From Ornithinimicrobium sufpigmenti (GTDB lineage Bacteria > Actinomycetota > Actinomycetes > Actinomycetales > Dermatophilaceae): DNA of 64,000 nt. The position numbers and the translations under genes were made by a program. Where the stretch lies: assembly GCF_004322775.1 (NCBI RefSeq), contig NZ_CP036403.1:558001-622000 (forward strand). Reading direction: 5' to 3'. The notes under the pieces were generated by a model. It worked only from the letters and a program-made list of their open reading frames with translations, had not been told where the DNA came from and ran no database searches. Of the stretch, positions 1-64,000 are shown one piece after another. Position 1 is the first letter of the stretch; every line of letters starts with the position of its first letter.

Positions 1-991
1 CGAGCTGCCCGTCGACGAGGCCGGTGCTCGCCAGCTCGTCCGAGCGGCCGAGGCGGCGCTGCGTGAGGCCCGGGACCGGCATCAGCGCGCCTGTGCCGCC
101 CTGGACCGGCGCCGTGCTGACGTGGCCGCCCTGACCACCCGGCTGGACCGGGCCCAGGGCCACATCTCGGCCGAGGAGGCCAGGGTGCGGACGCTCGAGG
201 CCCAGCTGGCGGGCGACCGGCAGGACACTCCCGACGAGGCGCTCGTCCAGCAGGTGGACAGCTGCGCAGTCGAGGTCAGCGAGCGCACGCGAGCCGTCCG
301 CGAGGCAGCCGAGGCGATGGCCGCCGCGGATGTCGAAGGCACCCGCGCCGAGCTGCGCTCCGCCCGGCACCAGCACGTCCTGGCTTCCCGGGCCCGGGAG
401 GAGGTCCACGCGGAGCTCAACCAGGTCAAGGGCCAGGTGGAGATGGCGGCGGGGGAGGGGCGCCAGGAGCTGTACGACCTCGCCGTCGCTCACCTCGACG
501 ACGCCGAGCGCGACCTACGGGCGGTCGACCGACGGGCCCGCGCGGCCCGCCACCTGCACACCACGCTCAGCCGGCACCGGGACAACGCCCACCGTGCCTA
601 CGTCCGGCCCTACACCCACGCGCTGGAGGAGCTGGGTCGCCAGGTCTACGGACCCGGCTTCGCGGTCACCGTCGACGAGGACCTGTCCCTGTCCGCCCGC
701 ACCCTGGGCGGGGTGACCGTGCCGTTTGCCGAGCTGTCCGGCGGGGCCAAGGAGCAGCTGGGCATCCTCGCGCGGCTGGCCGTCGCGCGGCTCGTGGACC
801 CGACGCAGGGCGTGCCCGTCGTCATCGACGACGCCCTCGGGTACTCCGATCCGCAGCGCCTGCACCAGATGGGGGTAGTGCTGGGGGCTGCCACCGAAGG
901 GACCAGCGACGTCCAGGTCATCCTGCTCACCTGCACCCCCCAGCGCTACGCCGCCATCCCCGACGTGCACACGGTCCGACTCACGGCCTAG
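1..991 (+). CDS. SMC/Rad50-like AAA ATPase, C-terminal part (5' truncated by window)
   Basis: The frame is open from base 2, so the gene begins before the window and about 329 codons are visible. The first ~190 visible residues are rich in Ala, Arg and Glu and read as a long coiled coil. The C-terminal ATPase head follows: an ABC signature SGGAKEQL near visible residue 246, then a Walker B/D-loop stretch VVIDDALGYSDP, and a final VILLTCTPQRY strand. This order is that of SMC/Rad50/YhaN-type ATPases that hold DNA ends or scan DNA. The N-terminal Walker A lies outside the window, so the exact family is unknown. The stop codon shares the tetranucleotide CTAG with the stop of the convergent OsmC gene. 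Confidence 0.8.
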   Translation, partial: ELPVDEAGARQLVRAAEAALREARDRHQRACAALDRRRADVAALTTRLDRAQGHISAEEARVRTLEAQLAGDRQDTPDEALVQQVDSCAVEVSERTRAVREAAEAMAAADVEGTRAELRSARHQHVLASRAREEVHAELNQVKGQVEMAAGEGRQELYDLAVAHLDDAERDLRAVDRRARAARHLHTTLSRHRDNAHRAYVRPYTHALEELGRQVYGPGFAVTVDEDLSLSARTLGGVTVPFAELSGGAKEQLGILARLAVARLVDPTQGVPVVIDDALGYSDPQRLHQMGVVLGAATEGTSDVQVILLTCTPQRYAAIPDVHTVRLTA

Positions 992-1467
992 CCGGTCCGG
1001 CCGTCCGCGACCGCGGTCACCGGCTCGTGCTCCACGGGGAAGTTCACCGATGAGGCGATGAAGCAGGCGCGGTGTGCCTCCGCGTGCAGCTGAGGCAGCC
1101 GGTCGACGTCGGCGGCGATGGCGACGGTGACGTGCGGGCGGAGCAGCACCCGGCTGAACCGTCCACCGATCCCTTCCTGTTCCATCCAGCCCACGGGCTC
1201 GTCGCGGTATGCGGTCACCGTCACCCCGTGGCTGACCGCCACGTGCAGGAAGGAGAGCAGGTGGCACTCCGCGAGGGCGGCCAGGAGCAGGACCTCGGGG
1301 TTCCACCGGCCCGGGTCGCCGCGGAACGGCTTGTCGGCGGACAGCTCCAGGTCGGGGCGCCCGGTGCTCCGGGCGAGCACGTCCCGGGAGTAGTCGCGGT
1401 AGCCGGAGGTCCCGGTGCCGCGGTTGCCGGTCCAGGTCAGGTCGAGCGCGTAGGTGTGGGTGGCCAT
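988..1467 (-). CDS. OsmC family peroxiredoxin-like protein
   Basis: A 159-residue protein of normal OsmC/Ohr length. The start is placed at the ATG giving MATHTYALDLTW; longer upstream frames lack a typical OsmC N-terminus. The family places a Glu and two cysteines at the active site. Here they appear as the PEVLLLAALAECH segment and a second Cys in HRACFIASSVNFP, so thiol peroxidase chemistry against organic hydroperoxides is plausible. It is transcribed convergently with the upstream ATPase gene and divergently from the SRPBCC gene. OsmC and not Ohr is preferred because of the KPFRGDPGRWNPE segment, but this is from memory of the families. Confidence 0.85.
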   Translation of the reverse strand: MATHTYALDLTWTGNRGTGTSGYRDYSRDVLARSTGRPDLELSADKPFRGDPGRWNPEVLLLAALAECHLLSFLHVAVSHGVTVTAYRDEPVGWMEQEGIGGRFSRVLLRPHVTVAIAADVDRLPQLHAEAHRACFIASSVNFPVEHEPVTAVADGRTG

Positions 1468-1578
1468 GGCGTCACTGTGGCAGAGACGGAGGAGGTGATG
1501 TCCGCGGCGGCGTACAGCGGCGGCGCGCGGCCGTCCCCGGGCGAGCGTCCTCGGCTCGCGGGCCGGACACCGGCCTAC

Positions 1579-1584
1579 TAGCGT
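1579..1584 (+). promoter_or_regulatory. TAGCGT -10 box, leaderless layout, for the SRPBCC gene
   Basis: TAGCGT ends 7 nt before the ATG at 1592 and no Shine-Dalgarno sequence lies between. Same spacing as other starts in this window. Confidence 0.55.
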
Positions 1585-1591
1585 CGCGAGC

Positions 1592-2059
1592 ATGAACGAC
1601 GACACGAGCATCACCGTCAGCCGCACGATCGACGCCTCGGCCGCGGAGATCTTCGAGGTCCTCTCCCTGCCGGAACGGCACGTCGAGCTGGACGGCTCCG
1701 GCTTCGTCCGCTCCGTGGACCACGCAGACCGGATCACCGGCACCGGCCAGGTCTTCACGATGAACATGACCGGGGACCACATGGGCGGCGACTACCAGAC
1801 CGACAACCACGTGACCGGCTACGACAAGGACCACCTGCTGGCCTGGGAGACCGCGCCCGCCGGTACCGAGCCGCCCGGCTGGCAGTGGGTGTGGGAACTC
1901 GTCCCCCAGGGGCCGGACAGCACCGAGGTCCGGCACAGTTACGACTGGGGCAAGGTGACCGACCAGGAGCTGCTGAAGAAGGTCTCCTTCCCGCTCGTGA
2001 CCGAGGAGCAGCTGGAGGACACTCTCGCTCGACTGGCCGCGGCGGTCTCCGGCAGCTGA
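1592..2059 (+). CDS. SRPBCC (START/Bet v1-like) family protein
   Basis: A 155-residue protein beginning with a SRTIDASAAEIFEVLSLPERH segment, the usual opening of polyketide-cyclase/AHSA1-like SRPBCC domains. The end (EEQLEDTLARLAAAV) forms the long C-terminal helix that closes the ligand pocket. A W-rich centre (WETAPAGTEPPGWQWVWELVPQG) and HSYDWGKV match the actinobacterial SRPBCC proteins I know. Members bind hydrophobic ligands or act in lipid/polyketide chemistry; no substrate can be read here. It is a single gene with its own promoter, followed by tRNA-Arg. Confidence 0.8.
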   Translation: MNDDTSITVSRTIDASAAEIFEVLSLPERHVELDGSGFVRSVDHADRITGTGQVFTMNMTGDHMGGDYQTDNHVTGYDKDHLLAWETAPAGTEPPGWQWVWELVPQGPDSTEVRHSYDWGKVTDQELLKKVSFPLVTEEQLEDTLARLAAAVSGS

Positions 2060-2132
2060 GGCGGCGCGTGCGGTGCCGGACCGCAGGCCGACCCGTGAGA
2101 GGATCGTGGTCGCGCCGGCGGTCCGTCGGCCT

Positions 2133-2205
2133 GCCCTCGTAGCTCAGGGGATAGAGCACCGCTCTCCTAAAGCGGGTGTCGCAGGTTCGAATCCTGCCGG
2201 GGGCA
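2133..2205 (+). tRNA. tRNA-Arg(CCU)
   Basis: A 73-nt cloverleaf. The acceptor strands GCCCUCG and CGGGGGC pair with one U-G wobble. The anticodon loop CUCCUAA gives anticodon CCU (codon AGG), and the T loop is UUCGAAU. Discriminator A; CCA is not encoded. Confidence 0.95.
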
Positions 2206-2210
2206 CGTTG

Positions 2211-2261
2211 CATCGGCGTGTCTGCACATGTGCCGATGAGGCCTGCGGCGTGTCGCACGCC
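2211..2261 (+). terminator. Two hairpins after tRNA-Arg
   Basis: CATCGGC (2211-2217) pairs with GCCGATG (2232-2238). A second tight stem, GGCGTG/CACGCC with a 3-nt loop, sits at 2247-2261. No U tract follows, as is common in high-GC actinobacteria, so the terminator role is inferred from position. Confidence 0.4.
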
Positions 2262-2511
2262 TGGACAATCACATCGCTACGAGCACATCGCCGCAACCGT
2301 CCGCCCGGTCCTCCCCCCTCACTCGCATCTCGCGCTCGGGGTTGCGTGAGACTGAGTGGTGGAGCCGACCACAAGGTCGGGATCGACGGGCCGGGGTCAT
2401 GGCCCCGTTGCGGAAGCAATACCTGAACCTGGGTGCACGGTCCTTCATCGCCGGTGTCAGGTACTACACACTGGGGGGAGTACCGACCGCAACGTCGACA
2501 AGGAGTCACAC
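2262..2511. other. Intergenic leader region before the four-CSD gene
   Basis: With the hairpins above, this forms a gene-free stretch of about 300 nt. It presumably holds the promoter and a long 5' leader of the cold-shock-domain gene, as is usual for cold-shock genes. Small dyads are visible, for example GGTACT/AGTACC around 2460-2483. No convincing -35/-10 pair or open frame with a ribosome site was found. Confidence 0.35.
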
Positions 2512-3456
2512 GTGACCGAGGGAACCGTCCGCTGGTTCGACGCCGATCGTGGGTTCGGCTTCATCGCCCTCGGGCAGGAGGCCGAGGACCTGTACGTGCA
2601 TGCGTCCGAGATCGTCAGCGACGCCGCGATCAAGCTGCTCCGGGAGGGGCAGGTGGTCGAGTTCGAGATGGGCGAAGGGGAACGAGGCCCGCAGGCGCGC
2701 CGCGTCCGGGTCATGGCCGACCGGGCCGCCGATACACCGCTGGGCCTGCTCGGCACCGTCTCCTGGTACGAGCCTGCCAAGGGGTACGGCTTCATCACGC
2801 CCGACGGCGGTGGTGCCGAGATCTTCCTGCACAGCTCGGCCATCGTGGGCGGCGGCGTGGTGTGGGAGGGGCAGCGGGTGGCGTTCCTCGTCGTCGAGGG
2901 GGAGAAGGGCCCGCAGGCTGATCACCTGCTCCCCCTGGGAGACCAGGCCGGCCAGCAGGCCGCGGCAGACGACGGGGCGGACGGCACCGTGTCCTGGTAC
3001 GACGCGGACAAGGGCTTCGGGTTCATCACCCCCGAGTCGGGCGGCCCCGATGTGTTCGTCCACGTCCGGGCGCTGTCCGACGGGCTCCCCGAGCTGGGCG
3101 AGGGCGACCGGGTGACGTACGACGCGGTCATGAGCGAGAAGGGCCCGCAAGCTCGGGACGTGCGCCTCGCGCGCCGCTCGACACCACGGGGCGCACCCGC
3201 GCCGTCGACGGTCCGCGCTCGGTCGGGACAACGGGAGGCACCGGCCGTCCCGGCGCGTGGGGGCGAGGGAGTGGTCGTGCGCTACGACGCGGAGCGCGGG
3301 TTCGGCTTCATCGCCCCGGACACGGGAGGCGCGGACCTGTTCGTCCACGTGTCCGTTCTCCGAGGCGTCGAGGCGCTGTACCAGGGCGATCGGGTCCGGT
3401 ACCAGGTGCGACAGAGCGATCGAGGCCCGCAGGCCGACCGCGTCGAACTGGTGTGA
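2512..3456 (+). CDS. Protein with four tandem cold-shock domains
   Basis: GTG start with AGGAG 6 nt upstream; 314 residues. Four copies of the cold-shock (S1-like OB) fold are visible, each with an RNP1-like G[FY]GFI motif and a later [FV][LV]H motif: about residues 3-67 (DRGFGFIAL), 82-146 (AKGYGFITP), 158-222 (DKGFGFITP) and 252-314 (ERGFGFIAP). Each domain ends with a GPQA signature. Bacterial cold-shock proteins are usually single domains of about 67 residues that bind single-stranded RNA or DNA and melt RNA structure. Four domains would bind a long or multi-site RNA. The linker between domains 3 and 4 (about 224-250) is Ala/Pro/Arg-rich. Likely cytoplasmic RNA chaperone; the partner RNA is unknown. 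Confidence 0.85.
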
Positions 3457-3517
3457 GCGGGAGGGCGGCCCAGCCCGGGCGACGTGGTCAAGCCTTGCCG
3501 GGGAGCACTGCGACGTT

Positions 3518-3694
3518 CTAGCCGGGGCTCTGCGTGGACGAGCGTTGGGTGCCCTCGGGGTCCTCGGTCCTCTCGAGGGACTCCTCCAGGATGATCTCCG
3601 CCTGCTCGTGGGGGCTGTCACTGCCGACCGCCTGCTCCTCGGGCAGCAACCGCGCGCGGGTGTCGACGTCGTGCTCGTCCGGAGTCTGCGTCAT
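3518..3694 (-). CDS. Small conserved acidic protein
   Basis: A 58-residue acidic protein (MTQTPDEHDVDTRARLLPEE...) whose central LLPEEQAVGSD...AEIILEESLERTE stretch I recall in short uncharacterised actinobacterial proteins. The start is the ATG at 3694; no strong ribosome site is visible. It has no signal peptide, cysteine or membrane segment. It is divergent from the secreted peptide genes and shares a 191-nt intergenic region with them, so it may be co-regulated. Function not recognised. Confidence 0.6.
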   Translation of the reverse strand: MTQTPDEHDVDTRARLLPEEQAVGSDSPHEQAEIILEESLERTEDPEGTQRSSTQSPG

Positions 3695-3732
3695 GCGGTG
3701 ACGATACTCGCGCCCTGCCCAGGGTGCGGGTT

Positions 3733-3752
3733 CGTTCGGGATCGTTCGGGAT
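3733..3752. repeat. Two direct 10-bp repeats, possible operator
   Basis: CGTTCGGGAT occurs twice head to tail in the divergent intergenic region between the small acidic gene and the first peptide gene. A helical-turn period of 10 bp fits a binding site for a DNA-binding protein such as the nearby HTH regulator; this is inference. Confidence 0.4.
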
Positions 3753-3885
3753 CGATGCATGTGCCGTCCGCCCCGACGACAGTGTCCGAGGACGGGTTCC
3801 CGTCACCACGGCGCTCACGCAGGGACGCGAGGTATGCCGTGCGGTCATCGTGCGTGACCACATCCACCAACGAAGGGAAGTACCC

Positions 3886-4029
3886 ATGAAGCGCATCGTC
3901 CGTACCGTCCTCGTCGGCACCGCCACCGTCGGCATCGCCGTCGGGATGGCCATGCCCGCCAGCGCCGTCGAGCTGCTGCCCGGCGGCTGTCACATCCTCT
4001 TCGAGCGGGTCTACTGCCAGATCCGCTGA
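3886..4029 (+). CDS. Small secreted two-cysteine peptide 1
   Basis: A 47-residue precursor starting MKRIVRTVLVG with a GAAGGGAAG ribosome site 5 nt upstream. Residues 1-27 form a clear Sec signal peptide (KR positive end, hydrophobic core, A-S-A cleavage motif). The predicted mature peptide is only 20 residues (starting VELLPGG), with two cysteines eight residues apart and the ending CQIR. Extracellular formation of a small disulfide loop is plausible. The next gene encodes a peptide of the same design ending CEIR. It lies upstream, same strand, of a large HTH-NB-ARC-TPR regulator. No known family recognised; a signal peptide, bacteriocin or other secreted factor are the options. Confidence 0.7.
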   Translation: MKRIVRTVLVGTATVGIAVGMAMPASAVELLPGGCHILFERVYCQIR

Positions 4030-4039
4030 CCAACCACAC

Positions 4040-4075
4040 GTGCCGCGCACCGCAGCCCGTCGCGGTGCGCGGCAC
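4040..4075 (+). terminator. Perfect 14-bp hairpin after peptide gene 1
   Basis: GTGCCGCGCACCGC (4040-4053) and its exact reverse complement (4062-4075) surround an 8-nt loop, 10 nt after the stop codon of peptide 1. No U tract follows, so it may be an I-shaped terminator, a partial terminator or an mRNA-stabilising stem between the two peptide genes. Confidence 0.65.
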
Positions 4076-4134
4076 CTGCCTCAACCCACTGCACGGCCCG
4101 GCGTCGAAGCCGGCCACCACCATCAGGAGGATGT

Positions 4135-4269
4135 ATGAAGAAGCGCACCATCTCTGTTCTCACCGCCGCGGCCCTGGCCCTCGGGCTGTCCGTCGGGGCT
4201 GCTGGGGCGGCCCAGGCCACCCTCTGTGGTCACTGGACCGGCCAGGGGATCGTCTGCGAGATCCGGTGA
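4135..4269 (+). CDS. Small secreted two-cysteine peptide 2
   Basis: A 44-residue precursor with a strong AGGAGG ribosome site 4 nt before the ATG at 4135; an ATG at 4131 is in another frame and is not used. Residues 1-28 form a Sec signal peptide (MKKRTISVLTAAALALGL... ending AQA). The mature peptide would be TLCGHWTGQGIVCEIR, 16 residues, with cysteines nine residues apart and the same C-terminal [VY]C[QE]IR ending as peptide 1. The strong ribosome site suggests high expression. Too short for confident family assignment; two adjacent genes of the same plan are the main evidence that both are real. Confidence 0.75.
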   Translation: MKKRTISVLTAAALALGLSVGAAGAAQATLCGHWTGQGIVCEIR

Positions 4270-4291
4270 TCCGCTGACCCGAGCACCGGAC

Positions 4292-4326
4292 GCGGGGCCC
4301 GAGCCGTAGGGGGGCTCGGGCCCCGC
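4292..4326 (+). terminator. Rho-independent-type terminator after peptide gene 2
   Basis: GCGGGGCCCGAGCC (4292-4305) pairs perfectly with 4313-4326 across a 7-nt loop and is followed by TTTG. It separates the peptide genes from the regulator gene, implying that the regulator has its own promoter or is reached only by read-through. Confidence 0.8.
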
Positions 4327-4341
4327 TTTGGGCTGGGTGGG

Positions 4342-4370
4342 TTGACCTGTTCCCCTTGCCGACGGAAGAT
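4342..4370 (+). promoter_or_regulatory. Candidate promoter of the HTH-NB-ARC-TPR gene
   Basis: TTGACC (4342-4347), 17 nt, GAAGAT (4365-4370). The -35 matches the housekeeping consensus well and the -10 moderately. It lies just after the peptide terminator and about 78 nt before the start codon. Confidence 0.4.
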
Positions 4371-4447
4371 CGACGCCGGGTCCCCTGCTGGGTTCAATGC
4401 CGAGTCCAGGGTCGAGTCCCTTGGCGGACCCGCTCGGGAGGAGAACC

Positions 4448-6916
4448 ATGACGTCACCTGCGCAGCCGGGTCTCGGCGCGCCGCCAGCGCCCGTCGGGGC
4501 GGCCACCATCGACGACCTGACCGGCGTCCTGCGCGAGCTGAGAGCCTGGGCGGGCAACCCGTCATACGCAGCGCTCGCCCAGCGCGTTGCCAGGGCCCGG
4601 CTGGCCCGCGGTGTGCCCCGCAGCGAGGCGGTCCCGGGCCGGGTGACCGTCTACGACTGCTTCCGTGAGGGGCGGCGGCGCCTCGACATGGAGCTCGTCC
4701 TCGACCTCGTCACCGCTCTGGGGGCCGGTCCGGACGACCGGGTCCGCTGGCGCCAGGCCGTTCGGGCGGTGCTGACGCCCGGCGCGGGACCGGTTCAGGC
4801 CCAGGTGGTGGCCGACCCACCGGTGCCATCCGTCGTCGGCCGCGGAGCGCAGTGCACGCAGGTGCTGGACGCGGCGGCGCACGGTCCCGTGGTCATCACC
4901 GGGATGGCCGGGGTGGGCAAGACCTCGCTGGCCCTGCGTGCTGCACACGAGCTGGCCGATCGCCTGGAGGCCGCGGTGCTCCTGCTCGACCTGCAGGGCT
5001 CCTCCGCGGACCAGCGCCCCGTCGACGTGGGCGCAGCGGCGGCAGCTCTGCTCCAGCAGCTGAGTCCTGAGGACCAGCCCACCAACCTGGCCGAGGTGCT
5101 GCGAGGTCTGCGACGCGCGCTGTCGGGCAGGCGGTACGTCGTGGTCCTGGACGATGCAGCCTCCGCCGAGCAGGTCACGCCCTTGCTGCCCGAGGCTGGC
5201 GGCTGCCCGGTCCTGGTCACCAGCCGGCCTCGGCTGCCCGAGCTGCCCGGCGCGGAGGAGGTGCTGCTCACGCCGCTCGAGCCCCAGGAGGGTCTCGAAC
5301 TCCTGGCCTACGCCTCGGAGCGTCCGCTCCCGGCGGGTGAGGAAGCCACCGCCCTGGTCCAGCTCACCGGGGGACTGCCGCTGGCCCTGTCCGTCGTGGG
5401 GCGCCGGCTCGCGGCGCAGCCCGACTGGCCCCTGGCCGACCACGTGCAGGCCTACCGGAGCCGTCTGGAGCGGGCGAGCCTCGACCAGCAGGTCGAGGCC
5501 GCGCTCCAGGTGTCCTACGACGCACTGCCGGAAGACCAGCGCCGGGCCCTGCGGATGCTCTCGTGGCACCCGACGCGGACCGTGGGACGCCCGGCCGTCG
5601 AGGCGCTCGCCGGGCGGGCGGCCGAGGAGGTGCGGCCGCTGCTCGGGGGACTCGTCGAGGCCAACCTGCTGAGCGCCGTCGCCGAGGAGCGATGGGAGCT
5701 GCACGAGGTGGTCCGCGCCTTCGCCTCGGCGAGGTCGCTGGAGGACGACTCGCCGTCGCAGCGACGGGCAGGGACGGTACGCCTGGTCGACAGCTACCTC
5801 GCGCTGGCCTGTCGGGCCGTGTCCGTCCTGCACCCGGCCTCGGTGCAGGACTGGTACTGGGACCCCTGCCTGGACGACTCTGCCGGCACCGGCACCGGCA
5901 CCGGCACCGGCACCGGCACCGGTAGCGGTAGCGATACCGCCTCGGCGTGGGCGCAGGCGTTCCTGGCCGAGGAGCGCGGCAACCTGATGGCCAGCGCACG
6001 GTGGGCGGCCGAGCACGAGCTGCCGGAGCTCGCGGTGCGGCTGGCCGTCGTCCTGGCCCCCCACCTCTGGCAGCGCGGCGGGATCGACGCGACCTTCCAG
6101 CTGCACCTCGCGGCCCGGGCAGCGGCGCTGCAGACCGAGGACGAGATGGCTCTGGCGCTGACCGAGCGCAACCTGGGCCAGACGCTGCTGCGCGTCGGTC
6201 GCTTCGGGCAGGCCGGTGGCTACCTGGACCGGGCGCTCGCGCACTACGGCGTGGCTGGCCACGAGGACGGGCAGATCTCCATCCTCAACGCCCTCGGCTA
6301 CCTGGCCAGCTCGGTGGGCGATGACGACCGGTCGATCTCGATCTTCGCCGACCTGAGCGGACGGCTGGAGCACGACGACCAGCGCTGGGCGATCGCCAGC
6401 AGCAACCTCGCGGTGGCGCTGGTCCGGGCAGGGCAGCGGGCGCGGGCGGTGACCATCCTCAGCGAGGTGGCCGACATCGCCGCCGACCAGGGCTGGGCCG
6501 AGCGCGAGCAGTGGGCGCTCAGCAACCTCTCCGGCCTGCTCTGCGAGGAGGGGCAGGCGGCTCAGGGTCGCCAGGCGGCAGAGCGGGCGCTGCTCCTGGC
6601 GACCGAGGCGGGCGACGAGGTCGGTCGGGCGTACGCCCTGTCGAACCTGGCCGTCGCACAGCAGGCGGGCGGTGACGGGAGCTGGGCCGTGGCCACCGCG
6701 CTTCAGGCGCTCGAGGCGGCGCGGGCGCTGGAGGCACCCGACCTGGAGGCCTCGGTCCTCAACCACCTGGGCTACTTCGCCCACGCCCGCGGCGACCGGC
6801 AGCAGGCCCAGGAGCGGTATGCCGAGGCGCTCGCCGTCGCGGAGCGGATCGGCGAGGCCAGCGAGGCCCGCCGCGCCCGCGACGGCTTGGCCGAGCTGGA
6901 CGTGGCCGTCGGGTGA
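4448..6916 (+). CDS. HTH-NB-ARC-TPR regulator (STAND ATPase)
   Basis: 822 residues; the ATG at 4448 is preceded by GGAGGAG. Three parts are visible. Residues ~17-100 form an XRE-like helix-turn-helix region as in actinobacterial regulators of this type. Residues ~125-440 are an NB-ARC NTPase: Walker A GMAGVGKT with K158, Walker B VVVLDDA with D235/D236, a TSRPRLPELPG sensor and a GLPLAL motif. From ~520 to the end are TPR-like helical repeats. A (Gly-Thr)6(Gly-Ser)2 linker at residues 480-495 separates the NB-ARC part from the repeats. STAND proteins of this layout act as ligand-triggered switches in which the repeats sense a ligand and NTP binding drives assembly. The upstream secreted peptide genes are candidate ligands. 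Cytoplasmic; DNA target unknown. Confidence 0.85.
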   Translation: MTSPAQPGLGAPPAPVGAATIDDLTGVLRELRAWAGNPSYAALAQRVARARLARGVPRSEAVPGRVTVYDCFREGRRRLDMELVLDLVTALGAGPDDRVRWRQAVRAVLTPGAGPVQAQVVADPPVPSVVGRGAQCTQVLDAAAHGPVVITGMAGVGKTSLALRAAHELADRLEAAVLLLDLQGSSADQRPVDVGAAAAALLQQLSPEDQPTNLAEVLRGLRRALSGRRYVVVLDDAASAEQVTPLLPEAGGCPVLVTSRPRLPELPGAEEVLLTPLEPQEGLELLAYASERPLPAGEEATALVQLTGGLPLALSVVGRRLAAQPDWPLADHVQAYRSRLERASLDQQVEAALQVSYDALPEDQRRALRMLSWHPTRTVGRPAVEALAGRAAEEVRPLLGGLVEANLLSAVAEERWELHEVVRAFASARSLEDDSPSQRRAGTVRLVDSYLALACRAVSVLHPASVQDWYWDPCLDDSAGTGTGTGTGTGTGSGSDTASAWAQAFLAEERGNLMASARWAAEHELPELAVRLAVVLAPHLWQRGGIDATFQLHLAARAAALQTEDEMALALTERNLGQTLLRVGRFGQAGGYLDRALAHYGVAGHEDGQISILNALGYLASSVGDDDRSISIFADLSGRLEHDDQRWAIASSNLAVALVRAGQRARAVTILSEVADIAADQGWAEREQWALSNLSGLLCEEGQAAQGRQAAERALLLATEAGDEVGRAYALSNLAVAQQAGGDGSWAVATALQALEAARALEAPDLEASVLNHLGYFAHARGDRQQAQERYAEALAVAERIGEASEARRARDGLAELDVAVG
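5885..5932 (+). repeat. In-frame hexanucleotide repeat (GGCACC)6 plus (GGTAGC)2
   Basis: Six perfect GGCACC units (5885-5920) followed by two GGTAGC units code for (GT)6(GS)2. Slippage would add or remove Gly-Thr pairs without breaking the frame, so it could tune linker length between the NB-ARC and TPR parts. Confidence 0.9.
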
Positions 6917-6934
6917 GCCGCGCCGAGCGGCGGG

Positions 6935-7624
6935 TCAGGCCGGCAGGACGTAGCCGTACATGACGGCGAAGTGCAGACCCGCGGCCAGCACGACCAGCAC
7001 GTGCCACAGCTCGTGGAAGCCGACGACCCCCGGCCACGGGTTGGGCCGCTCCAGCACGAAGACCACGAAGCCGACGCTGTAGACCAGACCGCCCACCGCG
7101 AGCAGTGCCAGGCCGCCGAACGGCAGCGACAGCTCGGTGAGCACGAGGGCCACCGGCATCCACCCCAGGGCGATGTAGAGGGTGTTCGTGACGTACTTGG
7201 GCAGCTGGCGCCATACCGAGCGCAGGACGATGCCGAGGGTCGCGATCCCCCAGACCGTGCCCAGGACCGCCCACCCGAACGGCGTCCGGGCCACGATCAG
7301 CACCAGGGGGGTGACGGTGCCGGCGATGAGCAGGAAGACCGAGGTGTAGTCCAGCGTCCGCAGGACGTCGTTGACCCGCGGGCCACGGTCGATCCCGTGG
7401 TGCAGGGTGCTGCAGACGAAGAGCGTGATGAGCGAGAGGCCGTAGATCCCGAAGGCGACGATCTTCCACGGGTCCTCCTGGACCGCGGCCTGGGTCACCA
7501 GCACGGCGGTGCCCAGGACCGCCAGGCAGGAGCCGATGAGGTGGGAGACGGTGTTCACCTTCTCGTCGGTCACGTGGACGCTGCCGTCCCGGCTGAGGGC
7601 AGGCTGCTGCCCCGTCTCGCTCAT
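6935..7624 (-). CDS. Hemolysin III / PAQR family membrane protein
   Basis: 229 residues with seven hydrophobic helices. The family's metal-binding histidines and acids are visible in NTVSHLIGS near the N-terminus, STLHHGIDRG in the middle and FHELWHVLVVLAAGLHF near the C-terminus, the last two being the hallmark HxxxH-type motifs of the PAQR/YqfA superfamily. The family has been linked to membrane lipid homeostasis and ceramidase-like hydrolysis; haemolysis is a historic label. An alternative GTG start at 7636 (adding VGEE) has a better spaced GGAAGGA site, so the true start may be 4 residues longer. It is divergent from the MFS gene with a short shared promoter region. Confidence 0.88.
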   Translation of the reverse strand: MSETGQQPALSRDGSVHVTDEKVNTVSHLIGSCLAVLGTAVLVTQAAVQEDPWKIVAFGIYGLSLITLFVCSTLHHGIDRGPRVNDVLRTLDYTSVFLLIAGTVTPLVLIVARTPFGWAVLGTVWGIATLGIVLRSVWRQLPKYVTNTLYIALGWMPVALVLTELSLPFGGLALLAVGGLVYSVGFVVFVLERPNPWPGVVGFHELWHVLVVLAAGLHFAVMYGYVLPA

Positions 7625-7694
7625 CTCCTCACCCACGGCTCCATCCTTCCACCTGGCTGGGCCTGCCGCGGGCAGGGTCTGCCACACTGCCCCG

Positions 7695-9146
7695 GTGACC
7701 CGCCCGCTGCCGCCCGCGACCGACCGGGTGCAGGGGCGCACCGTCCTCACCCTCATGGGCAGCCAGACCCTCGGCGGCATCGGCGTCGCCAGCGGCCTGG
7801 CCGTCGGCGCGATCGTGGCGGCCGACGTCAGCGGCAACGACGCGCTCTCCGGCCTCGCGACCACCACCCAGGTCCTCGGCGGTGCGCTGTTCACCATCCC
7901 CGTCGTGGCGTTGATGGCCCGGTTCGGTCGGCGCCTCGGCCTGGTCGCGGCCTACCTCGTCGGTGGCCTGGGTGCCTTCCTGGCCATCACGGCCACGGCG
8001 ACCGGGCTGTTCTGGCTGCTCCTGGTGGGCACCACCCTCTTCGGCGCCTCGACCACGGCCGGCAACCAGGCCCGGTATGCGGCTACCGACCTCTCCCCGC
8101 CCGAACGCCGTGGGCGGCACCTGAGCTGGGTGGTGTGGGCCACCACCGTGGGCTCGGTGCTCGGGCCCAACCTCATCGGGCCGGGGGAGCGGATCGCGGC
8201 GCTGCTCGGCATCCCGCCCCTGGCCGGTGCCTGGGTGCTGTCCATGGCCGGCTTCGGCCTCGCCGCGCTGGTGCTCATGGTGCTGCTGCGCCCCGACCCG
8301 CTGCTCCTGGCCCGCACGCTGGCCGACGATGCGGCAGCCGGTCCCGACGCGGCTGGCCCCGACCCGGTGTCGAGTCTCGACCCGGCGGCCGGTGTCGACC
8401 CGGCGGCCGTGCCGGACCCGCTCGGCACGCCTGACCCCCTGGGTGCGCCGGACCCACTGGGTGCGCCCGACCCCCTCGCGACGCCTGACCCGGCGATCGT
8501 GTCGGACCCTGCGGACGGGCCGTCGGCCACCCCCGTGACGGCCCGCAGGGGGAACATCGTGGAGGGTCTGCGGCTGATCCGGGCCACCCCCGCAGCCCTG
8601 TGGGGCACCACCGCCCTGACCGTCGGGCACGTCGTCATGGTCTCGGTCATGGTGATGACCCCGCTGCACATGCGCCACGGCGAGGCCGAGATCGAGGTCA
8701 TCGGCCTGGTCATCAGCCTGCACATCCTCGGCATGTACGGCCTCTCGCCCGTCGTCGGCCAGCTCGTCGACCGGTGGGGAGCGGTCCGCGTGGTGCTCCT
8801 GGGGGTCGCCATCCTGCTGCTGTCCTGCGCGCTGGCCGCCGTCTCCGCCGACGGGCACTCCGGCACGCTCACGGCGGCGCTCGTGCTGCTCGGCCTGGGG
8901 TGGTCCTGCACGATGGTCGCGGGATCCGGCACCATCGCCGGTGCCGTCCCCCTCGCCGAGCGTGCTGCGGTCCAGGGCGCGGCCGATCTCGTGATGGGCC
9001 TGTCGGCCGCCGCCGGAGGGGCGCTCGCCGGCGTGGTGATGGACCAGCTCGGCTTCGACGTCCTGGCCGTCGTCTCGGGTCTGGCCGCACTCGCCCTGGG
9101 TGTCTTGACGGTTGCGCGTCGTCGAGTCGTTAGCCTGGGTGGGTGA
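7695..9146 (+). CDS. MFS transporter with a long repetitive central loop
   Basis: GTG start; 483 residues. About six hydrophobic helices precede and six follow a loop at residues ~199-285, the usual 6+6 layout of major facilitator exporters. The LMARFGRRLGL segment after helix 2 is the family's loop 2-3 motif, and QLVDRWGAVRV repeats it in the second half. The central cytoplasmic loop is unusual: Asp/Pro-rich with repeated DPLGAPDPLG-like units (8311-8520). Substrate unknown; motif A and two-domain form suggest a drug or metabolite exporter. The last bases overlap the next gene (GTGA). Confidence 0.88.
   Translation: MTRPLPPATDRVQGRTVLTLMGSQTLGGIGVASGLAVGAIVAADVSGNDALSGLATTTQVLGGALFTIPVVALMARFGRRLGLVAAYLVGGLGAFLAITATATGLFWLLLVGTTLFGASTTAGNQARYAATDLSPPERRGRHLSWVVWATTVGSVLGPNLIGPGERIAALLGIPPLAGAWVLSMAGFGLAALVLMVLLRPDPLLLARTLADDAAAGPDAAGPDPVSSLDPAAGVDPAAVPDPLGTPDPLGAPDPLGAPDPLATPDPAIVSDPADGPSATPVTARRGNIVEGLRLIRATPAALWGTTALTVGHVVMVSVMVMTPLHMRHGEAEIEVIGLVISLHILGMYGLSPVVGQLVDRWGAVRVVLLGVAILLLSCALAAVSADGHSGTLTAALVLLGLGWSCTMVAGSGTIAGAVPLAERAAVQGAADLVMGLSAAAGGALAGVVMDQLGFDVLAVVSGLAALALGVLTVARRRVVSLGG
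8401..8500 (+). repeat. Degenerate 18-bp coding repeats (DPLGAP) in the MFS loop
   Basis: Successive units coding DPLGTP, DPLGAP, DPLGAP and DPLATP, about 18 bp each, with diverged copies on both sides. They encode the cytoplasmic loop between the two transporter halves. Confidence 0.75.
9131..9136 (+). promoter_or_regulatory. TAGCCT -10 box inside the end of the MFS gene
   Basis: TAGCCT lies 6 nt before the GTG at 9143, so the helicase-like gene may also be made from its own leaderless transcript. Confidence 0.4.
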
Positions 9147-12100
9147 ACCCCGCCCGTGCACCGCATACCCTCGATGAGGCCCGTCTCGACGCGGTCTCGC
9201 GTGCCCGCGCGAACTGGCGGCACGAGGTCGCCGAGCTCGGGGGTCCCAACACCCTGCTGTGGCACCGCACCTCGCTGACCGGCACCTTCGACCTCAACCT
9301 CGCCCACCCCGGCGGCGTGGCCAAGCTGCTCTCGGGACGCCCCACCCCGCTCTCGGACCTGGTCCGCGAGCAGGTCGCGTTCACCGACGCCGCCCGCCGC
9401 ATCGGCGGCATCCGAGACAAGATCTCCGAGCTGCGGCGCGAGCACGGCATCGAAGCCGGCTTCCTGGCGATCGGGCTGGCGACCTGGGACCTGCACCGGG
9501 TGCTCGTGCCGCCGCGGGCGCCGGTGCTGCTGCGGTCCTGCACCATCACCCCGACCGACCCCGCCCACTCCGACTTCGTGCTGCAGCTGCACGAGGACGT
9601 CGTCTTCAACCCGGTGCTGGAGCACTACCTGCGCAGCGAGGTCCACCTGCAGCTCAACCCCGAGATGCTCGTCGGCCTCTCGGCGCAGAGCCACGGCTTC
9701 GACCCGCGGCTGACCTACCAGGCGCTGGAGGACATCTGCGGGGAGATGAAGGGGTTCGCCATCGGCCCCCAGATGGTGATCAGCACCTTCCCCTGGGCCA
9801 AGCTGCCGCTCGTCACCTCCTACACCGGTGAGGTCGAGCCGCTGGCCGCCAGCGACGTGGTCGCGGCCCTGGCCGGCGCCGACGTGGCCCTGCCCTCCCC
9901 GGGGCCCGACCCAGACCGGGCCGAGGATCCCCGGCACGAGCTGAACGCGCTGGACGCCGACCGCTCCCAGCGGCTGGTCATCGACGAGGTGGTGCACGGC
10001 GGCAGCCTCGTCCTCGACACGCCCAGCGGCACGGGCAGCACCCAGACCATCGCCAACGTCATCGTCGGGGCCCTGTCGGAGGGGCGCCGCGTCCTGGTCT
10101 GCTCCGAGGAGCGCTCCGCCCTCGAGGCCCTGCAGCGTCGCCTGCAGCACGTGGGGCTCGGCGACCTGTGCCTGCACCTGGCCGAGGACCCGGTCTCCAT
10201 GCGCGCCACCCTCGACGATGCCCGGCAGGCGCTGGACCGCCTGTCCGAGGAGCCCGAGCCCGACCTGGGCGCCGACCCGCTGCCGGCCCGCGAGGACGCC
10301 CTGGCCGTGCTGCGCCGGGAGCAGCAGGTGCTGCATCGCGAGCACGAGCCGTGGGGGCTGAGCCTGGCCGGCACGCAGGACGACCTCGCGGAGCTGGCCG
10401 CTCGCGACCACCCGCCCGCCTCCCGGATCCGGCTGCCCGGCGCGGTCCTGCGCACCCTGACCGAGGAGCGGCTCTCGGAGGTCACCGACGCCCTGATCGA
10501 GGCCGCCGATGCCGGGGCGTGGTCACGCTCCCGCATGGAGGACCCCTGGTATGCCGCCCGCCTCGCCTCCACGGACGAGGCCGGCCGCGCCACCGAGGTG
10601 GTGGGCAGGCTGGTCGGCGGGGAGTTCACGGCCGCCCGGGAGCTGGCCGAGCGGATCTGCAAGAAGGCCGGGATGCCGGTCCCGGCGTCGTTGCAGCAGT
10701 GGGCCCACCGGCTGGGCCTCATCGCTCGAGCGAGCGAGACGCTCGACATCTTCTCACCGTCGATCTACGACGCCCCCCTCGACGAGATGGTGGCGGCGAC
10801 CGCGGCCCGCGACGAGCTCGCCGAGCGGCCGGGCGCGGTCACCCGGGCCCGCATGCGCCGCCAGGTGCGCCAGCACCTCCGCCCCGGCACCCCGCCGGCC
10901 GACCTGGCCCAGCGGGTCCGGCTGGCGCGGGACGAGCGCAACGAGTGGGAGCAGATCGCCGGGAAGGCGGCCCGCCCCAACGCGCCCTACGAGTGGGAGG
11001 CGGCGGTCGCGGCCCACGCGCCGATCGGTGAGGACCTCGGCTGGCTCGCCCAGGTGCTCGAGGGCACCGCGACCGGGCACGAGCTCTTCACCAGCCACCT
11101 GGACATCGTGCTGGAGCGCCTGGTCCGCCTGGACGCCCGCAGCGACCGCGCCGCCGTGGCCGCCCAGGCCCACCCGCTCCTGGCCCCCCTGCGCGAGGCG
11201 GGGCTGGGCGAGCTGGTGGACGACCTCGCCCGGCGGGGCATGTCCCCGGAGCGGGTTGCCGCCGAGGTCCGTTTCGTGCACCGCAGCTCGGTGCTGGACC
11301 ACCTCACCTCCGACGAGGTGCCGCAGCAGGTGCCGGCCGAGGCCGTGCGGGAGGCCGAGCGCGCATTCCGGACGGCCGACCGTGCCCACCTGCGCCGCAA
11401 CGCCCTCCGGGCCCGTCGGGCGGTCCTGCGCCGCCTGCGGCGGGCTCTCACCGGCCACTCCTCGCAGGCCGGCGCCTGGCAGCGGGCGCTGGACGAGGCA
11501 CGGGTCGGCGCGGTCGACGCGCGGGCGATCATCAGCCGCGCCCCCGACATCGTGCTGGCCGCCCGGCCCGTGGTGCTGGCCAGCCCGCTGGCCGTCCCCG
11601 CGGCCCTGCCGGCGGACCTCGCCTTCGACCTGGTCATCGTGGACCGGGCCGGCCGCACCACGACCGCCCGGGCGGTCCCGGCGCTGGCTCACGGCCGGCA
11701 GACGATGATCGTGGGGGACAGCGGCGGTCCCGGGCCTCGACAGTTCAGCGTCGTCGCCGACCCGAAGGCCGAGCGTGAGGCCGCGGCGGAGGAGCCGAGC
11801 GGTTCGTTGCTCGACGACGCCGCCACGGTCCTGCCCGTGCGGCACCTCAAGGTGCACTACCGCGCCCTCAACCAGGGACTCGTCGCACCGCTCGCCGCCC
11901 TGATGCCCGTCCCGGTGCACTCCTTCCCTGGCGTCGACCGCGGACCGGGAGTGCGGGAGCACGTCGCTGAGGGCGGGGTGGCCGCCCAGGTGTCCGCCGG
12001 GGTGGGCCTGGCGCTGGAGCACGCTCGCCGGCACCCGCACGACAGCCTGCTGGTGGTCACCGACGACGACGCCGGGGCCGAGGACGTCGGGATCGCGCTG

Positions 12101-12742
12101 CGGTCGGCCTACTCCCGCGAGGACTGGTCGGCTCCGTCGGCGGCCCTCGCGGACGACGAGCAGCTCGTCGAGCCGTTCCTGGTCCGCCCCGCCCACCGGA
12201 TCAGCGGCGAGGTGCGCGACCGTGTGGTGTGGGTCACCAGCCCGGGTGGGTCCGCGCAGGCGGAGGTGGCCGGGTCGGTCCTGGCCGCGGCCCGCAGGTC
12301 GGTCGACCTCGTGGTGCCGTCACCGGTCGGGGACTGGCCGGCCCGGCCCGGGGACGGCGCCGCGCTCCTGCAGCAGGCCCTGCTCCCGCTCGAGGACGAC
12401 AGGGCCGGTGACTCCGCGGTGATGCGCGAGCTGGTGCGCAGGCTGCGGGCCGAGGACCTCGAGGTCGTGGAGGACGTGGGTCACGGGCCCCATACCGTCG
12501 ACGTCGGCGTGGTCAGCGAGACCGAGCGTCGGCGCTTCGCGGTGGCGGTGGACGGTGACGTGCACGCGCCGGCGCAGGGGCAGGAACCCGGGCGCGACGA
12601 CGTCCGGCTGCGCCACGAGCAGCTCACCCGGATGGGGTGGACGCCGGTGCGGGTGCGCAGCACCGATGTCTTCACCGACCCTGCCCGGGAGGTCGCGCGC
12701 GTCCTCGCAGCGCTGCGCGAGCGCGGCGCCGCACGCCCATGA
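9143..12742 (+). CDS. DUF4011-type helicase-like protein with altered catalytic motifs
   Basis: 1199 residues; GTG start overlapping the MFS stop. The N-terminal ~250 residues (W..EVAELGGPNTLLW, DLNLAHPGGVAKLLSGR, IEAGFLAIGLATWD) match the N-terminal region of actinobacterial DUF4011 helicases. A UvrD/SF1-like core follows, and the C-terminus (~1100-1190) resembles a Vsr-like endonuclease fold (RHEQLTRMGWTPVRVRSTDVFTDP). The key motifs are changed. Walker A reads TPSGTGSTQT with S299 where the lysine should be. The SF1 Walker B reads VIVDRAG (D834-R835), not DEAS. The usual GDPKQLPP reads GDSGGPGPRQF. In the nuclease part VDVGVV (D1120) and VDGD (D1137) remain, but the expected Glu of an ECDG motif is Ala1135. 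It may be a non-catalytic scaffold or a diverged enzyme. The next gene overlaps by 4 nt. Confidence 0.75.
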   Translation: MNPARAPHTLDEARLDAVSRARANWRHEVAELGGPNTLLWHRTSLTGTFDLNLAHPGGVAKLLSGRPTPLSDLVREQVAFTDAARRIGGIRDKISELRREHGIEAGFLAIGLATWDLHRVLVPPRAPVLLRSCTITPTDPAHSDFVLQLHEDVVFNPVLEHYLRSEVHLQLNPEMLVGLSAQSHGFDPRLTYQALEDICGEMKGFAIGPQMVISTFPWAKLPLVTSYTGEVEPLAASDVVAALAGADVALPSPGPDPDRAEDPRHELNALDADRSQRLVIDEVVHGGSLVLDTPSGTGSTQTIANVIVGALSEGRRVLVCSEERSALEALQRRLQHVGLGDLCLHLAEDPVSMRATLDDARQALDRLSEEPEPDLGADPLPAREDALAVLRREQQVLHREHEPWGLSLAGTQDDLAELAARDHPPASRIRLPGAVLRTLTEERLSEVTDALIEAADAGAWSRSRMEDPWYAARLASTDEAGRATEVVGRLVGGEFTAARELAERICKKAGMPVPASLQQWAHRLGLIARASETLDIFSPSIYDAPLDEMVAATAARDELAERPGAVTRARMRRQVRQHLRPGTPPADLAQRVRLARDERNEWEQIAGKAARPNAPYEWEAAVAAHAPIGEDLGWLAQVLEGTATGHELFTSHLDIVLERLVRLDARSDRAAVAAQAHPLLAPLREAGLGELVDDLARRGMSPERVAAEVRFVHRSSVLDHLTSDEVPQQVPAEAVREAERAFRTADRAHLRRNALRARRAVLRRLRRALTGHSSQAGAWQRALDEARVGAVDARAIISRAPDIVLAARPVVLASPLAVPAALPADLAFDLVIVDRAGRTTTARAVPALAHGRQTMIVGDSGGPGPRQFSVVADPKAEREAAAEEPSGSLLDDAATVLPVRHLKVHYRALNQGLVAPLAALMPVPVHSFPGVDRGPGVREHVAEGGVAAQVSAGVGLALEHARRHPHDSLLVVTDDDAGAEDVGIALRSAYSREDWSAPSAALADDEQLVEPFLVRPAHRISGEVRDRVVWVTSPGGSAQAEVAGSVLAAARRSVDLVVPSPVGDWPARPGDGAALLQQALLPLEDDRAGDSAVMRELVRRLRAEDLEVVEDVGHGPHTVDVGVVSETERRRFAVAVDGDVHAPAQGQEPGRDDVRLRHEQLTRMGWTPVRVRSTDVFTDPAREVARVLAALRERGAARP

Positions 12743-12945
12743 GCACCCGTCCGACCCGCGCGTCCCACCCGGCGAGACCGGCACGGGCCCGCCGGCGGGT
12801 GGACGCGCCGGCGACCAACCCCGACGCGGAGCCCGGCGAGGACCTGCCGGCCGCGACGGAAGAGGACCGTGAGGGTGGCGCGGCGCCCACCGCGGACCCG
12901 CGCGACGCGTGGATCGTCGAGCAGCGCCCGCCCCACTGGGACTGA
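12739..12945 (+). CDS. Small conserved protein with C-terminal QRPPHW motif
   Basis: 68 residues; the ATG overlaps the helicase-like gene's stop (ATGA), so the two are translationally coupled. The N-terminal half is basic and Ala/Pro-rich, the middle acidic, and the end DAWIVEQRPPHWD is a motif I recall at the C-terminus of short actinobacterial proteins next to such helicase-like genes. No membrane or signal segment. Probably a partner of the large protein; function unknown. Confidence 0.7.
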   Translation: MSTRPTRASHPARPARARRRVDAPATNPDAEPGEDLPAATEEDREGGAAPTADPRDAWIVEQRPPHWD

Positions 12946-12961
12946 CGGACCCGGGCCCGAC

Positions 12962-13369
12962 TCAGAGGGTGCCGTCGGTCCGCCGGGCAGCCAGCAGGTC
13001 GCGGATCTCGCGCAGGGTGGCGATCTCCTCGGAGACCTCCTCGGGCTCCTCAACACCGCGTCTGCGCAGTTGCTGGAAGGTGTTCATCGGGGCGACGAGC
13101 GCGAAGTACACGACCGCGGCCGTGATGAGGAAGACGATGAGGGCGTTGATGATCGCCGCGAAGTCCAGGTAGGTGTTCTCCTGCCCCGGGCGCAGCGGGA
13201 CGCCGAGCCCCTCGACCTGGCCCCCGCCGCCGACGGCGTTGAGCAGCGGGGTGACGATGCCGCTCACCATGGCCTCCACAACGTTGGCGAAGGCGGTGCC
13301 GACGACGACCGCCACCGCGAGCTCGATGACGTTGCCGCGCAGGATGAAGTCCTTGAACCCTTTGAGCAT
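12962..13369 (-). CDS. mscL: Large-conductance mechanosensitive channel MscL
   Basis: 135 residues starting MLKGFKDFILRGNVIELAVAVVVGTAF, the conserved MscL N-terminal amphipathic helix and pore-lining TM1. A second membrane helix (IINALIVFLITAAVVYFALV) and the cytoplasmic charged helix (EEVSEEIATLREIRDLLAARR) follow. The protein opens under membrane tension to release solutes on hypo-osmotic shock. AAAGGAA lies 6 nt upstream of the ATG. Next in line on the same strand upstream are the SAF and FmdB genes, a common actinobacterial neighbourhood. Confidence 0.97.
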   Translation of the reverse strand: MLKGFKDFILRGNVIELAVAVVVGTAFANVVEAMVSGIVTPLLNAVGGGGQVEGLGVPLRPGQENTYLDFAAIINALIVFLITAAVVYFALVAPMNTFQQLRRRGVEEPEEVSEEIATLREIRDLLAARRTDGTL

Positions 13370-13469
13370 CGGCCGTTCCTTTCAGTTCTCCGGTGAGACG
13401 GTGTCTCGCAGTCCGGGTGGGGGTGGCGTCCCGGCGCGCGACTGCGCCAGTGCGAGGCCAGCCTAGGGC

Positions 13470-14081
13470 TCACGGCTGCGGGTGCAGTGCCACCTGCAGC
13501 GCCGCGCCGGCGGGATCCGCGCCCCGCGCAGCGGCCAGCGCCTGCGCCCCGGCCCGGTCCACCCCGAGCCAGAGCCCGGGCTGCTCACCCGTGCCGGCCC
13601 GCAGGACCAGGGCGCGCGGCACGACGACCGAACCGTCGACGGGGGAGTGCACGTCGACCCGGTCCGCCGCCTGCACGGACGCCGCCACGGCAGGCTCGGA
13701 CAGCGGCAGGAAGACGGCGACCGTCCCTCCGGCCAGCCCGGTGAGCAGCGCAGAGGCCCGCACGTCCAGCGTCGTGAGCACCTCGCCCTCGGCGAGCGGG
13801 GCGACCACGGTCCGGTCGACGCCGCTCTCCAGCTGCGTCAGCGCGCCCGTCGGCAGCGCGTCCGCGGGCAGCTCGCGCACCTCCAGATCCCCCCTCGTGA
13901 GCAGGTGGCCCACCGGGAGGGTGCTGGTGGCGACCACGGCCGGCACACCGTCGTCGGCGGGCCGGTGCAGCGCGAGATATGCCGTCCCGCCCGCCGTGAG
14001 CGCAGCCAGGGTCGCGGCGAGCGCTCGACGCGACCGCAGGGCAGGTCGTCGGCTCGTCCGGGCCGGCCGTGGTCGGTGCAC
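13470..14081 (-). CDS. SAF domain-containing membrane-anchored protein
   Basis: 203 residues. The start is set at the GTG at 14081 because a TAGCGT box sits exactly 7 nt upstream. Residues ~10-40 hold an Arg-rich cytoplasmic end (RPALRSRRALA) and one membrane helix (ATLAALTAGGTAYLAL). A SAF fold follows: VVATSTLPVGHLLTRGDLEVRELP is the typical opening of CpaB/RcpC-like SAF domains, and later PLSEPAVAASVQAADRVDVHSP matches their second half. CpaB-type proteins belong to Flp pilus assembly, but no pilus genes are here; in actinobacteria this orphan form is usual beside mscL and FmdB genes. Role unknown. Confidence 0.8.
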   Translation of the reverse strand: MHRPRPARTSRRPALRSRRALAATLAALTAGGTAYLALHRPADDGVPAVVATSTLPVGHLLTRGDLEVRELPADALPTGALTQLESGVDRTVVAPLAEGEVLTTLDVRASALLTGLAGGTVAVFLPLSEPAVAASVQAADRVDVHSPVDGSVVVPRALVLRAGTGEQPGLWLGVDRAGAQALAAARGADPAGAALQVALHPQP

Positions 14082-14088
14082 GCACAGC

Positions 14089-14094
14089 ACGCTA
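14089..14094 (-). promoter_or_regulatory. TAGCGT -10 box for the SAF gene
   Basis: TAGCGT on the minus strand ends 7 nt before the GTG at 14081, the same box and spacing as for the SRPBCC gene. Confidence 0.5.
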
Positions 14095-14121
14095 GGCGCG
14101 CCGAGCAGCCGACGGGAGGCC

Positions 14122-14493
14122 TCAGGTCGAGCTTGTGGACGACGCCGACGAGCCCGTCGACGCTGTGGACGACGTTGTCGGCGTCGTCGACCTCGGTGCG
14201 TCCTTCGTGGACGGCTTGGCCGCGGACGACTCGGACTTCGCGCCGCCCGCCTCCGAGGAGGAGCCGGACGTCGAGGCGGCGGACTTGTCGCCGGAGGACC
14301 CCGACGAGGAGCCCGACCCGCGGGAGTCGGTGCGGTAGAAGCCGGACCCCTTGAAGACGACGCCGACCGCACTGAAGACCTTGCGCAGTGAGCCTTCGCA
14401 CTCGGGGCAGGTCGTCAGGGCGTCGTCGGTGAAGGCCTGCTGGATGTCGAAGGCGTGGGCGCAGTCCTTGCAGACGTAGGAGTAGGTGGGCAC
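14122..14493 (-). CDS. FmdB family zinc-ribbon protein
   Basis: 123 residues. The start PTYSYVCKDCAHAFDIQQAFTDD and the CPECEG.LRKVFSAVGVVFKGSGFYRTDS segment are the standard FmdB/CxxC_CxxC_SSSS regulatory-protein module, with two CxxC pairs at ~8-11 and ~30-33 that should bind one zinc. After residue ~60 comes a long low-complexity Ser/Thr/Gly/Ala tail, probably disordered. The family was named from formamidase regulation, but most members have no known role. A TAGGAT box 8 nt before the GTG supports the start. Confidence 0.9.
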   Translation of the reverse strand: MPTYSYVCKDCAHAFDIQQAFTDDALTTCPECEGSLRKVFSAVGVVFKGSGFYRTDSRGSGSSSGSSGDKSAASTSGSSSEAGGAKSESSAAKPSTKDAPRSTTPTTSSTASTGSSASSTSST

Positions 14494-14501
14494 GAGGCGA
14501 G

Positions 14502-14507
14502 ATCCTA
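14502..14507 (-). promoter_or_regulatory. TAGGAT -10 box for the FmdB gene
   Basis: Minus-strand TAGGAT, 8 nt before the GTG at 14493; divergent from the acylase promoter 34 nt away. Confidence 0.5.
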
Positions 14508-14540
14508 CGTGTTCTCCGGGGCGGGACCGACACGGTGACC

Positions 14541-14546
14541 TAGGCT
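14541..14546 (+). promoter_or_regulatory. TAGGCT -10 box for the penicillin acylase-family gene
   Basis: TAGGCT ends 7 nt before the GTG at 14554; no ribosome site between. Confidence 0.55.
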
Positions 14547-14553
14547 GGGGGCC

Positions 14554-17235
14554 GTGTCCCGACCCCTGTGGCAGCGTCTCGCTGTGCCGATCGCGGCCAT
14601 CCTGGTGGTCGTGGTCGTCGCCACCGCCGTCGTCGGGGTCGGTCTGACCAGGCGCGCCTTCCCGCAGACCAGCGGCGAGCTGGAGCTGCCCGGCCTGACC
14701 GGTGAGGTGGAGGTCGTCCGCGACGCGCAGGGCGTCCCGCGCATCTACGCCGACTCCCCCGAGGACCTCTTTCGCGCCCAGGGGTTCGTCGCCGCACAGG
14801 ACCGCTTCTTCCAGATGGACCTGCGCCGGCACGTCGTCAGCGGCCGGCTCGCCGAGCTCGTCGGCGAGGGTGGCGTCGAGACCGACCAGGTGATCCGCAC
14901 CCTCGGCTGGCGCAGGGTCGCCGAGGAGGAGCTCTCCCTGCTCTCCGCAGAGACCCGCTCCTACCTGCAGGCCTACGCCTCCGGGGTGAACGCCTACATC
15001 GACTCCCGCGGTGGGCCCTCCACGATGAGCCTGGAGTACCTGGTGCTGGCCCAGAGCGCACCCGGCTACCAGATCCGCCCCTGGGACGCGGTCGACTCGC
15101 TGGCCTGGCTCAAGGCCATGGCGTGGGACCTGCGCGGCAACTACCGGGAGGAGCTGACCCGTGGCCGACTGGTGGGGCAGGTCCCGCTGAACCAGCTGGG
15201 CACCCTCTACCCGGCCTACCCGCACGAGGAGCACCCGCCGATCCTGTCGCGGGGGGAGTGGACGCCGCCGGACCCGCCACCACTGTCCAGCGGCAGCTCC
15301 CGCGGCGGCACTGCCGGGCCGGGCCCGCTCCTGCCCCCCGGCCAGGACCCCGCCGACGTCGCCCGGCTGAACCCGCCGGAGCCGGCGCAGCCACCCTCGG
15401 GCCCCCCGACCCAGCAGTGGCTGGCCGGGCAGACCGATGCGCTGGACGACACCGTGCTGGCGCTGGCGCAGATCCCGCAGCTGCTCGGGCAGGGGGAAGG
15501 GGTCGGGTCCAACTCCTGGGTGGTCTCGGGCGAGCACACGAGCACCGGTATGCCGCTGCTGGCCAACGACCCCCACCTGGGCCTGTCCCAGCCCGGGGTG
15601 TGGATGCAGGCCGGCCTGCACTGCCGAGAGGTGACCGCGGACTGTCCCTTCGACGTCTCCGGGTTCACCTTCGCCGGCTTCCCGGGCGTGATCATCGGCC
15701 AGAACCACCAGATCGCCTGGGGCCTGACGAACCTCGACCCGGACGTCACCGACTTCTACCTCGAGGAGACCCGGGGCGACCTGGTGCGCCGCGAGAACGA
15801 CTTCGTGCCGATGCGGGTCCGCGAGGAGGTGATCCGGGTCGCCGGCGGGGAGGAGGTGCCGGTCCGGATCCGGGAGAGCACGCACGGCCCGATCGTCTCC
15901 GACGTGCTCGACGACGTCGCCGCGATGGGCGCCAACGGTCCGCTGGACGGGGTGGCGACCTCGCGCACCTTCGAGGTGGCCCTGGCCTGGACCGGGCTCG
16001 AAGCGAGCACCACCGCAGAGGCGGTGTTCCGGATCAACAAGGCGACGGGGTGGGAGGAGTTCCGCGACGCGGCCGCGTTCTTCGCCGCGCCGGCCCAGAA
16101 CCTGGTCTACGCCGACGTCGAGGGCAACATCGGCTACCAGGCCCCGGGCCTGGTGCCGATCCGGGAGAGCGCCACCCACGGCACCCCGCCCGGCTTCTAC
16201 CCCGCCCCCGGCTGGGACCCCGCCTACGCCTGGGACGGCTGGGTGGACTTCGACGACCTGCCGCACAGCCTCAACCCCGAGGACGGGGTCATCGTCACCG
16301 CGAACCAGGCGGTGACCAGCCGCACCAGGCCGTTCCTGACCAGCGAGTACGCCATGGGCTACCGGTCGACCCGCATCCTGGAGCTCCTTCAGGAGCGGCT
16401 CGAGCAGGGGCCGCTGACCCCCACGGCCATGGCGGAGATGCAGCTGGACGACACCAGCCCCTTCGCCCTGTCGGTGGTGCCCTACCTGCTGGACGTCGAG
16501 CTCGAGGGCTCGTTCTACACCGGCCCCCAGCAGATGCTGCGGGACTGGGACGGCAGCTCCCCGGCGGAGGGGGAGCAGTCGGCGGCGGCGGCCTACTTCT
16601 ACGCCGTCTTCGCCAACCTGCTCACCGCGGTCTTCGACGACGAGCTGCCGCCCGACCTGGCCGTCACCGGCAACTCCCGCTCGATGCTCATCCTGGAGGA
16701 CCTGCTGGCCGACCCCACCAGCGTCTGGTGGGACGACAAACGGACGCCGGGGGTGGTGGAGACGCGCGACGAGGTCATCCGCACCGCGCTGGTGCAGGCC
16801 CGTCAGGACCTCACCCGGGAGATCTCCAAGGACCCCTCGAACTGGACGTGGGGGGAGCTGCACCGGGCCACGCTGAGGCACGAGGTGCTGGGGTCGGGTG
16901 ATGTCCCCGCCCTGGTGCAGGGCATCTTCAACAGCGCGCAGCTGCCCGTCGCCGGCAACACGTCCGTGGTCAACGCGATCAGCTGGGACGCCAGCACCGG
17001 CACCTTCGAGGTCACCGCCGGCCCGTCGATGCGGATGGTCGCCGACCTCGCCGACCGCGACGCGTCGGTCTGGGTCAACCAGACCGGCACCTCCGGTCAC
17101 GCCTTCCACCCCCACTACTCCGACCAGACCGAGGCGTGGGTCAAGGGCGAGACGTACCGGTGGGCGGTCACCCGCGAGGCCGTGACGGACAGTGCCGAGC
17201 AGACGCTCCTGCTGGTCCCGGCCCCGACCGGCTGA
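14554..17235 (+). CDS. Penicillin acylase family protein (Ntn hydrolase)
   Basis: 893 residues with an N-terminal membrane anchor or signal segment (residues ~10-30, AAILVVVVVATAVVGVGL). The alpha-chain region contains VVRDAQGVPRIYADSPEDLFRAQGFVAAQDRFFQMDL, the standard opening of the family. The self-processing site is visible as GSNSWVVSG, with S319 the expected N-terminal nucleophile of the beta chain after cleavage. LLANDPHLGLSQPGVWMQAGLHC follows as in other members. Residues ~235-310 are a Pro-rich spacer near the cleavage point. Extracytoplasmic hydrolysis of amide bonds in acyl-homoserine lactones, penicillins or similar acylated compounds is possible; the true substrate cannot be read. 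It stands alone between FmdB and 5-FCL genes. Confidence 0.92.
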   Translation: MSRPLWQRLAVPIAAILVVVVVATAVVGVGLTRRAFPQTSGELELPGLTGEVEVVRDAQGVPRIYADSPEDLFRAQGFVAAQDRFFQMDLRRHVVSGRLAELVGEGGVETDQVIRTLGWRRVAEEELSLLSAETRSYLQAYASGVNAYIDSRGGPSTMSLEYLVLAQSAPGYQIRPWDAVDSLAWLKAMAWDLRGNYREELTRGRLVGQVPLNQLGTLYPAYPHEEHPPILSRGEWTPPDPPPLSSGSSRGGTAGPGPLLPPGQDPADVARLNPPEPAQPPSGPPTQQWLAGQTDALDDTVLALAQIPQLLGQGEGVGSNSWVVSGEHTSTGMPLLANDPHLGLSQPGVWMQAGLHCREVTADCPFDVSGFTFAGFPGVIIGQNHQIAWGLTNLDPDVTDFYLEETRGDLVRRENDFVPMRVREEVIRVAGGEEVPVRIRESTHGPIVSDVLDDVAAMGANGPLDGVATSRTFEVALAWTGLEASTTAEAVFRINKATGWEEFRDAAAFFAAPAQNLVYADVEGNIGYQAPGLVPIRESATHGTPPGFYPAPGWDPAYAWDGWVDFDDLPHSLNPEDGVIVTANQAVTSRTRPFLTSEYAMGYRSTRILELLQERLEQGPLTPTAMAEMQLDDTSPFALSVVPYLLDVELEGSFYTGPQQMLRDWDGSSPAEGEQSAAAAYFYAVFANLLTAVFDDELPPDLAVTGNSRSMLILEDLLADPTSVWWDDKRTPGVVETRDEVIRTALVQARQDLTREISKDPSNWTWGELHRATLRHEVLGSGDVPALVQGIFNSAQLPVAGNTSVVNAISWDASTGTFEVTAGPSMRMVADLADRDASVWVNQTGTSGHAFHPHYSDQTEAWVKGETYRWAVTREAVTDSAEQTLLLVPAPTG

Positions 17236-17273
17236 CCCGCCCGGTCCATCCACCGGCCGGCCCGCTCGATCGG

Positions 17274-17915
17274 CTATCGGCCCACCTCGACCACGCCGGT
17301 TGCCGGACGCAGCACCGCGTCCACGACGGCGTCGTGCTCGTCCGCCGGCACCTGGGGTACGACCTCGTGGTCGTGCAGGATGACGACGACCGGCACCCGG
17401 CGCGGAGCGGTGAGCTCGTGCAGCCGGGGCAGGGTGTGGTCGTAGTAGCCCCCGCCCTGGCCCAGCCGGACCCCCGCTTCGCTGATGGCCAGCCCGGGCA
17501 CCAGGGCGACGTCGACCTGCGCGAGCACCGCCTCCCCGAGCGGGCTGCGGTCGGGGTCGTCGAGGTCGGCCCAGTCCAGCCGGGGCCGGGCCAGGGTGAT
17601 CGGCACCAGCACCCTGGCCCCTGCGGCCCGCAGCGCACCGGACAGCCGCTCCACGGGCGGCTCGGTGCGCATCGGCTCGAAGGCGGTGACGGTGAGCCGG
17701 TCCATGCGCACGCCCGCGCGGGCGGCATACCCCTCCACCCACTGCAGCCCGGCCTCGGCCAGGACCTCTGCGCGGGCCGCCCGGTCGTCTCCCGACCACC
17801 CTCGGACGAGCTCGCGGCGTGCGGTGCGCACGAGGGAGCGCCAGGTGGCCTTGTCGGCGACGACGTCGCCGGTGGGCTGGTAGTGGGGCAGAACAGGTCG
17901 GCTCACCCCAGCCAT
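17274..17915 (-). CDS. 5-formyltetrahydrofolate cyclo-ligase
   Basis: 213 residues. ATP-dependent conversion of 5-formyl-THF to 5,10-methenyl-THF returns this folate store to one-carbon metabolism. Evidence is the family's C-terminal signature VDVALVPGLAISEAGVRLGQGGGYYDHTLPRL, containing the GQGGGYYD phosphate-binding loop, and the early KATWRSLVRTARREL helix. Length is normal. The gene is divergent from moeA, with only 52 nt between the two start codons; an AGCCTAG/CTAGGCT palindrome there could serve both directions. Confidence 0.93.
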   Translation of the reverse strand: MAGVSRPVLPHYQPTGDVVADKATWRSLVRTARRELVRGWSGDDRAARAEVLAEAGLQWVEGYAARAGVRMDRLTVTAFEPMRTEPPVERLSGALRAAGARVLVPITLARPRLDWADLDDPDRSPLGEAVLAQVDVALVPGLAISEAGVRLGQGGGYYDHTLPRLHELTAPRRVPVVVILHDHEVVPQVPADEHDAVVDAVLRPATGVVEVGR

Positions 17916-17931
17916 TGTGCCCCTGCCCGTC

Positions 17932-17937
17932 TAGGCT
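17932..17937 (+). promoter_or_regulatory. TAGGCT -10 box for moeA-moaC
   Basis: TAGGCT lies 30 nt before the moeA ATG. The transcript would carry a short leader with the GAAGGA ribosome site at 17954-17959, unlike the leaderless genes nearby. Confidence 0.45.
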
Positions 17938-17967
17938 GGAGCGGACCCCGAGCGAAGGACACTTGTG

Positions 17968-19233
17968 ATGATCACCGTCGAGGAGCACCTCGAGCGCATC
18001 CTGGACCAGATCGAGCCGGTTGACGCGGTCACCCTGCCGGTGCCGCGCACCCTGGGCATGGTCACCACGACCGACGTGCACAGCCGGGCCGAGCTGCCGC
18101 GGTTCGACAACTCCTCCATGGACGGGTATGCCGTCCGCCACGCCGACCTGGACGGTGCCTCCGCCGAGCACCCGGTGATGCTGCCGGTGGTGGCCGACAT
18201 CGCCGCCGGCGACCCGGCGTCGCAGCGGCTGGGTCCGGGCCAGGCCATGCGGATCATGACCGGCGCGCCCGTGCCGCCCGGCGCCGACACCGTCGTGCGG
18301 CTGGAGGACACCGACGGGCACGAGCGGGAGCCCCAGTTCCGTGCGCAGCCCCCGGAGGGCGCCAACATCCGCCGCGCCGGGGAGGACGTGCGTCCCGGCG
18401 ACCTGCTGGTGCCCCGCCGCACCCGGATCGGCCCGGCCCAGATCGCGGTGCTGGTCTCGGCCGGGGTGCACGAGATCGAGGTGGTCCGGCAGGTCCGGGT
18501 CGCCGTCTTCTCCACCGGTGACGAGCTGGTCCCGCCGGGGGAGCCGGTCGGGCCCGGCCAGATCGTCGACTCCAACGGCCCGATGCTCGAGGCCCTCGTC
18601 CGCGAGGCGGGCGCGGAGGTCGTCCACGTCGGCCGCCTGGCTGACGTCGAGGGTCAGACCACCCGCCAGATCGAGGCCCGGCTCGAGGACGCCGACCTCA
18701 TCGTCACCACCGGGGGCGTGAGCAAGGGAGCCTTCGACATCGTCAAGAAGGTGCTCACCGGGCAGGGCTCGATGAAGTTCGTCGAGGTCGCCATGCAGCC
18801 GGGCAAGCCGCAGGGCTTCGGTCTGCTCGGCAGCCGCCGCGTGCCCGTCTTCACGCTGCCGGGCAACCCGGTCAGCGCCCTGGTCAGCTTCGAGGTCTTC
18901 GTCCGGCCCGCGCTGGAGAGCCGCGGCGGCAGGCGGGTGAGCCGACAGACCGCCACCGGCCTGGCCACCGAGCCCTGGGCCAGCGCATCGAACCGCCAGA
19001 CCTACACCCGGGTGCGCGTCTCACGCGACTCGACCGGCGCGTATGCCGTGACGCCCGTCGGCGGGCCCGGCTCCCACCTGCTCGGTGGGCTGGCTCAGGC
19101 CGATGCGCTCGCGGTCTCCGACGCCGAGACCGACCAGGTGAGCGCCGGCGCAGAGGTGGACCTCATCCTGTTGCGTCCCCGGCGTGAGATCGAGGGCCGG
19201 CTGGAGGACGACGCGGCGCCGGGGACGACGTGA
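17968..19233 (+). CDS. moeA: Molybdopterin molybdenumtransferase MoeA
   Basis: 421 residues. Inserts molybdate into adenylylated molybdopterin, the last step of molybdenum cofactor synthesis. Motifs seen: RFDNSSMDGYAVR near residue 45, the MTGAPVPPGADTVVRLEDT segment, the STGDELVPPGEPVGPGQIVDSN motif of the molybdopterin-binding (MoaB/MogA-like) domain, TTGGVSKGAFDIVKKVL, and LPGNPVSALVSFEVFVRP. GTG at 17965 is an equally spaced alternative start one codon upstream. moaC follows with a 4-nt overlap. The galU gene often found near this cluster in actinobacteria is not seen. Confidence 0.93.
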   Translation: MITVEEHLERILDQIEPVDAVTLPVPRTLGMVTTTDVHSRAELPRFDNSSMDGYAVRHADLDGASAEHPVMLPVVADIAAGDPASQRLGPGQAMRIMTGAPVPPGADTVVRLEDTDGHEREPQFRAQPPEGANIRRAGEDVRPGDLLVPRRTRIGPAQIAVLVSAGVHEIEVVRQVRVAVFSTGDELVPPGEPVGPGQIVDSNGPMLEALVREAGAEVVHVGRLADVEGQTTRQIEARLEDADLIVTTGGVSKGAFDIVKKVLTGQGSMKFVEVAMQPGKPQGFGLLGSRRVPVFTLPGNPVSALVSFEVFVRPALESRGGRRVSRQTATGLATEPWASASNRQTYTRVRVSRDSTGAYAVTPVGGPGSHLLGGLAQADALAVSDAETDQVSAGAEVDLILLRPRREIEGRLEDDAAPGTT

Positions 19234-19709
19234 GCGCGGGCGAGACGCTGACCCACCTGCGTGGGGACGGGACCGCCCACATGGTCGACGTGAGCGGCAA
19301 GCAGGTCACCGCCCGGTCCGCGACGGCGCAGGGTCAGGTGCTGCTGTCGCCCCAGGCCGTGGCGGCTCTGCGCGACGGGCAGGTCCCCAAGGGCGACGCC
19401 CTAGGCGTCGCCCGCATCGCGGGGATCCAGGCCGCCAAGCGCACCCCGGACCTGGTGCCGCTGTGCCACCCGCTGGCGGTGCACGGCGTCGAGGTCGACC
19501 TGGAGGTGGTCGACGAGGGCGTGCAGATCCAGGCGACCGTGCGCACCGCGGACCGCACGGGGGTGGAGATGGAGGCGCTGACCTGCGTCAGCGTCGCCGC
19601 GCTGGCCCTCGTCGACATGATCAAGGCGGTGGACAAGCTGGCGGTCATCAGCGACATCCGGGTCACCGCCAAGGCCGGGGGCCGCAGCGGGGACTGGACC
19701 CGACCATGA
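19230..19709 (+). CDS. moaC: Cyclic pyranopterin monophosphate synthase MoaC
   Basis: 159 residues; GTG start overlapping the moeA stop (GTGA), so the two are coupled. MoaC finishes the conversion of the GTP-derived intermediate to cyclic pyranopterin monophosphate. Diagnostic segments are MVDVSGKQVTARSATA, KGDALGVARIAGIQAAKRTPDLVPLCHPL and GVEMEALTCVSVAALALVDMIKAVDK. Length and all main motifs are normal. moaA and other cofactor genes are not in the window. Confidence 0.96.
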   Translation: MSAGETLTHLRGDGTAHMVDVSGKQVTARSATAQGQVLLSPQAVAALRDGQVPKGDALGVARIAGIQAAKRTPDLVPLCHPLAVHGVEVDLEVVDEGVQIQATVRTADRTGVEMEALTCVSVAALALVDMIKAVDKLAVISDIRVTAKAGGRSGDWTRP

Positions 19710-19748
19710 GCGGTCGGTGCGGGTCGGGGTGAACGAGGGGGACGCACC

Positions 19749-20408
19749 GTGACCTGGCGCTGGCCGGTCACCCTCAGCCAGGAGCTGTCCTCCGGCGAAC
19801 GGCTGACGCTGCGGCCGTTGGTGCGCGCGGACCGTGCCGAGTTCGAGGCGGTCCTGGACGCCAACGCCGGCTGGCTGCGGCCCTGGGAGTCGACCATCCC
19901 GGGCGCGGCGGCCCGGCGCTCGCCGACCGCGCCGGCCAGGGTGCCCTTCCACCGGATGCGGCGATCGGCCGACCGGGCCGCCAGGGCCGGGCTGCACCTG
20001 CCGCTGGTCATCGACGTCGACGCCCGGATCGTCGGCCAGGTGCAGCTCTTCGACGTGCTCTGGGGTGCTCGTCGCACCGGGTGGGCGGGGTACTGGCTGG
20101 CCCGGGAGGCGACCGGTCACGGCTACGCGACGTGGGCCCTGGCGACCCTGGTCGACCATGCCCTGCTCGACGTGCGACTGCACCGGGTCGAGGTGGCGAT
20201 CCGGCCGGAGAACACCGCGTCGCTGGCCGTGGTGGGTCGGCTGGGTCTGCGGGAGGAGGGGGTGCAGCGCGGGCTGATGCACGTCGACGGCGGATGGCGC
20301 GACCACCGCAGCTTCGTGGTGCTCGCCGAGGACCTGGGTCCGGGTGGGCTGGTCGCGAGGCTGGTCCAGCGCGAGCAGGACCGCCGGGGGGAGGGTGAGC
20401 AGGACTAG
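19749..20408 (+). CDS. GNAT acetyltransferase, RimJ/RimL-like
   Basis: 219 residues; GTG start after a GAGGGGGA site. LTLRPLVRADRAEFEAVLDAN opens a GNAT domain. GYWLAREATGHGYATWALATLVDHAL is the acetyl-CoA-binding V/IGYWL...G.G region of ribosomal-protein N-acetyltransferases, and RVEVAIRPENTASLAVVGRLGLREEGVQRG is the standard second half. RimJ-like enzymes acetylate the N-terminus of ribosomal protein S5 in E. coli; the exact target here is not known. It follows moaC by 39 nt, as is usual for this gene in related genomes. Confidence 0.85.
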   Translation: MTWRWPVTLSQELSSGERLTLRPLVRADRAEFEAVLDANAGWLRPWESTIPGAAARRSPTAPARVPFHRMRRSADRAARAGLHLPLVIDVDARIVGQVQLFDVLWGARRTGWAGYWLAREATGHGYATWALATLVDHALLDVRLHRVEVAIRPENTASLAVVGRLGLREEGVQRGLMHVDGGWRDHRSFVVLAEDLGPGGLVARLVQREQDRRGEGEQD

Positions 20409-20520
20409 CTGGCCGGCGAGGAGGCCGTCGACCGGGCCTCCGGCACCGCGACCCCAGTCGTCACACCAGAAACTTGCGCGACACTCCGCCGGCCTCACCG
20501 GATCGGGGCCCTGTCCGGCC

Positions 20521-20526
20521 TAGCGT
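20521..20526 (+). promoter_or_regulatory. TAGCGT -10 box for the 306-residue membrane protein
   Basis: TAGCGT ends 7 nt before the GTG at 20534. Confidence 0.5.
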
Positions 20527-20533
20527 GAGGGCC

Positions 20534-21454
20534 GTGCCCCCCGTGAGCAGCCTCATCTTCGTCGTCATCCTGGCGGTGTGGGCTGTCTACCTGGTGCAGC
20601 ACTGGGTGCGCCGCCGCGACCACCTGGCCACCGCACGCTCCGTCGACCGGTTCTCCGAGGCGATGCGGGTGCTGGAACGCCGTCGTGCCCTGCCCAGGCC
20701 GGACGTCGCCGAGCACGCGCCCGCCAGCGCCTCCATCCCCCTGCTGCGCCCTGCCCGCCCCGAGGTGGTCGTCAAGCGCGGTGCACCCGCGCGGCCGGTG
20801 GCAGCCACCGCAGTGGCGCCGACCGCGGCATACCAGCGGAGCCGGCGTGCCGCCGAGCTGCGTGCCGCCGGCCTGCTCGTCTCGTCCCTGGTGATGGTCA
20901 CCCTCGTGGGGCTCGTCGGGTTCCAGCTCATCCACTGGGCCTGGGCGTTCGTCGGTATCGGGCTGCTCGCGGCCACGGTCGCCGGTGTCCGGCAGTCGGT
21001 GGCGCGCGGCCGCCGGGCCCGCTCCCGGCAGGTGACCCGCCCGGCTGCGCCTCGCCAGGCCGAGGCCTCGCCGGCCGAGGCTCGGCCCCAGCAGGTCGCG
21101 TCCGCCCCTGGCCCGGGGCTGGCCCGGACCGCCCGGCGCGCGGTAGACCTCCAGGCCCGGCCCCCCGCCACGGCGCCTGCGGTGGCCCTCTACGACGTCG
21201 CCGAGGTCGAGGCCCAGCTGAGCCAGCCGGCCACTGCACCGGCGGCTGTCGAGACTGCTGTCGAGACCCCGGTCATCGGGTCCGCGCCGGAGCCCGCCGC
21301 GCCCGGATCGTGGGACCCCGTGCCGGTCCCGCCCCCGACCTACACGCTCAAGGCCCGGGCCTACCGGGTCCCGGTCGACCTGCCCGCCGACGGCGCCGAG
21401 ATGGCGCTGGAGGAGGAGTTCGAGGAGCTGCCCCAGATCCACCGGGTTGGTTGA
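20534..21454 (+). CDS. Conserved actinobacterial membrane protein
   Basis: 306 residues; GTG start supported by a -10 box at fixed 7-nt spacing. An N-terminal membrane helix (SSLIFVVILAVWAVYLVQHWVRRRDHLATARSVDRFSEAMRVLERR) is a pattern I know from proteins encoded just after RimJ-like genes in actinobacteria. Two more helices lie at ~120-165 (LLVSSLVMVTLVGLVGFQLIHW and FVGIGLLAATVAG). The C-terminal half is Ala/Pro-rich and probably disordered, ending VDLPADGAEMALEEEFEELPQIHRVG. Function unknown. Confidence 0.8.
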   Translation: MPPVSSLIFVVILAVWAVYLVQHWVRRRDHLATARSVDRFSEAMRVLERRRALPRPDVAEHAPASASIPLLRPARPEVVVKRGAPARPVAATAVAPTAAYQRSRRAAELRAAGLLVSSLVMVTLVGLVGFQLIHWAWAFVGIGLLAATVAGVRQSVARGRRARSRQVTRPAAPRQAEASPAEARPQQVASAPGPGLARTARRAVDLQARPPATAPAVALYDVAEVEAQLSQPATAPAAVETAVETPVIGSAPEPAAPGSWDPVPVPPPTYTLKARAYRVPVDLPADGAEMALEEEFEELPQIHRVG

Positions 21455-21527
21455 CAGCGGTCGGCAGCACGCGCCGGCGCGCCCCTCTGGGCTGCTGAGG
21501 GGGACAAGAAGCACCCGATCGCCGGTG

Positions 21528-21533
21528 TATAGT
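21528..21533 (+). promoter_or_regulatory. TATAGT -10 box for tRNA-Ala
   Basis: TATAGT lies 14 nt before the tRNA 5' end. The -35 region (CAAGAA at 17-nt spacing) is weak. Confidence 0.45.
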
Positions 21534-21547
21534 AGGTAGCCGCACAC

Positions 21548-21623
21548 GGGGCTGTGGCGCAGTTGGTAGCGCGTCTCGTTCGCAATGAGAAGGCCAGGGG
21601 TTCGAATCCCCTCAGCTCCACCA
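21548..21623 (+). tRNA. tRNA-Ala(CGC)
   Basis: Canonical cloverleaf: acceptor GGGGCUG/CAGCUCC with one G-U pair, anticodon stem UCUCG/UGAGA with loop UUCGCAA (anticodon CGC), T loop UUCGAAU, discriminator A and an encoded CCA. Confidence 0.95.
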
Positions 21624-21764
21624 CCAGTACAGGGCCGGTCCTCCATCACGAGGGCCGGCCCTGCGTCGTAGGCTCACCGCACAGCACCGATCAGCACAGA
21701 TCAAGCAGAGATCACCGCAGGCCAGTACGGGTCAGCGCACGGTCAGCACACAGGAGGAGCACGG

Positions 21765-22769
21765 ATGGCGGTCAATCTGCGGGGGCGCAGCCTGCGCTCG
21801 CTCGTCGAGGAGTCCCCGGCGGAGATCCGCTACCTGATCGATCTGGCCTACGACCTCAAGCGAGCCAAGTACGCCCACCAGGAGCGTCAGCTGCTCGCCG
21901 GGAAGTCGATCGCGCTGATCTTCGAGAAGACCTCCACCCGCACCCGGGCCGCCTTCGAGGTCGCCGCCGCCGACCAGGGGGCAAGCACGACCTTCCTGGA
22001 GCCCTCCAGCACCCAGATCGGGCACAAGGAGTCCATCAAGGACACCGCCCGCGTGCTGGGGCGGATGTATGACGCGATCCAGTACCGCGGCGCCGACCAG
22101 GCCAAGGTCGACCAGCTCATCGAGTACTCCGGTGTCCCGGTCTACAACGGCCTCACCGACGACTGGCACCCCACGCAGATGCTCGCCGACGCGCTGACCA
22201 TGACCGAGCACAGCCACCAGCAGCGGCACGAGATCTCCTACGCCTACCTCGGCGACGCCCGCGGGAACATGGGGCACTCCCTGCTCCTGCTCGGCGCCAA
22301 GCTCGGCATGGACGTGCGCATCGGGGCCCCGCGGGCGCTGCAGCCGGCCGCGCACGTGGTGCGCCTCTGCGAGCAGGTCGCCGCCGAGACGGGGGCCCGG
22401 CTGACCATCACCGAGGATCCGGTTCAGGCGGTGCGCGGGGTGGACTTCGTGCACACCGACGTCTGGGTCTCCATGGGGGAGCCCGTGCAGGCCTGGGAGG
22501 AACGCATCGACCTGCTGCTGCCCTACCAGGTGAACGCCCCGCTCATGGCCGCCACCGACAACCCCGAGGTGCGGTTCATGCACTGCCTGCCGGCCTTCCA
22601 CGACACCCACACCGAGGTGGGCCAGCAGCTGATGGCCCGCCACCCGGAGCTGGCCGAGGGTCTGGAGGTGACCGACGAGGTCTTCGAGTCCCCGGCGAGC
22701 ATCGTCTTCGACCAGGCCGAGAACCGGCTGCACACGATCAAGGCCCTCATGGTGGCCACGCTGGTATGA
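21765..22769 (+). CDS. argF: Ornithine carbamoyltransferase
   Basis: 334 residues with an AGGAGG site upstream. Joins carbamoyl phosphate and ornithine to form citrulline. Motifs: the carbamoyl-phosphate loop [16 protein letters not shown], the [27 protein letters not shown] segment, the [15 protein letters not shown] ornithine region and the HCLPAFHD signature. The length and [14 protein letters not shown] segment resemble the longer enterobacterial/catabolic group. No other arg or arc gene is nearby, so whether it works in synthesis or in arginine breakdown (arcB) is open; the symbol is chosen for the general enzyme. Confidence 0.92.
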
Positions 22770-23374
22770 CGCCCGACACCACATCCGACACCCGGTCTGA
22801 CTCGCCGCCGGACACGACGCCGGACACGTCGCCGGACATGACGCCGGACACGACGCTGACGGACACGTCCCCGGGAGCTGCCCCCGCCGGACTGCGCGAG
22901 CCGGCCCACCAGGTGAGCCCACGCGCGGTCAAGTACTGGGTGACCAACGGACTGATCGGCGGGATCATCACCTGGGCGGTGCTGTTCACCCTCCACATGT
23001 GGGTCCTGCCCGACTCGTGGAACGTGTGGGCGGGGCCGATCATCATCCTCATCCTGACCGCGAACCTCAGCGACGTGACCCTGGAGCCCATCATCCGCTA
23101 CCGGCGCACCCGCTGGGAGGTCACCGGCGAGCGGGTCTTCGTCCAGACCGGCTGGCTCTCCCGTGACCAGCGGATCGCGCCGCTGTCCCGGGTGCAGACG
23201 GTCGACACCCACCGCGGGGCGATCATGCGGCTGTTCGGCCTGGCCAACGTGACGGTGACCACGGCCTCGGCCGCCGGCCCCATCACCCTGCCGTGCCTGG
23301 ACAGCGACGTCGCCGACCGAGTCACCGCCGAGCTGGCCCGGGTCACCGGGCAGACCGAGGGCGACGCGACGTGA
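22766..23374 (+). CDS. PH domain-containing membrane protein (YdbS-like)
   Basis: 202 residues; ATG overlaps the previous stop. The first ~45 residues are a Thr/Asp/Pro-rich repetitive tail ([10 protein letters not shown] units). Two membrane helices follow (~68-110), then a bacterial PH (bPH2/DUF304) domain: [56 protein letters not shown]. The next gene has three such domains, and the two-gene pair corresponds to YdbS/YdbT of Bacillus, which have been linked to resistance against some bacteriocins. Function here is inferred from that family only. Confidence 0.85.
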
Positions 23375-25047
23375 GCACGCCGGGCCCCCCTGACCTTCCA
23401 CCCCCCGACGGGCGCCCGGTCATCCCGGCGGGCCCGTCCGGTATGCCGCACGACCACACCTCCACCAGCGCCGCGCCGCCTGCCGGGAGCACGGTCCTGG
23501 ACCGGCTGGAGGCGCAGGGATGGCACCGGCTGAGCACCCGCATGCTCGTCGTCCATCCCGTCCGCACGCTGATGTCCATGGCGGTCCCGCTGCTGCTCAT
23601 CGCCTTCGGGGCCAGCAGGAACGAGGACAGCCGGTTCCTCTACTTCGCGCTCGGCGGTGGTGTCCTCGCGCTGCTCATCGGTGTGCTGACCTGGATGTTC
23701 ACCCGCTACCGGTTCACGCCGGAGCAGCTGCAGCTGCGCACCGGGCTGTTCAGCCGCCGGGTGCTCACCGCACCGTTGGACCGGGTCCGCAGCGTCGACA
23801 TCGAGTCGACGCCGGTCCACCGGCTGCTCGGCCTGGCCAAGGTCCGGGTCGGCACCGGCGTGGACTCCCGGCAGATCGAGCTGGACGGGCTGACGCAGGA
23901 GCAGGCCGCCGTGCTGCGCGTGGAGCTGCTGCGCCGCTCGCAGGCGGTGGAGGCCCCGGCTGGCGCGGCAGGGGAGCTGGAAGCGGAGGGCGAGGGGTCC
24001 GAGGACGTCGAGACCGTCCCGCGCCCGGCCGGCGAGCAGCTGCTCGCGCAGATCGACTGGAGCTGGTTGCGGTTCGCCCCGTTCTCCCTGGGCAGCCTGG
24101 TCGTGGTCGCCGGTGTGGCCGGTGTGCTCTCCCAGTTCGGCGACGACCTGCCCGTCGACGAGGTGGGCCTGGTCCAGGAGGCGTGGGCCTGGGTGGTCGC
24201 GCAGGCGCTGCTCATCCTGGTGGCCGGGACCATCCTCGTCGTCACGGTGGGCTGGGTCGTGCTGTCCACCGCCTCCTACGTGCTGAACTGGTGGAACCTG
24301 CGGCTGGTGCGGGAGGCCAACGGCAACCTCCGGCTCTCCCGCGGGTTGCTGACCACCCGCTCGCAGACGCTGGAGCGGGCCAAGGTCCGCGGGGTGAGCA
24401 TGGGGGAACCCTTCCTGCTGCGCTTCGTCCGAGGGGCCGAGCTCAGCGCGCTCGCGACGGGCGTGGGCCTGGGCGGCACGGTCAAGGTGCTCCCCCCGGC
24501 GCCCCGGGCCGTGGTGCAGTCGGTGGGTCACGAGCTGCTCGAGGAGCCCGGCCCGCTGACCATGGAGCTGACCGGCCACGGGCCCCGTGCACGCCGACGG
24601 ATCCACGTGAGCCAGCAGTGGGGCAGCATCTTCACCGCTGCCTTGGTGGCCGTGCCGACCTTCCTCCTCGACTTCTGGTGGTTCGCCACCTGGCCGTGGT
24701 GGACGCCGTTGGCGGTGCTCGGCGGGCTGGCCCTGCTCAACGTCCTCATCGCCGAGAGCGCCTGGCGCAACCTGGGTCACGGCCTGACGAGGAACCACCT
24801 GGTGGTCCAGACGGGGGCCGTCGTGCGCACCCGGGCGGCGCTGGAACGCGCCGGCATCATCGGCTGGGTCGTGCACCAGAGCTTCTTCCAGCGCCGGCTC
24901 GGGCTGGCCGACCTCACCGCCACCACCGCCGCGGGCGGCGAGCGCCTGGTCGCGCCGAACATCCCGCTGGAGCTGGCCGCGGACCTGGCCGACCGGGCTA
25001 CCCCGGGAATGCTGGACGGTCTGCTGGCGTACTCCAGGCATGGGTGA
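23371..25047 (+). CDS. PH domain-containing membrane protein with repeated bPH2 domains (YdbT-like)
   Basis: 558 residues; GTG start overlapping the YdbS-like stop (GTGA). Membrane helices occur in pairs, each followed by a bPH2 domain: one after ~110 (RYRFTPEQLQLRTGLFSRRVLTAPLDRVRSVDIESTPVHRLLGLAKVRVGTG), a second after ~310 (LRLVREANGNLRLSRGLLTTRSQTLERAKVRGVSM) and a third after ~465 (GHGLTRNHLVVQTGAVVRTRAALERAGIIGWVVHQSFFQRRLGLADLTATTAAGG). This triple arrangement is the YdbT family layout. It probably forms a complex with the preceding protein in the cytoplasmic membrane. Confidence 0.87.
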   Translation: MSTPGPPDLPPPDGRPVIPAGPSGMPHDHTSTSAAPPAGSTVLDRLEAQGWHRLSTRMLVVHPVRTLMSMAVPLLLIAFGASRNEDSRFLYFALGGGVLALLIGVLTWMFTRYRFTPEQLQLRTGLFSRRVLTAPLDRVRSVDIESTPVHRLLGLAKVRVGTGVDSRQIELDGLTQEQAAVLRVELLRRSQAVEAPAGAAGELEAEGEGSEDVETVPRPAGEQLLAQIDWSWLRFAPFSLGSLVVVAGVAGVLSQFGDDLPVDEVGLVQEAWAWVVAQALLILVAGTILVVTVGWVVLSTASYVLNWWNLRLVREANGNLRLSRGLLTTRSQTLERAKVRGVSMGEPFLLRFVRGAELSALATGVGLGGTVKVLPPAPRAVVQSVGHELLEEPGPLTMELTGHGPRARRRIHVSQQWGSIFTAALVAVPTFLLDFWWFATWPWWTPLAVLGGLALLNVLIAESAWRNLGHGLTRNHLVVQTGAVVRTRAALERAGIIGWVVHQSFFQRRLGLADLTATTAAGGERLVAPNIPLELAADLADRATPGMLDGLLAYSRHG

Positions 25048-25396
25048 CTTCGACTGGGTCCGGCTCTCCGAGGACGAGCACCTCGACGACCACGCCCGCT
25101 ACGACCGGGCCACCTTCGCCTTCGAGACCAAGGACTACGCGCGGGCGGCCGGTCTCCTGGAGCCGCTGGCGCAGACCGAGCCCGGCAACGCCGCGGTGGC
25201 CCTCCTGCTGGCCCGCAGTTACTACCACGCGGCCCGGCTCGGCCCGGCCGAGAAGGTGGCCCGGGACATGATCGAGCGGTGGCCGAGCGACGCCTACGCC
25301 CACCTGCTCCTGGCCCGGACCCTGCAGCGGGCGGGCCGCGCCGAGGAGGGCGCCCCGCACCTGAAGATCGCCGAGGCGATGGGCCTGGACACCTGA
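25040..25396 (+). CDS. Tetratricopeptide repeat protein
   Basis: 118 residues; the ATG overlaps the previous gene by 8 nt. Starts MGDFDWVRLSEDEHLDDHARYDRATFAFETKDYARAAGLLEPLAQ, then at least two more TPR-like helix pairs (NAAVALLLARSYYHAARLGPAEKVARDMIERWP and DAYAHLLLARTLQRAGRAEEG). Probably a soluble adaptor. The stop lies 6 nt from the convergent mannosyltransferase stop. Confidence 0.8.
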   Translation: MGDFDWVRLSEDEHLDDHARYDRATFAFETKDYARAAGLLEPLAQTEPGNAAVALLLARSYYHAARLGPAEKVARDMIERWPSDAYAHLLLARTLQRAGRAEEGAPHLKIAEAMGLDT

Positions 25397-25402
25397 GCTC
25401 CG

Positions 25403-26959
25403 CTAGTTCCAGAAGTCGAAGAACATCCGGATGCTCCACTGGTCCCGCGGCAGCAGCACCGCCGTGTGGACCGGCCAGTACCAGGCGAACCAGACGACGT
25501 TGAGCGTCAGGTACACCACGACGAGCACCGCCCCCCACCGTCGACGGCGCAGCGGGTCACTCTCCCGGCCCAGCACCAGGCCCAGGCAGCTGACCACGAC
25601 CAGCACCAGCCACGGCACGAAGGCGACCGCGTAGAAGCTGTAGATCGTCCGGGTCTGGTAGAGGAACCACGGCAGCCAGCCGGCGACGACGCCGGACAAC
25701 GCCGCGCCCGCGCGCCAGTCCCGACCGAGCAGCCACTGGAAGGCCACGACGAGCAGCCCCAGCGTGGCGGCCCACCACAGGGGGATCGTGCCGAGGGAGG
25801 CGATGTACTCCACGCAGTCCGCGGCCTCGCACCCCTTCTCACCGCGCTCGGGCCACTCTGCGTAGAAGAGGGTGGGCCGCCACTGCACGATCCAGCTCCA
25901 CGGGTTGGAGCTCCAGGCGTGCTCGTTCGCCAGCCCGACGTGGAAGCCCATCTGCTCCTGGTGGTAGGCCCACAGCGAGCGCAGGGGGTCGGGCACCAGC
26001 CCGCCCAGACCGGTGGCGGGGTTGTCCTGCGCCCAGGTCCGCTTCCAGCCCTGCTCGCCGAGGAGCCAGCCGGTCCAGGTGGCCAGGTAGGTGACCAGGG
26101 CGGTCGGCACCACGAGCAGGAAGGCCGGTATGCCGTCGCGCACCACCGCGGTGGAGAACCACCTCCGCTCCCCGGCGGCCCGACGGGCGCCGATGTCCCA
26201 CCACACCGTCATCAGGCCGAAGACGGCGACGAAGAACAGGCCGGACCACTTGGTGCCGACCGCCAGCCCCAGGGCCACCCCCGCGGCCAGCCGCCACCAC
26301 CGCATACCCCACGGTGGTCTGCCTCCTGACCTCCCTGGTGGCCCCCCTTCGGACCTCCGCGCCAGCCGTCGGCGTCCGTGCTCCCGGTCCAGCAGGAGGA
26401 AGAGGAAGGCCAGCAGCGCCCACCACGACAAGAAGATGTCGAGCAGGCCGATGCGGGACTGGGCGAAGTGGTGCCCGTCGACCGCGAGCAGGAGGGAGGC
26501 GCTGATCGCGAGCACGGCGTTCTTCCAGATCAGCCACGCGCACAGGCCCAGCACGGCGATCGACAGGGTGCCGACCACGGCGGAGGCGAGCCGCCACCCG
26601 GCCGGGTCCTCGGGGCCCAGCAGCAGCTGCCCGAGGGAGATCATCCACTTGCCCATGGGTGGGTGCACGACGTAGTCGGCGTGATCACCGAAGACGTCGG
26701 GGGTGCCCTGGGTGAACAGCTCGTCCGGCTCCTCGATGTCCTCCCGGACGTCCATCTCGGTGCCGTGCAGGACGAGGCTCCAGGCCTGCTTGACGTAGTA
26801 GGTCTCGTCGAAGACCAGCCGGGTGGGGTAGTCGAGGCGCCACAGCCGCAGCCCGCCACCGACCACGGTGACCAGCAGGATCCCGACCATCGCGATGCGA
26901 CGCTGACGGGCCAGAGCCTGGGGCGTCGGGCCGAGCAGGCGCGCCCGCAGAGACTCCAT
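25403..26959 (-). CDS. Dolichyl-phosphate-mannose--protein mannosyltransferase
   Basis: 518 residues; start at the ATG at 26959 because a TACGAT box lies exactly 7 nt upstream. A GT39-type multi-spanning enzyme that transfers mannose from polyprenyl phosphate to exported proteins. Evidence: first membrane helix at ~22-40, then the extracytoplasmic catalytic Asp-Glu in LVFDETYYVKQAW (D51/E52), VHPPMGKWMISLGQLLLG, HFAQSRIGLLDIFLSWWALLAFLFLLLDR and about ten helices in all. rsmI usually neighbours this gene in actinobacteria; here the sdhCAB operon sits between them. The 82-nt intergenic gap to sdhC holds two divergent leaderless promoters. Confidence 0.93.
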   Translation of the reverse strand: MESLRARLLGPTPQALARQRRIAMVGILLVTVVGGGLRLWRLDYPTRLVFDETYYVKQAWSLVLHGTEMDVREDIEEPDELFTQGTPDVFGDHADYVVHPPMGKWMISLGQLLLGPEDPAGWRLASAVVGTLSIAVLGLCAWLIWKNAVLAISASLLLAVDGHHFAQSRIGLLDIFLSWWALLAFLFLLLDREHGRRRLARRSEGGPPGRSGGRPPWGMRWWRLAAGVALGLAVGTKWSGLFFVAVFGLMTVWWDIGARRAAGERRWFSTAVVRDGIPAFLLVVPTALVTYLATWTGWLLGEQGWKRTWAQDNPATGLGGLVPDPLRSLWAYHQEQMGFHVGLANEHAWSSNPWSWIVQWRPTLFYAEWPERGEKGCEAADCVEYIASLGTIPLWWAATLGLLVVAFQWLLGRDWRAGAALSGVVAGWLPWFLYQTRTIYSFYAVAFVPWLVLVVVSCLGLVLGRESDPLRRRRWGAVLVVVYLTLNVVWFAWYWPVHTAVLLPRDQWSIRMFFDFWN

Positions 26960-26966
26960 ACCGTGC

Positions 26967-26972
26967 ATCGTA
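26967..26972 (-). promoter_or_regulatory. TACGAT -10 box for the mannosyltransferase gene
   Basis: Minus-strand TACGAT, 7 nt before the ATG at 26959. Confidence 0.45.
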
Positions 26973-27028
26973 GGTCGTGCTTTTAGGGCAGTGTCGCCTG
27001 ACGAAAAAGGAGTCGTCGCGGCCAGTAG

Positions 27029-27034
27029 TAGGCT
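27029..27034 (+). promoter_or_regulatory. TAGGCT -10 box for sdhCAB
   Basis: TAGGCT ends 7 nt before the sdhC GTG at 27042; no ribosome site between. Confidence 0.55.
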
Positions 27035-27041
27035 CCCCTGC

Positions 27042-27743
27042 GTGGCCACCTCAACCGTTCCCGCGCGCGAGACCCGCCGGGGTCCGAACAACATCCTGCT
27101 GAAGACCGTCATGGCCGCCTCCGGCCTGTTCTTCGTCGGCTATCTGTTGCTGCACATGTACGGCAACCTCCAGATCCTGTTCGGGCGCGAGGCGTTCGAC
27201 GACTACGCGCACCACCTGCGCGTCTTCGGCGAGGGCATGGTCCCGGAGAACGGCGTGCTGTGGATCGCCCGGATCCTGCTGCTGGTCTCGCTCGTGGCGC
27301 ACGTCTGGGCCGGGATGGCGCTGTGGCGCCGGGCCGGGGCCGCGCGCTCGACCCGCTACGCCGGCAAGCGGAAGGCCACCTACGGCTCGGTCTACGCCAA
27401 GGCCATGCGCTGGGGCGGGCTGGCCATCCTCCTCTTCGTGATCTTCCACATCCTGCACTTCACGACGCAGACGATCACCCTGGCCGGCGAGCACGCGAGC
27501 CCGGCCGAGCGGGTCATCAGCAGCTTCCAGCTGTGGTGGGGCGTGCTGATCTACGTGGTCGCCATGATCGCGGTCGGCATGCACCTGACCCACGGCATCT
27601 ACGCGGCCTGCATGACGCTGGGGCTGAACACCTCGGTGAAGCGCGGCGAGCTGATCCGCCGCATCTCCACCGTGGTGACCTTGATCATCGTGGTGGGCTT
27701 CCTGATCCCACCCTTTGCCATCCTGTTCGGGTTTGTCGACTGA
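27042..27743 (+). CDS. sdhC: Succinate dehydrogenase cytochrome b subunit (five-helix type)
   Basis: 233 residues; GTG start supported by a -10 box 7 nt upstream. Five hydrophobic helices and conserved haem-ligand histidines fit the type B (b558-like) membrane anchor that carries two haems and needs no SdhD: H in [11 protein letters not shown] in [16 protein letters not shown] in [11 protein letters not shown] and H in [11 protein letters not shown]. It anchors SdhAB in the membrane and passes electrons to menaquinone. sdhA starts 13 nt after its stop. Confidence 0.93.
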
Positions 27744-27756
27744 GGACTATGACGCT

Positions 27757-29735
<1,979 letters not shown>

Positions 29736-29739
<4 letters not shown>

Positions 29740-30476
29740 GGATCTCCCTGAAGATCTGGCGTCAGGACGGCCCGGCCACCAAGGGCCGGATGGTCGACTA
29801 CAAGCTCGACGAGGTCAGCGAGGACAGCTCCTTCCTGGAGATGCTGGACCTGCTCAACGAGCACCTCCTCGAGCAGGGCGAGGAGCCGGTCGCCTTCGAC
29901 TCCGACTGCCGCGAGGGGATCTGCGGCCAGTGCGGCGTGGTGATCAACGGCGAGGCGCACGGCCCTGAGCGGACCACGACCTGCCAGCTGCACATGCGCT
30001 CCTTCCGCGACGGTGACGAGATCGTCATCGAGCCCTGGCGGGCCGACGCCTTCCCGGTCATCAAGGACCTGTGCGTGGACCGCGGCGCCCTGGACCGCAT
30101 CATCGCGGCCGGTGGCTACATCTCCGCCAACACCGGCTCGGCCCCGGACGCGCACGCGACCCCGGTGCCGAAGGAGAACGCCGACCGGGCGTTCATGGCT
30201 GCCGAGTGCATCGGTTGCGGCGCCTGCGTCGCGGCCTGCCCGAACGCCTCCGGGATGCTCTTCATGGGCGCCAAGGTCACCCACCTCGGGGAGCTGCCGC
30301 AGGGGCAGCCCGAGCGGGACGCCCGCGTCGTGAGGATGACCGAGCAGCACGACCACGAGGGCTTCGGTGGGTGCACCAACCTCGGCGAGTGCACCCGGGC
30401 CTGCCCCAAGGGGATCCCGCTCAACGTCATCTCGCAGATGAACCGCGACCTGCTCCGCACCGGCTTCACCGCCTGA
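29736..30476 (+). CDS. sdhB: Succinate dehydrogenase iron-sulfur subunit
   Basis: 246 residues; GTG start overlapping the sdhA stop. The N-terminal ferredoxin domain carries the 2Fe-2S ligands CREGICGQC...C (C58, C63, C66, C83). The C-terminal domain has [12 protein letters not shown] and [16 protein letters not shown] for the 4Fe-4S and 3Fe-4S clusters. It passes electrons from FAD to the haem/quinone anchor. Length and cluster ligands are complete. Confidence 0.97.
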
Positions 30477-30484
30477 GCACGTCG

Positions 30485-31336
30485 GTGACGCCCGGCGAGC
30501 CGTCGCAGGGTGCGCTGGTCCTCGCGGCCACCCCCATCGGTGATGCCCGGGACGCCAGTCCGCGGCTGGTGGCCGAGCTGGCGTCCGCGGACGTCGTCGC
30601 GGCCGAGGACACCCGCCGGCTGCGCCGGCTGGTCGAGCGGCTCGGGGTGAGCGTCGGCGGCGAGGTCGTCAGCTATCACGAGCACAACGAGGCGTCCCGG
30701 ACCGAGGAGCTGGCCGCTCGCATCGCGGAGGGTGCCCGCGTGGTGGTCGTCACGGATGCCGGGATGCCGTCGGTGTCCGACCCCGGCTACCGGCTCGTGC
30801 GGGCCTGCGTCGAGCAGGACCTCCGGGTGACGTGCGTGCCGGGACCCTCGGCGGTGCTGATGTCGTTGGCGGTGAGCGGACTGCCTGTCGACCGGTTCTG
30901 CTTCGAGGGCTTCCTGCCCCGCAAGGCCGGGGAGCGCGAGCGCGCGCTGTCCGCCCTGGCCGAGGAGCCGCGGACGATGGTCTTCTTCGAGGCGCCGCAC
31001 CGGCTCAGCGTCACGCTGTCGGCGATGGCCGGGGTCTTCGGCGAGGAGCGGCCGGCTGCTGTCTGCCGCGAGCTGACCAAGACCTACGAGGAGGTCCGCC
31101 GGGGTGGCCTCGCCGAGCTCGCGGCCTGGGCCGAGCCGGGGGTCAAGGGCGAGATCACCGTGGTCGTGGCCGGGCGGTCAGCGACCGCAGGTGAGGTGGA
31201 CATCGCCGACGTCGTGCCGCAGGTGCTCGAGCGCACCGCGGCGGGGGAGCGCCTCAAGGACGTGACTCGGGACCTCGCCGCGAGGACCGGCCTCTCGGCC
31301 AAGGCGCTGTACGACGCGGCGGTGGCGGCGCGCTAG
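30485..31336 (+). CDS. rsmI: 16S rRNA (cytidine(1402)-2'-O)-methyltransferase RsmI
   Basis: 283 residues; GTG start 8 nt after sdhB. RsmI adds the 2'-O-methyl group of Cm1402 in the ribosomal P site. Motifs: LVLAATPIGDARDASPRLVAELASADVVAAEDTR at the N-terminus, VVTDAGMPSVSDPGYRLVRACVEQDLRVTCVPGPSAVLMSLAVSGLPVDRFCFEGFLPRK in the centre, and a C-terminal KALYDAAVA tail. A typical tetrapyrrole-methylase fold; length normal. Confidence 0.95.
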   Translation: MTPGEPSQGALVLAATPIGDARDASPRLVAELASADVVAAEDTRRLRRLVERLGVSVGGEVVSYHEHNEASRTEELAARIAEGARVVVVTDAGMPSVSDPGYRLVRACVEQDLRVTCVPGPSAVLMSLAVSGLPVDRFCFEGFLPRKAGERERALSALAEEPRTMVFFEAPHRLSVTLSAMAGVFGEERPAAVCRELTKTYEEVRRGGLAELAAWAEPGVKGEITVVVAGRSATAGEVDIADVVPQVLERTAAGERLKDVTRDLAARTGLSAKALYDAAVAAR

Positions 31337-31369
31337 GTCGCCCGTGGCGACCCGTCGCGGCATCCGCCC

Positions 31370-31423
31370 AGTGCTGCGGCCATGCACGCTCTGGGGTGGT
31401 CCGGCGTGCACCTCCGCAGCACT
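31370..31423. repeat. Large nested inverted repeat after rsmI
   Basis: AGTGCTGCGG (31370-31379) pairs with CCGCAGCACT (31414-31423), and inside it TGCACGC (31383-31389) pairs with GCGTGCA (31404-31410), leaving a symmetric 3-nt internal loop and a 14-nt terminal loop. A further dyad TGTGCCG/CGGCACA follows at 31464-31489. The 210-nt gene-free region could be a terminator or a dispersed repeat. Confidence 0.6.
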
Positions 31424-31546
31424 CGGTGGGTGTCCGGGCCATAGCTCGGCGCGGGGCCAGCCTTGTGCCGGCTCGCCCCATACGGCACACTCGCCCCAGC
31501 GCTGATGCCCTGGTTGGCGCGGACGTGGGCAAGGAGGCCGCACGGT

Positions 31547-31978
31547 ATGAGGTTCACCTGGTCCGCCCTGCTCGGCGGCCTGCTCGGCGGCATCGTGACT
31601 GCCGTCGTCGTCGGGATCGTCGTCGCGCGCTACCTGCCGGAGGTCGGCTCGGACCACACCCTGCGAGGCGCCGGGGTGGCCGCCCTGGCTGCGGCACTGG
31701 GCGGGGTCGTGGGCGTCGTCGTCGGCTGGCTCGTCCATCGTCGCCGCGGGCGAGGGCTCGGCGGCATCGCGGCCATCGTCACCGTCCTGGGCACGGGCTG
31801 GGGGACGTGGCGGTGGTTCACGGCCAGCGGGGGCGTCACCGACCTCGGCCGCACCGTCGTCGAGGGCATCCTCATCCTGGGCCTGGGACTCCTGGTGCTC
31901 GCGACGGCCAGCGGGATGACCGCTGCCCTGCTGCGGCAGCACTCCCGGCTCGACCCGGAGACCGGCCGCCTCCTCTGA
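31547..31978 (+). CDS. Small four-helix membrane protein
   Basis: 143 residues; start at the ATG at 31547 with AAGGAGG about 9 nt upstream. Four hydrophobic helices: LLGGLLGGIVTAVVVGIVVARYL, GVAALAAALGGVVGVVVGWLVH, GLGGIAAIVTVLGTGWGTWRWF and GILILGLGLLVLATASGMTAALL. No catalytic motif seen. Gly/Val-rich helices and short loops suggest a small integral membrane protein of unknown function. Confidence 0.65.
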   Translation: MRFTWSALLGGLLGGIVTAVVVGIVVARYLPEVGSDHTLRGAGVAALAAALGGVVGVVVGWLVHRRRGRGLGGIAAIVTVLGTGWGTWRWFTASGGVTDLGRTVVEGILILGLGLLVLATASGMTAALLRQHSRLDPETGRLL

Positions 31979-32025
31979 GACGACAAGCCGCGACAGCCGG
32001 AAGGGGCCAGCTGGGAGGCCAGTCT

Positions 32026-32637
32026 CTACTCGTAGCCCGCCTCGGCCATGAGCTGGTCACGCTTCTGCCGCTTCGCCCTGCTGCGCCGCCACAGCACGAA
32101 CGCGCCCCACAGCAGCATGAGGAAGATGAAGACGACGAGGACCGGCAGGAAGATCGCCACCAGCGACAGGGTCACCGCCGCCCCGTCCTCGGCAGCCGAC
32201 ACGACCGGGGTGCCCAGGCCGCCCGTCGAGGTGTTCACGACCGGCCGGCTGACCGCCTTGCCGGTGTGCACGATGCCCGCGGTGAGGATCCCGAGCAGCA
32301 CCCCGATCCACGGGTTGTCCTGCATGAACGACGAGCCACGCTCCAGGTCCTCCGCCGCCGTGGTCGCCGCGAAGATCAGCCCGCCGGTCGCGGGCCGGAT
32401 GAAGGTGCCCACGGCGTCGTTGAGGTGGTCGACGAGTGCGACCTTGTCCAGGACGACCTCCGAGAGCAGCAGGACCGCGGCGATGCCGATCGCCCACCAG
32501 GACTCGATCCAGGCGTACTGCACCGGCAGGTCCAGCACCTCGGTGAAGCGGGCGATGAGCGCCACCAGGAGGAACGGGATGTACGCGTTCAGCCCGGCGG
32601 CGGCGGACAGGCCGGCACCTGTGAGCGCAGCGAGCAT
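32026..32637 (-). CDS. DUF4126 domain-containing membrane protein
   Basis: 203 residues starting MLAALTGAGLSAAAGLNAYIPFLLVALIARF, the typical opening of DUF4126. Later segments WAIGIAAVLLLSEVVLDKVALVDHLNDAVGTFIRPATGGLIFAA and LSLVAIFLPVLVVFIFLMLLWGAFVLWRRSRAKRQKRDQLMAEAG complete it. Integral membrane protein, function unknown. An AAAGGCGAGG stretch precedes the start. Confidence 0.85.
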   Translation of the reverse strand: MLAALTGAGLSAAAGLNAYIPFLLVALIARFTEVLDLPVQYAWIESWWAIGIAAVLLLSEVVLDKVALVDHLNDAVGTFIRPATGGLIFAATTAAEDLERGSSFMQDNPWIGVLLGILTAGIVHTGKAVSRPVVNTSTGGLGTPVVSAAEDGAAVTLSLVAIFLPVLVVFIFLMLLWGAFVLWRRSRAKRQKRDQLMAEAGYE

Positions 32638-32723
32638 GGGACGCCTCGCCTTTCTTCTCGGCGGCCCTCCGGCGGAGGGCGGTCCTGCTCAGTCAACCAC
32701 GGGGGTATGCCGTCGCTCCTGCG

Positions 32724-33107
32724 TTACTTGCGGCGCACCAGGACACGCACCAGGTGCTGCAGCGTCCCGGCCGGGTCCTCGGTGGTCCCGCCGTGCACGG
32801 GCCCGGGCTGCACGATGGTGCTGCGCGGGGCGCTGAGCCATCCGAACCGCGGTCCGGGCCGGTCCAGCCGCGGGGTGCCGGGCGTGTGCTGGCCGGCGGC
32901 GACGCGGCATACCTGATCCAGGGCGGCCCGCACCGACTCGAGGTCCACCTCGGGGTCGAGGGCCAGTGCGCGGGTGTCGTCCAGAGCGACCGCGCCGCGC
33001 AGGAAGTCGGCCTCCTGGCTGTAGAGCACCACCCCGACGTTGATGAACTCCTCGCGCTCCACGCGCGGGACGAGCCGCAGGACGACGTACTGGTAGTCGT
33101 AGCTCAT
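32724..33107 (-). CDS. DUF3037 domain-containing protein
   Basis: 127 residues beginning MSYDYQYVVLRLVPRVEREEFINVGVVLYSQEADFLRG, the DUF3037 hallmark, and containing RFGWLSAPRSTIVQPGPVHGGTTEDPAGTLQHLVRVLV at the end. Its ATG overlaps the stop of the HipA-like kinase gene (ATGA), so the two are made together. DUF3037/HipA-like pairs recur in actinobacteria and proteobacteria. Function unknown; a partner or substrate of the kinase is likely. Confidence 0.88.
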   Translation of the reverse strand: MSYDYQYVVLRLVPRVEREEFINVGVVLYSQEADFLRGAVALDDTRALALDPEVDLESVRAALDQVCRVAAGQHTPGTPRLDRPGPRFGWLSAPRSTIVQPGPVHGGTTEDPAGTLQHLVRVLVRRK

Positions 33108-33877
33108 GCCAGACCTCCCGGCAGCCAGACGTGCGGGGTTCGCACCCGGGCGAGGAGATGCTCGAGGTATGCCGTGCGCACGGCGGCCGGGTCCGGCAGC
33201 TGGTCCGTGGTCTCCAGCCAGTCCTCGGGGACCTGGTCCAGGACCTCGCCGACGAGGTCGGCGGTGACCTGAGGGGCCAGGTCGGCGTGAGCGCCCGGCA
33301 GGTCCGTCGCCAGCGCGCCCAGCACGTGGTCGTCGGCCCCCACGCGGAAGGGCTGCTGCGCGAAGCGCTCCGCGGACGGTGCCCTGCTCGGCCAGGAGTG
33401 GTGGAAGTAGAGCGCCGCGCCGTGGTCGATGAGCCAGGTCCGCCGGTGCCAGGTGAGCAGGTTGGGGTTGGACCACGTGCGGTCGACGTTGGCGGTGAAG
33501 GCGTCCAGCCAGTAGACCCGCGAAGCCAGCTCGGCGTCCGGCGGGCGGGAACCGTCGTAGCCCAGGGCGCCCGGCAGCAGGTCGACGCCCAGGTTGGTGC
33601 CGGGGGAGGCGTTGAGCAGGTCCTGGACCTCGGCGTCGGCCTCGTAGCGGGCCATCGCCGGCGGGAGGTCGATGGTGACGAGCCGGGGGACCGGCAGCCC
33701 CAGCCGGCGGGCCAGCTCGCCCACGACGACCTCCGCGACGAGGACCTTGAGCCCCTGCCCGGCCCCGCGGAACTTCACCACGTAGGTGCCCAGGTCCGCG
33801 CCCTCGACGACGCCCGGCAGCGAGCCGCCCTCGCGCAGCGGGGTGACGTAGCGGATGGCGGTGACGTGGTCGAGCAC
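33104..33877 (-). CDS. HipA-like kinase-fold protein
   Basis: 257 residues. Start set at the GTG at 33877, giving VLDHVTAIRYVTPLREGGSLPG, because TAGCCT lies exactly 7 nt upstream. It has HipA/PI3-kinase-like motifs: a K35 in TYVVKFRG for ATP, the catalytic N-x-D-R of FTANVDRTWSNPN (N130, D132, R133) and the metal-binding Asp of WLIDHGAAL (D151). It lacks the N-terminal part and the HipB antitoxin of classic toxin pairs and is instead coupled to DUF3037. Whether it phosphorylates a tRNA synthetase, another protein or its partner is not known. Confidence 0.8.
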   Translation of the reverse strand: MLDHVTAIRYVTPLREGGSLPGVVEGADLGTYVVKFRGAGQGLKVLVAEVVVGELARRLGLPVPRLVTIDLPPAMARYEADAEVQDLLNASPGTNLGVDLLPGALGYDGSRPPDAELASRVYWLDAFTANVDRTWSNPNLLTWHRRTWLIDHGAALYFHHSWPSRAPSAERFAQQPFRVGADDHVLGALATDLPGAHADLAPQVTADLVGEVLDQVPEDWLETTDQLPDPAAVRTAYLEHLLARVRTPHVWLPGGLA

Positions 33878-33884
33878 GGGCCTC

Positions 33885-33890
33885 AGGCTA
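33885..33890 (-). promoter_or_regulatory. TAGCCT -10 box for the HipA-like/DUF3037 pair
   Basis: Minus-strand TAGCCT, 7 nt before the GTG at 33877. Confidence 0.5.
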
Positions 33891-33992
33891 GCCGCACGTG
33901 GCACGGGCAGACCCCCACCTTTGCGACCCCCCGCGCGTTAGAGGGTGAGAGGGTTCTGCCAGAGTCCTCCGCACGGCCCGTGAGGAGGCGGC

Positions 33993-34478
33993 ATGCGGCA
34001 GTCCCGCGAGGAGGAGTTCGCGACGTTCTTCGACGTCGCCTCCCCCCGGTTGCTCTCGGCCGCATGGCTGCTGACCGGCGAGCAGCACGCCGCCGAGGAC
34101 CTGGCCCAGGAGGCGCTGGCCCGCACCTACGCCCGGTGGGGCACCGTCCGCACCGGGAACCCGATGGCCTTCGCCCGCCGGGTCCTGGCCAACCTGCACA
34201 CCGACCGGTGGCGCAGGCACCGCCGCGAGGTACTGACCGAGGAGACACCCGAGGTGGGTCGAGCTCACGACCCTCGGACCGTCGACCTCGTCCGAGCCCT
34301 GCGGACGCTGAGCCCGCGCGAGCGGGAGTGCGTGGTGCTGCGGCACTACCTCGACCTGTCCGAGAAGCAGACCGCCGAGACGCTCGGGATCAGCGTGGGC
34401 AGCGTCAAGAGCTACACCATGCACGGGCTGCGCGGGCTGCGCGCCCAGCTGAGCGAAGATGAGGCGAGCCATGTCTGA
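33993..34478 (+). CDS. SigE-family RNA polymerase sigma factor
   Basis: 161 residues with GAGGAGG upstream. Region 2 (EEFATFFDVASPRLLSAAWLLTGEQHAAEDLAQEALARTYARW) and region 4 (LSPRERECVVLRHYLDLSEKQTAETLGISVGSVKSYTMHGLRGL) are complete, giving the compact sigma-70 group 4 (ECF) layout of the actinobacterial SigE subfamily. The next gene overlaps by 8 nt and encodes a large membrane protein, the position of an anti-sigma factor. Signal unknown. Confidence 0.9.
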   Translation: MRQSREEEFATFFDVASPRLLSAAWLLTGEQHAAEDLAQEALARTYARWGTVRTGNPMAFARRVLANLHTDRWRRHRREVLTEETPEVGRAHDPRTVDLVRALRTLSPRERECVVLRHYLDLSEKQTAETLGISVGSVKSYTMHGLRGLRAQLSEDEASHV

Positions 34479-36732
34479 GGCCGACCGAGACGTGCTGGCC
34501 CTGCTCGACCGGGCCGCCGCCGACAGCCCGCCCCTGCACCTCGACCGCGACTCGGTGGTCGGCCGCGGACGGCAGATGGCCCGGCGTCGCCGCGCTGCGG
34601 GGGCCGGTATGGCGATCGGTGGGCTCACGCTCGCCGGTGCCGTGTGGCTGGGGCTGGGTGAGGGCTCGGTCCTCGGGTCCCCCGAGGTCTCGCCGGCGTC
34701 GGTGACCTGGGAGGTGCGCGAGCCGACCGTGCTGACCGTCCTGGACGGGGTGACGCGCGGTGGGAACGTCTCGCCGCTCATCGTCACGAAGAGGCCGGAC
34801 GGTTCGGCGTCCGCGACGTTCACGGTCGAGGGTGTCGAGGAGACGGTCGAGGGGACGACCATGGCCGGTGGGGCGGACGTCTTCGTCGGCGAGCGGGCGA
34901 CCGTGGTGGTGTGGGACGCCCCCGCGGAGGCGTACTTCGGCGCCGACTTCCTGCCCGCGCCGCAAGGCTGGGAGGTCGGCGCGTCGATGGGTGACGACGA
35001 CATCTTCTACCTGACGACGACGGATCGTGGCTACGTGCCGGAGCACCTCGTGCTCCACGACTCCGCCCGCAACGTGTGGACGGCGGACGGCCTGGTCGCG
35101 GAGACGGGGGAGGTGACGGACGGCCGGCACAGCATGAGCGTGTTCTCCCTTCCCGAGATCAGAGCCGCCGGCTGGGTCGACGAGTCCGGGATCGAGCCCA
35201 TGGCACCGGACTCGCCCGTGTCCAGCGGTGGCACGGAACCCTGGTGGCGCGGCGGCGAGGACTACGAGTTCTTCCTCGTGCGGGCGGTCGACGAGGCACG
35301 CTTCGTCCGTCTGGTCTGGAACGACCACGAGGGCAGTGTGGTCCGGCACGGGGAGCCGGTGCCGGCGACCGTCGCCGGTGGTGCCGCGTTCGCGGTCTTC
35401 TCCTTCACGCGGGACGAGGTGCCGGTGGACCGGGACGACTACGCCTCCTCCTACCAGTGGTCGACGGACGGCCAGACCTGGCATGACCGGGTCTTCCAGG
35501 ACGCCTCGGTCGAGGGCCTCCCGACCTCGGTGGACCGCGTCGAGCTCTCGCTCGGGCCGGACGGCGAACCGGTCGCCACGAAGGAGGGTGTCAAGCTGCC
35601 GCTCAGCGCCGAGCAGCCTCGTGGGGAGGCGTGGTCGTGGGACGACGCTGACGAGTCGGTGGTGCTGGTCGCAGGCACCGTCGACGAGGCCTGGGTCCCG
35701 GTCCTCAGCACGGGAGGCGGGTTGGGGCCGGCGGAACCGTTCCTGGCGGGCAGCACCTCGGTCCGGGTCGGCGACCGGGAGATGACGGCGAGCAGGCTGC
35801 CGGAGGGCACGGCATACCTGGGCAGTGTGCAGCGGGAGGTCGGGTCGAGCGCAGAGGAGTGGACGCTGCTGGGTGGGGATTCCGTCCCGGCCTACCCGCT
35901 CGGCCCCGAGGTCGTCGCCGCGGTCGACGAGGCGCAGGGGCTGTGGTTCGCGAGGCGAGCCGGTGAGGGCGGGGAGTCCGGCCCGTGGGGCCTGCTGGTG
36001 GGCGAGGTCGACGGCGAGGGGCTGGTGCTCGGCATGGACGGCACGCGCCACCGGGTTGCGGTGCTCAGCGTGACCTCGGACGCCGCAGTGGAGGCGCTGC
36101 CGGTCCTGACCGAGGGTTCGGTCGTCCTGCGTGGCGTGAGCCGGAGCACGGGTGGGGTGACGGTCCGTGCCACCGAGGTCCAGTGCCTCAAGATGGACGA
36201 GAGGTGCGTCGAGGGTCTGGACACCGACGGGGACGGAGCGGTGGATCTCCCGGTGCGCCACGACTCGGTGTTCGCCTGGGCCCTGGACGAGCAGCCGGAG
36301 GACGGCACACCGGTCTACGGACCCGGTGAGACGGTGACCATCCACGGACGCGACTTCATCGTGCGAGACACCACGTCCGGCTGGCCGGCGCTGCGCCTGC
36401 ACGGCTCTGGTGGCGGCGTCAGCACGGTGGACGGTGACGGGCAGCGCACCCGCGTCGACGCCCGCCCGCCGGAGCCTTCCGTCTATGCCATCCCCGGGGC
36501 GTGGCCCTGGAGCGAGGAGGGTCTGGCGGTGTCGGTCCCGGGTCTGGTTCTCGCCGACGACCTGCAGCCTGTCGTCGAGGTCGACGGCACCTGGGTCAAG
36601 CCCGCCCAGGTCCTGGTCGCGCAAGGGCGTAGCGGGCAGGTCACCCTGCTCGTCATGGAGCCCGGCACGGACGGGGCGACCGCACGCGTCGGGGTCCGGA
36701 CCGACGACGGCACCGTGGCCGAGCTTCCCTGA
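34471..36732 (+). CDS. Large single-pass membrane protein, probable anti-sigma or sensor partner
   Basis: 753 residues; ATG overlaps the sigma gene by 8 nt. The first ~55 residues are cytoplasmic (MSEADRDVLALLDRAAADSPPLHLDRDSVVGRGRQMARRRR). This LLDRAAADSPPLHLD segment is common at the start of proteins paired with SigE-type factors. One membrane helix follows (AAGAGMAIGGLTLAGAVWLGLG). The remaining ~680 residues are acidic, beta-rich and presumably outside the cell, far larger than usual for such partners. A DTDGDGAVD motif near residue 584 resembles a calcium loop. No known domain recognised. Role as anti-sigma is inferred from position. Confidence 0.65.
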   Translation: MSEADRDVLALLDRAAADSPPLHLDRDSVVGRGRQMARRRRAAGAGMAIGGLTLAGAVWLGLGEGSVLGSPEVSPASVTWEVREPTVLTVLDGVTRGGNVSPLIVTKRPDGSASATFTVEGVEETVEGTTMAGGADVFVGERATVVVWDAPAEAYFGADFLPAPQGWEVGASMGDDDIFYLTTTDRGYVPEHLVLHDSARNVWTADGLVAETGEVTDGRHSMSVFSLPEIRAAGWVDESGIEPMAPDSPVSSGGTEPWWRGGEDYEFFLVRAVDEARFVRLVWNDHEGSVVRHGEPVPATVAGGAAFAVFSFTRDEVPVDRDDYASSYQWSTDGQTWHDRVFQDASVEGLPTSVDRVELSLGPDGEPVATKEGVKLPLSAEQPRGEAWSWDDADESVVLVAGTVDEAWVPVLSTGGGLGPAEPFLAGSTSVRVGDREMTASRLPEGTAYLGSVQREVGSSAEEWTLLGGDSVPAYPLGPEVVAAVDEAQGLWFARRAGEGGESGPWGLLVGEVDGEGLVLGMDGTRHRVAVLSVTSDAAVEALPVLTEGSVVLRGVSRSTGGVTVRATEVQCLKMDERCVEGLDTDGDGAVDLPVRHDSVFAWALDEQPEDGTPVYGPGETVTIHGRDFIVRDTTSGWPALRLHGSGGGVSTVDGDGQRTRVDARPPEPSVYAIPGAWPWSEEGLAVSVPGLVLADDLQPVVEVDGTWVKPAQVLVAQGRSGQVTLLVMEPGTDGATARVGVRTDDGTVAELP

Positions 36733-36858
36733 GCTCGGCAGGGCCGCGCGGCCACCGCACGACCGTCGTCCCCGGCGTGCCGGTTCGACACTGACCGGTC
36801 GCCGCCGAAGCACTACCTTCGGCGGGACGGCAAGGAAGAGCGAGCAAGGAGTGACTGC

Positions 36859-37728
36859 ATGGGCGACGACGGCTTCGCCATCCGAGCGCACGAGCTCAGC
36901 TCGTCCCTGATCGAGCTGCGCCACCGGCTCGTCGACGAGTTCGGCGCCGACCGGGTGTGGATCCTCTCCGACGACTTCCGGGAGCGACGGGTCTGGCCGA
37001 AGGGCTGGCAGGTGGTCAGCATCGACCCGGACGTGCTCGACGGCATCGGGCTGCGGCACCGGGGGGTCGAACGGCCGGGGTGGCGGCTCGGTGACTACGG
37101 CCTCTATCTCTGGGCCCTGCAGGAGCCGGACCTGCGTCACTACTGGGTGACCGAGCCGGACGTGCACTTCGCCCTGCCCTCGATCCGGGACTGGGTCGAG
37201 GCGCTCAGCGCCCACGAGGAGGACCTGCTCGTCCCCCGCTTCGGTCCTGCCCCCGAGGGCTGGCTCTGGCGTCCCGCGCTCGCGGAGCTGACGGGCGGCC
37301 CGGTCTACCGGTGCCTGTTCCCCCTGTCGCGCTCCACCGAGGCGGCCGTCGACGCGGCATACCAGCTGCGGCTGCGCATCGGCGAGGCGGAGCCGCCCGT
37401 GGATCCCTACCCCAACGACGAGTCCGTCGTGGCCACCGCGGCCGCCCAGGCCGGCCTGCGGGTGGCGCCGCTGGAGGACCTGTGCCCAGGGCAGTTCGAC
37501 TACTTCGCGGCGACGGTCAAGGTCTGGCGGGAGAGCCTGCTGCGCCGCCACCCGGACCGTGAGCTCGTGGTGCACTCCGCGCTCTCCTACGAGCAGTGGG
37601 CGCGCTGGTTCACCCATTTCCTGGGCAACCACGGACCGGCCGAGCGGCACGACCGGATGCGCCAGGTCGCCGCCCGGATGGCTCCGGAGGACCTGCCGGT
37701 CCTGCACCGCCTCGCTGCGCGCGGCTGA
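36859..37728 (+). CDS. Unrecognised protein, possibly GT-A glycosyltransferase-like
   Basis: 289 residues; AAGGAG 7 nt before the ATG. The N-terminal part DRVWILSDDFRERRVWPKGWQVVSID and the middle WRLGDYGLYLWALQEPDLRHYWVTEPDVHFAL resemble the beta-strand plus acidic EPDV/DxD arrangement of some GT-A glycosyltransferases, with a nucleotide-sugar and metal site. A Trp-rich C-terminal half follows (KVWRESLLRRHPDRELVVHSALSYEQWARWF). No signal or membrane segment. I do not recognise a named family; the assignment is a guess from motif shape. It lies just upstream of metG with its own ribosome site. Confidence 0.4.
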   Translation: MGDDGFAIRAHELSSSLIELRHRLVDEFGADRVWILSDDFRERRVWPKGWQVVSIDPDVLDGIGLRHRGVERPGWRLGDYGLYLWALQEPDLRHYWVTEPDVHFALPSIRDWVEALSAHEEDLLVPRFGPAPEGWLWRPALAELTGGPVYRCLFPLSRSTEAAVDAAYQLRLRIGEAEPPVDPYPNDESVVATAAAQAGLRVAPLEDLCPGQFDYFAATVKVWRESLLRRHPDRELVVHSALSYEQWARWFTHFLGNHGPAERHDRMRQVAARMAPEDLPVLHRLAARG

Positions 37729-37746
37729 GCGTCGCCCCCGGCCACC

Positions 37747-37752
37747 TAGGAT
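37747..37752 (+). promoter_or_regulatory. TAGGAT -10 box for metG
   Basis: TAGGAT ends 8 nt before the ATG at 37761. Confidence 0.5.
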
Positions 37753-37760
37753 GGTGACCC

Positions 37761-39578
37761 ATGAGCCATGTCCTGTCTGCCGTCGCCTGGCCCTACGCCA
37801 ACGGACCCCGTCACATCGGCCACGTCGCCGGCTTCGGCGTCCCCTCCGACGTCTTCAGCAGGTACATGCGGATGGCCGGCCACCAGGTGCTCATGGTCTC
37901 CGGCTCCGACGAGCACGGCACGCCGATCCTGGTGCAGGCGGACAAGGCCGGGATGAGCCCGCAGGAGTTCATCGACGTCAACCACCGCCTCATCGCCGAG
38001 GACCTGGTCGCGCTGGGAGTCTCCTACGACCTCTACACCCGCACGACCACCGCCAACCACCACCGCGTCGTGCAGCAGATGTTCCTGGCCTGCCACGCCA
38101 ACGGCTACATGATCGAGCAGACCCAGCAGGTGGCGATCAGCCCGTCCACCGGGCGCACCCTGCCCGACCGCTACATCGAGGGCACCTGCCCGATCTGCGG
38201 GTATGCCGAGGCACGGGGTGACCAGTGCGACGACTGCGGCAACCAGCTGGACCCGATCGACCTGGTGAACCCCCGCTCCAAGATCAACGGCGAGACCCCG
38301 CAGTTCACGGACACCCAGCACTTCTTCCTCGACCTGCCCTCGCTCGCCGAGGCCCTCGGGGCATGGCTCGACGGGCGCGAGGCCAGCGGCCTGTGGCGGC
38401 CCAACGTGATCAAGTTCTCCCAGAACATCCTGGAGGAGATCCGTCCCCGGGCGATGACCCGGGACATCGACTGGGGCATCACCGTCCCGCTGCCGGGCTG
38501 GGAGGAGGACGGCTCGAAGAAGCTCTACGTGTGGTTCGACGCCGTCATCGGCTACCTCTCGGCGTCGGTGGAGTGGGCGCGCCGCGTCGGTGACCCAGAG
38601 CGCTGGCGCGAGTGGTGGAACCAGCCCGAGGCCCTGGCCTACTACTTCATGGGCAAGGACAACATCACCTTCCACTCCCAGATCTGGCCGGCCGAGATGC
38701 TCGCGCACAACGGCCGGGGCAGCAAGGGTGGCGAGGTCGGTCCCTACGGCGAGCTCAACCTGCCGACCGAGGTGGTCTCCAGCGAGTTCCTCACCATGGA
38801 GGGCCGCGCGTTCTCCACCTCGCGCTCGATCGTCATCTACGTCCGCGACGTCCTGGAGCGCTACCAGCCCGACGCCTTGCGCTACTTCCTCTCGGCCGCC
38901 GCGCCGGAGACGGCGGACTCCGACTTCTCCTGGCCCGAGTTCGTCAAGCGCACCAACACCGAGCTGGTCGCCGGCTGGGGCAACCTGGTCAACCGCACCG
39001 CCGCGATGATCGCCAAGAACTTCGGGGAGATCCCGGCTGCCGGGCAGCTCGAGGACATCGACCGCGCCCTGCTCGACCAGATCGCCGAGGGCTTCGGCAC
39101 CGTCGGACGGCTCATCGCCACCCACAAGCAGAAGGCCGGCCTGGCCGAGGGGATGCGCCTGGTCGGCGAGGCCAACGCCTACGTCTCCGCCACCGAGCCG
39201 TTCAAGCTCAAGGGCGACCACCAGCGCGACCGGCTGGCCACCGTGCTGCACGTGCTCGCTCAGGCGGTCGTGGACCTCAACACGATCCTCTCGCCCTACC
39301 TGCCGCACAGCTCCACCGCGGTGCACCAGGCCCTGGGCGGGGAGGGTGTCTTCCAGCCGATGCCGGTCCTGCGGGAGGTCGACGACCTCGACGACCCGTC
39401 AGGACCGGGCTATCCCGTCATCACCGGCGAGTACTCGGCCGCCCCCCGTTGGGAGCGCCGGCCGGTCACCGTGGGGGCCCCCGTGGTCAAGCCGTCACCG
39501 ATCTTCGCCAAGCTGGACACCTCGGTGGTCGAGGAGGAGCGGGCGCGGCTCGGGCTGGTCGACGAGGCAGGGGTATGA
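37761..39578 (+). CDS. metG: Methionine--tRNA ligase
   Basis: 605 residues. Class I synthetase with the HIGH motif in PRHIGHVAG (H18-H21), the DEHGTP stretch, a zinc-knuckle insertion with CPIC and CDDC pairs near residues 143-162, and the [16 protein letters not shown] active-site region. The KMSKS loop is changed: it reads AFSTS (residues 350-354) in [19 protein letters not shown]. Actinobacterial enzymes commonly have KFS(T/S)S, so the first lysine is replaced by Ala. No C-terminal EMAP-like dimer domain is seen. tatD overlaps by 4 nt. Confidence 0.96.
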
Positions 39579-40423
39579 CGTCCGGCCACCGGCTGGCCGA
39601 GCGTCCCCCGGCGCCGGACCCCTTGCCGCTCGCCGTGGTGGACAACCACTGCCACCTGGACATCCGACGGGACGACGCCCCGGTCGTGGACCTGACCCAG
39701 GTGGTGGCGGAGGCGGCTGCCGTCGGGGTGGACCGGCTGGTCCAGATCGGCTGCGACCTGGGCTCGGCCCGGTGGACGGTCTCGGTCCTCGACGACCACC
39801 CGGCGCTGCTCGGCGGCGTCGCGATCCACCCCAACGAGGCGCCCGGCCACCAGGCCGCCGGTGACCTGGACGAGGCGATCGACGAGATCGCCGCCCTGGC
39901 CCGCCACCCCCGGGTGCGGGTGATCGGCGAGACCGGGTTGGACTACTACCGCACGGGCCCGGAGGGCGTCGACGCCCAGCACTACTCCTTCCGGCGGCAC
40001 ATCGCGCTGGCCAAGGAGCTCGGCCTGGCCCTGCAGGTCCACGACCGGGATGCGCACGAGGACATCCTGCGGATCCTCGCCGAGGAGGGGGCGCCGGAGC
40101 GGACGGTGCTGCACTGCTTCTCCGGGGACATGGAGATGGCCAGGGAGTGCGTCCGCCGCGGCTACTACCTGTCCTTCGCCGGCACGGTCACCTTCAGGTC
40201 GGCCAAGGGTCTTCGCGACGCGCTGGCGGTCACGCCCCTGGAGCACCTGCTCGTGGAGACCGACGCGCCCTACCTGACCCCCACCCCGCACCGGGGCCGG
40301 GTCAACGCCCCCTACCTCGTCCCGCTGACGGTCCGGGCCATGGCCGAGACGCTGAACGTCAGCGTCCCCGAGCTCTGCCAGGCGCTGTCCGCCAACAGCG
40401 AGGCGGTCTACGGCTCCTGGTGA
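39575..40423 (+). CDS. tatD: TatD family hydrolase
   Basis: 282 residues; ATG overlapping the metG stop. Metal-dependent TIM-barrel nuclease. Ligands are visible as NHCHLDI near the N-terminus, [10 protein letters not shown] in the middle, [17 protein letters not shown] and the final [17 protein letters not shown]. Family members act as 3'-5' exonucleases or D-aminoacyl-tRNA deacylases. It sits in the usual metG-tatD order; the rsmA-ispE genes that normally follow are 4 kb further on. Confidence 0.93.
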
Positions 40424-40526
40424 CCGGGCGCACCGTTCTCCCCGACCGGGCGCACGCTTCTCCCGACCGGGCGCACGCTTCTCCCGACCGGGCGCACCGT
40501 TCTCCCCGACCGGGCGCACCGTTTCC
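40422..40526. repeat. Tandem repeat array A (five 21-22-bp units) at the tatD stop codon
   Basis: Units start at 40422, 40444, 40465, 40486 and 40508, each opening GACCGGGCGCAC; the first begins inside the tatD stop codon. On the minus strand the core reads GTGCGCCCGGTCGGG. The last unit (40506-40526) matches the reverse complement of 41696-41716 at 18 of 21 positions, on the other side of the AbiEi-like gene. Confidence 0.9.
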
Positions 40527-40558
40527 ACAAGTCCTCTAAGGCAGCACCGTTGTCCACA
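40522..40558. other. Two DnaA-box-like sequences
   Basis: TTTCCACA (40522-40529) and TTGTCCACA (40550-40558) lie between array A and the AbiEi-like gene. The second fits the DnaA box consensus TT(A/G)TCCACA. Two boxes alone do not make an origin. Confidence 0.35.
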
Positions 40559-40609
40559 CCTTCACCCCGGCCCCTTCTTCTTCGCTGCTGAGCGGGAGAC
40601 GGTCGATGA

Positions 40610-41698
40610 GTGAGACACCGCACACTCCCTGACCTCTTCCGAACGTCCGAGGCCATGAGCCTGGGATGGACATGGCGCGAGCTTGACGGCGCCGTCGCCT
40701 CGGGCGAGGTGATCCGCCTGTGTCACGGTTGGTATGCCGTGGTCCGCCCACCTGATCCCATGCTTCAGCTGGAGCACTGGGAACAGTGCCGTGAGGACCA
40801 CCTGAACGCCCTCGCCCTGGCCTTGCGCCGCTACCCAGGGCACGCAGGCAGCCATACCAGTGCCGCTGTCGTTCACGACATGTTGGTCTCGCTGGCTCCG
40901 CAGATGTCGGTAGATCTCACCTCGATCGAACGCTTCCCCTGCTCACGAAGGCAGGATGGTGTGCAGTTCCACCACAGCGACTCCATGGAGAACGAGGCGG
41001 GAACCGTGAACGGTCTGCTGGTGACGGACCCGGTCAGGACGGTGGCCGACTACCTCAGGGTGCGGAGCCTGCCCACAGGTCTCGCCCTGCTGGATGACGC
41101 CCTGCGCCGCAAGATCGTCTCGTTGCCGGATCTGCGCCTTACCTTGGAGAAGCAGAAGAGATGGCCGGGTCGGCCCAAGGCGCTCGCCGCGCTGCAGCTG
41201 GCCGATCCGATGCGCGAGAGCTGGGGCGAGTCGTACTCCTTCGGCAGGCTGCACCTGCTCGGCGTCCCCATGCCGCTGCACCAGGTGGACATCCTCGACC
41301 TCGACGGGCGGTGGGTGGCCAGGGTCGACGGCCTGTGGCCGCACGTCGGTGTGGTCGGCGAGGCGGACGGCTTCTCGAAGTACTTCCTCAGCAGCAACGG
41401 CGACTCCCGCGCGCCGGAGCAGGTCGTGCGCGAGAATTTGGAGGCAGAGGTCGTCCGGCAGCGCGGCATCGAGGCGCTCGGCCTCGAAGTGGTGCGGTGG
41501 TCACCCAGCGAAGTTCGGGATGAAGGCTGGGCCGTCGCCGGTCGCGTCAACGCGGCGTTCGCCGCCGCGCGTCCACAGGAGGTCGGAGCGTATGCGGTGT
41601 GGCGAGGCGAGCAGCGTCGGTTGCCCTTCGAGGTGCGGACGCCGTCCATCGACGCCGAGCGTCTGCGCTACCGGAGAGCACGGCGTCGCACTGGATGA
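40610..41698 (+). CDS. AbiEi-like orphan protein (wHTH plus C-terminal nuclease-like domain)
   Basis: 362 residues; GTG start. The N-terminus (LPDLFRTSEAMSLGWTWRELDGAVASGEVIRLCHGWYAV) is the winged-helix AbiEi-type antitoxin domain common in actinobacterial orphan proteins. The centre (VNGLLVTDPVRTVADYLR) and C-terminus (VDILDLDGRWVARVDGLWPHVGVVGEADGFSKY..., ENLEAEVVRQRGIEALGLEVVRWSPSEV) follow the same protein family, the last part resembling a DUF559/Vsr-like fold. No AbiEii toxin gene is present. Third positions are less G/C-biased than in neighbours, and tandem repeat arrays in opposite orientation lie on both sides, so transfer as a cassette is plausible. Confidence 0.75.
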   Translation: MRHRTLPDLFRTSEAMSLGWTWRELDGAVASGEVIRLCHGWYAVVRPPDPMLQLEHWEQCREDHLNALALALRRYPGHAGSHTSAAVVHDMLVSLAPQMSVDLTSIERFPCSRRQDGVQFHHSDSMENEAGTVNGLLVTDPVRTVADYLRVRSLPTGLALLDDALRRKIVSLPDLRLTLEKQKRWPGRPKALAALQLADPMRESWGESYSFGRLHLLGVPMPLHQVDILDLDGRWVARVDGLWPHVGVVGEADGFSKYFLSSNGDSRAPEQVVRENLEAEVVRQRGIEALGLEVVRWSPSEVRDEGWAVAGRVNAAFAAARPQEVGAYAVWRGEQRRLPFEVRTPSIDAERLRYRRARRRTG

Positions 41699-41700
41699 AA

Positions 41701-41766
41701 ACCGTGCGCTCGGTCGGTGAGGATCGTGCGCTTGGTCGGTGAGGATCGTGCGCTTGGTCGGTCAGC
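41701..41766. repeat. Tandem repeat array B (three 22-bp units) between two stop codons
   Basis: Three 22-bp units with core GTGCGCTYGGTCGG at 41701-41722, 41723-41744 and 41745-41766. The array starts 3 nt after the AbiEi-like stop and ends within the stop of the convergent SDR gene, filling the whole gap. Confidence 0.9.
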
Positions 41767-42742
41767 GGGTGGCGCTGGGGCCGCGTGCGTTGTTGCGCTG
41801 GGCAGCGCGGCTGCCGAGGGTGGTGAGCACGTCGACCACCCTCGAGTCCAGCCGCCGCTGGGCAGCTCGCCCCTCGATCGTCTCGCCCGGGCCGGAGGCG
41901 GAGGGCAGCAGGCGGGTCGTCAGCCCCATCATCCGCGTCGTCACCCCCGGCAACAGCCCCCGGAACCGGGTGGCCACCCTCGTGAGCGGGGTGAGCTCGC
42001 AGCGCGTCTCCCCGGCCAGCACCGCCTCCACGATGGTGCGGGCGGCCCGGTCCGCAGACATCGTCAGCAGCGGCAGGGAGGCCGCCGGGCCGAACCACGC
42101 ATACTCCTTGTGCGCCTGGCCGGTGAAGTGGGCACGCTCGTGGGAGCCGGTGCGCATCAGCCCGGGCACCACCGTCGTGGCCGTCACCCCGGTCCCGGAC
42201 AGCTCGGCGGAGAGGCCCTCGCTGAAGGCGACGGCCCCGGACTTGGCGACGGCGTAGGGCCACAGGTGCGGGGGCGTGACCTCCCCGCCGATCGAGGTGA
42301 TAGTGCCGATCCGGCCGTGACCGCGCTCGCGCATCCGCCGCACGACCGGCAGGGTCACGTTGATCGGGCCGTGCAGCATGATCCCGAGCGAGGCGTCGAA
42401 GTGCTCGAAGGTCATCGTCTCCGCCGGCCCGACCTGGATGATGCCCGCCACCGTGATCAGCACCTCGATGGGACCGACCGTCGACTCCACCTCGTGGACG
42501 AGGTCCTGGACCGCGGCCCGGTCGCTGACGTCGCAGGCGCGCACGTCGACCTGGCCCCCGGGCTGCCGCGCGAGGAGCTGGTCGCGAGCCACCTCCAGGT
42601 CGGGCGGGGTGCGGGAGCAGATGACCACCCGGTGGTCCCGCTCCAGCAGCTCGCGGGCGATGAGCAGGCCCAGGCCGCGGGAGGCGCCCATGACCAGGGC
42701 CACGGGCCGGGGGACGGTGGGTGGGTCGGTGGGCGTCGGCAT
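41762..42742 (-). CDS. Short-chain dehydrogenase/reductase
   Basis: 326 residues. NAD(P)-binding GASRGLGLLIARELLERDHRVVICSR at ~18-45, acid-alcohol NAG-like TVAGIIQ, catalytic Ser in TSIGG and the Tyr-Lys pair in YAVAKS. The C-terminal ~80 residues extend beyond the classical ~250-residue core and carry a basic helix (TRFRGLLPGVTTRMMGLTTRLLP) that may touch membranes. A TACCGT box lies 6 nt before the ATG. Substrate unknown. It is divergent from a zinc alcohol dehydrogenase gene; the two share a 78-nt intergenic region. Confidence 0.9.
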   Translation of the reverse strand: MPTPTDPPTVPRPVALVMGASRGLGLLIARELLERDHRVVICSRTPPDLEVARDQLLARQPGGQVDVRACDVSDRAAVQDLVHEVESTVGPIEVLITVAGIIQVGPAETMTFEHFDASLGIMLHGPINVTLPVVRRMRERGHGRIGTITSIGGEVTPPHLWPYAVAKSGAVAFSEGLSAELSGTGVTATTVVPGLMRTGSHERAHFTGQAHKEYAWFGPAASLPLLTMSADRAARTIVEAVLAGETRCELTPLTRVATRFRGLLPGVTTRMMGLTTRLLPSASGPGETIEGRAAQRRLDSRVVDVLTTLGSRAAQRNNARGPSATR

Positions 42743-42748
42743 ACCGCA

Positions 42749-42754
42749 ACGGTA
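42749..42754 (-). promoter_or_regulatory. TACCGT -10 box for the SDR gene
   Basis: Minus-strand TACCGT, 6 nt before the ATG at 42742; mirrored by the same box for the divergent dehydrogenase gene. Confidence 0.45.
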
Positions 42755-42808
42755 GGACCGCCCGGGGGGCCGTGCCTCTTGAGAGTGCGTCCCCCTGGGG
42801 GCGGCCCC

Positions 42809-42814
42809 TACCGT
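42809..42814 (+). promoter_or_regulatory. TACCGT -10 box for the zinc alcohol dehydrogenase gene
   Basis: TACCGT ends 6 nt before the ATG at 42821. Confidence 0.45.
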
Positions 42815-42820
42815 CGAGGC

Positions 42821-44014
42821 ATGCGAGCACTGACATGGCAAGGCGTGGAGGACGTGCGGGTGGAGACGGTCCCGGACCCGGTCATCCAGGAGCCCACCGA
42901 CGCGATCGTGCGGGTCACCTCGACCGCGATCTGCGGGTCGGACCTGCACCTGTACAAGGTCCTGGGCGCCTACCTGGACCAGGGCGACGTCCTGGGTCAC
43001 GAGTTCATGGGCATCGTGGAGGAGGTGGGCGGGCAGACCGGTGACCTGAAGGTGGGGGACCGCGTCGTCGTGCCCTTCACCATCTGCTGCGGCACCTGCT
43101 GGATGTGCTCGCGCGGCTTCTTCGCCCAGTGCGAGACGACGCAGAACCGTGAGCAGGGCAAGGGGGCGTCGCTGTTCGGCTACACCGAGCTCTACGGCCA
43201 GGTGCCCGGCGGTCAGGCGGAGATGGTGCGGGTGCCGCAGGCGCAGTTCGGGCCGGTCAGGCTGCCCGAGCACGGCGCGGACGAGCGCTACCTCTATCTC
43301 TCCGACATCCTGCCCACCGCCTGGCAGGGCGTGAAGTGGGCGGAGGTGCCCGAGGGCGGGACGCTGGCCGTCATGGGTCTTGGCCCCATCGGCCAGCTCG
43401 CCGTGCGCAGCGCCCGCCACCTCGGTCTGCGGGTCATCGGCGTCGACCTGGTTCCCGAGCGGATGGCGCTCGCGGCGGAGTGGGGCGCGGAGATCATCGA
43501 CCTGCGTGACGGACTGGACGACGCCGCGGACGTGGGTGCTGCCGTCCGTGACCTCACCGAGGGCCGGGGCGCCGACGGTGTCCTCGACGCCGTCGGGATG
43601 GAGGCCCACGGCAACCCGGTCAGCGAGAAGATGATCAACGCCGTCGGCAAGCTGCCCGGCCTGGTCGCCAAGCCGATGATCGAGAACCTGGGGATCGACC
43701 GGCTGGCCGCTCTGCATGCCAGCCTCGAGGCGGTCCGCCGCGCCGGGACGGTCTCGTTGAGCGGCGTCTACGGAGGGGCGGTCGACCCGATGCCGATGCT
43801 CGACATGTTCGACAAGGGCCTCACGCTGCGGATGGGTCAGTGCCACGTCAAGCAGTGGACCCCCGAGCTGCTCGAGCTGGTCAGCCAGGACGAGGACGTG
43901 CTGGGGCTGGAGTCCCTGGCCACGCACCGGGTCCCGCTGGAGGACGCCCCGGCGATGTACGAGACCTTCCAGAAGAAGGAGGACGGCTGCATCAAGGTGG
44001 TGCTCAAGCCGTGA
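42821..44014 (+). CDS. Zinc-dependent alcohol dehydrogenase
   Basis: 397 residues of the MDR family. Catalytic zinc ligands are in [13 protein letters not shown] (Cys) and [15 protein letters not shown] (His-Glu); a second cysteine set [16 protein letters not shown] binds structural zinc. The Rossmann motif [28 protein letters not shown] follows. The form resembles the glutathione-independent formaldehyde-dehydrogenase-like branch with a long insertion ([25 protein letters not shown]). Substrate unknown. The 3' end overlaps the convergent thioredoxin gene by 11 nt. Confidence 0.93.
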
Positions 44015-44321
44015 CGGTGGCCAGCGCCTCGTCGATCTCCTGACGCCGGCTGGGGCGGACGACGCGGGCGACCTCCACCCCGTCACGCAGGAAGATCAGG
44101 GTCGGCCAGAGCTTCACCCGGTAGGACCGTCCCAGGGCCCTGCCCCTCCCGTCCTCGACGGCGTGCACAGGGAGCCTCGGGTGCTCTGCCAGGGCCGGCG
44201 CGATGTAGCGGTCTGCCGCCCGGCAGTAGCCGCACCAGTCGGTGCCGAAGATCACGACCGTCGGTCCCTGCGTCGCGTCGAGGGTCTCCCGCCGGGGCTG
44301 CTCGGTGGCGTAGGTGGTCAT
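44004..44321 (-). CDS. Thioredoxin/glutaredoxin-like protein
   Basis: 105 residues. Active-site WCGYC in [27 protein letters not shown], the cis-Pro segment [22 protein letters not shown] and a short C-terminal helix form a complete thioredoxin fold. The start is set at the second ATG (MTTYATEQ); an upstream ATG at 44339 adds 6 residues. Likely cytoplasmic thiol-disulfide exchange. It lies at the border of the accessory block, just before rsmA. Confidence 0.85.
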
Positions 44322-44393
44322 CCACCCAGCATCGTTCATCACCGCAGGGGTGACCACCCCGGCGGCGTGCTGCGGGCATGGGATCATGCACCG

Positions 44394-45290
44394 GTGACGA
44401 CCGAGCAGCCGCAGGAGCAGCCCGACGAGCACGGGGACCACCTCGAGCACCTGCTGGGCCCTGCGCAGGTCCGCGAGCTCGCTGCCCGGCTGGGTGTCCG
44501 GCCCACCAAGGCGTGGGGCCAGAACTTCGTCATCGACAAGGGCACCGTCCGGCGCATCGTGCGGGCCGCGGAGGTTGGCCCGGACGACGTCGTCCTCGAG
44601 GTCGGGCCCGGCCTCGGCTCGCTCACCCTGGCCCTGCTGCCGCAGGTGCGCCACGTCACCGCCGTCGAGATCGACCCGGTCCTGGCCGGCCAGCTGCCGG
44701 AGACCGTGGCCACCCGCGCGCCGCACCTGGCCGACCGGCTCACGGTCCTGCAGACCGACGCGCTGCGGGTCGCCGAGCTGCCCGACCCGCAGCCGACCGC
44801 GCTGGTCGCCAACCTGCCCTACAACGTCGCCGTCCCCGTCGTGCTGCACCTGCTGGCCACCGTGCCCACCCTGGAGACGGTGCTGGTCATGGTCCAGCTC
44901 GAGGTCGCCGAGCGGCTCGCGGCCGCCCCCGGCAGCAAGGTCTACGGCGTGCCCAGCGTCAAGGCCAACTGGTATGCCGAGGTGTCCGGCGCCGGGCGGA
45001 TCGGCCGCAACGTCTTCTGGCCCGCCCCCAACGTCGACTCCGGCCTGGTCCGGATGGTCCGCCGCGAGCCGCCGGTCACGGCTGCCTCCCGGCAGGCGGT
45101 CTTCGCCGTCGTCGACGCCGCCTTCGCCCAGCGGCGCAAGACCCTCCGGGCGGCCCTGTCCGGGTGGGCCGGGTCCCCCGCGGCCGCCGAGGAGGCGCTG
45201 CGCGCCGCCGGTGTGGACCCGCGGGCCCGGGGAGAGGTCCTCGGGGTGGCGGACTTCGCCCGGATCGCGGCCCATAGGGTGAGGTCATGA
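44394..45290 (+). CDS. rsmA: 16S rRNA (adenine(1518)-N(6)/adenine(1519)-N(6))-dimethyltransferase
   Basis: 298 residues; GTG start. Dimethylates the two adenines in the 3' hairpin of 16S r[24 protein letters not shown] is the family opening, [14 protein letters not shown] the SAM site, and [16 protein letters not shown] the catalytic NLPY motif. The C-terminal helical domain ([18 protein letters not shown]) is present. The ispE ATG overlaps its stop. The rpf gene often placed before rsmA in actinobacteria is absent. Confidence 0.95.
45275..45280 (+). promoter_or_regulatory. TAGGGT -10 box before ispE
   Basis: TAGGGT ends 6 nt before the ispE ATG, inside the rsmA 3' end; a possible internal leaderless promoter. 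Confidence 0.35.
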
Positions 45291-46227
45291 CGACGGACGC
45301 GGTCACGGTCAGGGTCCCCGGGAAGATCAACCTGGGCCTGTTCGTCGGACCACTGCGCGAGGACGGCTACCACGAGCTGTCCACCGTCTTCCACGCCGTC
45401 AGCCTCTTCGACCACGTGACGGTCCAGCCCGCCGACGACTGGTCCGTGCACGTCACCGGCCCGTTCGCCGACCGCGTCCCCACCGACGAGACCAACCTGG
45501 CCCTGGTCGCCGCCCGCACCCTGGCCTCCCGGCGGCAGCGCCGCGCCACGGTGCCGCCGGTGCGCATCGACATCGACAAGCAGATCCCCGTCGCCGGCGG
45601 CATGGCCGGCGGCAGCGCGGACGCCGCCGCCACCCTCGTGGCCTGCCGCGAGCTGTGGACGCTGGACCACATCGAGAACGAGCTGCTGGAGGTGATGGCC
45701 GCCAGCCTGGGCTCCGACATCCCCTTCCTCCTGCACGGCGGCACCGCGATCGGCTCCGGCCGCGGCGAGCAGATCACGCCGGTCCTGGCCCGGGGGGAGC
45801 TGCACTGGGTGCTGTGGGCGGGAGAGGGGCTGAGCCTGTCCACGCCGGCCGTGTATGCCGAGCTGGACCGGCTGCGGGAGGAGCGCGGCGCCGAGGTCGG
45901 CGCCCCCGAACCGTCGGGGGACCTGCTGACCGCCCTACGCCGGATGGACACCGACGCGGTCGCCGCCACCCTGCACAACGACCTGCAGGAGGCGGCGGTC
46001 TCGCTGCACCCCATCCTGGCCGAGGTGCTCGAGGCGGGCCAGGAGCTGGGCGCCCGCGCCGGCGTCGTGTCCGGCTCGGGGCCGACCGTCGCCTTCCTCG
46101 TCGACTCCCAGGCGCAGGCGATCGACCTCTCCGTGGGGCTGGCCGCCAACGGACCGACCGGGGAGATCCTCCGGGCGGTCGGCCCGGTCCCGGGCACCCA
46201 GCTGGTGCACCGCGTGGGGCAGGGTTG

Positions 46228-46228
<1 letters not shown>
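45287..46228 (+). CDS. ispE: 4-(cytidine 5'-diphospho)-2-C-methyl-D-erythritol kinase
   Basis: 313 residues. GHMP kinase of the MEP isoprenoid pathway. Motif 1 is in [33 protein letters not shown], the ATP loop is [17 protein letters not shown], and motif 3 is [17 protein letters not shown]. Length normal. Overlaps rsmA by 4 nt and the ABC-F gene by 1 nt, the usual actinobacterial order. Confidence 0.95.
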
Positions 46229-48072
<1,844 letters not shown>

Positions 48073-48116
48073 CCCGTGGGTGAGGCAGTGACGGGCGTGC
48101 TCGGGGCAGCCCGGCC

Positions 48117-49103
48117 ATGACGCGTGAGGGTATGGAGCGCCACCAGGTGTGGTTCTACCTCGCCGCGCTCGTCCTCGGGCTGCTCCTCGGCCGGGCCGCA
48201 CCCGGGCTGGACGGGGCCGCAGAGGCCTCGGTGTGGCCGGTGCTGGCCGTGCTGCTCTACGCGACCTTCACCCAGCTGCCGCTGACCTCGGTGCCGGCGG
48301 CGTTCCGCGACGCCCGCTTCCTCGGCACCGCCCTCGTGGGCAACTTCGTCCTGGTGCCGCTGCTGGTCTGGGGCCTGGTGCAGCTGGCGCCGCCGGACCC
48401 GGCGCTGCGGCTGGGCCTGCTGCTGGTCCTGCTGGTGCCGTGCACGGACTGGTTCATCACCTTCACCCAGCTCGGCGGCGGGGACGGCGCCCGCGCCACC
48501 GCACTGACGCCGGTCTCCCTGCTGCTGCAGCTGGCGCTGCTGCCGGTCTACCTCTGGCTGCTGGGCGGCACCCCGGTGACCGGAGTGTTCACCCCGGGCC
48601 AGGTCTGGCCGGCGCTGCTGGTGCTGCTCGGGCCGCTGGCCCTGGCCGCCCTGACCATGCGGTGGGCCGCTGACCGCCCGAGGGGCCGACGGCTGGTGGA
48701 TCGGCTCGGTGCGGCTCCGGTGCCGCTGCTGGCGGTGGTGATCCTGCTGGTCGGGGTCGGTCACGCGGAGGAGATCGCCGGGTCCGGTGCCGTGCTGCGC
48801 GTGGTCGCCGTGGTGTCGGGGCTCTACCTCGTCGGTGCGGTGACGCTCGCCGTGGTGCTGGCCCGTCTGGTCCGCCTGCCCGTGCCACAGGGCCGGACGC
48901 TGGCCTTCAGCCTCGCGACGCGCAACAGCTTCATCGTGCTGCCGTTCGCGCTGTCCCTGCCGGCCGGGTGGGAGACGGCCGCCCTGGTGGTGGTGCTGCA
49001 GTCGGTGGTGGAGCTGCTGGGGATGATCGTCCTCGTGCGTCTGGTGCCCGGGGTCCTCCTCCGCGGGGTCAGGCCTCGTCGAAAGGCTCCAGCAGGGTCT
49101 TGA
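48117..49103 (+). CDS. Bile acid:sodium symporter / Acr3-like permease
   Basis: 328 residues with about ten hydrophobic helices. The segment VLLVPCTDWFITFTQLGGGDGARATALTPVSLLLQL matches the conserved region of arsenite-efflux Acr3 proteins, including the PCT cysteine; LAFSLATRNSFIVLPFALSLP is the second conserved region. No ars regulator or arsenate reductase is nearby, so arsenite as substrate is uncertain. An alternative ATG lies 15 nt downstream. Its 3' end overlaps the convergent MarR gene by 35 nt. Confidence 0.85.
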   Translation: MTREGMERHQVWFYLAALVLGLLLGRAAPGLDGAAEASVWPVLAVLLYATFTQLPLTSVPAAFRDARFLGTALVGNFVLVPLLVWGLVQLAPPDPALRLGLLLVLLVPCTDWFITFTQLGGGDGARATALTPVSLLLQLALLPVYLWLLGGTPVTGVFTPGQVWPALLVLLGPLALAALTMRWAADRPRGRRLVDRLGAAPVPLLAVVILLVGVGHAEEIAGSGAVLRVVAVVSGLYLVGAVTLAVVLARLVRLPVPQGRTLAFSLATRNSFIVLPFALSLPAGWETAALVVVLQSVVELLGMIVLVRLVPGVLLRGVRPRRKAPAGS

Positions 49104-49587
49104 GCAGACCGGCCAGCCGGGCCTGCTCCCCGGGGTCGAGGCTGGCCAGGATCTGCCGCTCTCCCGCGACGAGCTCGGCCATCGCCGCGTCGACCACGTC
49201 GCGCCCCGTCCCGGTGAGACGGACCTGCACGGACCGGGCGTCGGTGGGGGATGACGACCGGGCCACGAGACCACGCTCCACGAGCCGGGAGATGCGGTTA
49301 GTCATGGTGCCGCTGGTGACAAGCGTCTGCCGCACCAGCGCGGTCGGCGTGAGCTGGTAGGGCTCCCCAGCGCGACGCAGGGCGGAGAGGACGTCGAACT
49401 CCCACGCCTCCAGCCCCCGCTCGGCGAAGGCACGCCGGCGGGCCAGGTCGAGGTGCCGGGCGAGGCGGGAGATCCTGGAGAGCACCTGGAGGGGGGCGAC
49501 GTCCAGGTCCGGGCGCTCACGGCGCCATGCCGCGACGATCCTGTCGACCTCGTCGACCTCGTCGACGCCGTCGCCCTCGGGAACCAT
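49069..49587 (-). CDS. MarR family transcriptional regulator
   Basis: 172 residues; start set at the ATG at 49587 (MVPEGDG) because a TAGGGT box lies 7 nt upstream. Winged-helix DNA-binding domain LTPTALVRQTLVTSGTMTNRISRLVERGLVARSSSPTDARSVQVRLTGTGRDVVDAAM is typical MarR. Acts as a ligand-sensitive dimeric repressor. Target not known; its gene is convergent with the permease, not divergent, so control of the permease is not implied. Confidence 0.92.
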   Translation of the reverse strand: MVPEGDGVDEVDEVDRIVAAWRRERPDLDVAPLQVLSRISRLARHLDLARRRAFAERGLEAWEFDVLSALRRAGEPYQLTPTALVRQTLVTSGTMTNRISRLVERGLVARSSSPTDARSVQVRLTGTGRDVVDAAMAELVAGERQILASLDPGEQARLAGLLKTLLEPFDEA

Positions 49588-49594
49588 GGCGGTC

Positions 49595-49600
49595 ACCCTA
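49595..49600 (-). promoter_or_regulatory. TAGGGT -10 box for the MarR gene
   Basis: Minus-strand TAGGGT, 7 nt before the ATG at 49587, beside the 3' end of tRNA-Gln. Confidence 0.45.
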
Positions 49601-49606
49601 TGCGCC

Positions 49607-49688
49607 TGGCTCCCCGGGAAGGAATCGAACCTTCGTCGCTAATCCTGATTCAAAGTCAGGCGGCCCCTACCAGCAGAGCAACCGGGGA
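49607..49688 (-). tRNA. tRNA-Gln(UUG), atypical D and variable arms
   Basis: Acceptor UCCCCGG/CCGGGGA, discriminator G and encoded CCA. Anticodon stem CCUGA/UCAGG with loop CUUUGAA gives UUG (Gln). T arm GAAGG-UUCGAUU-CCUUC. The body is 79 nt without CCA: the D region is two nt longer than usual, position 14 appears to be U, and the variable region is 9 nt (AUUAGCGAC). Confidence 0.8.
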
Positions 49689-49751
49689 ACGTGCCGGAGC
49701 ACCGCACCAGCCTAACGGGGCCTCGGGACGGTGGTGCCGACCTCCGTGGGC

Positions 49752-50399
49752 TCAGTGCTTGCGCTTGGTGCGCAGGGTGGGTTTGGCCTCCATGCCGGCC
49801 AGGCCGTTCCAGGCCAGGTTGACCAGGTGGGCGGCCACGTCGTCCTTCTTCATCCGCCGGGAGTCCAGCCACCAGCCGCCGGGGATGGCGACCATGCCGA
49901 CCAGCATCTGGGCGTAGAGCGGCGCGGTCTTGGGGTCCAGCCGGCGGCGCTTGAACTCCGCCGCCAGGATGTGCTCGACCTGGCTGGCGATGTCGCTGAT
50001 CAGGCTGGCGAAGGAGCCGGTGGACTGGCCCGGGGGGCTGTCCCGCACCAGGATGCGGAAGCCGTCGGTGGAGTGCTCGATGTAGTCCAGCAGCGCCAGC
50101 GCGGCCGCCTCCAGCAGGGCCCGGGCGTTGCCCCCGTGCTCCTGCAGGGCGGTGGTGATCTGGCCGAGCAGGGCCTGGATCTCCCGGTCGACCACGACGG
50201 CGTAGAGCCCCTCCTTGCCGCCGAAGTGCTCGTAGATCACCGGCTTGGAGACCCCCGCGCTCAGCGCGATCTCCTCCACGCTGGTCCCTTCGAAGCCCTT
50301 CTCCGCGAACAGGCCCCGGCCCACCTCGATGAGCTGCTGGCGGCGTTGCGGACCGGTCATCCGGCTGCGCGCCGAGGCCTTGGGTGTGGGGGAGCTCAC
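49752..50399 (-). CDS. TetR/AcrR family transcriptional regulator
   Basis: 215 residues; GTG start. N-terminal HTH: RMTGPQRRQQLIEVGRGLFAEKGFEGTSVEEIALSAGVSKPVIYEHFGGKEGLYAVVVDRE is a full TetR domain. The ligand domain follows, ending in a basic KPTLRTKRKH tail. Divergent from glmU with only 42 nt between starts, a position common for this regulator in actinobacteria. Ligand unknown. Confidence 0.92.
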   Translation of the reverse strand: MSSPTPKASARSRMTGPQRRQQLIEVGRGLFAEKGFEGTSVEEIALSAGVSKPVIYEHFGGKEGLYAVVVDREIQALLGQITTALQEHGGNARALLEAAALALLDYIEHSTDGFRILVRDSPPGQSTGSFASLISDIASQVEHILAAEFKRRRLDPKTAPLYAQMLVGMVAIPGGWWLDSRRMKKDDVAAHLVNLAWNGLAGMEAKPTLRTKRKH

Positions 50400-50428
50400 C
50401 GCCCCATCATGCCAAGGTGGCTCGCGGG

Positions 50429-50434
50429 TAGAGT
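50429..50434 (+). promoter_or_regulatory. TAGAGT -10 box for glmU-prs
   Basis: TAGAGT ends 7 nt before the GTG at 50442. Confidence 0.55.
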
Positions 50435-50441
50435 CGGAGCC

Positions 50442-51953
50442 GTGCCCACCCACCATCCTGCAGCCGTCATCATCCTCGCCGCCGGCCAGGGGACGCGGAT
50501 GAAGAGCAAGATCCCCAAGGTGCTCCATGCCATCGGCGGACGCTCCCTCGTCGGGCACGCGCTGCATGCCGCTCGCAGCCTCGCACCGGCCCATCTGGCC
50601 GTCGTCGTGCGCCACGACCGGGACCGCGTCGCCGACCACGTCGCCCAGATCGACCCCGCCGCGATCATCGCCGACCAGGACGAGCAGCCCGGGACCGGTC
50701 GCGCCTGCGAGTGCGGGCTGGCGGCCCTCCCGGACGACCTGAACGGCACGGTGCTCGTCACCATGGGTGACGTCCCGCTCCTGGAACCGCAGACCCTCGC
50801 CGACCTCACCCGGATCCACGAGGAGGCCGGTGCGGCGGTCACCCTGCTGTCAGCGGTGGTGGAGGACGCCGGCAACTACGGCCGGGTCGTCCGCGATGCG
50901 GAGGGCAACCTGCTGCAGATCATGGAGCGCAAGGACGCCGAGGAGCACCGGCGGTCGGGCAACGAGTTCGCCCACGTCCTGGACATCACCGAGTACAACT
51001 CCGGCATCTACGCCTTCGACGCGGAGGTCCTGCGCAGCGCGCTCGGGCGGATCGTGCCCTCGCCCGTCACCGGCGAGAAGTACCTCACCGACGTGGTCAA
51101 GCTGGCCCGGGACGAGGGCCGCGTCGTGCTGGCCCACCCGCTGCACGGACCGGACCTGGTGCAGACCGAGGGCGTCAACGACAAGGCGCAGCTGGCCCAG
51201 CTGGGCCGGATCCTCAACGCCCGCAACGTCGAGCGCCACATGAAGGCGGGGGTCATCGTCGTCGACCCGGCCACCACCTGGATCGATGTCGACGTGAGCA
51301 TCGGCCAGGACACGGTGGTCCGCCCGCACACCCAGCTCCTGGGCGCGACCACGGTCGGCGAGGACGCGGTGATCGGCCCCGAGACGACCCTGACCGACAC
51401 CTCCGTGGGCGACGGCGCCAGCGTCGTGCGGACCCAGGCCGAGCACGCCGTCATCGGGCCCCGCGCCACGGTCGGCCCGTTCTCCTACCTGCGCCCCGGC
51501 ACCACGCTGGGCGAGTCGGGCAAGATCGGCGGCTTCGTGGAGACCAAGAACGCCCGGATCGGCGCCGGGGCCAAGGTGCCCCACCTGACCTACTGCGGCG
51601 ACGCGACCATCGGGGAGGGCGCGAACATCGGCGCCGGCACGATCTTCGCCAACTACGACGGCGTCACCAAGCACCACACCCACGTCGGACGGCACAGCTT
51701 CGTCGGCTCAGACTCCGTGCTGATCGCTCCGGTCGACATCGGCGACGGCGCCTACGTGGCCGCCGGCTCGGCCGTCGAGGGCGTCGTGGAGCCGGGGCAG
51801 ATCGCGGTCGCCCGCGGCCGGCAGCGCAACATCGACGGCTGGGTCGCGCGCCGCCGCGCCGGCACCCCGACCGCCGAGGCCGCGGACGCCGCCCGTGCCC
51901 GCGGCGCCCGGCACCTCGACGAGACCACCTCGACCCCCACCCAGGAGAGCTGA
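50442..51953 (+). CDS. glmU: Bifunctional UDP-N-acetylglucosamine pyrophosphorylase / glucosamine-1-phosphate N-acetyltransferase
   Basis: 503 residues; GTG start supported by a -10 box. N-terminal uridylyltransferase: VIILAAGQGTRMKSKIPKVLHAIGGRSLVGHAL; later EQPGTGRACECG and MGDVPLL. C-terminal left-handed beta-helix acetyltransferase with hexapeptide repeats (VGPFSYLRPGTTLGESGKIGGFVETKNARIGAGAKVPHLTYCGDATIGEGANIGAGTIFANYDG). Makes UDP-GlcNAc for the cell wall. prs follows with a 1-nt overlap. Confidence 0.97.
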   Translation: MPTHHPAAVIILAAGQGTRMKSKIPKVLHAIGGRSLVGHALHAARSLAPAHLAVVVRHDRDRVADHVAQIDPAAIIADQDEQPGTGRACECGLAALPDDLNGTVLVTMGDVPLLEPQTLADLTRIHEEAGAAVTLLSAVVEDAGNYGRVVRDAEGNLLQIMERKDAEEHRRSGNEFAHVLDITEYNSGIYAFDAEVLRSALGRIVPSPVTGEKYLTDVVKLARDEGRVVLAHPLHGPDLVQTEGVNDKAQLAQLGRILNARNVERHMKAGVIVVDPATTWIDVDVSIGQDTVVRPHTQLLGATTVGEDAVIGPETTLTDTSVGDGASVVRTQAEHAVIGPRATVGPFSYLRPGTTLGESGKIGGFVETKNARIGAGAKVPHLTYCGDATIGEGANIGAGTIFANYDGVTKHHTHVGRHSFVGSDSVLIAPVDIGDGAYVAAGSAVEGVVEPGQIAVARGRQRNIDGWVARRRAGTPTAEAADAARARGARHLDETTSTPTQES

Positions 51954-52936
51954 TGACCGGCATCCACCGGACCACCGAGAAGAACCTCATGGTCTTCTCC
52001 GGGCGCGCGCACCCGGCCCTGTCGGAGGAGGTGGCTGCCTATCTGGAGACGTCCCTGGTCCCCACCCAGGCCTACGACTTCGCCAACAGCGAGACCTACG
52101 TGCGCTTCGACGAGTCGGTGCGTGGCTGCGACGCCTTCGTCATCCAGAGCCACGTCGCCCCCGTCAACCAGTGGATCATGGAGCACCTGATCATGGTCGA
52201 CGCGCTCAAGCGCGGCTCGGCCAAGCGGATCACGGTCGTGCTGCCGTTCTTCGGGTATGCCCGTCAGGACAAGAAGCACCGCGGGCGCGAGCCGATCTCG
52301 GCCCGGCTGATCGCCGACATGTACAAGACCGCGGGCGCCGACCGTCTCCTGGCGGTCGACCTGCACACCGCGCAGATCCAGGGTTTCTTCGACGGGCCGG
52401 TCGACCACCTGATGGCGACCCCGATCCTCACCGACTACGTCAAGGAGAAGTACGGCGACCAGCCCCTGGCCGTGGTCTCGCCCGACGCCGGCCGGATCAA
52501 GGTCGCGGAGTGGTGGAGCAACAAGCTCGCCGGGGCACCGCTGGCCTTCATCCACAAGACCCGGGACGTCAACCGGCCGAACGAGTCCGTCGCCAACCGG
52601 GTCGTGGGTGAGGTCGAGGGACGGCTGTGCATCCTGGTCGACGACATGATCGACTCCGGGGGCACGATCTGCCATGCCGCGGACGCCCTGATGGAGGAGG
52701 GGGCCAGGGGCGTGGTCATCGCCGCGACCCACCCGATCTTCTCCGGCCCGGCCGTGGAGCGGCTGGCTGCGTCCGGCGCCCAGGAGGTGGTGGTGACCAA
52801 CACCCTGCCGCTCGGCCCCGAGGCGGAGCAGCTGGAGAAGATCACCCAGCTCTCGATCGCGCCGCTCATCAGCCGGGCGATCAAGGAGGTCTTCGAGGAC
52901 GGGTCGGTGACGTCGATGTTCGAAGGCCGGGCGTAG
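51953..52936 (+). CDS. prs: Ribose-phosphate diphosphokinase
   Basis: 327 residues; AGGAGA before the ATG. Makes PRPP from ribose-5-phosphate and ATP. LPFFGYARQDKKHRGREPISARLIADMYKTAGADRLLAVDLHTAQIQGFFDGPVDHL is the ATP/regulatory flap region, and CILVDDMIDSGGTI the PRPP-binding loop. Length normal. The last codons and TAG stop lie inside the first unit of a 26-bp tandem repeat. Confidence 0.97.
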   Translation: MTGIHRTTEKNLMVFSGRAHPALSEEVAAYLETSLVPTQAYDFANSETYVRFDESVRGCDAFVIQSHVAPVNQWIMEHLIMVDALKRGSAKRITVVLPFFGYARQDKKHRGREPISARLIADMYKTAGADRLLAVDLHTAQIQGFFDGPVDHLMATPILTDYVKEKYGDQPLAVVSPDAGRIKVAEWWSNKLAGAPLAFIHKTRDVNRPNESVANRVVGEVEGRLCILVDDMIDSGGTICHAADALMEEGARGVVIAATHPIFSGPAVERLAASGAQEVVVTNTLPLGPEAEQLEKITQLSIAPLISRAIKEVFEDGSVTSMFEGRA

Positions 52937-53103
52937 CAGGCGGTCGGGTGCGCCGGGCGTAGCAGGCGGTCGGGTGCGCCGGGCGTAGCAGGCGGTCGGG
53001 TGCGCCGGGCGTAGCAGGCGGTCGGGTGCGCCGGGCGTAGCAGGCGGTCGGGTGCGCCGGGCGTAGCAGGCGGTCGGGGGCGCCGGGCGTAGCAGGCAAT
53101 CGG
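52929..53103. repeat. Tandem repeat array C (6.7 units of 26 bp) at the prs stop codon
   Basis: Six units of 26 bp (52929, 52955, 52981, 53007, 53033, 53059), each containing GTAGCAGGCGGTCGGGTGCG, plus a partial seventh. The prs TAG stop is in unit 1. Unit 6 has one change. No spacers, so not CRISPR. The 217 nt from here to rplY otherwise hold no gene. Confidence 0.95.
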
Positions 53104-53320
53104 ATTTCATCCCCTCTCCACCTGGCGCTAGACTCGGGGGGTTGCCTCGGCGAGGGACGTCCCACGACGTCCGTCATCGACGAAGCGGATGCCGACGGGT
53201 CTGCCCGTCCGTGTCGCCTCCGCGTTGATCGCCTGATGACCGCACGATGACTGATCGCGTGCCGCGTCCCGCGTCGAGGCCCGACCAGACCCGACCGCAT
53301 ACCAGAAGAGGCCATGACCT

Positions 53321-53968
53321 ATGTCTGACCAGCTGAAGATCTCCGCCGAGAAGCGCACCGAGTTCGGCAAGGGCGCGGCTCGCCGCATCCGCCGCGCCGA
53401 CAAGGTGCCGGCCGTCCTCTACGGGCACGGCACCGACCCGCTGCACGTGTCCCTGCCCGGCCACGAGACGATGCTGGCGCTGCGCCAGATCAACGCCGTG
53501 CTGACCCTGGACGTCGAGGGCGAGGAGCACCTGGCCCTGGCCAAGGACGTGCAGCGCGACCCGGTGCGCCGGTTCATCGAGCACGTCGACCTCGTGATCG
53601 TCCGCAAGGGCGAGAAGGTCGTCGTCGACGTGGCGGTTCTTGTCGAGGGTGAGGCCGGTCCGGACACCTTCGTGTCCGTCGAGCTGACCGAGCTGACCGT
53701 CGAGGCCGAGGCCACCAACATCCCCGAGTCCATCACGGTCTCCGTCGAGGGTCTGACGGCCGGCACCCAGATCCTGGCCAGCGATGTCGAGCTGCCCGAG
53801 GGGACCAGCCTGGCGATCGACCCCGAGTCTCTGGTCGTCAACGTCATCGCGGCGATCACCGAGGCGGCCCTGGAGGCCGAGCTCGCCGAGGCCGAGGCCG
53901 AGGCCGGCATCGAGCAGGACGAGCCCGAGGCTGCGGCCGAGGAGCCGGCGGGCGACACCGAGGAGTGA
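53321..53968 (+). CDS. rplY: 50S ribosomal protein L25 / general stress protein Ctc
   Basis: 215 residues of the long Ctc type. N-terminal 5S rRNA-binding L25 domain: LKISAEKRTEFGKGAARRIRRADKVPAVLYGHGTDPLHVSLPGHE and RRFIEHVDLVIVRKGEKV. A C-terminal TL5-like beta domain follows, then a very acidic Ala/Glu tail (EAELAEAEAEAG...EEPAGDTEE). Binds 5S rRNA in the large subunit. pth follows after 159 nt, the usual neighbour. Confidence 0.95.
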   Translation: MSDQLKISAEKRTEFGKGAARRIRRADKVPAVLYGHGTDPLHVSLPGHETMLALRQINAVLTLDVEGEEHLALAKDVQRDPVRRFIEHVDLVIVRKGEKVVVDVAVLVEGEAGPDTFVSVELTELTVEAEATNIPESITVSVEGLTAGTQILASDVELPEGTSLAIDPESLVVNVIAAITEAALEAELAEAEAEAGIEQDEPEAAAEEPAGDTEE

Positions 53969-54127
53969 CACCCGCGGCGTGACCTTCACCGGTCATCGCT
54001 CACCAGCTGACGTGGCCGCGCCGCGGGACCTCCCGCGGCGTGGCCTCGCCCGTTCCAGGTGGAGTGTCTGCAGTCCTCCACGACCACCTCACCCACCCAC
54101 GACCCCCACCCGTCCCTGGAGGAGCCG

Positions 54128-54727
54128 ATGAGCACCGCACCCTGGCTCGTCGTCGGGCTCGGCAACCCCGGGCCGAAGTACGCCGGTCACCGGCACAACA
54201 TCGGGGCCATGGTGGTCGCCGAGCTGGCCCGCCAGGCGGGTGTGTCCCCGCGCGAGCACAAGGCCGGCCGGGCGTGGGCGGCCGAGGTGCGGCTGGGGAC
54301 CGCACCGGGCGGGCTGCCCGGTCCGCGTGCGGTGCTGGCTCGGCCGATGACCTACATGAACGTCTCCGGCGGGCCGGTCAGCGGGCTGGCGAAGTTCTAC
54401 AAGACGCCGCTGGAGCAGGTCATCGTCGTGCACGACGAGCTGGACATCGACTTCGGCGCCGTGCGCCTCAAGCGGGGTGGGGGCGAGGGCGGCCACAACG
54501 GGCTGCGGTCGATCAGCCAGTCGCTGGGGAGCCGTGACTACCTGCGGGTGCGTCTGGGGATCGGGCGGCCGCCGGGACGGCAGGACGCCGCCGACTTCGT
54601 GCTGAGCGACTTCCCGGCACGGGACAAGGTCGAGGTCGACCTCCTCGTCGGCGACGGGGCCGACGCGGTGCACGACCTGGTGCACCTGGGGCTGGAGGCG
54701 ACCCAGCAGCGCTTCCACGCGCGCTAG
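54128..54727 (+). CDS. pth: Peptidyl-tRNA hydrolase
   Basis: 199 residues; start at the ATG after GGAGGAG, giving [33 protein letters not shown], with the catalytic His in HRHNIG. Further motifs: [43 protein letters not shown] and [10 protein letters not shown]. Cleaves peptidyl-tRNA released from stalled ribosomes. Length normal. Confidence 0.97.
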
Positions 54728-54820
54728 GACGCGTGCACGCCGCACTGCGCCGTATGACGTAGGTCACGGTGGGCCGCGGAAGGTTGTGCGTGTGGGCCGG
54801 GCGCTTCCCGGAAGAATCCG

Positions 54821-54842
54821 TCGACAGGGAAGCCTCTGTCGA
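54821..54842. promoter_or_regulatory. Palindromic operator candidate TCGACAG-N8-CTGTCGA
   Basis: A perfect 7-bp dyad with 8-bp centre lies about 85 bp upstream of the likely -10 for the methionine transport operon. It resembles a dimeric repressor site; the protein is unknown. Confidence 0.4.
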
Positions 54843-54990
54843 AGGTTCACCAGTTGTGGTGGGGCACGAGTCCGGTTCTCGCGCATATCGTTCGTCAGCG
54901 GAGTGGTCCTGGCCGGCCGAACGGCCTATCGTTGACCCCGCGTCCACCCCTTCGGTGCGACGCTGCACCCTGCGAACTGAGAAGGACCAG

Positions 54991-55077
54991 ATGACCGGCC
55001 GACGAATGCGCCCGACGCCAGGCACCGCCAGGACCCAGTGTCCTGCGGCCATGCGTCGCCCGAGCGCCGTCGCCTGA
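54991..55077 (+). CDS. Possible 28-residue leader peptide (uORF) before metNIQQ
   Basis: GAGAAGGACCAG precedes the ATG with AAGGA at 4 nt. The frame codes MTGRRMRPTPGTARTQCPAA... and ends at 55077, 126 nt before metN. It holds three Met, one Cys and many Arg codons. Its position between a promoter-like box and a hairpin fits a translated leader or attenuator, but it could also be chance. Confidence 0.4.
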   Translation: MTGRRMRPTPGTARTQCPAAMRRPSAVA

Positions 55078-55152
55078 GCGTCACCTTCCCACCCAGCCCA
55101 CCCGGGCCGGCCACCCAGCGGCTACCACGCCGCTACGCCATACCCAGAGCGT

Positions 55153-55172
55153 CCGCCTGCAGCGTCAGGCGG
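55153..55172 (+). terminator. Hairpin CCGCCTG/CAGGCGG before metN
   Basis: A perfect 7-bp stem with a 6-nt loop lies 22 nt before the metN ribosome site. It could act as an attenuator with the upstream reading frame. Confidence 0.4.
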
Positions 55173-55203
55173 TCCGGCCAGCCCTTCCTGCCCAAGGAAC
55201 CAC

Positions 55204-56184
55204 GTGATCACCCTCACCCACATCAGCAAGGTCTTCCCGGCGCGACGCCGGCAGGCCGCCGTGACCGCCCTCGACGACGTGAGCATCGGCGTCGAGCGGG
55301 GCCAGGTCATGGGCGTCGTCGGCCCGTCCGGCTCGGGCAAGTCCACCCTGGCCCGCATCGTCAACCTGCTCGAGCGCCCCACGACCGGCACGGTCGTCGT
55401 GGACGGGCGGGAGCTGACCGCCCTGTCCGGCGGCGAGCTCAACCGGGCCCGCCGGGGGATCGGGATGATCTTCCAGCAGTTCAACCTGCTGGACTCGCGG
55501 ACCGCGCTGGCCAACGTCGAGCTGCCCCTCGAGCTGGCCGGTGTCGGCCGGGCCGAGCGGCGAGACCGCGCCACCGCCCTGCTCGAGCGGGTCGGCCTGG
55601 CCGACAAGCTGGACGTGCACCCGGCCCAGCTCTCCGGAGGACAGCGCCAGCGCGTCGCCATCGCCCGGGCCCTGGCTCCCCGGCCCAACGTCCTGCTGTG
55701 CGACGAGGCCACCTCGGCGCTGGACCCCGTCTCCACCACCTCGGTGCTGCGCCTGCTGCGCGAGCTCACCGACGAGCTGGACCTCACCACCGTGCTCATT
55801 ACCCACGAGATGGATGTCGTCAAGCGGGCCTGCGACCAGGTCACGCTCCTCGAGGACGGCCGGGTCGTCGACGCCGGGGCCCTCGGCGACGTCGTGAGCC
55901 GGCCGGACTCGCCGCTCGCGACCCGCCTGCTGCCCCGCCCCGAGCGCCCGCTCGGCGAGCAGGTGGTGGAGATCACCGTGGGCGGCGCGGAGCACGACCT
56001 GGTCCTCACCGAGCTGATCCGCCGGTATGACGTGCACGTCGCCGTGCTCGCCGGTTCCGTGGAGACGCTGGGCGACCAGCGCTTCGGCCGCCTGCAGGTG
56101 CGCCTGGACGGCGCACCCACCGAGGTCCGTGCCGCCCTCGACCACCTGGCCGGGCGGCCCGAGCTGCGCGAGGCGGTGGCCTGA
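55204..56184 (+). CDS. metN: Methionine ABC transporter ATP-binding protein
   Basis: 326 residues; GTG start with AAGGAA 4 nt upstream. ATPase domain with Walker A GPSGSGKST, signature LSGGQRQRVAIARAL, Walker B LLCDEATSALDP and H-loop LITHEMDVV. The C-terminal ~75 residues form the NIL domain of MetN that binds methionine and inhibits transport. Drives import of L- or D-methionine with MetI and MetQ. Confidence 0.93.
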   Translation: MITLTHISKVFPARRRQAAVTALDDVSIGVERGQVMGVVGPSGSGKSTLARIVNLLERPTTGTVVVDGRELTALSGGELNRARRGIGMIFQQFNLLDSRTALANVELPLELAGVGRAERRDRATALLERVGLADKLDVHPAQLSGGQRQRVAIARALAPRPNVLLCDEATSALDPVSTTSVLRLLRELTDELDLTTVLITHEMDVVKRACDQVTLLEDGRVVDAGALGDVVSRPDSPLATRLLPRPERPLGEQVVEITVGGAEHDLVLTELIRRYDVHVAVLAGSVETLGDQRFGRLQVRLDGAPTEVRAALDHLAGRPELREAVA

Positions 56185-56843
56185 TGATCGACTGGGACCG
56201 CATCGGACCCGCCCTGTGGCAGGCCACCGTCGAGACCGCCTACATGGTCTCCGCCTCGATGGGGCTGGCCGTGCTGCTCGGGATCCCGCTGGGCGTGCTG
56301 CTCCTGCTCACGGCACCGGACGGGCTGACCCCGCGAGCCGTGGTGAGCAACGTCCTCGGAGCCGTGGTCAACGTGGGCCGCTCGGTGCCGTTCATCGTGC
56401 TGCTCGTCCTCGTCGCCCCGGTGACCCGCCTGTTCACCGGCACCACGATCGGCTCGACCGCCACCATCGTGCCGCTGACCATCGCCGCGGTGCCCTTCTT
56501 CGCCCGTCTGGTCGAGGCCTCGCTGCGCGAGGTCGCCCCCGGCAAGGTCGAGGCGGCCCGTGCGATGGGCGCCAGCACCCGGCAGATCGTCCGCACCGTG
56601 CTGCTGCCCGAGGCGCGTCCCGGGCTGATCGCCGCCGGCACCGTCACCCTCATCGCGCTCATCTCCTACTCGGCGATGGCCGGTGCGATCGGTGGCGGAG
56701 GGCTGGGCGACTTCGCCATCCGCTACGGCTACCAACGCTTCGACACCGCGGTGACGCTCGCCTGCGTCGTCGTGCTGCTCGTCATGGTCCAGCTCCTGCA
56801 GTCCGCCGGTGACCGGGTCGCCCGCCGGCTCGCGCACCGCTGA
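56184..56843 (+). CDS. metI: Methionine ABC transporter permease
   Basis: 219 residues; TGATG overlap with metN. About five membrane helices; MetI features include ETAYMVSASMGLAVLLGIPLGVLL, VNVGRSVPFIVLLVLVAPVTR and the ATPase-contact loop EVAPGKVEAARAMGASTRQIVRTVLLPEARPGL. Works as a homodimer. Confidence 0.94.
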   Translation: MIDWDRIGPALWQATVETAYMVSASMGLAVLLGIPLGVLLLLTAPDGLTPRAVVSNVLGAVVNVGRSVPFIVLLVLVAPVTRLFTGTTIGSTATIVPLTIAAVPFFARLVEASLREVAPGKVEAARAMGASTRQIVRTVLLPEARPGLIAAGTVTLIALISYSAMAGAIGGGGLGDFAIRYGYQRFDTAVTLACVVVLLVMVQLLQSAGDRVARRLAHR

Positions 56844-56899
56844 CCCTGCCCTCTCGACCTGCTCGTCCCATCTTTCGCTGCCCTCACCTAGGAGTCCCC

Positions 56900-57745
56900 A
56901 TGCGTACCTCCCTGCCCCTGACCGCCCTCGTCCTGACCTCGGTCCTGACCCTCGCCGCCTGCGGCAGCACCTCTGACGCAGCCTCGGACCCGGCCGGAGA
57001 CGCGGACCAGGCGGACGGTGTCACCACCGTCCGCGTCGCCGTCACCCCCGTCCCGCACGCGACGATCCTGGAGTTCGTCGACGAGGAGCTGGCCGCCGAG
57101 GCCGGCATCGACATCGAGATCGTGGAGTTCACCGACTACGTCCAGCCCAACGTCGCCCTCGACGAGGGCTCGGTGGACGCCAACTACTACCAGCACGGCG
57201 TCTTCCTCGCCGACCAGTCGCAGGCCGCCGGCTACGACTTCACCGGGCTGGCGACGATCAGCTTCCAGCCGATGGGTCTGTACTCCGAGAGCCTGGCCGA
57301 CCTCGGCGAGGTGCCCGAGGGTGCGACGGTGGCCATCCCCAACGACCCGGTCAACGGGTCCCGTGGGCTGAAGCTCCTCGCGGCCGAGGGCCTGATCACG
57401 CTGGCCGACCCGGACGCCCCGGTGCCGACGGTGCTCGACATCGAGGAGAACCCGCGGAAGCTGCGCTTCGAGGAGGTCGAGGCGCCCCAGCTGCCACGCA
57501 GCCTGGCCGACGTCGACATTGCCGCCGTCCCCGGCAACTTCGCCCTCGACGCGCAGCTCAAGCCGGCCGAGGACGCCCTGGTCGCCGAGGACACGAGCGA
57601 CACCACCTACGCCAACCAGCTCGTCGTCCGTGCCGGTGACGAGGACGACCCGGCCCTGCAGGCACTGCTGGAGGTGCTGACCTCGGAGGAGGTCCGCCAG
57701 TTCATCGACGAGACCTACGACGGGGCCGTGGTCGCCGCCTTCTGA
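56900..57745 (+). CDS. metQ: MetQ/NlpA family methionine-binding lipoprotein 1
   Basis: 281 residues; AGGAG upstream. Signal peptide with lipobox LAAC (Cys at ~21), then the MetQ fold: VAVTPVPHATILEFVDEELAAEAGIDIEIVEFTDYVQPNVALDEGSVDANYYQHGVFLADQ and ATVAIPNDPVNGSRGLKLLAAEGLITLAD. Delivers methionine to MetNI at the outer face of the membrane. A second, diverged metQ follows. Confidence 0.94.
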   Translation: MRTSLPLTALVLTSVLTLAACGSTSDAASDPAGDADQADGVTTVRVAVTPVPHATILEFVDEELAAEAGIDIEIVEFTDYVQPNVALDEGSVDANYYQHGVFLADQSQAAGYDFTGLATISFQPMGLYSESLADLGEVPEGATVAIPNDPVNGSRGLKLLAAEGLITLADPDAPVPTVLDIEENPRKLRFEEVEAPQLPRSLADVDIAAVPGNFALDAQLKPAEDALVAEDTSDTTYANQLVVRAGDEDDPALQALLEVLTSEEVRQFIDETYDGAVVAAF

Positions 57746-57845
57746 CCCGCACGCGGCGCCCACACTCACGTCCACACCCCGGGGCCTGCCGCCCCTCACC
57801 TCGCACCCTCACCCCTGCACCCCACCCCCGACGAAGGACACGACC

Positions 57846-58682
57846 ATGCACCGTCCGTTCACTCTCACCGTCCTCCTCACCGCCGGAGCCCTGGCCCTGA
57901 GCGCCTGCGGCTCCGACACCGCCGCGGAGACCGGCGGGACCGCCGAGGACTCCGGCCCGCTCACCGTCGGCGTCTCGCCGCTGCCGCACGCGCAGATCCT
58001 GCAGTTCGTCGACGACGAGCTCGCCGAGGAGGCCGGGCTGGAGCTGGAGCTGGTCGAGTTCACCGACTACCTGCAGCCCAACGTCGCCCTGGACGACGGC
58101 TCCCTGGACGCCAACTACTTCCAGCACGCCCCCTACCTGGCCGAGCAGGAAGCCGCCGCCGGGTACGACTTCGAGGCCGTCGCCCCCGTCCACCTGGAGC
58201 CGCTCGGGCTCTACTCGGCCACGCTCGGCACCGTCGAGGAGATCCCGGACGGCGCGCAGATCGCGATCCCCAACGACCCGACCAACGGGGCGCGGGCGCT
58301 GCACCTCCTCGCCGACCAGGGTCTGCTCACCCTGGCGGACACCGGCGAGGCCTCGGCCACGGTGCTGGACATCGAGGACAACCCCCAGGACCTGCAGTTC
58401 GTGGAGATCGAGGCGGCCCAGCTGCCCCGCAGCCTGCCGGACGTCGACGCCGCCGTGATCAACGGCAACTACGCGATCCAGGCCGACCTCTCCCCGGCCA
58501 CCGACGCGCTGGCCGCCGAGGCGCCCGAGGACAACCCCTACGCCAACCTGCTGGTCGTGCGGGCGGGCGACGAGGACGACCCGCGGATCGCCCAGCTCGC
58601 CGAGCTGCTGGGCTCGGAGGAGGTCGCCCGGTTCATCGAGGACACCTACGACGGCGCCGTGATCTCGGCCCGCTCGGCCTAG
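57846..58682 (+). CDS. MetQ/NlpA family methionine-binding lipoprotein 2
   Basis: 278 residues with GAAGGA upstream. Lipobox LSAC, then VGVSPLPHAQILQFVDDELAEEAGLELELVEFTDYLQPNVALDDGSLDANYFQHAPYLAEQ. It aligns along its whole length with the first MetQ, so the pair arose by tandem duplication, yet the two differ at many positions. The copies may bind different ligands (for example L- and D-methionine or methionine sulfoxide) and share one MetNI. Its stop shares CTAG with the convergent TPM gene. Confidence 0.93.
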   Translation: MHRPFTLTVLLTAGALALSACGSDTAAETGGTAEDSGPLTVGVSPLPHAQILQFVDDELAEEAGLELELVEFTDYLQPNVALDDGSLDANYFQHAPYLAEQEAAAGYDFEAVAPVHLEPLGLYSATLGTVEEIPDGAQIAIPNDPTNGARALHLLADQGLLTLADTGEASATVLDIEDNPQDLQFVEIEAAQLPRSLPDVDAAVINGNYAIQADLSPATDALAAEAPEDNPYANLLVVRAGDEDDPRIAQLAELLGSEEVARFIEDTYDGAVISARSA

Positions 58683-59686
58683 GCCGGCAGCTGCAGCCCC
58701 CGCACCCGGTCGTGCGCGGACCGGGTCAGGGTATGCAGCTCCTCCAGCTCGGCGACCGCCTCACCCGGGGGCACCCGCCAGGTCAGGTCCGCCGTCGGCC
58801 CCAGCGACAGCGCGGAGCGCCGACGGTGGACCTCGACCGCCTCCTCCCGGGCCAGCCGCACAGTCGCCTGGGCCTGGGCCAGCGTCGCCGCACCTGCTTG
58901 TCCGTCCACGCGCGCCGACGCCAGGTCCAGCTCCAGCTGGGCCTCCTCGAGTGCGTCGTCCAGCTCGACGACCAGGGTGCCCAGCGTCCCGCTCAGCTCC
59001 TCGGCGCGCACCCGGGCGGCGGCCTCCCGGGTGGCGGTGCGGGCGCGCTGGGTGAGCCAGAGCGTCACCGTGCCGGCCACGGCCAGCACCAGGATCGCCA
59101 CGGCCGCCCACCACAGCGTCCGGACGGTGGCATCGCCGGGCCGGTCGACCCCGGCCGCCCGCAGCCCGGCCAAGGCCGCGCGGACCACCTCGTCGGCGTC
59201 GCCGCCCGCTGCGGCTGCCGAGATGTCGCCCTCGGTGCGAGCCATGGCACCGGGCGGCAGGCCGGCGCCCTCCGGGGCGAGCAGCGCGGCCGTGACGGCG
59301 CCAGGCTCCCCGTCAGTGTCGGCGCCAGGGTCCCCGTCAGTGTCGCCGTCGGTGCCAGTGTCGGTGTCGGCGTCGGCCACCACGAGCAACGCCAGGTCCT
59401 CCTCGCCCAGACCGCTCAGCCGCGCCGTCTCGGCCAGCCAGGCGGCCGGCTCCCACCCGGCGAGGTCGTCCACCACGACGACGAAGACCTGACGGCGGGA
59501 CTCCTCGAAGTACGCGTCCTGGGCCGCCCGTACCGCCTCGGGGTCGGCGAGCACCCCCTGCTCGTCGACCAGCTCGGCCGGCAGGTCGAAGGGCGGCACC
59601 GCCACGGCCGTCCCGACCGGCAGGGTCAGGGCCAGGCCCGTCAGGACCCCGGTGACGAGCAGCCGAGCCGTCCGGGCCCGGTGCAT
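58679..59686 (-). CDS. TPM-domain membrane protein 3 with Asp-rich insert
   Basis: 335 residues; ATG overlaps the previous gene's stop (TGATG). Signal peptide (~1-29), then a TPM (Psb32/MOLO-1-like) domain: PPFDLPAELVDEQGVLADPEAVRAAQDAYFEESRRQVFVVVVDDLAGWEPAAWLAETARLSGLGEEDLALLVV. An Asp/Gly/Thr repeat (DTDTGTDGDTDGDPGADTDG) interrupts the domain and might bind calcium. One membrane helix (~193-214) is followed by a cytoplasmic helical region with likely coiled coils. Third of three TPM paralogs beside pspA. Confidence 0.75.
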   Translation of the reverse strand: MHRARTARLLVTGVLTGLALTLPVGTAVAVPPFDLPAELVDEQGVLADPEAVRAAQDAYFEESRRQVFVVVVDDLAGWEPAAWLAETARLSGLGEEDLALLVVADADTDTGTDGDTDGDPGADTDGEPGAVTAALLAPEGAGLPPGAMARTEGDISAAAAGGDADEVVRAALAGLRAAGVDRPGDATVRTLWWAAVAILVLAVAGTVTLWLTQRARTATREAAARVRAEELSGTLGTLVVELDDALEEAQLELDLASARVDGQAGAATLAQAQATVRLAREEAVEVHRRRSALSLGPTADLTWRVPPGEAVAELEELHTLTRSAHDRVRGLQLPA

Positions 59687-61425
59687 CAGAAGCGTCCTCC
59701 GCTGCGGTTGCGGCGGGAGGAGGACCGGGAGCGGGAGGAGCGTGATCTCGACCCGGACCCCGAGGACCGCGACCTCGACGACCTCGAGGACCGCGACGAC
59801 CTTGACCGCGAGGAGCTCCGGCCCGACGAGCTGGACCACCCGCTGTCGGAGTCTCTCGCAGCATCCTCCTCCAGGGCGCGTTCCCTGGCCCGCCGTCGCT
59901 GCTCCAGCGTGGCCCTGGCCTGCTGGTACGGACCCAGCGCCGTGCTGAGCTCTGCCGAGGCCAGCTCGACCTGCTCCAGCTGGGCCTGGGGGTCCTCCCC
60001 GGGCAGGGCGGCGACCAGCTCGCGGGCCCGGTGCAGCGCCTCGTCCAGCGCGACGGGGAAGAGCTCGGACCACCGCCCTCCGCGCCCCGGCGGCGCCAGC
60101 TCGCGTGCGTACCGGCTGTGCTGGCCCAGCTCCCGCTCGCCCTCCGCGAGCAGGCCGCGCAGGCCACGCTGCCCACTGCGCAGGTCGGCGCTGGCCTGGT
60201 CCAGCTCGGCCTGAGGGTCGGCGGCGCGATCCAGGGCGGCCACCGCCTGCGCAAGATGCTCGCGTGCCGACGCGACGGAATCCAGGGCCGCTCGGCCTCG
60301 ACGGGCCCCGACGTGCTCACGGGCTGACTGCAGCGCCGCGGCCCCTTCGGTCAGGGCCGCGTCGGCCCGCGCAAGCCGCTCTGTCACGCGGCGCCGGACG
60401 AACGCCGGGGCGGGCGGCTCGGTCACCGGTTGCACCCCGGCCAGCTGCTGCCGCCGGTGCTGATGTGCGGCGAGCTCGGCCGTCACACCGGTCAGCGTGG
60501 AGGGGTCGGTGACGATCTCCCGCGCCAGCCGCAGCTGCGCCACCGAGGTCGTCAGGTGCTGGTCGAGTTGGTCCAGGACACGCGAGGCCTGGTCGTGGTC
60601 CCGCTGCCAGCCGTGCACCGTGCCGGAGGAGGGAGCCCAGCCGCGGGGCTCACGCGGCACCCGGCCCAGCAGCGCGACCGCCTCACCGAGCAGGGACTCC
60701 GCCCGTCGGTGCTCCTCACCGGCCCACTGCGCGTCCTGCTCGTCGAGCTCGGTGGGGACGAAGCTGACCTCCTGCCCGAGCTCCTCCAGGCGTTCCCTCA
60801 GCGGCCCGACCCGCAGGCTCGTCCGCTCCCGCTCGGTGAAGAGCGTGCGCGCCAGCCCGCGGCGACGACGCCAGGACCAGATGCCGGCGCCACCGGCCGC
60901 GACGGCGCCCATCGCGCCGAGGGTGCCCAGCACGGCCGTCCAGGTGGACCGGGCTCCGACCGGGTCCGCGACGGCATACCCCTGTGCCGCGGCGACGGCG
61001 GCCCCCGCCCAGTCACCCTCGCGCAGCTGCGGCTCGACCTCCTCGGCCGCGATCTGCCGCGCCCGCTCGGGCACGACCTCGGTCTCGTCGACCAGCCCGT
61101 AGCGCCCCGCCTCGATCGCCACCGCCAGGAGAGCGTCGTCGGCACCGAGCCCGGTGCGGTCGAAGGACGCCTCGGCCCAGTCGACGCCGTCCATCCCGTC
61201 GAAGTCCTCGACGAGCACGACGTGCAGCACGATCCCGTGCCCGTCCTCCAGCTCCTCCAGCGCCGCCGTCACCTGACGCACCTGGGCAGGGGAGAGGTAT
61301 GCCGAGGGGTCGGTGATCTGCTCCTCGAGCTGGTGCGGCGGCTCGGCGGCGGCGGGGGACCCCTGCAGCACCGCCGCCCCGACCCCGAGGGCCAGGACGG
61401 CGGTGAGGTGCTGGACCCGGCTCAG
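59686..61425 (-). CDS. TPM-domain membrane protein 2 with Arg/Ser tail, CTG start
   Basis: 579 residues from a CTG at 61425 that overlaps the pspA stop as CTGA. No ATG, GTG or TTG gives a full signal peptide, while CTG gives (M)SRVQHLTAVLALGVGAAVLQGSPAAAEPP, an ideal one. The TPM domain follows (EEQITDPSAYLSPAQVRQVTAALEELEDGHGIVLHVVLVEDFDGMDGVDWAEASFDRTGLGADDALLAVAIEAGRYGL). Then comes one membrane helix at ~165-190, a long cytoplasmic coiled-coil-rich region and a ~45-residue Arg/Ser-dipeptide tail ending SGGRF. Likely envelope-stress partner of PspA. Confidence 0.75.
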   Translation of the reverse strand: MSRVQHLTAVLALGVGAAVLQGSPAAAEPPHQLEEQITDPSAYLSPAQVRQVTAALEELEDGHGIVLHVVLVEDFDGMDGVDWAEASFDRTGLGADDALLAVAIEAGRYGLVDETEVVPERARQIAAEEVEPQLREGDWAGAAVAAAQGYAVADPVGARSTWTAVLGTLGAMGAVAAGGAGIWSWRRRRGLARTLFTERERTSLRVGPLRERLEELGQEVSFVPTELDEQDAQWAGEEHRRAESLLGEAVALLGRVPREPRGWAPSSGTVHGWQRDHDQASRVLDQLDQHLTTSVAQLRLAREIVTDPSTLTGVTAELAAHQHRRQQLAGVQPVTEPPAPAFVRRRVTERLARADAALTEGAAALQSAREHVGARRGRAALDSVASAREHLAQAVAALDRAADPQAELDQASADLRSGQRGLRGLLAEGERELGQHSRYARELAPPGRGGRWSELFPVALDEALHRARELVAALPGEDPQAQLEQVELASAELSTALGPYQQARATLEQRRRARERALEEDAARDSDSGWSSSSGRSSSRSRSSRSSRSSRSRSSGSGSRSRSSRSRSSSRRNRSGGRF

Positions 61426-62141
61426 CTCTGCTGACCCTTGAGCTGCGCCAGGCGGGCCTCGATCTCGGCGTCGTTGCTGTGGTCCTCGAGCTCGGCGAAC
61501 CGGTCCTCCAGGCTGGTCGACTGCGCCTCGGCGCGCCCCTGCACCATGGCCTCCTGACGCCGGATCTGGTCCTCCCAGCGGGCGATGTCGCTGCTGGGGT
61601 CCATGACGTCGATGGAGGACATCGCGCTCTGCACGGTCTCCTGCGCCTCGACGGACCGGGCCCGCGCGACCAGGGTGTTGCGTCGGGACTTGAGGTCCTC
61701 CAGCTTGGTCTTCATCATCGCCAGCCCGTCCTTGAGCTGGTCCACCGTCTTGTTCTGCTGGGCGATGACCGGCTCGGCGCTCTTGATGTCGTTCTCGTGC
61801 TGGATCTGGCGGTTGAGCGCCACCCGCGCCAGGTCGTCGAACTTGAAGGCGCCGTCCGGGTCCCCCGCGCCGCGCATCTGCTCCGCCTTGGCCGCGGCAG
61901 CGGCCGCCTTGCGGCCCCACTCGGCGACCGCCTCGCGGTCGGTCTGCAGGTCGGTCTCGGCCATCCGCACGTTGGCGATGGTCTGGGCCACGGCCTCCTC
62001 GGCCTCCGCGATGCTGTTGGTGTAGTCCCGGATGAGCTGGTCCAGCATCTTCTCCGGGTCCTCGGCACGGTCCAGCAGCGCGTTGATGTTGGCCCGCGCG
62101 AGCTGGCTGATGCGGCCGATGATCGTCTGCTTCTGGGTCAT
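61422..62141 (-). CDS. pspA: PspA/IM30 family protein
   Basis: 239 residues; AAAGGA 8 nt before the ATG. Starts MTQKQTIIGRISQLARANINALLDRAEDPEKMLDQLIRDYTNSIAEAEEAVAQTIANVRM, the standard PspA amphipathic and first helices. Nearly all the rest is coiled coil. ESCRT-III-like protein that forms membrane-bound oligomers to maintain membrane integrity under stress. It lies between TPM-domain genes, a known association of the family. Confidence 0.95.
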   Translation of the reverse strand: MTQKQTIIGRISQLARANINALLDRAEDPEKMLDQLIRDYTNSIAEAEEAVAQTIANVRMAETDLQTDREAVAEWGRKAAAAAAKAEQMRGAGDPDGAFKFDDLARVALNRQIQHENDIKSAEPVIAQQNKTVDQLKDGLAMMKTKLEDLKSRRNTLVARARSVEAQETVQSAMSSIDVMDPSSDIARWEDQIRRQEAMVQGRAEAQSTSLEDRFAELEDHSNDAEIEARLAQLKGQQS

Positions 62142-62222
62142 CCTCGGTGTCCTTTCTCGGCCCGCCGGTCGGCGGGGAGCCTGATCCCGCCGGTCGGCGG
62201 AAGAGTAGGTGGAACTGTGGTC

Positions 62223-62259
62223 TCGTGCTTGGTCGTCGTGCTTGGTCGTCGTGCTGGCC
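62223..62259. repeat. Tandem repeat array D (13-bp units) at a stop codon
   Basis: TCGTGCTTGGTCG occurs twice (62223-62235, 62236-62248) with a partial third copy that ends next to the stop codon of the TPM gene at 62260. The core resembles array B with a GC deleted. Confidence 0.7.
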
Positions 62260-64000
62260 CTAGAACCGTCCGCCGGTGAAGCTTCCTCCTCTGCCCCCGC
62301 CCCCGCCGAAGCTGCCCCCGCCGAAGCTGCCCCCGCCGAAGCTGCCGCCGCCGAAGCTGCCGCCACCACCCCAGCTGCCGCCCCAGCCACCGGAATGGCG
62401 ACGGCCGCGACCGCCGCCCCCGAGCAGGATGCCGCCCAGGATCACCGACCAGGGATCGATGCCGCCGCCCCCGCCGGAGCCTCCGGACCCGCCCCAGCTG
62501 CCCAGGTCGTTGTTCGCCTCGGTCAGGGCCTGCTCGCCGAGCTGCTCGGCGCGGGTGAGCAGCCCCATCGCGGCGCGGGGGTCCGTGCCGCTGGTGGTGC
62601 GCGCCTCCTCGTAGAGCCGCAGCGCCTCCGACATCCGGGTCCGCGCCCCGCTGGAGATGGCGCCTCGTCGCGTCGCGATCGTCTGGTTGATGCTCTGCAG
62701 GCGGGCCCCGACCCGGGTGTAGCGCTGGGCGAAGTCCTCCCGCATCTTGGTCACGTGGGCCTCCTGCTCCCGCATCGGCTCCAGGAGGGTGTCCAGGTCG
62801 TGCTCGGCCACGTCGAGATCCGCCAGCGCCCGCAGCGGGTCGCCGGAGCTCCGGGCCGCCTGGGCCCGCTCGATCGCCTCGCGGGCACGCTGCACGGAGT
62901 GCCCGACCGTCGGCTCGTGCGGAGCCAGCCGCTGGGCGTCCTGGATGTCCGCGGTCAGCGAGGCGATGCCGCGGCTGAGCTGCTCCGCCGCGCTGGACAG
63001 GTCGGCGTCGGCGCGGGAGACGGCGTCCAGCAGGCTGGCCGCCTGCCCGATCGACTCCTCCGCGGCCCGGGCGGCGGCCACGGCCGAAGGACGGTCGTCG
63101 CGCTCCAACGACTGCCGGCCGGCGACGATGAAGCCGTCGGCGGAGTCCAGCAGCCCGGTCGCCTGCTCGAGGTGGGCGCGCACCGTGACCAGCGCCTCCC
63201 GGGGGTGGCGGGCGGCCAGCCCGTCGAGCTCCTGCCGGGCGGTGGGCAGCCGCTCCCGCGTCTCCCGGGCCCGGGTGGTGAGCTCGTCCAGGAACTGTGG
63301 GGCCCGGTCCTGCAGGGCCCGCAGCGTGGCGAACTCCGCGGTGTGCTCGTCCAGCGCGCGGCGGGCCTGGCTCGTGAGCTGGACGATCCGCGACAGCATG
63401 CTGCGGCGCACGTCGTCCGGCTCGCGCTGGTCGTCGTCGAGCTGCTGGCGCAGGGAGAACGCCTCCTTGGCCGCAGACTCGGCCTGCTCCAGCACGCCAC
63501 GGAAGGCCTCGGTGCGCTGCCGGCCGAACTGTGCCTCGGCGAAGGCGAGCTCCTCCTCGGCGCTGCGGACGGCGTTGTCCATCGACACCAGCGCCTCCGC
63601 CGACTGCCGCTCCAGCTCCTGCAGGCTGACGCCCTGCGCCGCGGCCGGCCCGGAGCCCCCGGCGCCCCCGCCGCGGGTGGTGCGGCCGCCGCCCTTGCTC
63701 CTGGTGGCCGCGCGGATGACCAGGACCGCCCCGCCCCCGACCAGCAGCGGCACCAGCAGGGCCCCGGTGAAGTTGCCCAGGCCGCCGGACGACCGCGTGC
63801 GCACCGGCCGGTCGGAGCTGATCCCGCCGCCGGAGGGCCGTGCGTGCTCCCGCGCCACACCGTCGACGGCAGCCTCCGCGGCGCCCGACCAGTCGTCCTG
63901 GCCGAGCCGGGGCTCGACGTCCTGCAGCTGCACCCGCTGCAGCGACTGCCCGGAGAGGGTGCTGCCGATGTCCCCCAGGCCGTAGGCGCGCTGCTCCACC
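62260..64000 (-). CDS. TPM-domain membrane protein 1 (N-terminus beyond window)
   Basis: At least 579 residues; the frame runs off the window end, so the signal peptide and part of the TPM domain are missing. The visible YGLGDIGSTLSGQSLQRVQLQDVEPRLGQDDWSGAAEAAVDGV is the C-terminal part of a TPM domain. One membrane helix follows (FTGALLVPLLVGGGAVLVIRA), then a long cytoplasmic helical region and a Gly/Ser/Phe tail with four GGGSF units ending SFTGGRF, the usual TPM-protein ending. Gene order TPM-pspA-TPM-TPM suggests one envelope-stress module. Confidence 0.8.
   Translation of the reverse strand, partial: VEQRAYGLGDIGSTLSGQSLQRVQLQDVEPRLGQDDWSGAAEAAVDGVAREHARPSGGGISSDRPVRTRSSGGLGNFTGALLVPLLVGGGAVLVIRAATRSKGGGRTTRGGGAGGSGPAAAQGVSLQELERQSAEALVSMDNAVRSAEEELAFAEAQFGRQRTEAFRGVLEQAESAAKEAFSLRQQLDDDQREPDDVRRSMLSRIVQLTSQARRALDEHTAEFATLRALQDRAPQFLDELTTRARETRERLPTARQELDGLAARHPREALVTVRAHLEQATGLLDSADGFIVAGRQSLERDDRPSAVAAARAAEESIGQAASLLDAVSRADADLSSAAEQLSRGIASLTADIQDAQRLAPHEPTVGHSVQRAREAIERAQAARSSGDPLRALADLDVAEHDLDTLLEPMREQEAHVTKMREDFAQRYTRVGARLQSINQTIATRRGAISSGARTRMSEALRLYEEARTTSGTDPRAAMGLLTRAEQLGEQALTEANNDLGSWGGSGGSGGGGGIDPWSVILGGILLGGGGRGRRHSGGWGGSWGGGGSFGGGSFGGGSFGGGSFGGGGGRGGSFTGGRF

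Follow-up and report, generated by a model that had tools for sequence, protein, structure and literature searches.

The window analysed here, a 64,000-nucleotide stretch of the Ornithinimicrobium sufpigmenti chromosome, holds two adjacent genes for tiny precursors, A and B, upstream of a gene for an HTH-NB-ARC-TPR protein (Table 1). The sequence-only reading had described Sec-type precursors of 47 and 44 residues with the shared ending C-x8/9-C-[QE]-I-R. Both ORFs were confirmed, A ending in C-x8-C-Q-I-R and B in C-x9-C-E-I-R, and both have a Shine-Dalgarno-like sequence, a basic n-region, a hydrophobic core and an A-x-A motif (signal peptides called by eye and with a hydropathy script, cleavage sites by eye). 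Strong hairpins lie 3' of both genes and, judged by folding energy, also 3' of two further peptide genes of the same genome, A2 and C. Searches for a T-tailed terminator, including at the two hairpins of Table 1, and for a sigma-70 consensus promoter found neither. The regulator gene starts 178 bp beyond the end of B, at an ATG preceded by a Shine-Dalgarno-like GGGAGGAG; a longer ORF from position 4397 is less likely.

Table 1. Features of the A-B locus and the adjoining regulator gene (positions in the window)
Feature	Position	Strand	Basis
10-bp direct repeat in three copies (GTGCGGGTTC GTTCGGGATC GTTCGGGATC), predicted activator site	3724..3753	+	26/26 bp stretch common to A2 locus
Predicted -10 box CAGTGT, 26 nt 3' of repeat	3780..3785	+	YANNNT at 16 of 24 sites
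Peptide A precursor, 47 aa, predicted mature VELLPGGCHILFERVYCQIR	3886..4029	+	cleavage site by eye
Strong hairpin in A/B gap, possible terminator or attenuator	4037..4078	+	-34 kcal/mol, z -5.75
Peptide B precursor, 44 aa, predicted mature TLCGHWTGQGIVCEIR	4135..4269	+	cleavage site by eye
Strong hairpin 3' of B, possible peptide-transcript end ahead of regulator gene	4282..4334	+	-46.2 kcal/mol, z -5.89
HTH-NB-ARC-TPR (STAND) regulator, 822 aa, predicted transcriptional activator	4448..6916	+	domain matches
N-terminal HTH region, GRVTVYDCFREGRRR type	4511..4780	+	alignment A4; structure model
NB-ARC domain, Walker A K158, Walker B D235/D236	4883..5521	+	PF00931 E 3.6e-14
TPR region	6155..6847	+	PF13424 E 1.3e-16, PF13176 E 3.2e-07

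The regulator likewise proved to have the HTH, the intact NB-ARC motifs and the TPR repeats first noticed in the bare sequence, and the intact Walker A and B motifs of its NB-ARC domain, together with the sensor repeats, place it among the STAND NTPases. Its HTH region was modeled as all-helical (mean pLDDT, 91.3); the best PDB resemblance, to the XRE-type ClgR and C.Esp1396I, is weak (best E, 0.58; probability, 0.92). A defence system was considered and set aside, as PADLOC gave no match for the regulator.

What connects the regulator with the peptides is a promoter element. The regions upstream of A and of its paralogue A2 share an identical stretch (26/26 bp) that contains the 10-bp direct repeat (GTTCGGGATC)2, and the genome has only three such places (up to 3 mismatches of 19). 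The third led, without prior knowledge of it, to peptide C, a new two-cysteine peptide that is also present as a called protein (P0013) in the protein set, where the search found no relative but C itself. Two of the three peptide units are remote from the regulator, 1.4 and 3.5 Mb away in contig coordinates, the latter about 0.66 Mb the other way round if the contig is circular.

Across genera, the repeat follows the type of HTH. Of 19 regulators with the same HTH type, 17 have a repeat scoring at least 20 within 3.5 kb, each of the 17 scoring above all 60 of its shuffles, and 14 have one within 1.5 kb of the regulator frame; cut-off and span were chosen after the first repeat survey, and one letter of the matrix was altered between that survey and the scoring. 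Two loci fell below the cut-off (L073, 17.5; L079, 15.2). In a second set, the repeat was found near four of six regulators in stretches of 17 to 18 kb, and near two of six with the first 1.5-kb flanks; L161 (15.3) and L162 (11.2) scored too low, and a second match at L163 (20.4) is chance-like. Near NB-ARC genes with other HTHs, read directly in 18 + 5 control loci, it was found at 0 of 23, mostly in 1.5-kb flanks, and the 337 kb of control DNA that includes these loci gave no match. Among the 27 loci screened, L146-L149 and L159, checked separately, also lack this HTH. Many of the positive loci are related (three from Agromyces, five lectin loci, and the pairs L076/L085 and L071/L075), so that independent cases are fewer than the counts. 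Alignment A4 contains 17 of the 20 HTHs read, L081, L084 and L085 being omitted as near-duplicates; L100 was omitted as the same locus as L075.

Four Streptomyces/Kitasatospora loci carry a frame of 143 to 163 codons that stops after the same HTH; the element and a lectin gene accompany it. These frames, judged HTH-only by their length, pair with the same repeat, which suggests that the HTH tracks the DNA site. Exact repeats without the HTH within 1.5 kb were seen at L105, L109 and L102, the last in apparently coding DNA. The exact repeat occurred in two of 394 genomes of the class, the second time apparently in coding DNA, and in six of the 297 genomes from the family to which G203 belongs; four of these six have the HTH and a lectin gene, but three of the four are the HTH sequences of L082-L084 and thus the same cases. 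An HTH search of the phylum (396 genomes, E ≤ 1e-8, 13 candidates scored per genome shown) returned the own genome only. Matches to a relaxed pattern in the genus were read in G010 and G019 only, and reversed-pattern controls produced about as many genomes' worth of background as that pattern. We found no report of the repeat or of the regulator-target pairing among the titles and abstract openings searched, which mostly do not cover subscription journals.

The gene directly behind the repeat, 67 to 162 nt off, encodes a secreted protein at 22 of 24 sites (signal peptides judged by eye), and these proteins belong to unrelated families; L035 and L080 are the exceptions. A -10-like box, YANNNT, lies 24 to 26 nt downstream of the repeat at 16 of 24 sites. 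Of the four sites in the second set, only L163 has a clear secreted ORF behind the repeat; the L164 product is without a signal peptide, and none was found behind the repeat at L160 and L165. In G019, of the same genus, the element lies beside the related regulator and is followed by an sdp-type (sporulation-delaying protein) operon that encodes a secreted 223-residue precursor, without a Pfam match, together with SdpA- and SdpB-family genes. The 223-residue protein is "SdpC-like" by position only. No Sdp genes adjoin A-B in the window, where the neighbours tested against Pfam belong to other families; SdpA and SdpB were observed in G019 only. In other actinobacteria, related switches appear to govern unrelated secreted proteins via the same promoter signature.

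Given this element, the peptides look like targets of the regulator, and we consider it probable, from sequence comparison, that the STAND protein activates the peptide genes and that the peptides are its secreted outputs. An internal cue would act on the NB-ARC/TPR part of this ATP-gated activator to release the HTH, which would then bind the 10-bp direct repeats (two or three copies) located some 25 bp 5' of the -10 box. Three promoters would be switched on: those of the neighbouring A-B, of the paralogous A2 and of C. The peptides would be exported by Sec and cleaved at A-x-A to mature forms of 15 to 20 residues that end in C-x-[IL]-[RK] and probably contain one disulfide loop. Most likely, they work extracellularly and affect neighbouring bacteria, either as small antagonists or as a pheromone; antagonism in particular is a tentative proposal, somewhat short of even.

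The proposed circuit resembles that of AfsR, the large Streptomyces SARP (SARP-NOD-TPR), in that an activator on tandem direct repeats, predicted here, turns on a gene for a small protein such as AfsS (afsS promoter). The NB-ARC and TPR parts match AfsR in PDB entry 8k60 (E 2.1e-74, query profile 109-584) and the NCBIfam AfsR model (E 4.9e-56), but the NCBIfam score of 190 bits compares with an AfsR cut-off of 1430. Unlike AfsR, the regulator begins with an XRE-like HTH: Pfam gave no match for a SARP domain (OmpR-like DNA-binding plus BTA), the AfsR match begins at profile position 109, and the outputs here are secreted peptides. NB-ARC-TPR similarity to HaaT (NCBIfam NF041717; E 1.4e-67, 228.5 of a cut-off of 1125 bits) and to the FxSxx-COOH RiPP-associated TPR protein (NF040586; E 1.4e-24, 86.6 of 300 bits) likewise stays far below both curated cut-offs. 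SARP direct repeats are described as spaced by 11 or 22 bp and 8 bp from the -10 box (PMC10936776), whereas the present repeats are of 10 bp and 24 to 26 nt from the -10 box, if the predicted boxes are right.

The sequence-only reading was right that secreted two-cysteine peptides are encoded next to an HTH-NB-ARC-TPR regulator, and the peptides are real and conserved, but its assignment of ligand and receptor, by analogy with RRNPP systems (Rap, Rgg, NprR, PlcR, PrgX), is not one that we favour. Such autoinduction, in which looped peptides would re-enter the cytoplasm and, on binding the TPR domain, would switch the STAND protein so as to raise their own expression, seems rather unlikely, although tiny precursor genes, Sec-type by eye, do adjoin a gene with HTH and TPR domains. 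The A family speaks for it: its leader is kept (mean identity, 84%) and its mature part varies (45%; 35/36 pairs, n = 9), as in specificity-bearing pheromones, but the B family, by contrast, has conserved its mature part (n = 4). RRNPP peptides are linear, in contrast to the two-cysteine peptides here. Moreover, the partner is inconstant: in G010 and G019, which also carry the regulator, no A/B-like peptide was found, so that peptides lie beside only one of three genus regulators, and related regulators elsewhere pair with large secreted proteins. The distant units and the HTH-only frames also speak against autoinduction, and the promoter element makes the peptide look like an output. HTH_3-type domains occur in RRNPP receptors too, but those receptors have 250 to 500 residues (PMC10075063), against 822 here with NB-ARC between HTH and TPR.

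It is unlikely, too, that some other regulator or a sigma factor recognises the repeat, which would then just happen to occur often near these genes, while the NB-ARC protein has other targets. The link between repeat and HTH comes from sequence, two of the three sites in this genome lie at a distance from the regulator, and two-component genes lie near A2 and near C; yet across genera the repeat goes with this HTH subtype rather than with NB-ARC genes whose HTH is different, and it accompanies HTH-only frames as well.

The peptides themselves are narrowly distributed. The set of 5.8 billion proteins held nine A-type sequences, A and its own-genome paralogue included, and four B-type sequences. 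A search of 186 genomes of the family gave matches in 34 of them (E ≤ 0.02); among the matches listed, only A, A2, B and C of the own genome were full-length, so that A/B as a family-wide trait is rejected. The remaining matches listed mainly cover the leader, mostly inside longer frames; one (G058:C66) is a secreted-looking ORF of 40 residues without cysteine or repeat, and another (G133) a longer secreted protein. A scan of 526 kb of partly overlapping loci for tiny two-cysteine Sec-like ORFs, its criteria fixed after the four had been seen, returned A, B, A2 and C only. For all this narrowness, it is highly improbable that A and B are spurious or decaying ORFs beside the regulator by accident, since homologues in other sequence sets keep both cysteines, one A and one B homologue each have a longest contig of 3621 bp, substitutions are coding-like (between the A and A2 leaders mostly at the third codon position, [2,0,6]) and Shine-Dalgarno sequences and hairpins are in place.

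In conclusion, our favoured reading of the peptides as outputs predicts which DNA site a group of bacterial NLR-like (STAND) regulators binds, and a simple promoter rule, in which 10-bp direct repeats are followed after about 25 nt by a -10 box, has already led to a new peptide gene. What these STAND switches control thereby becomes testable: the predicted targets are secreted products that are unrelated in kind, including a new family of tiny peptides, probably looped by a disulfide, in whose A branch the leader is better conserved than the mature part. A closed circuit, in which the looped peptides are both output and extracellular cue of an NLR-like ATPase switch, and one HTH/promoter pair serves many sensors and outputs across the phylum, is an improbable extension; if true, it would constitute an actinobacterial cyclic-peptide quorum system.

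The adjacent secreted peptides A and B are real, and the cysteine spacing and CQIR and CEIR ends that the sequence-only reading gave for them are correct, as are the residues K158 and D235/D236 that it named in the neighboring regulator. Among 5.8 billion proteins searched, A has eight homologues besides itself, including the paralogue A2 in its own genome, and B has three; neither peptide matched Pfam, and A had no match in NCBIfam. The longest contigs of P0002 (a homologue of A) and P0012 (a homologue of B) both measure 3621 bp, so the pair probably travels together. Across nine A sequences, leaders share 84% identity and mature parts 45%, whereas the four B sequences show the opposite pattern (88% and 93%). 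By codon position, A and A2 differ at [2,0,6] sites in the leader and [4,3,7] in the mature part. Two partial peptide matches were ruled out. Locus L166, in a genome that also has the regulator, encodes a 40-residue secreted-looking ORF without cysteine, and the 3.2 kb examined there lacks the upstream repeat described below. Beside A2 lie genes for a paired histidine kinase and response regulator, and a thiazolylpeptide-type cluster with an ABC transporter and a lantibiotic dehydratase-like protein.

Coordinates of the features discussed
Feature	Location
Single protein with four tandem cold-shock domains (PF00313, 4 stretches)	window 2356-3456
Peptide genes A (47 aa) and B (44 aa), then HTH-NB-ARC-TPR gene	window 3886-6916
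HTH-NB-ARC-TPR regulator, 822 aa	window 4448 (start)
GGCACC simple repeats in regulator gene	window 5882-5935
A2 and neighbors (own genome, about 1.975 Mb)	L034:8065-15628
Thiazolylpeptide-type precursor (NF033400, E 1.7e-17)	L034:10833-11096
SdpA/SdpB operon	L036:11083-13385
ARSTxYDCF regulators with GTCCGGGATC-type repeats	L097:6329-10091; L161:7939-12461 (L161 below threshold)
TVVDCF-type HTH loci	L163:11684; L165:6943
Cysteine-free 40-aa ORF, L166	G058:C66, match 1827-1913

Strong hairpins follow A (-34 kcal/mol) and B (-46.2 kcal/mol) and likewise trail A2 and a third peptide, C; the peptide genes therefore look like short transcripts that terminate ahead of the regulator. A scan of window 3440-4700 found no T-tailed terminator.

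The regions of A and A2 share (blastn, E<=1e-3) the gene, the hairpin and a stretch identical at 26/26 bp, plus one weak match elsewhere. This stretch lies about 140-150 bp upstream of the genes and holds GTTCGGGATC twice, as a 10-bp direct repeat; by eye, CCCGTCACCACGGCG, between repeat and gene, is also common to both. Allowing no more than 3 mismatches in 19 positions, the 4.17-Mb genome has the repeat in three places, in a single orientation (reversed control, 0). The third precedes a previously unsuspected 40-residue precursor, C (MKRTTAVITLVLGMFLVGAPQATAAVQIGCHPTMGWCYLK), with a clear SD, again two cysteines and a C-x-aliphatic-basic end. Under criteria fixed after the fact, A, B, A2 and C were the sole finds of this peptide type in 526 kb of partly overlapping loci.

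The repeat follows the HTH type across genera. A matrix built from genus sites only was applied to regulators located by protein alone, with the cut-off of 20 and the 3.5-kb span chosen after a first look at the data. On these terms, 17 of 19 T[VA]YD-type regulators scored at least 20, each above all 60 dinucleotide shuffles; L073 (17.5, 3 of 60 shuffles) and L079 (15.2, 2 of 60) fell below, and two loci with other HTHs (L098, L099) gave no match. Narrowing the span to 1.5 kb around the regulator frame leaves 14 of the 19 with the repeat. In a second set of six HTHs of the broader type T-V-[YV]-D-x-F, it was near two within 1.5 kb and near four once the span had been widened to stretches of 17-18 kb. 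The 23 control loci, whose NB-ARC genes carry other HTHs and of which most cover flanks of 1.5 kb, gave no hit, and neither did 337 kb of control DNA that includes them. Loci of one genus or family duplicate each other, leaving by our estimate about a dozen independent cases. The pairing of ARSTxYDCF (not GRVTVYDCF) regulators with GTCCGGGATC-type repeats hints that HTH and DNA site may co-vary. The two TVVDCF-type loci have a common second repeat unit, GTGCGGATTC, and a CAGNAT box 24 nt downstream.

At 16 of 24 distinct sites, a set including L110 (located via the repeat itself) and the weak site L073, the repeat is followed at an offset of 24-26 nt by a YANNNT box, in most cases CAGNNT; the adjacent offset bins, 16-23 and 28-31, hold none. 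The repeat would thus sit immediately 5' of the -35 region, in an activator position. The geometry differs from the SARP rule, with repeats of 11 or 22 bp located 8 bp from the -10 (PMC10936776).

At 22 of the 24 sites, a gene whose product has a secretion or lipoprotein leader, as judged by eye, begins 67-162 nt further on; L035 and L080 have no such gene. Products include ricin-type lectins, Lon_C-domain lipoproteins, a protein with a sub-threshold LPXTG match, a Vgb-lyase-like propeller, RCC1 repeats, Agromyces lipoproteins, an SdpC-like protein and the peptides; among the sites of the second set, a clear secreted-protein gene follows at L163 alone. In G010 the repeat precedes the regulator gene itself, and in G019 it adjoins the regulator and precedes a 223-residue SdpC-like secreted precursor, then SdpA and SdpB, an actinobacterial operon of this kind behind the same repeat.

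Regulator homologues (E<=1e-40) occur in 3 of 31 genus genomes; G058, of the host's family, and contig L075 represent the same locus. The HTH is modeled with high confidence (mean pLDDT 91.3), but its PDB resemblance is weak (best E 0.58). The GGCACC repeats encode a Gly-Thr stretch that the regulator's two genus homologues lack.

The most likely reading makes the peptides outputs of a STAND activator. We infer binding and activation by the regulator, peptide processing, the disulfide and the target of the peptides. Possibly, the peptides also feed back on the system, a reading sustained by how variable the mature part of A is. The earlier proposal of an RRNPP-like system, with the peptides as ligands, is not favored, as receptor size and conservation of the peptide-receptor pair both argue against it. 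The locus does not fit an AfsR system either, from which DNA-binding domain and repeat spacing differ.

By eye, the regulator frame stops after the HTH (143-163 codons) at four Streptomyces/Kitasatospora loci, while L086 joins the HTH to an apparent membrane domain. Together with the varied secreted products, this suggests that the HTH and its DNA site are the constant parts, while sensors and secreted outputs vary.
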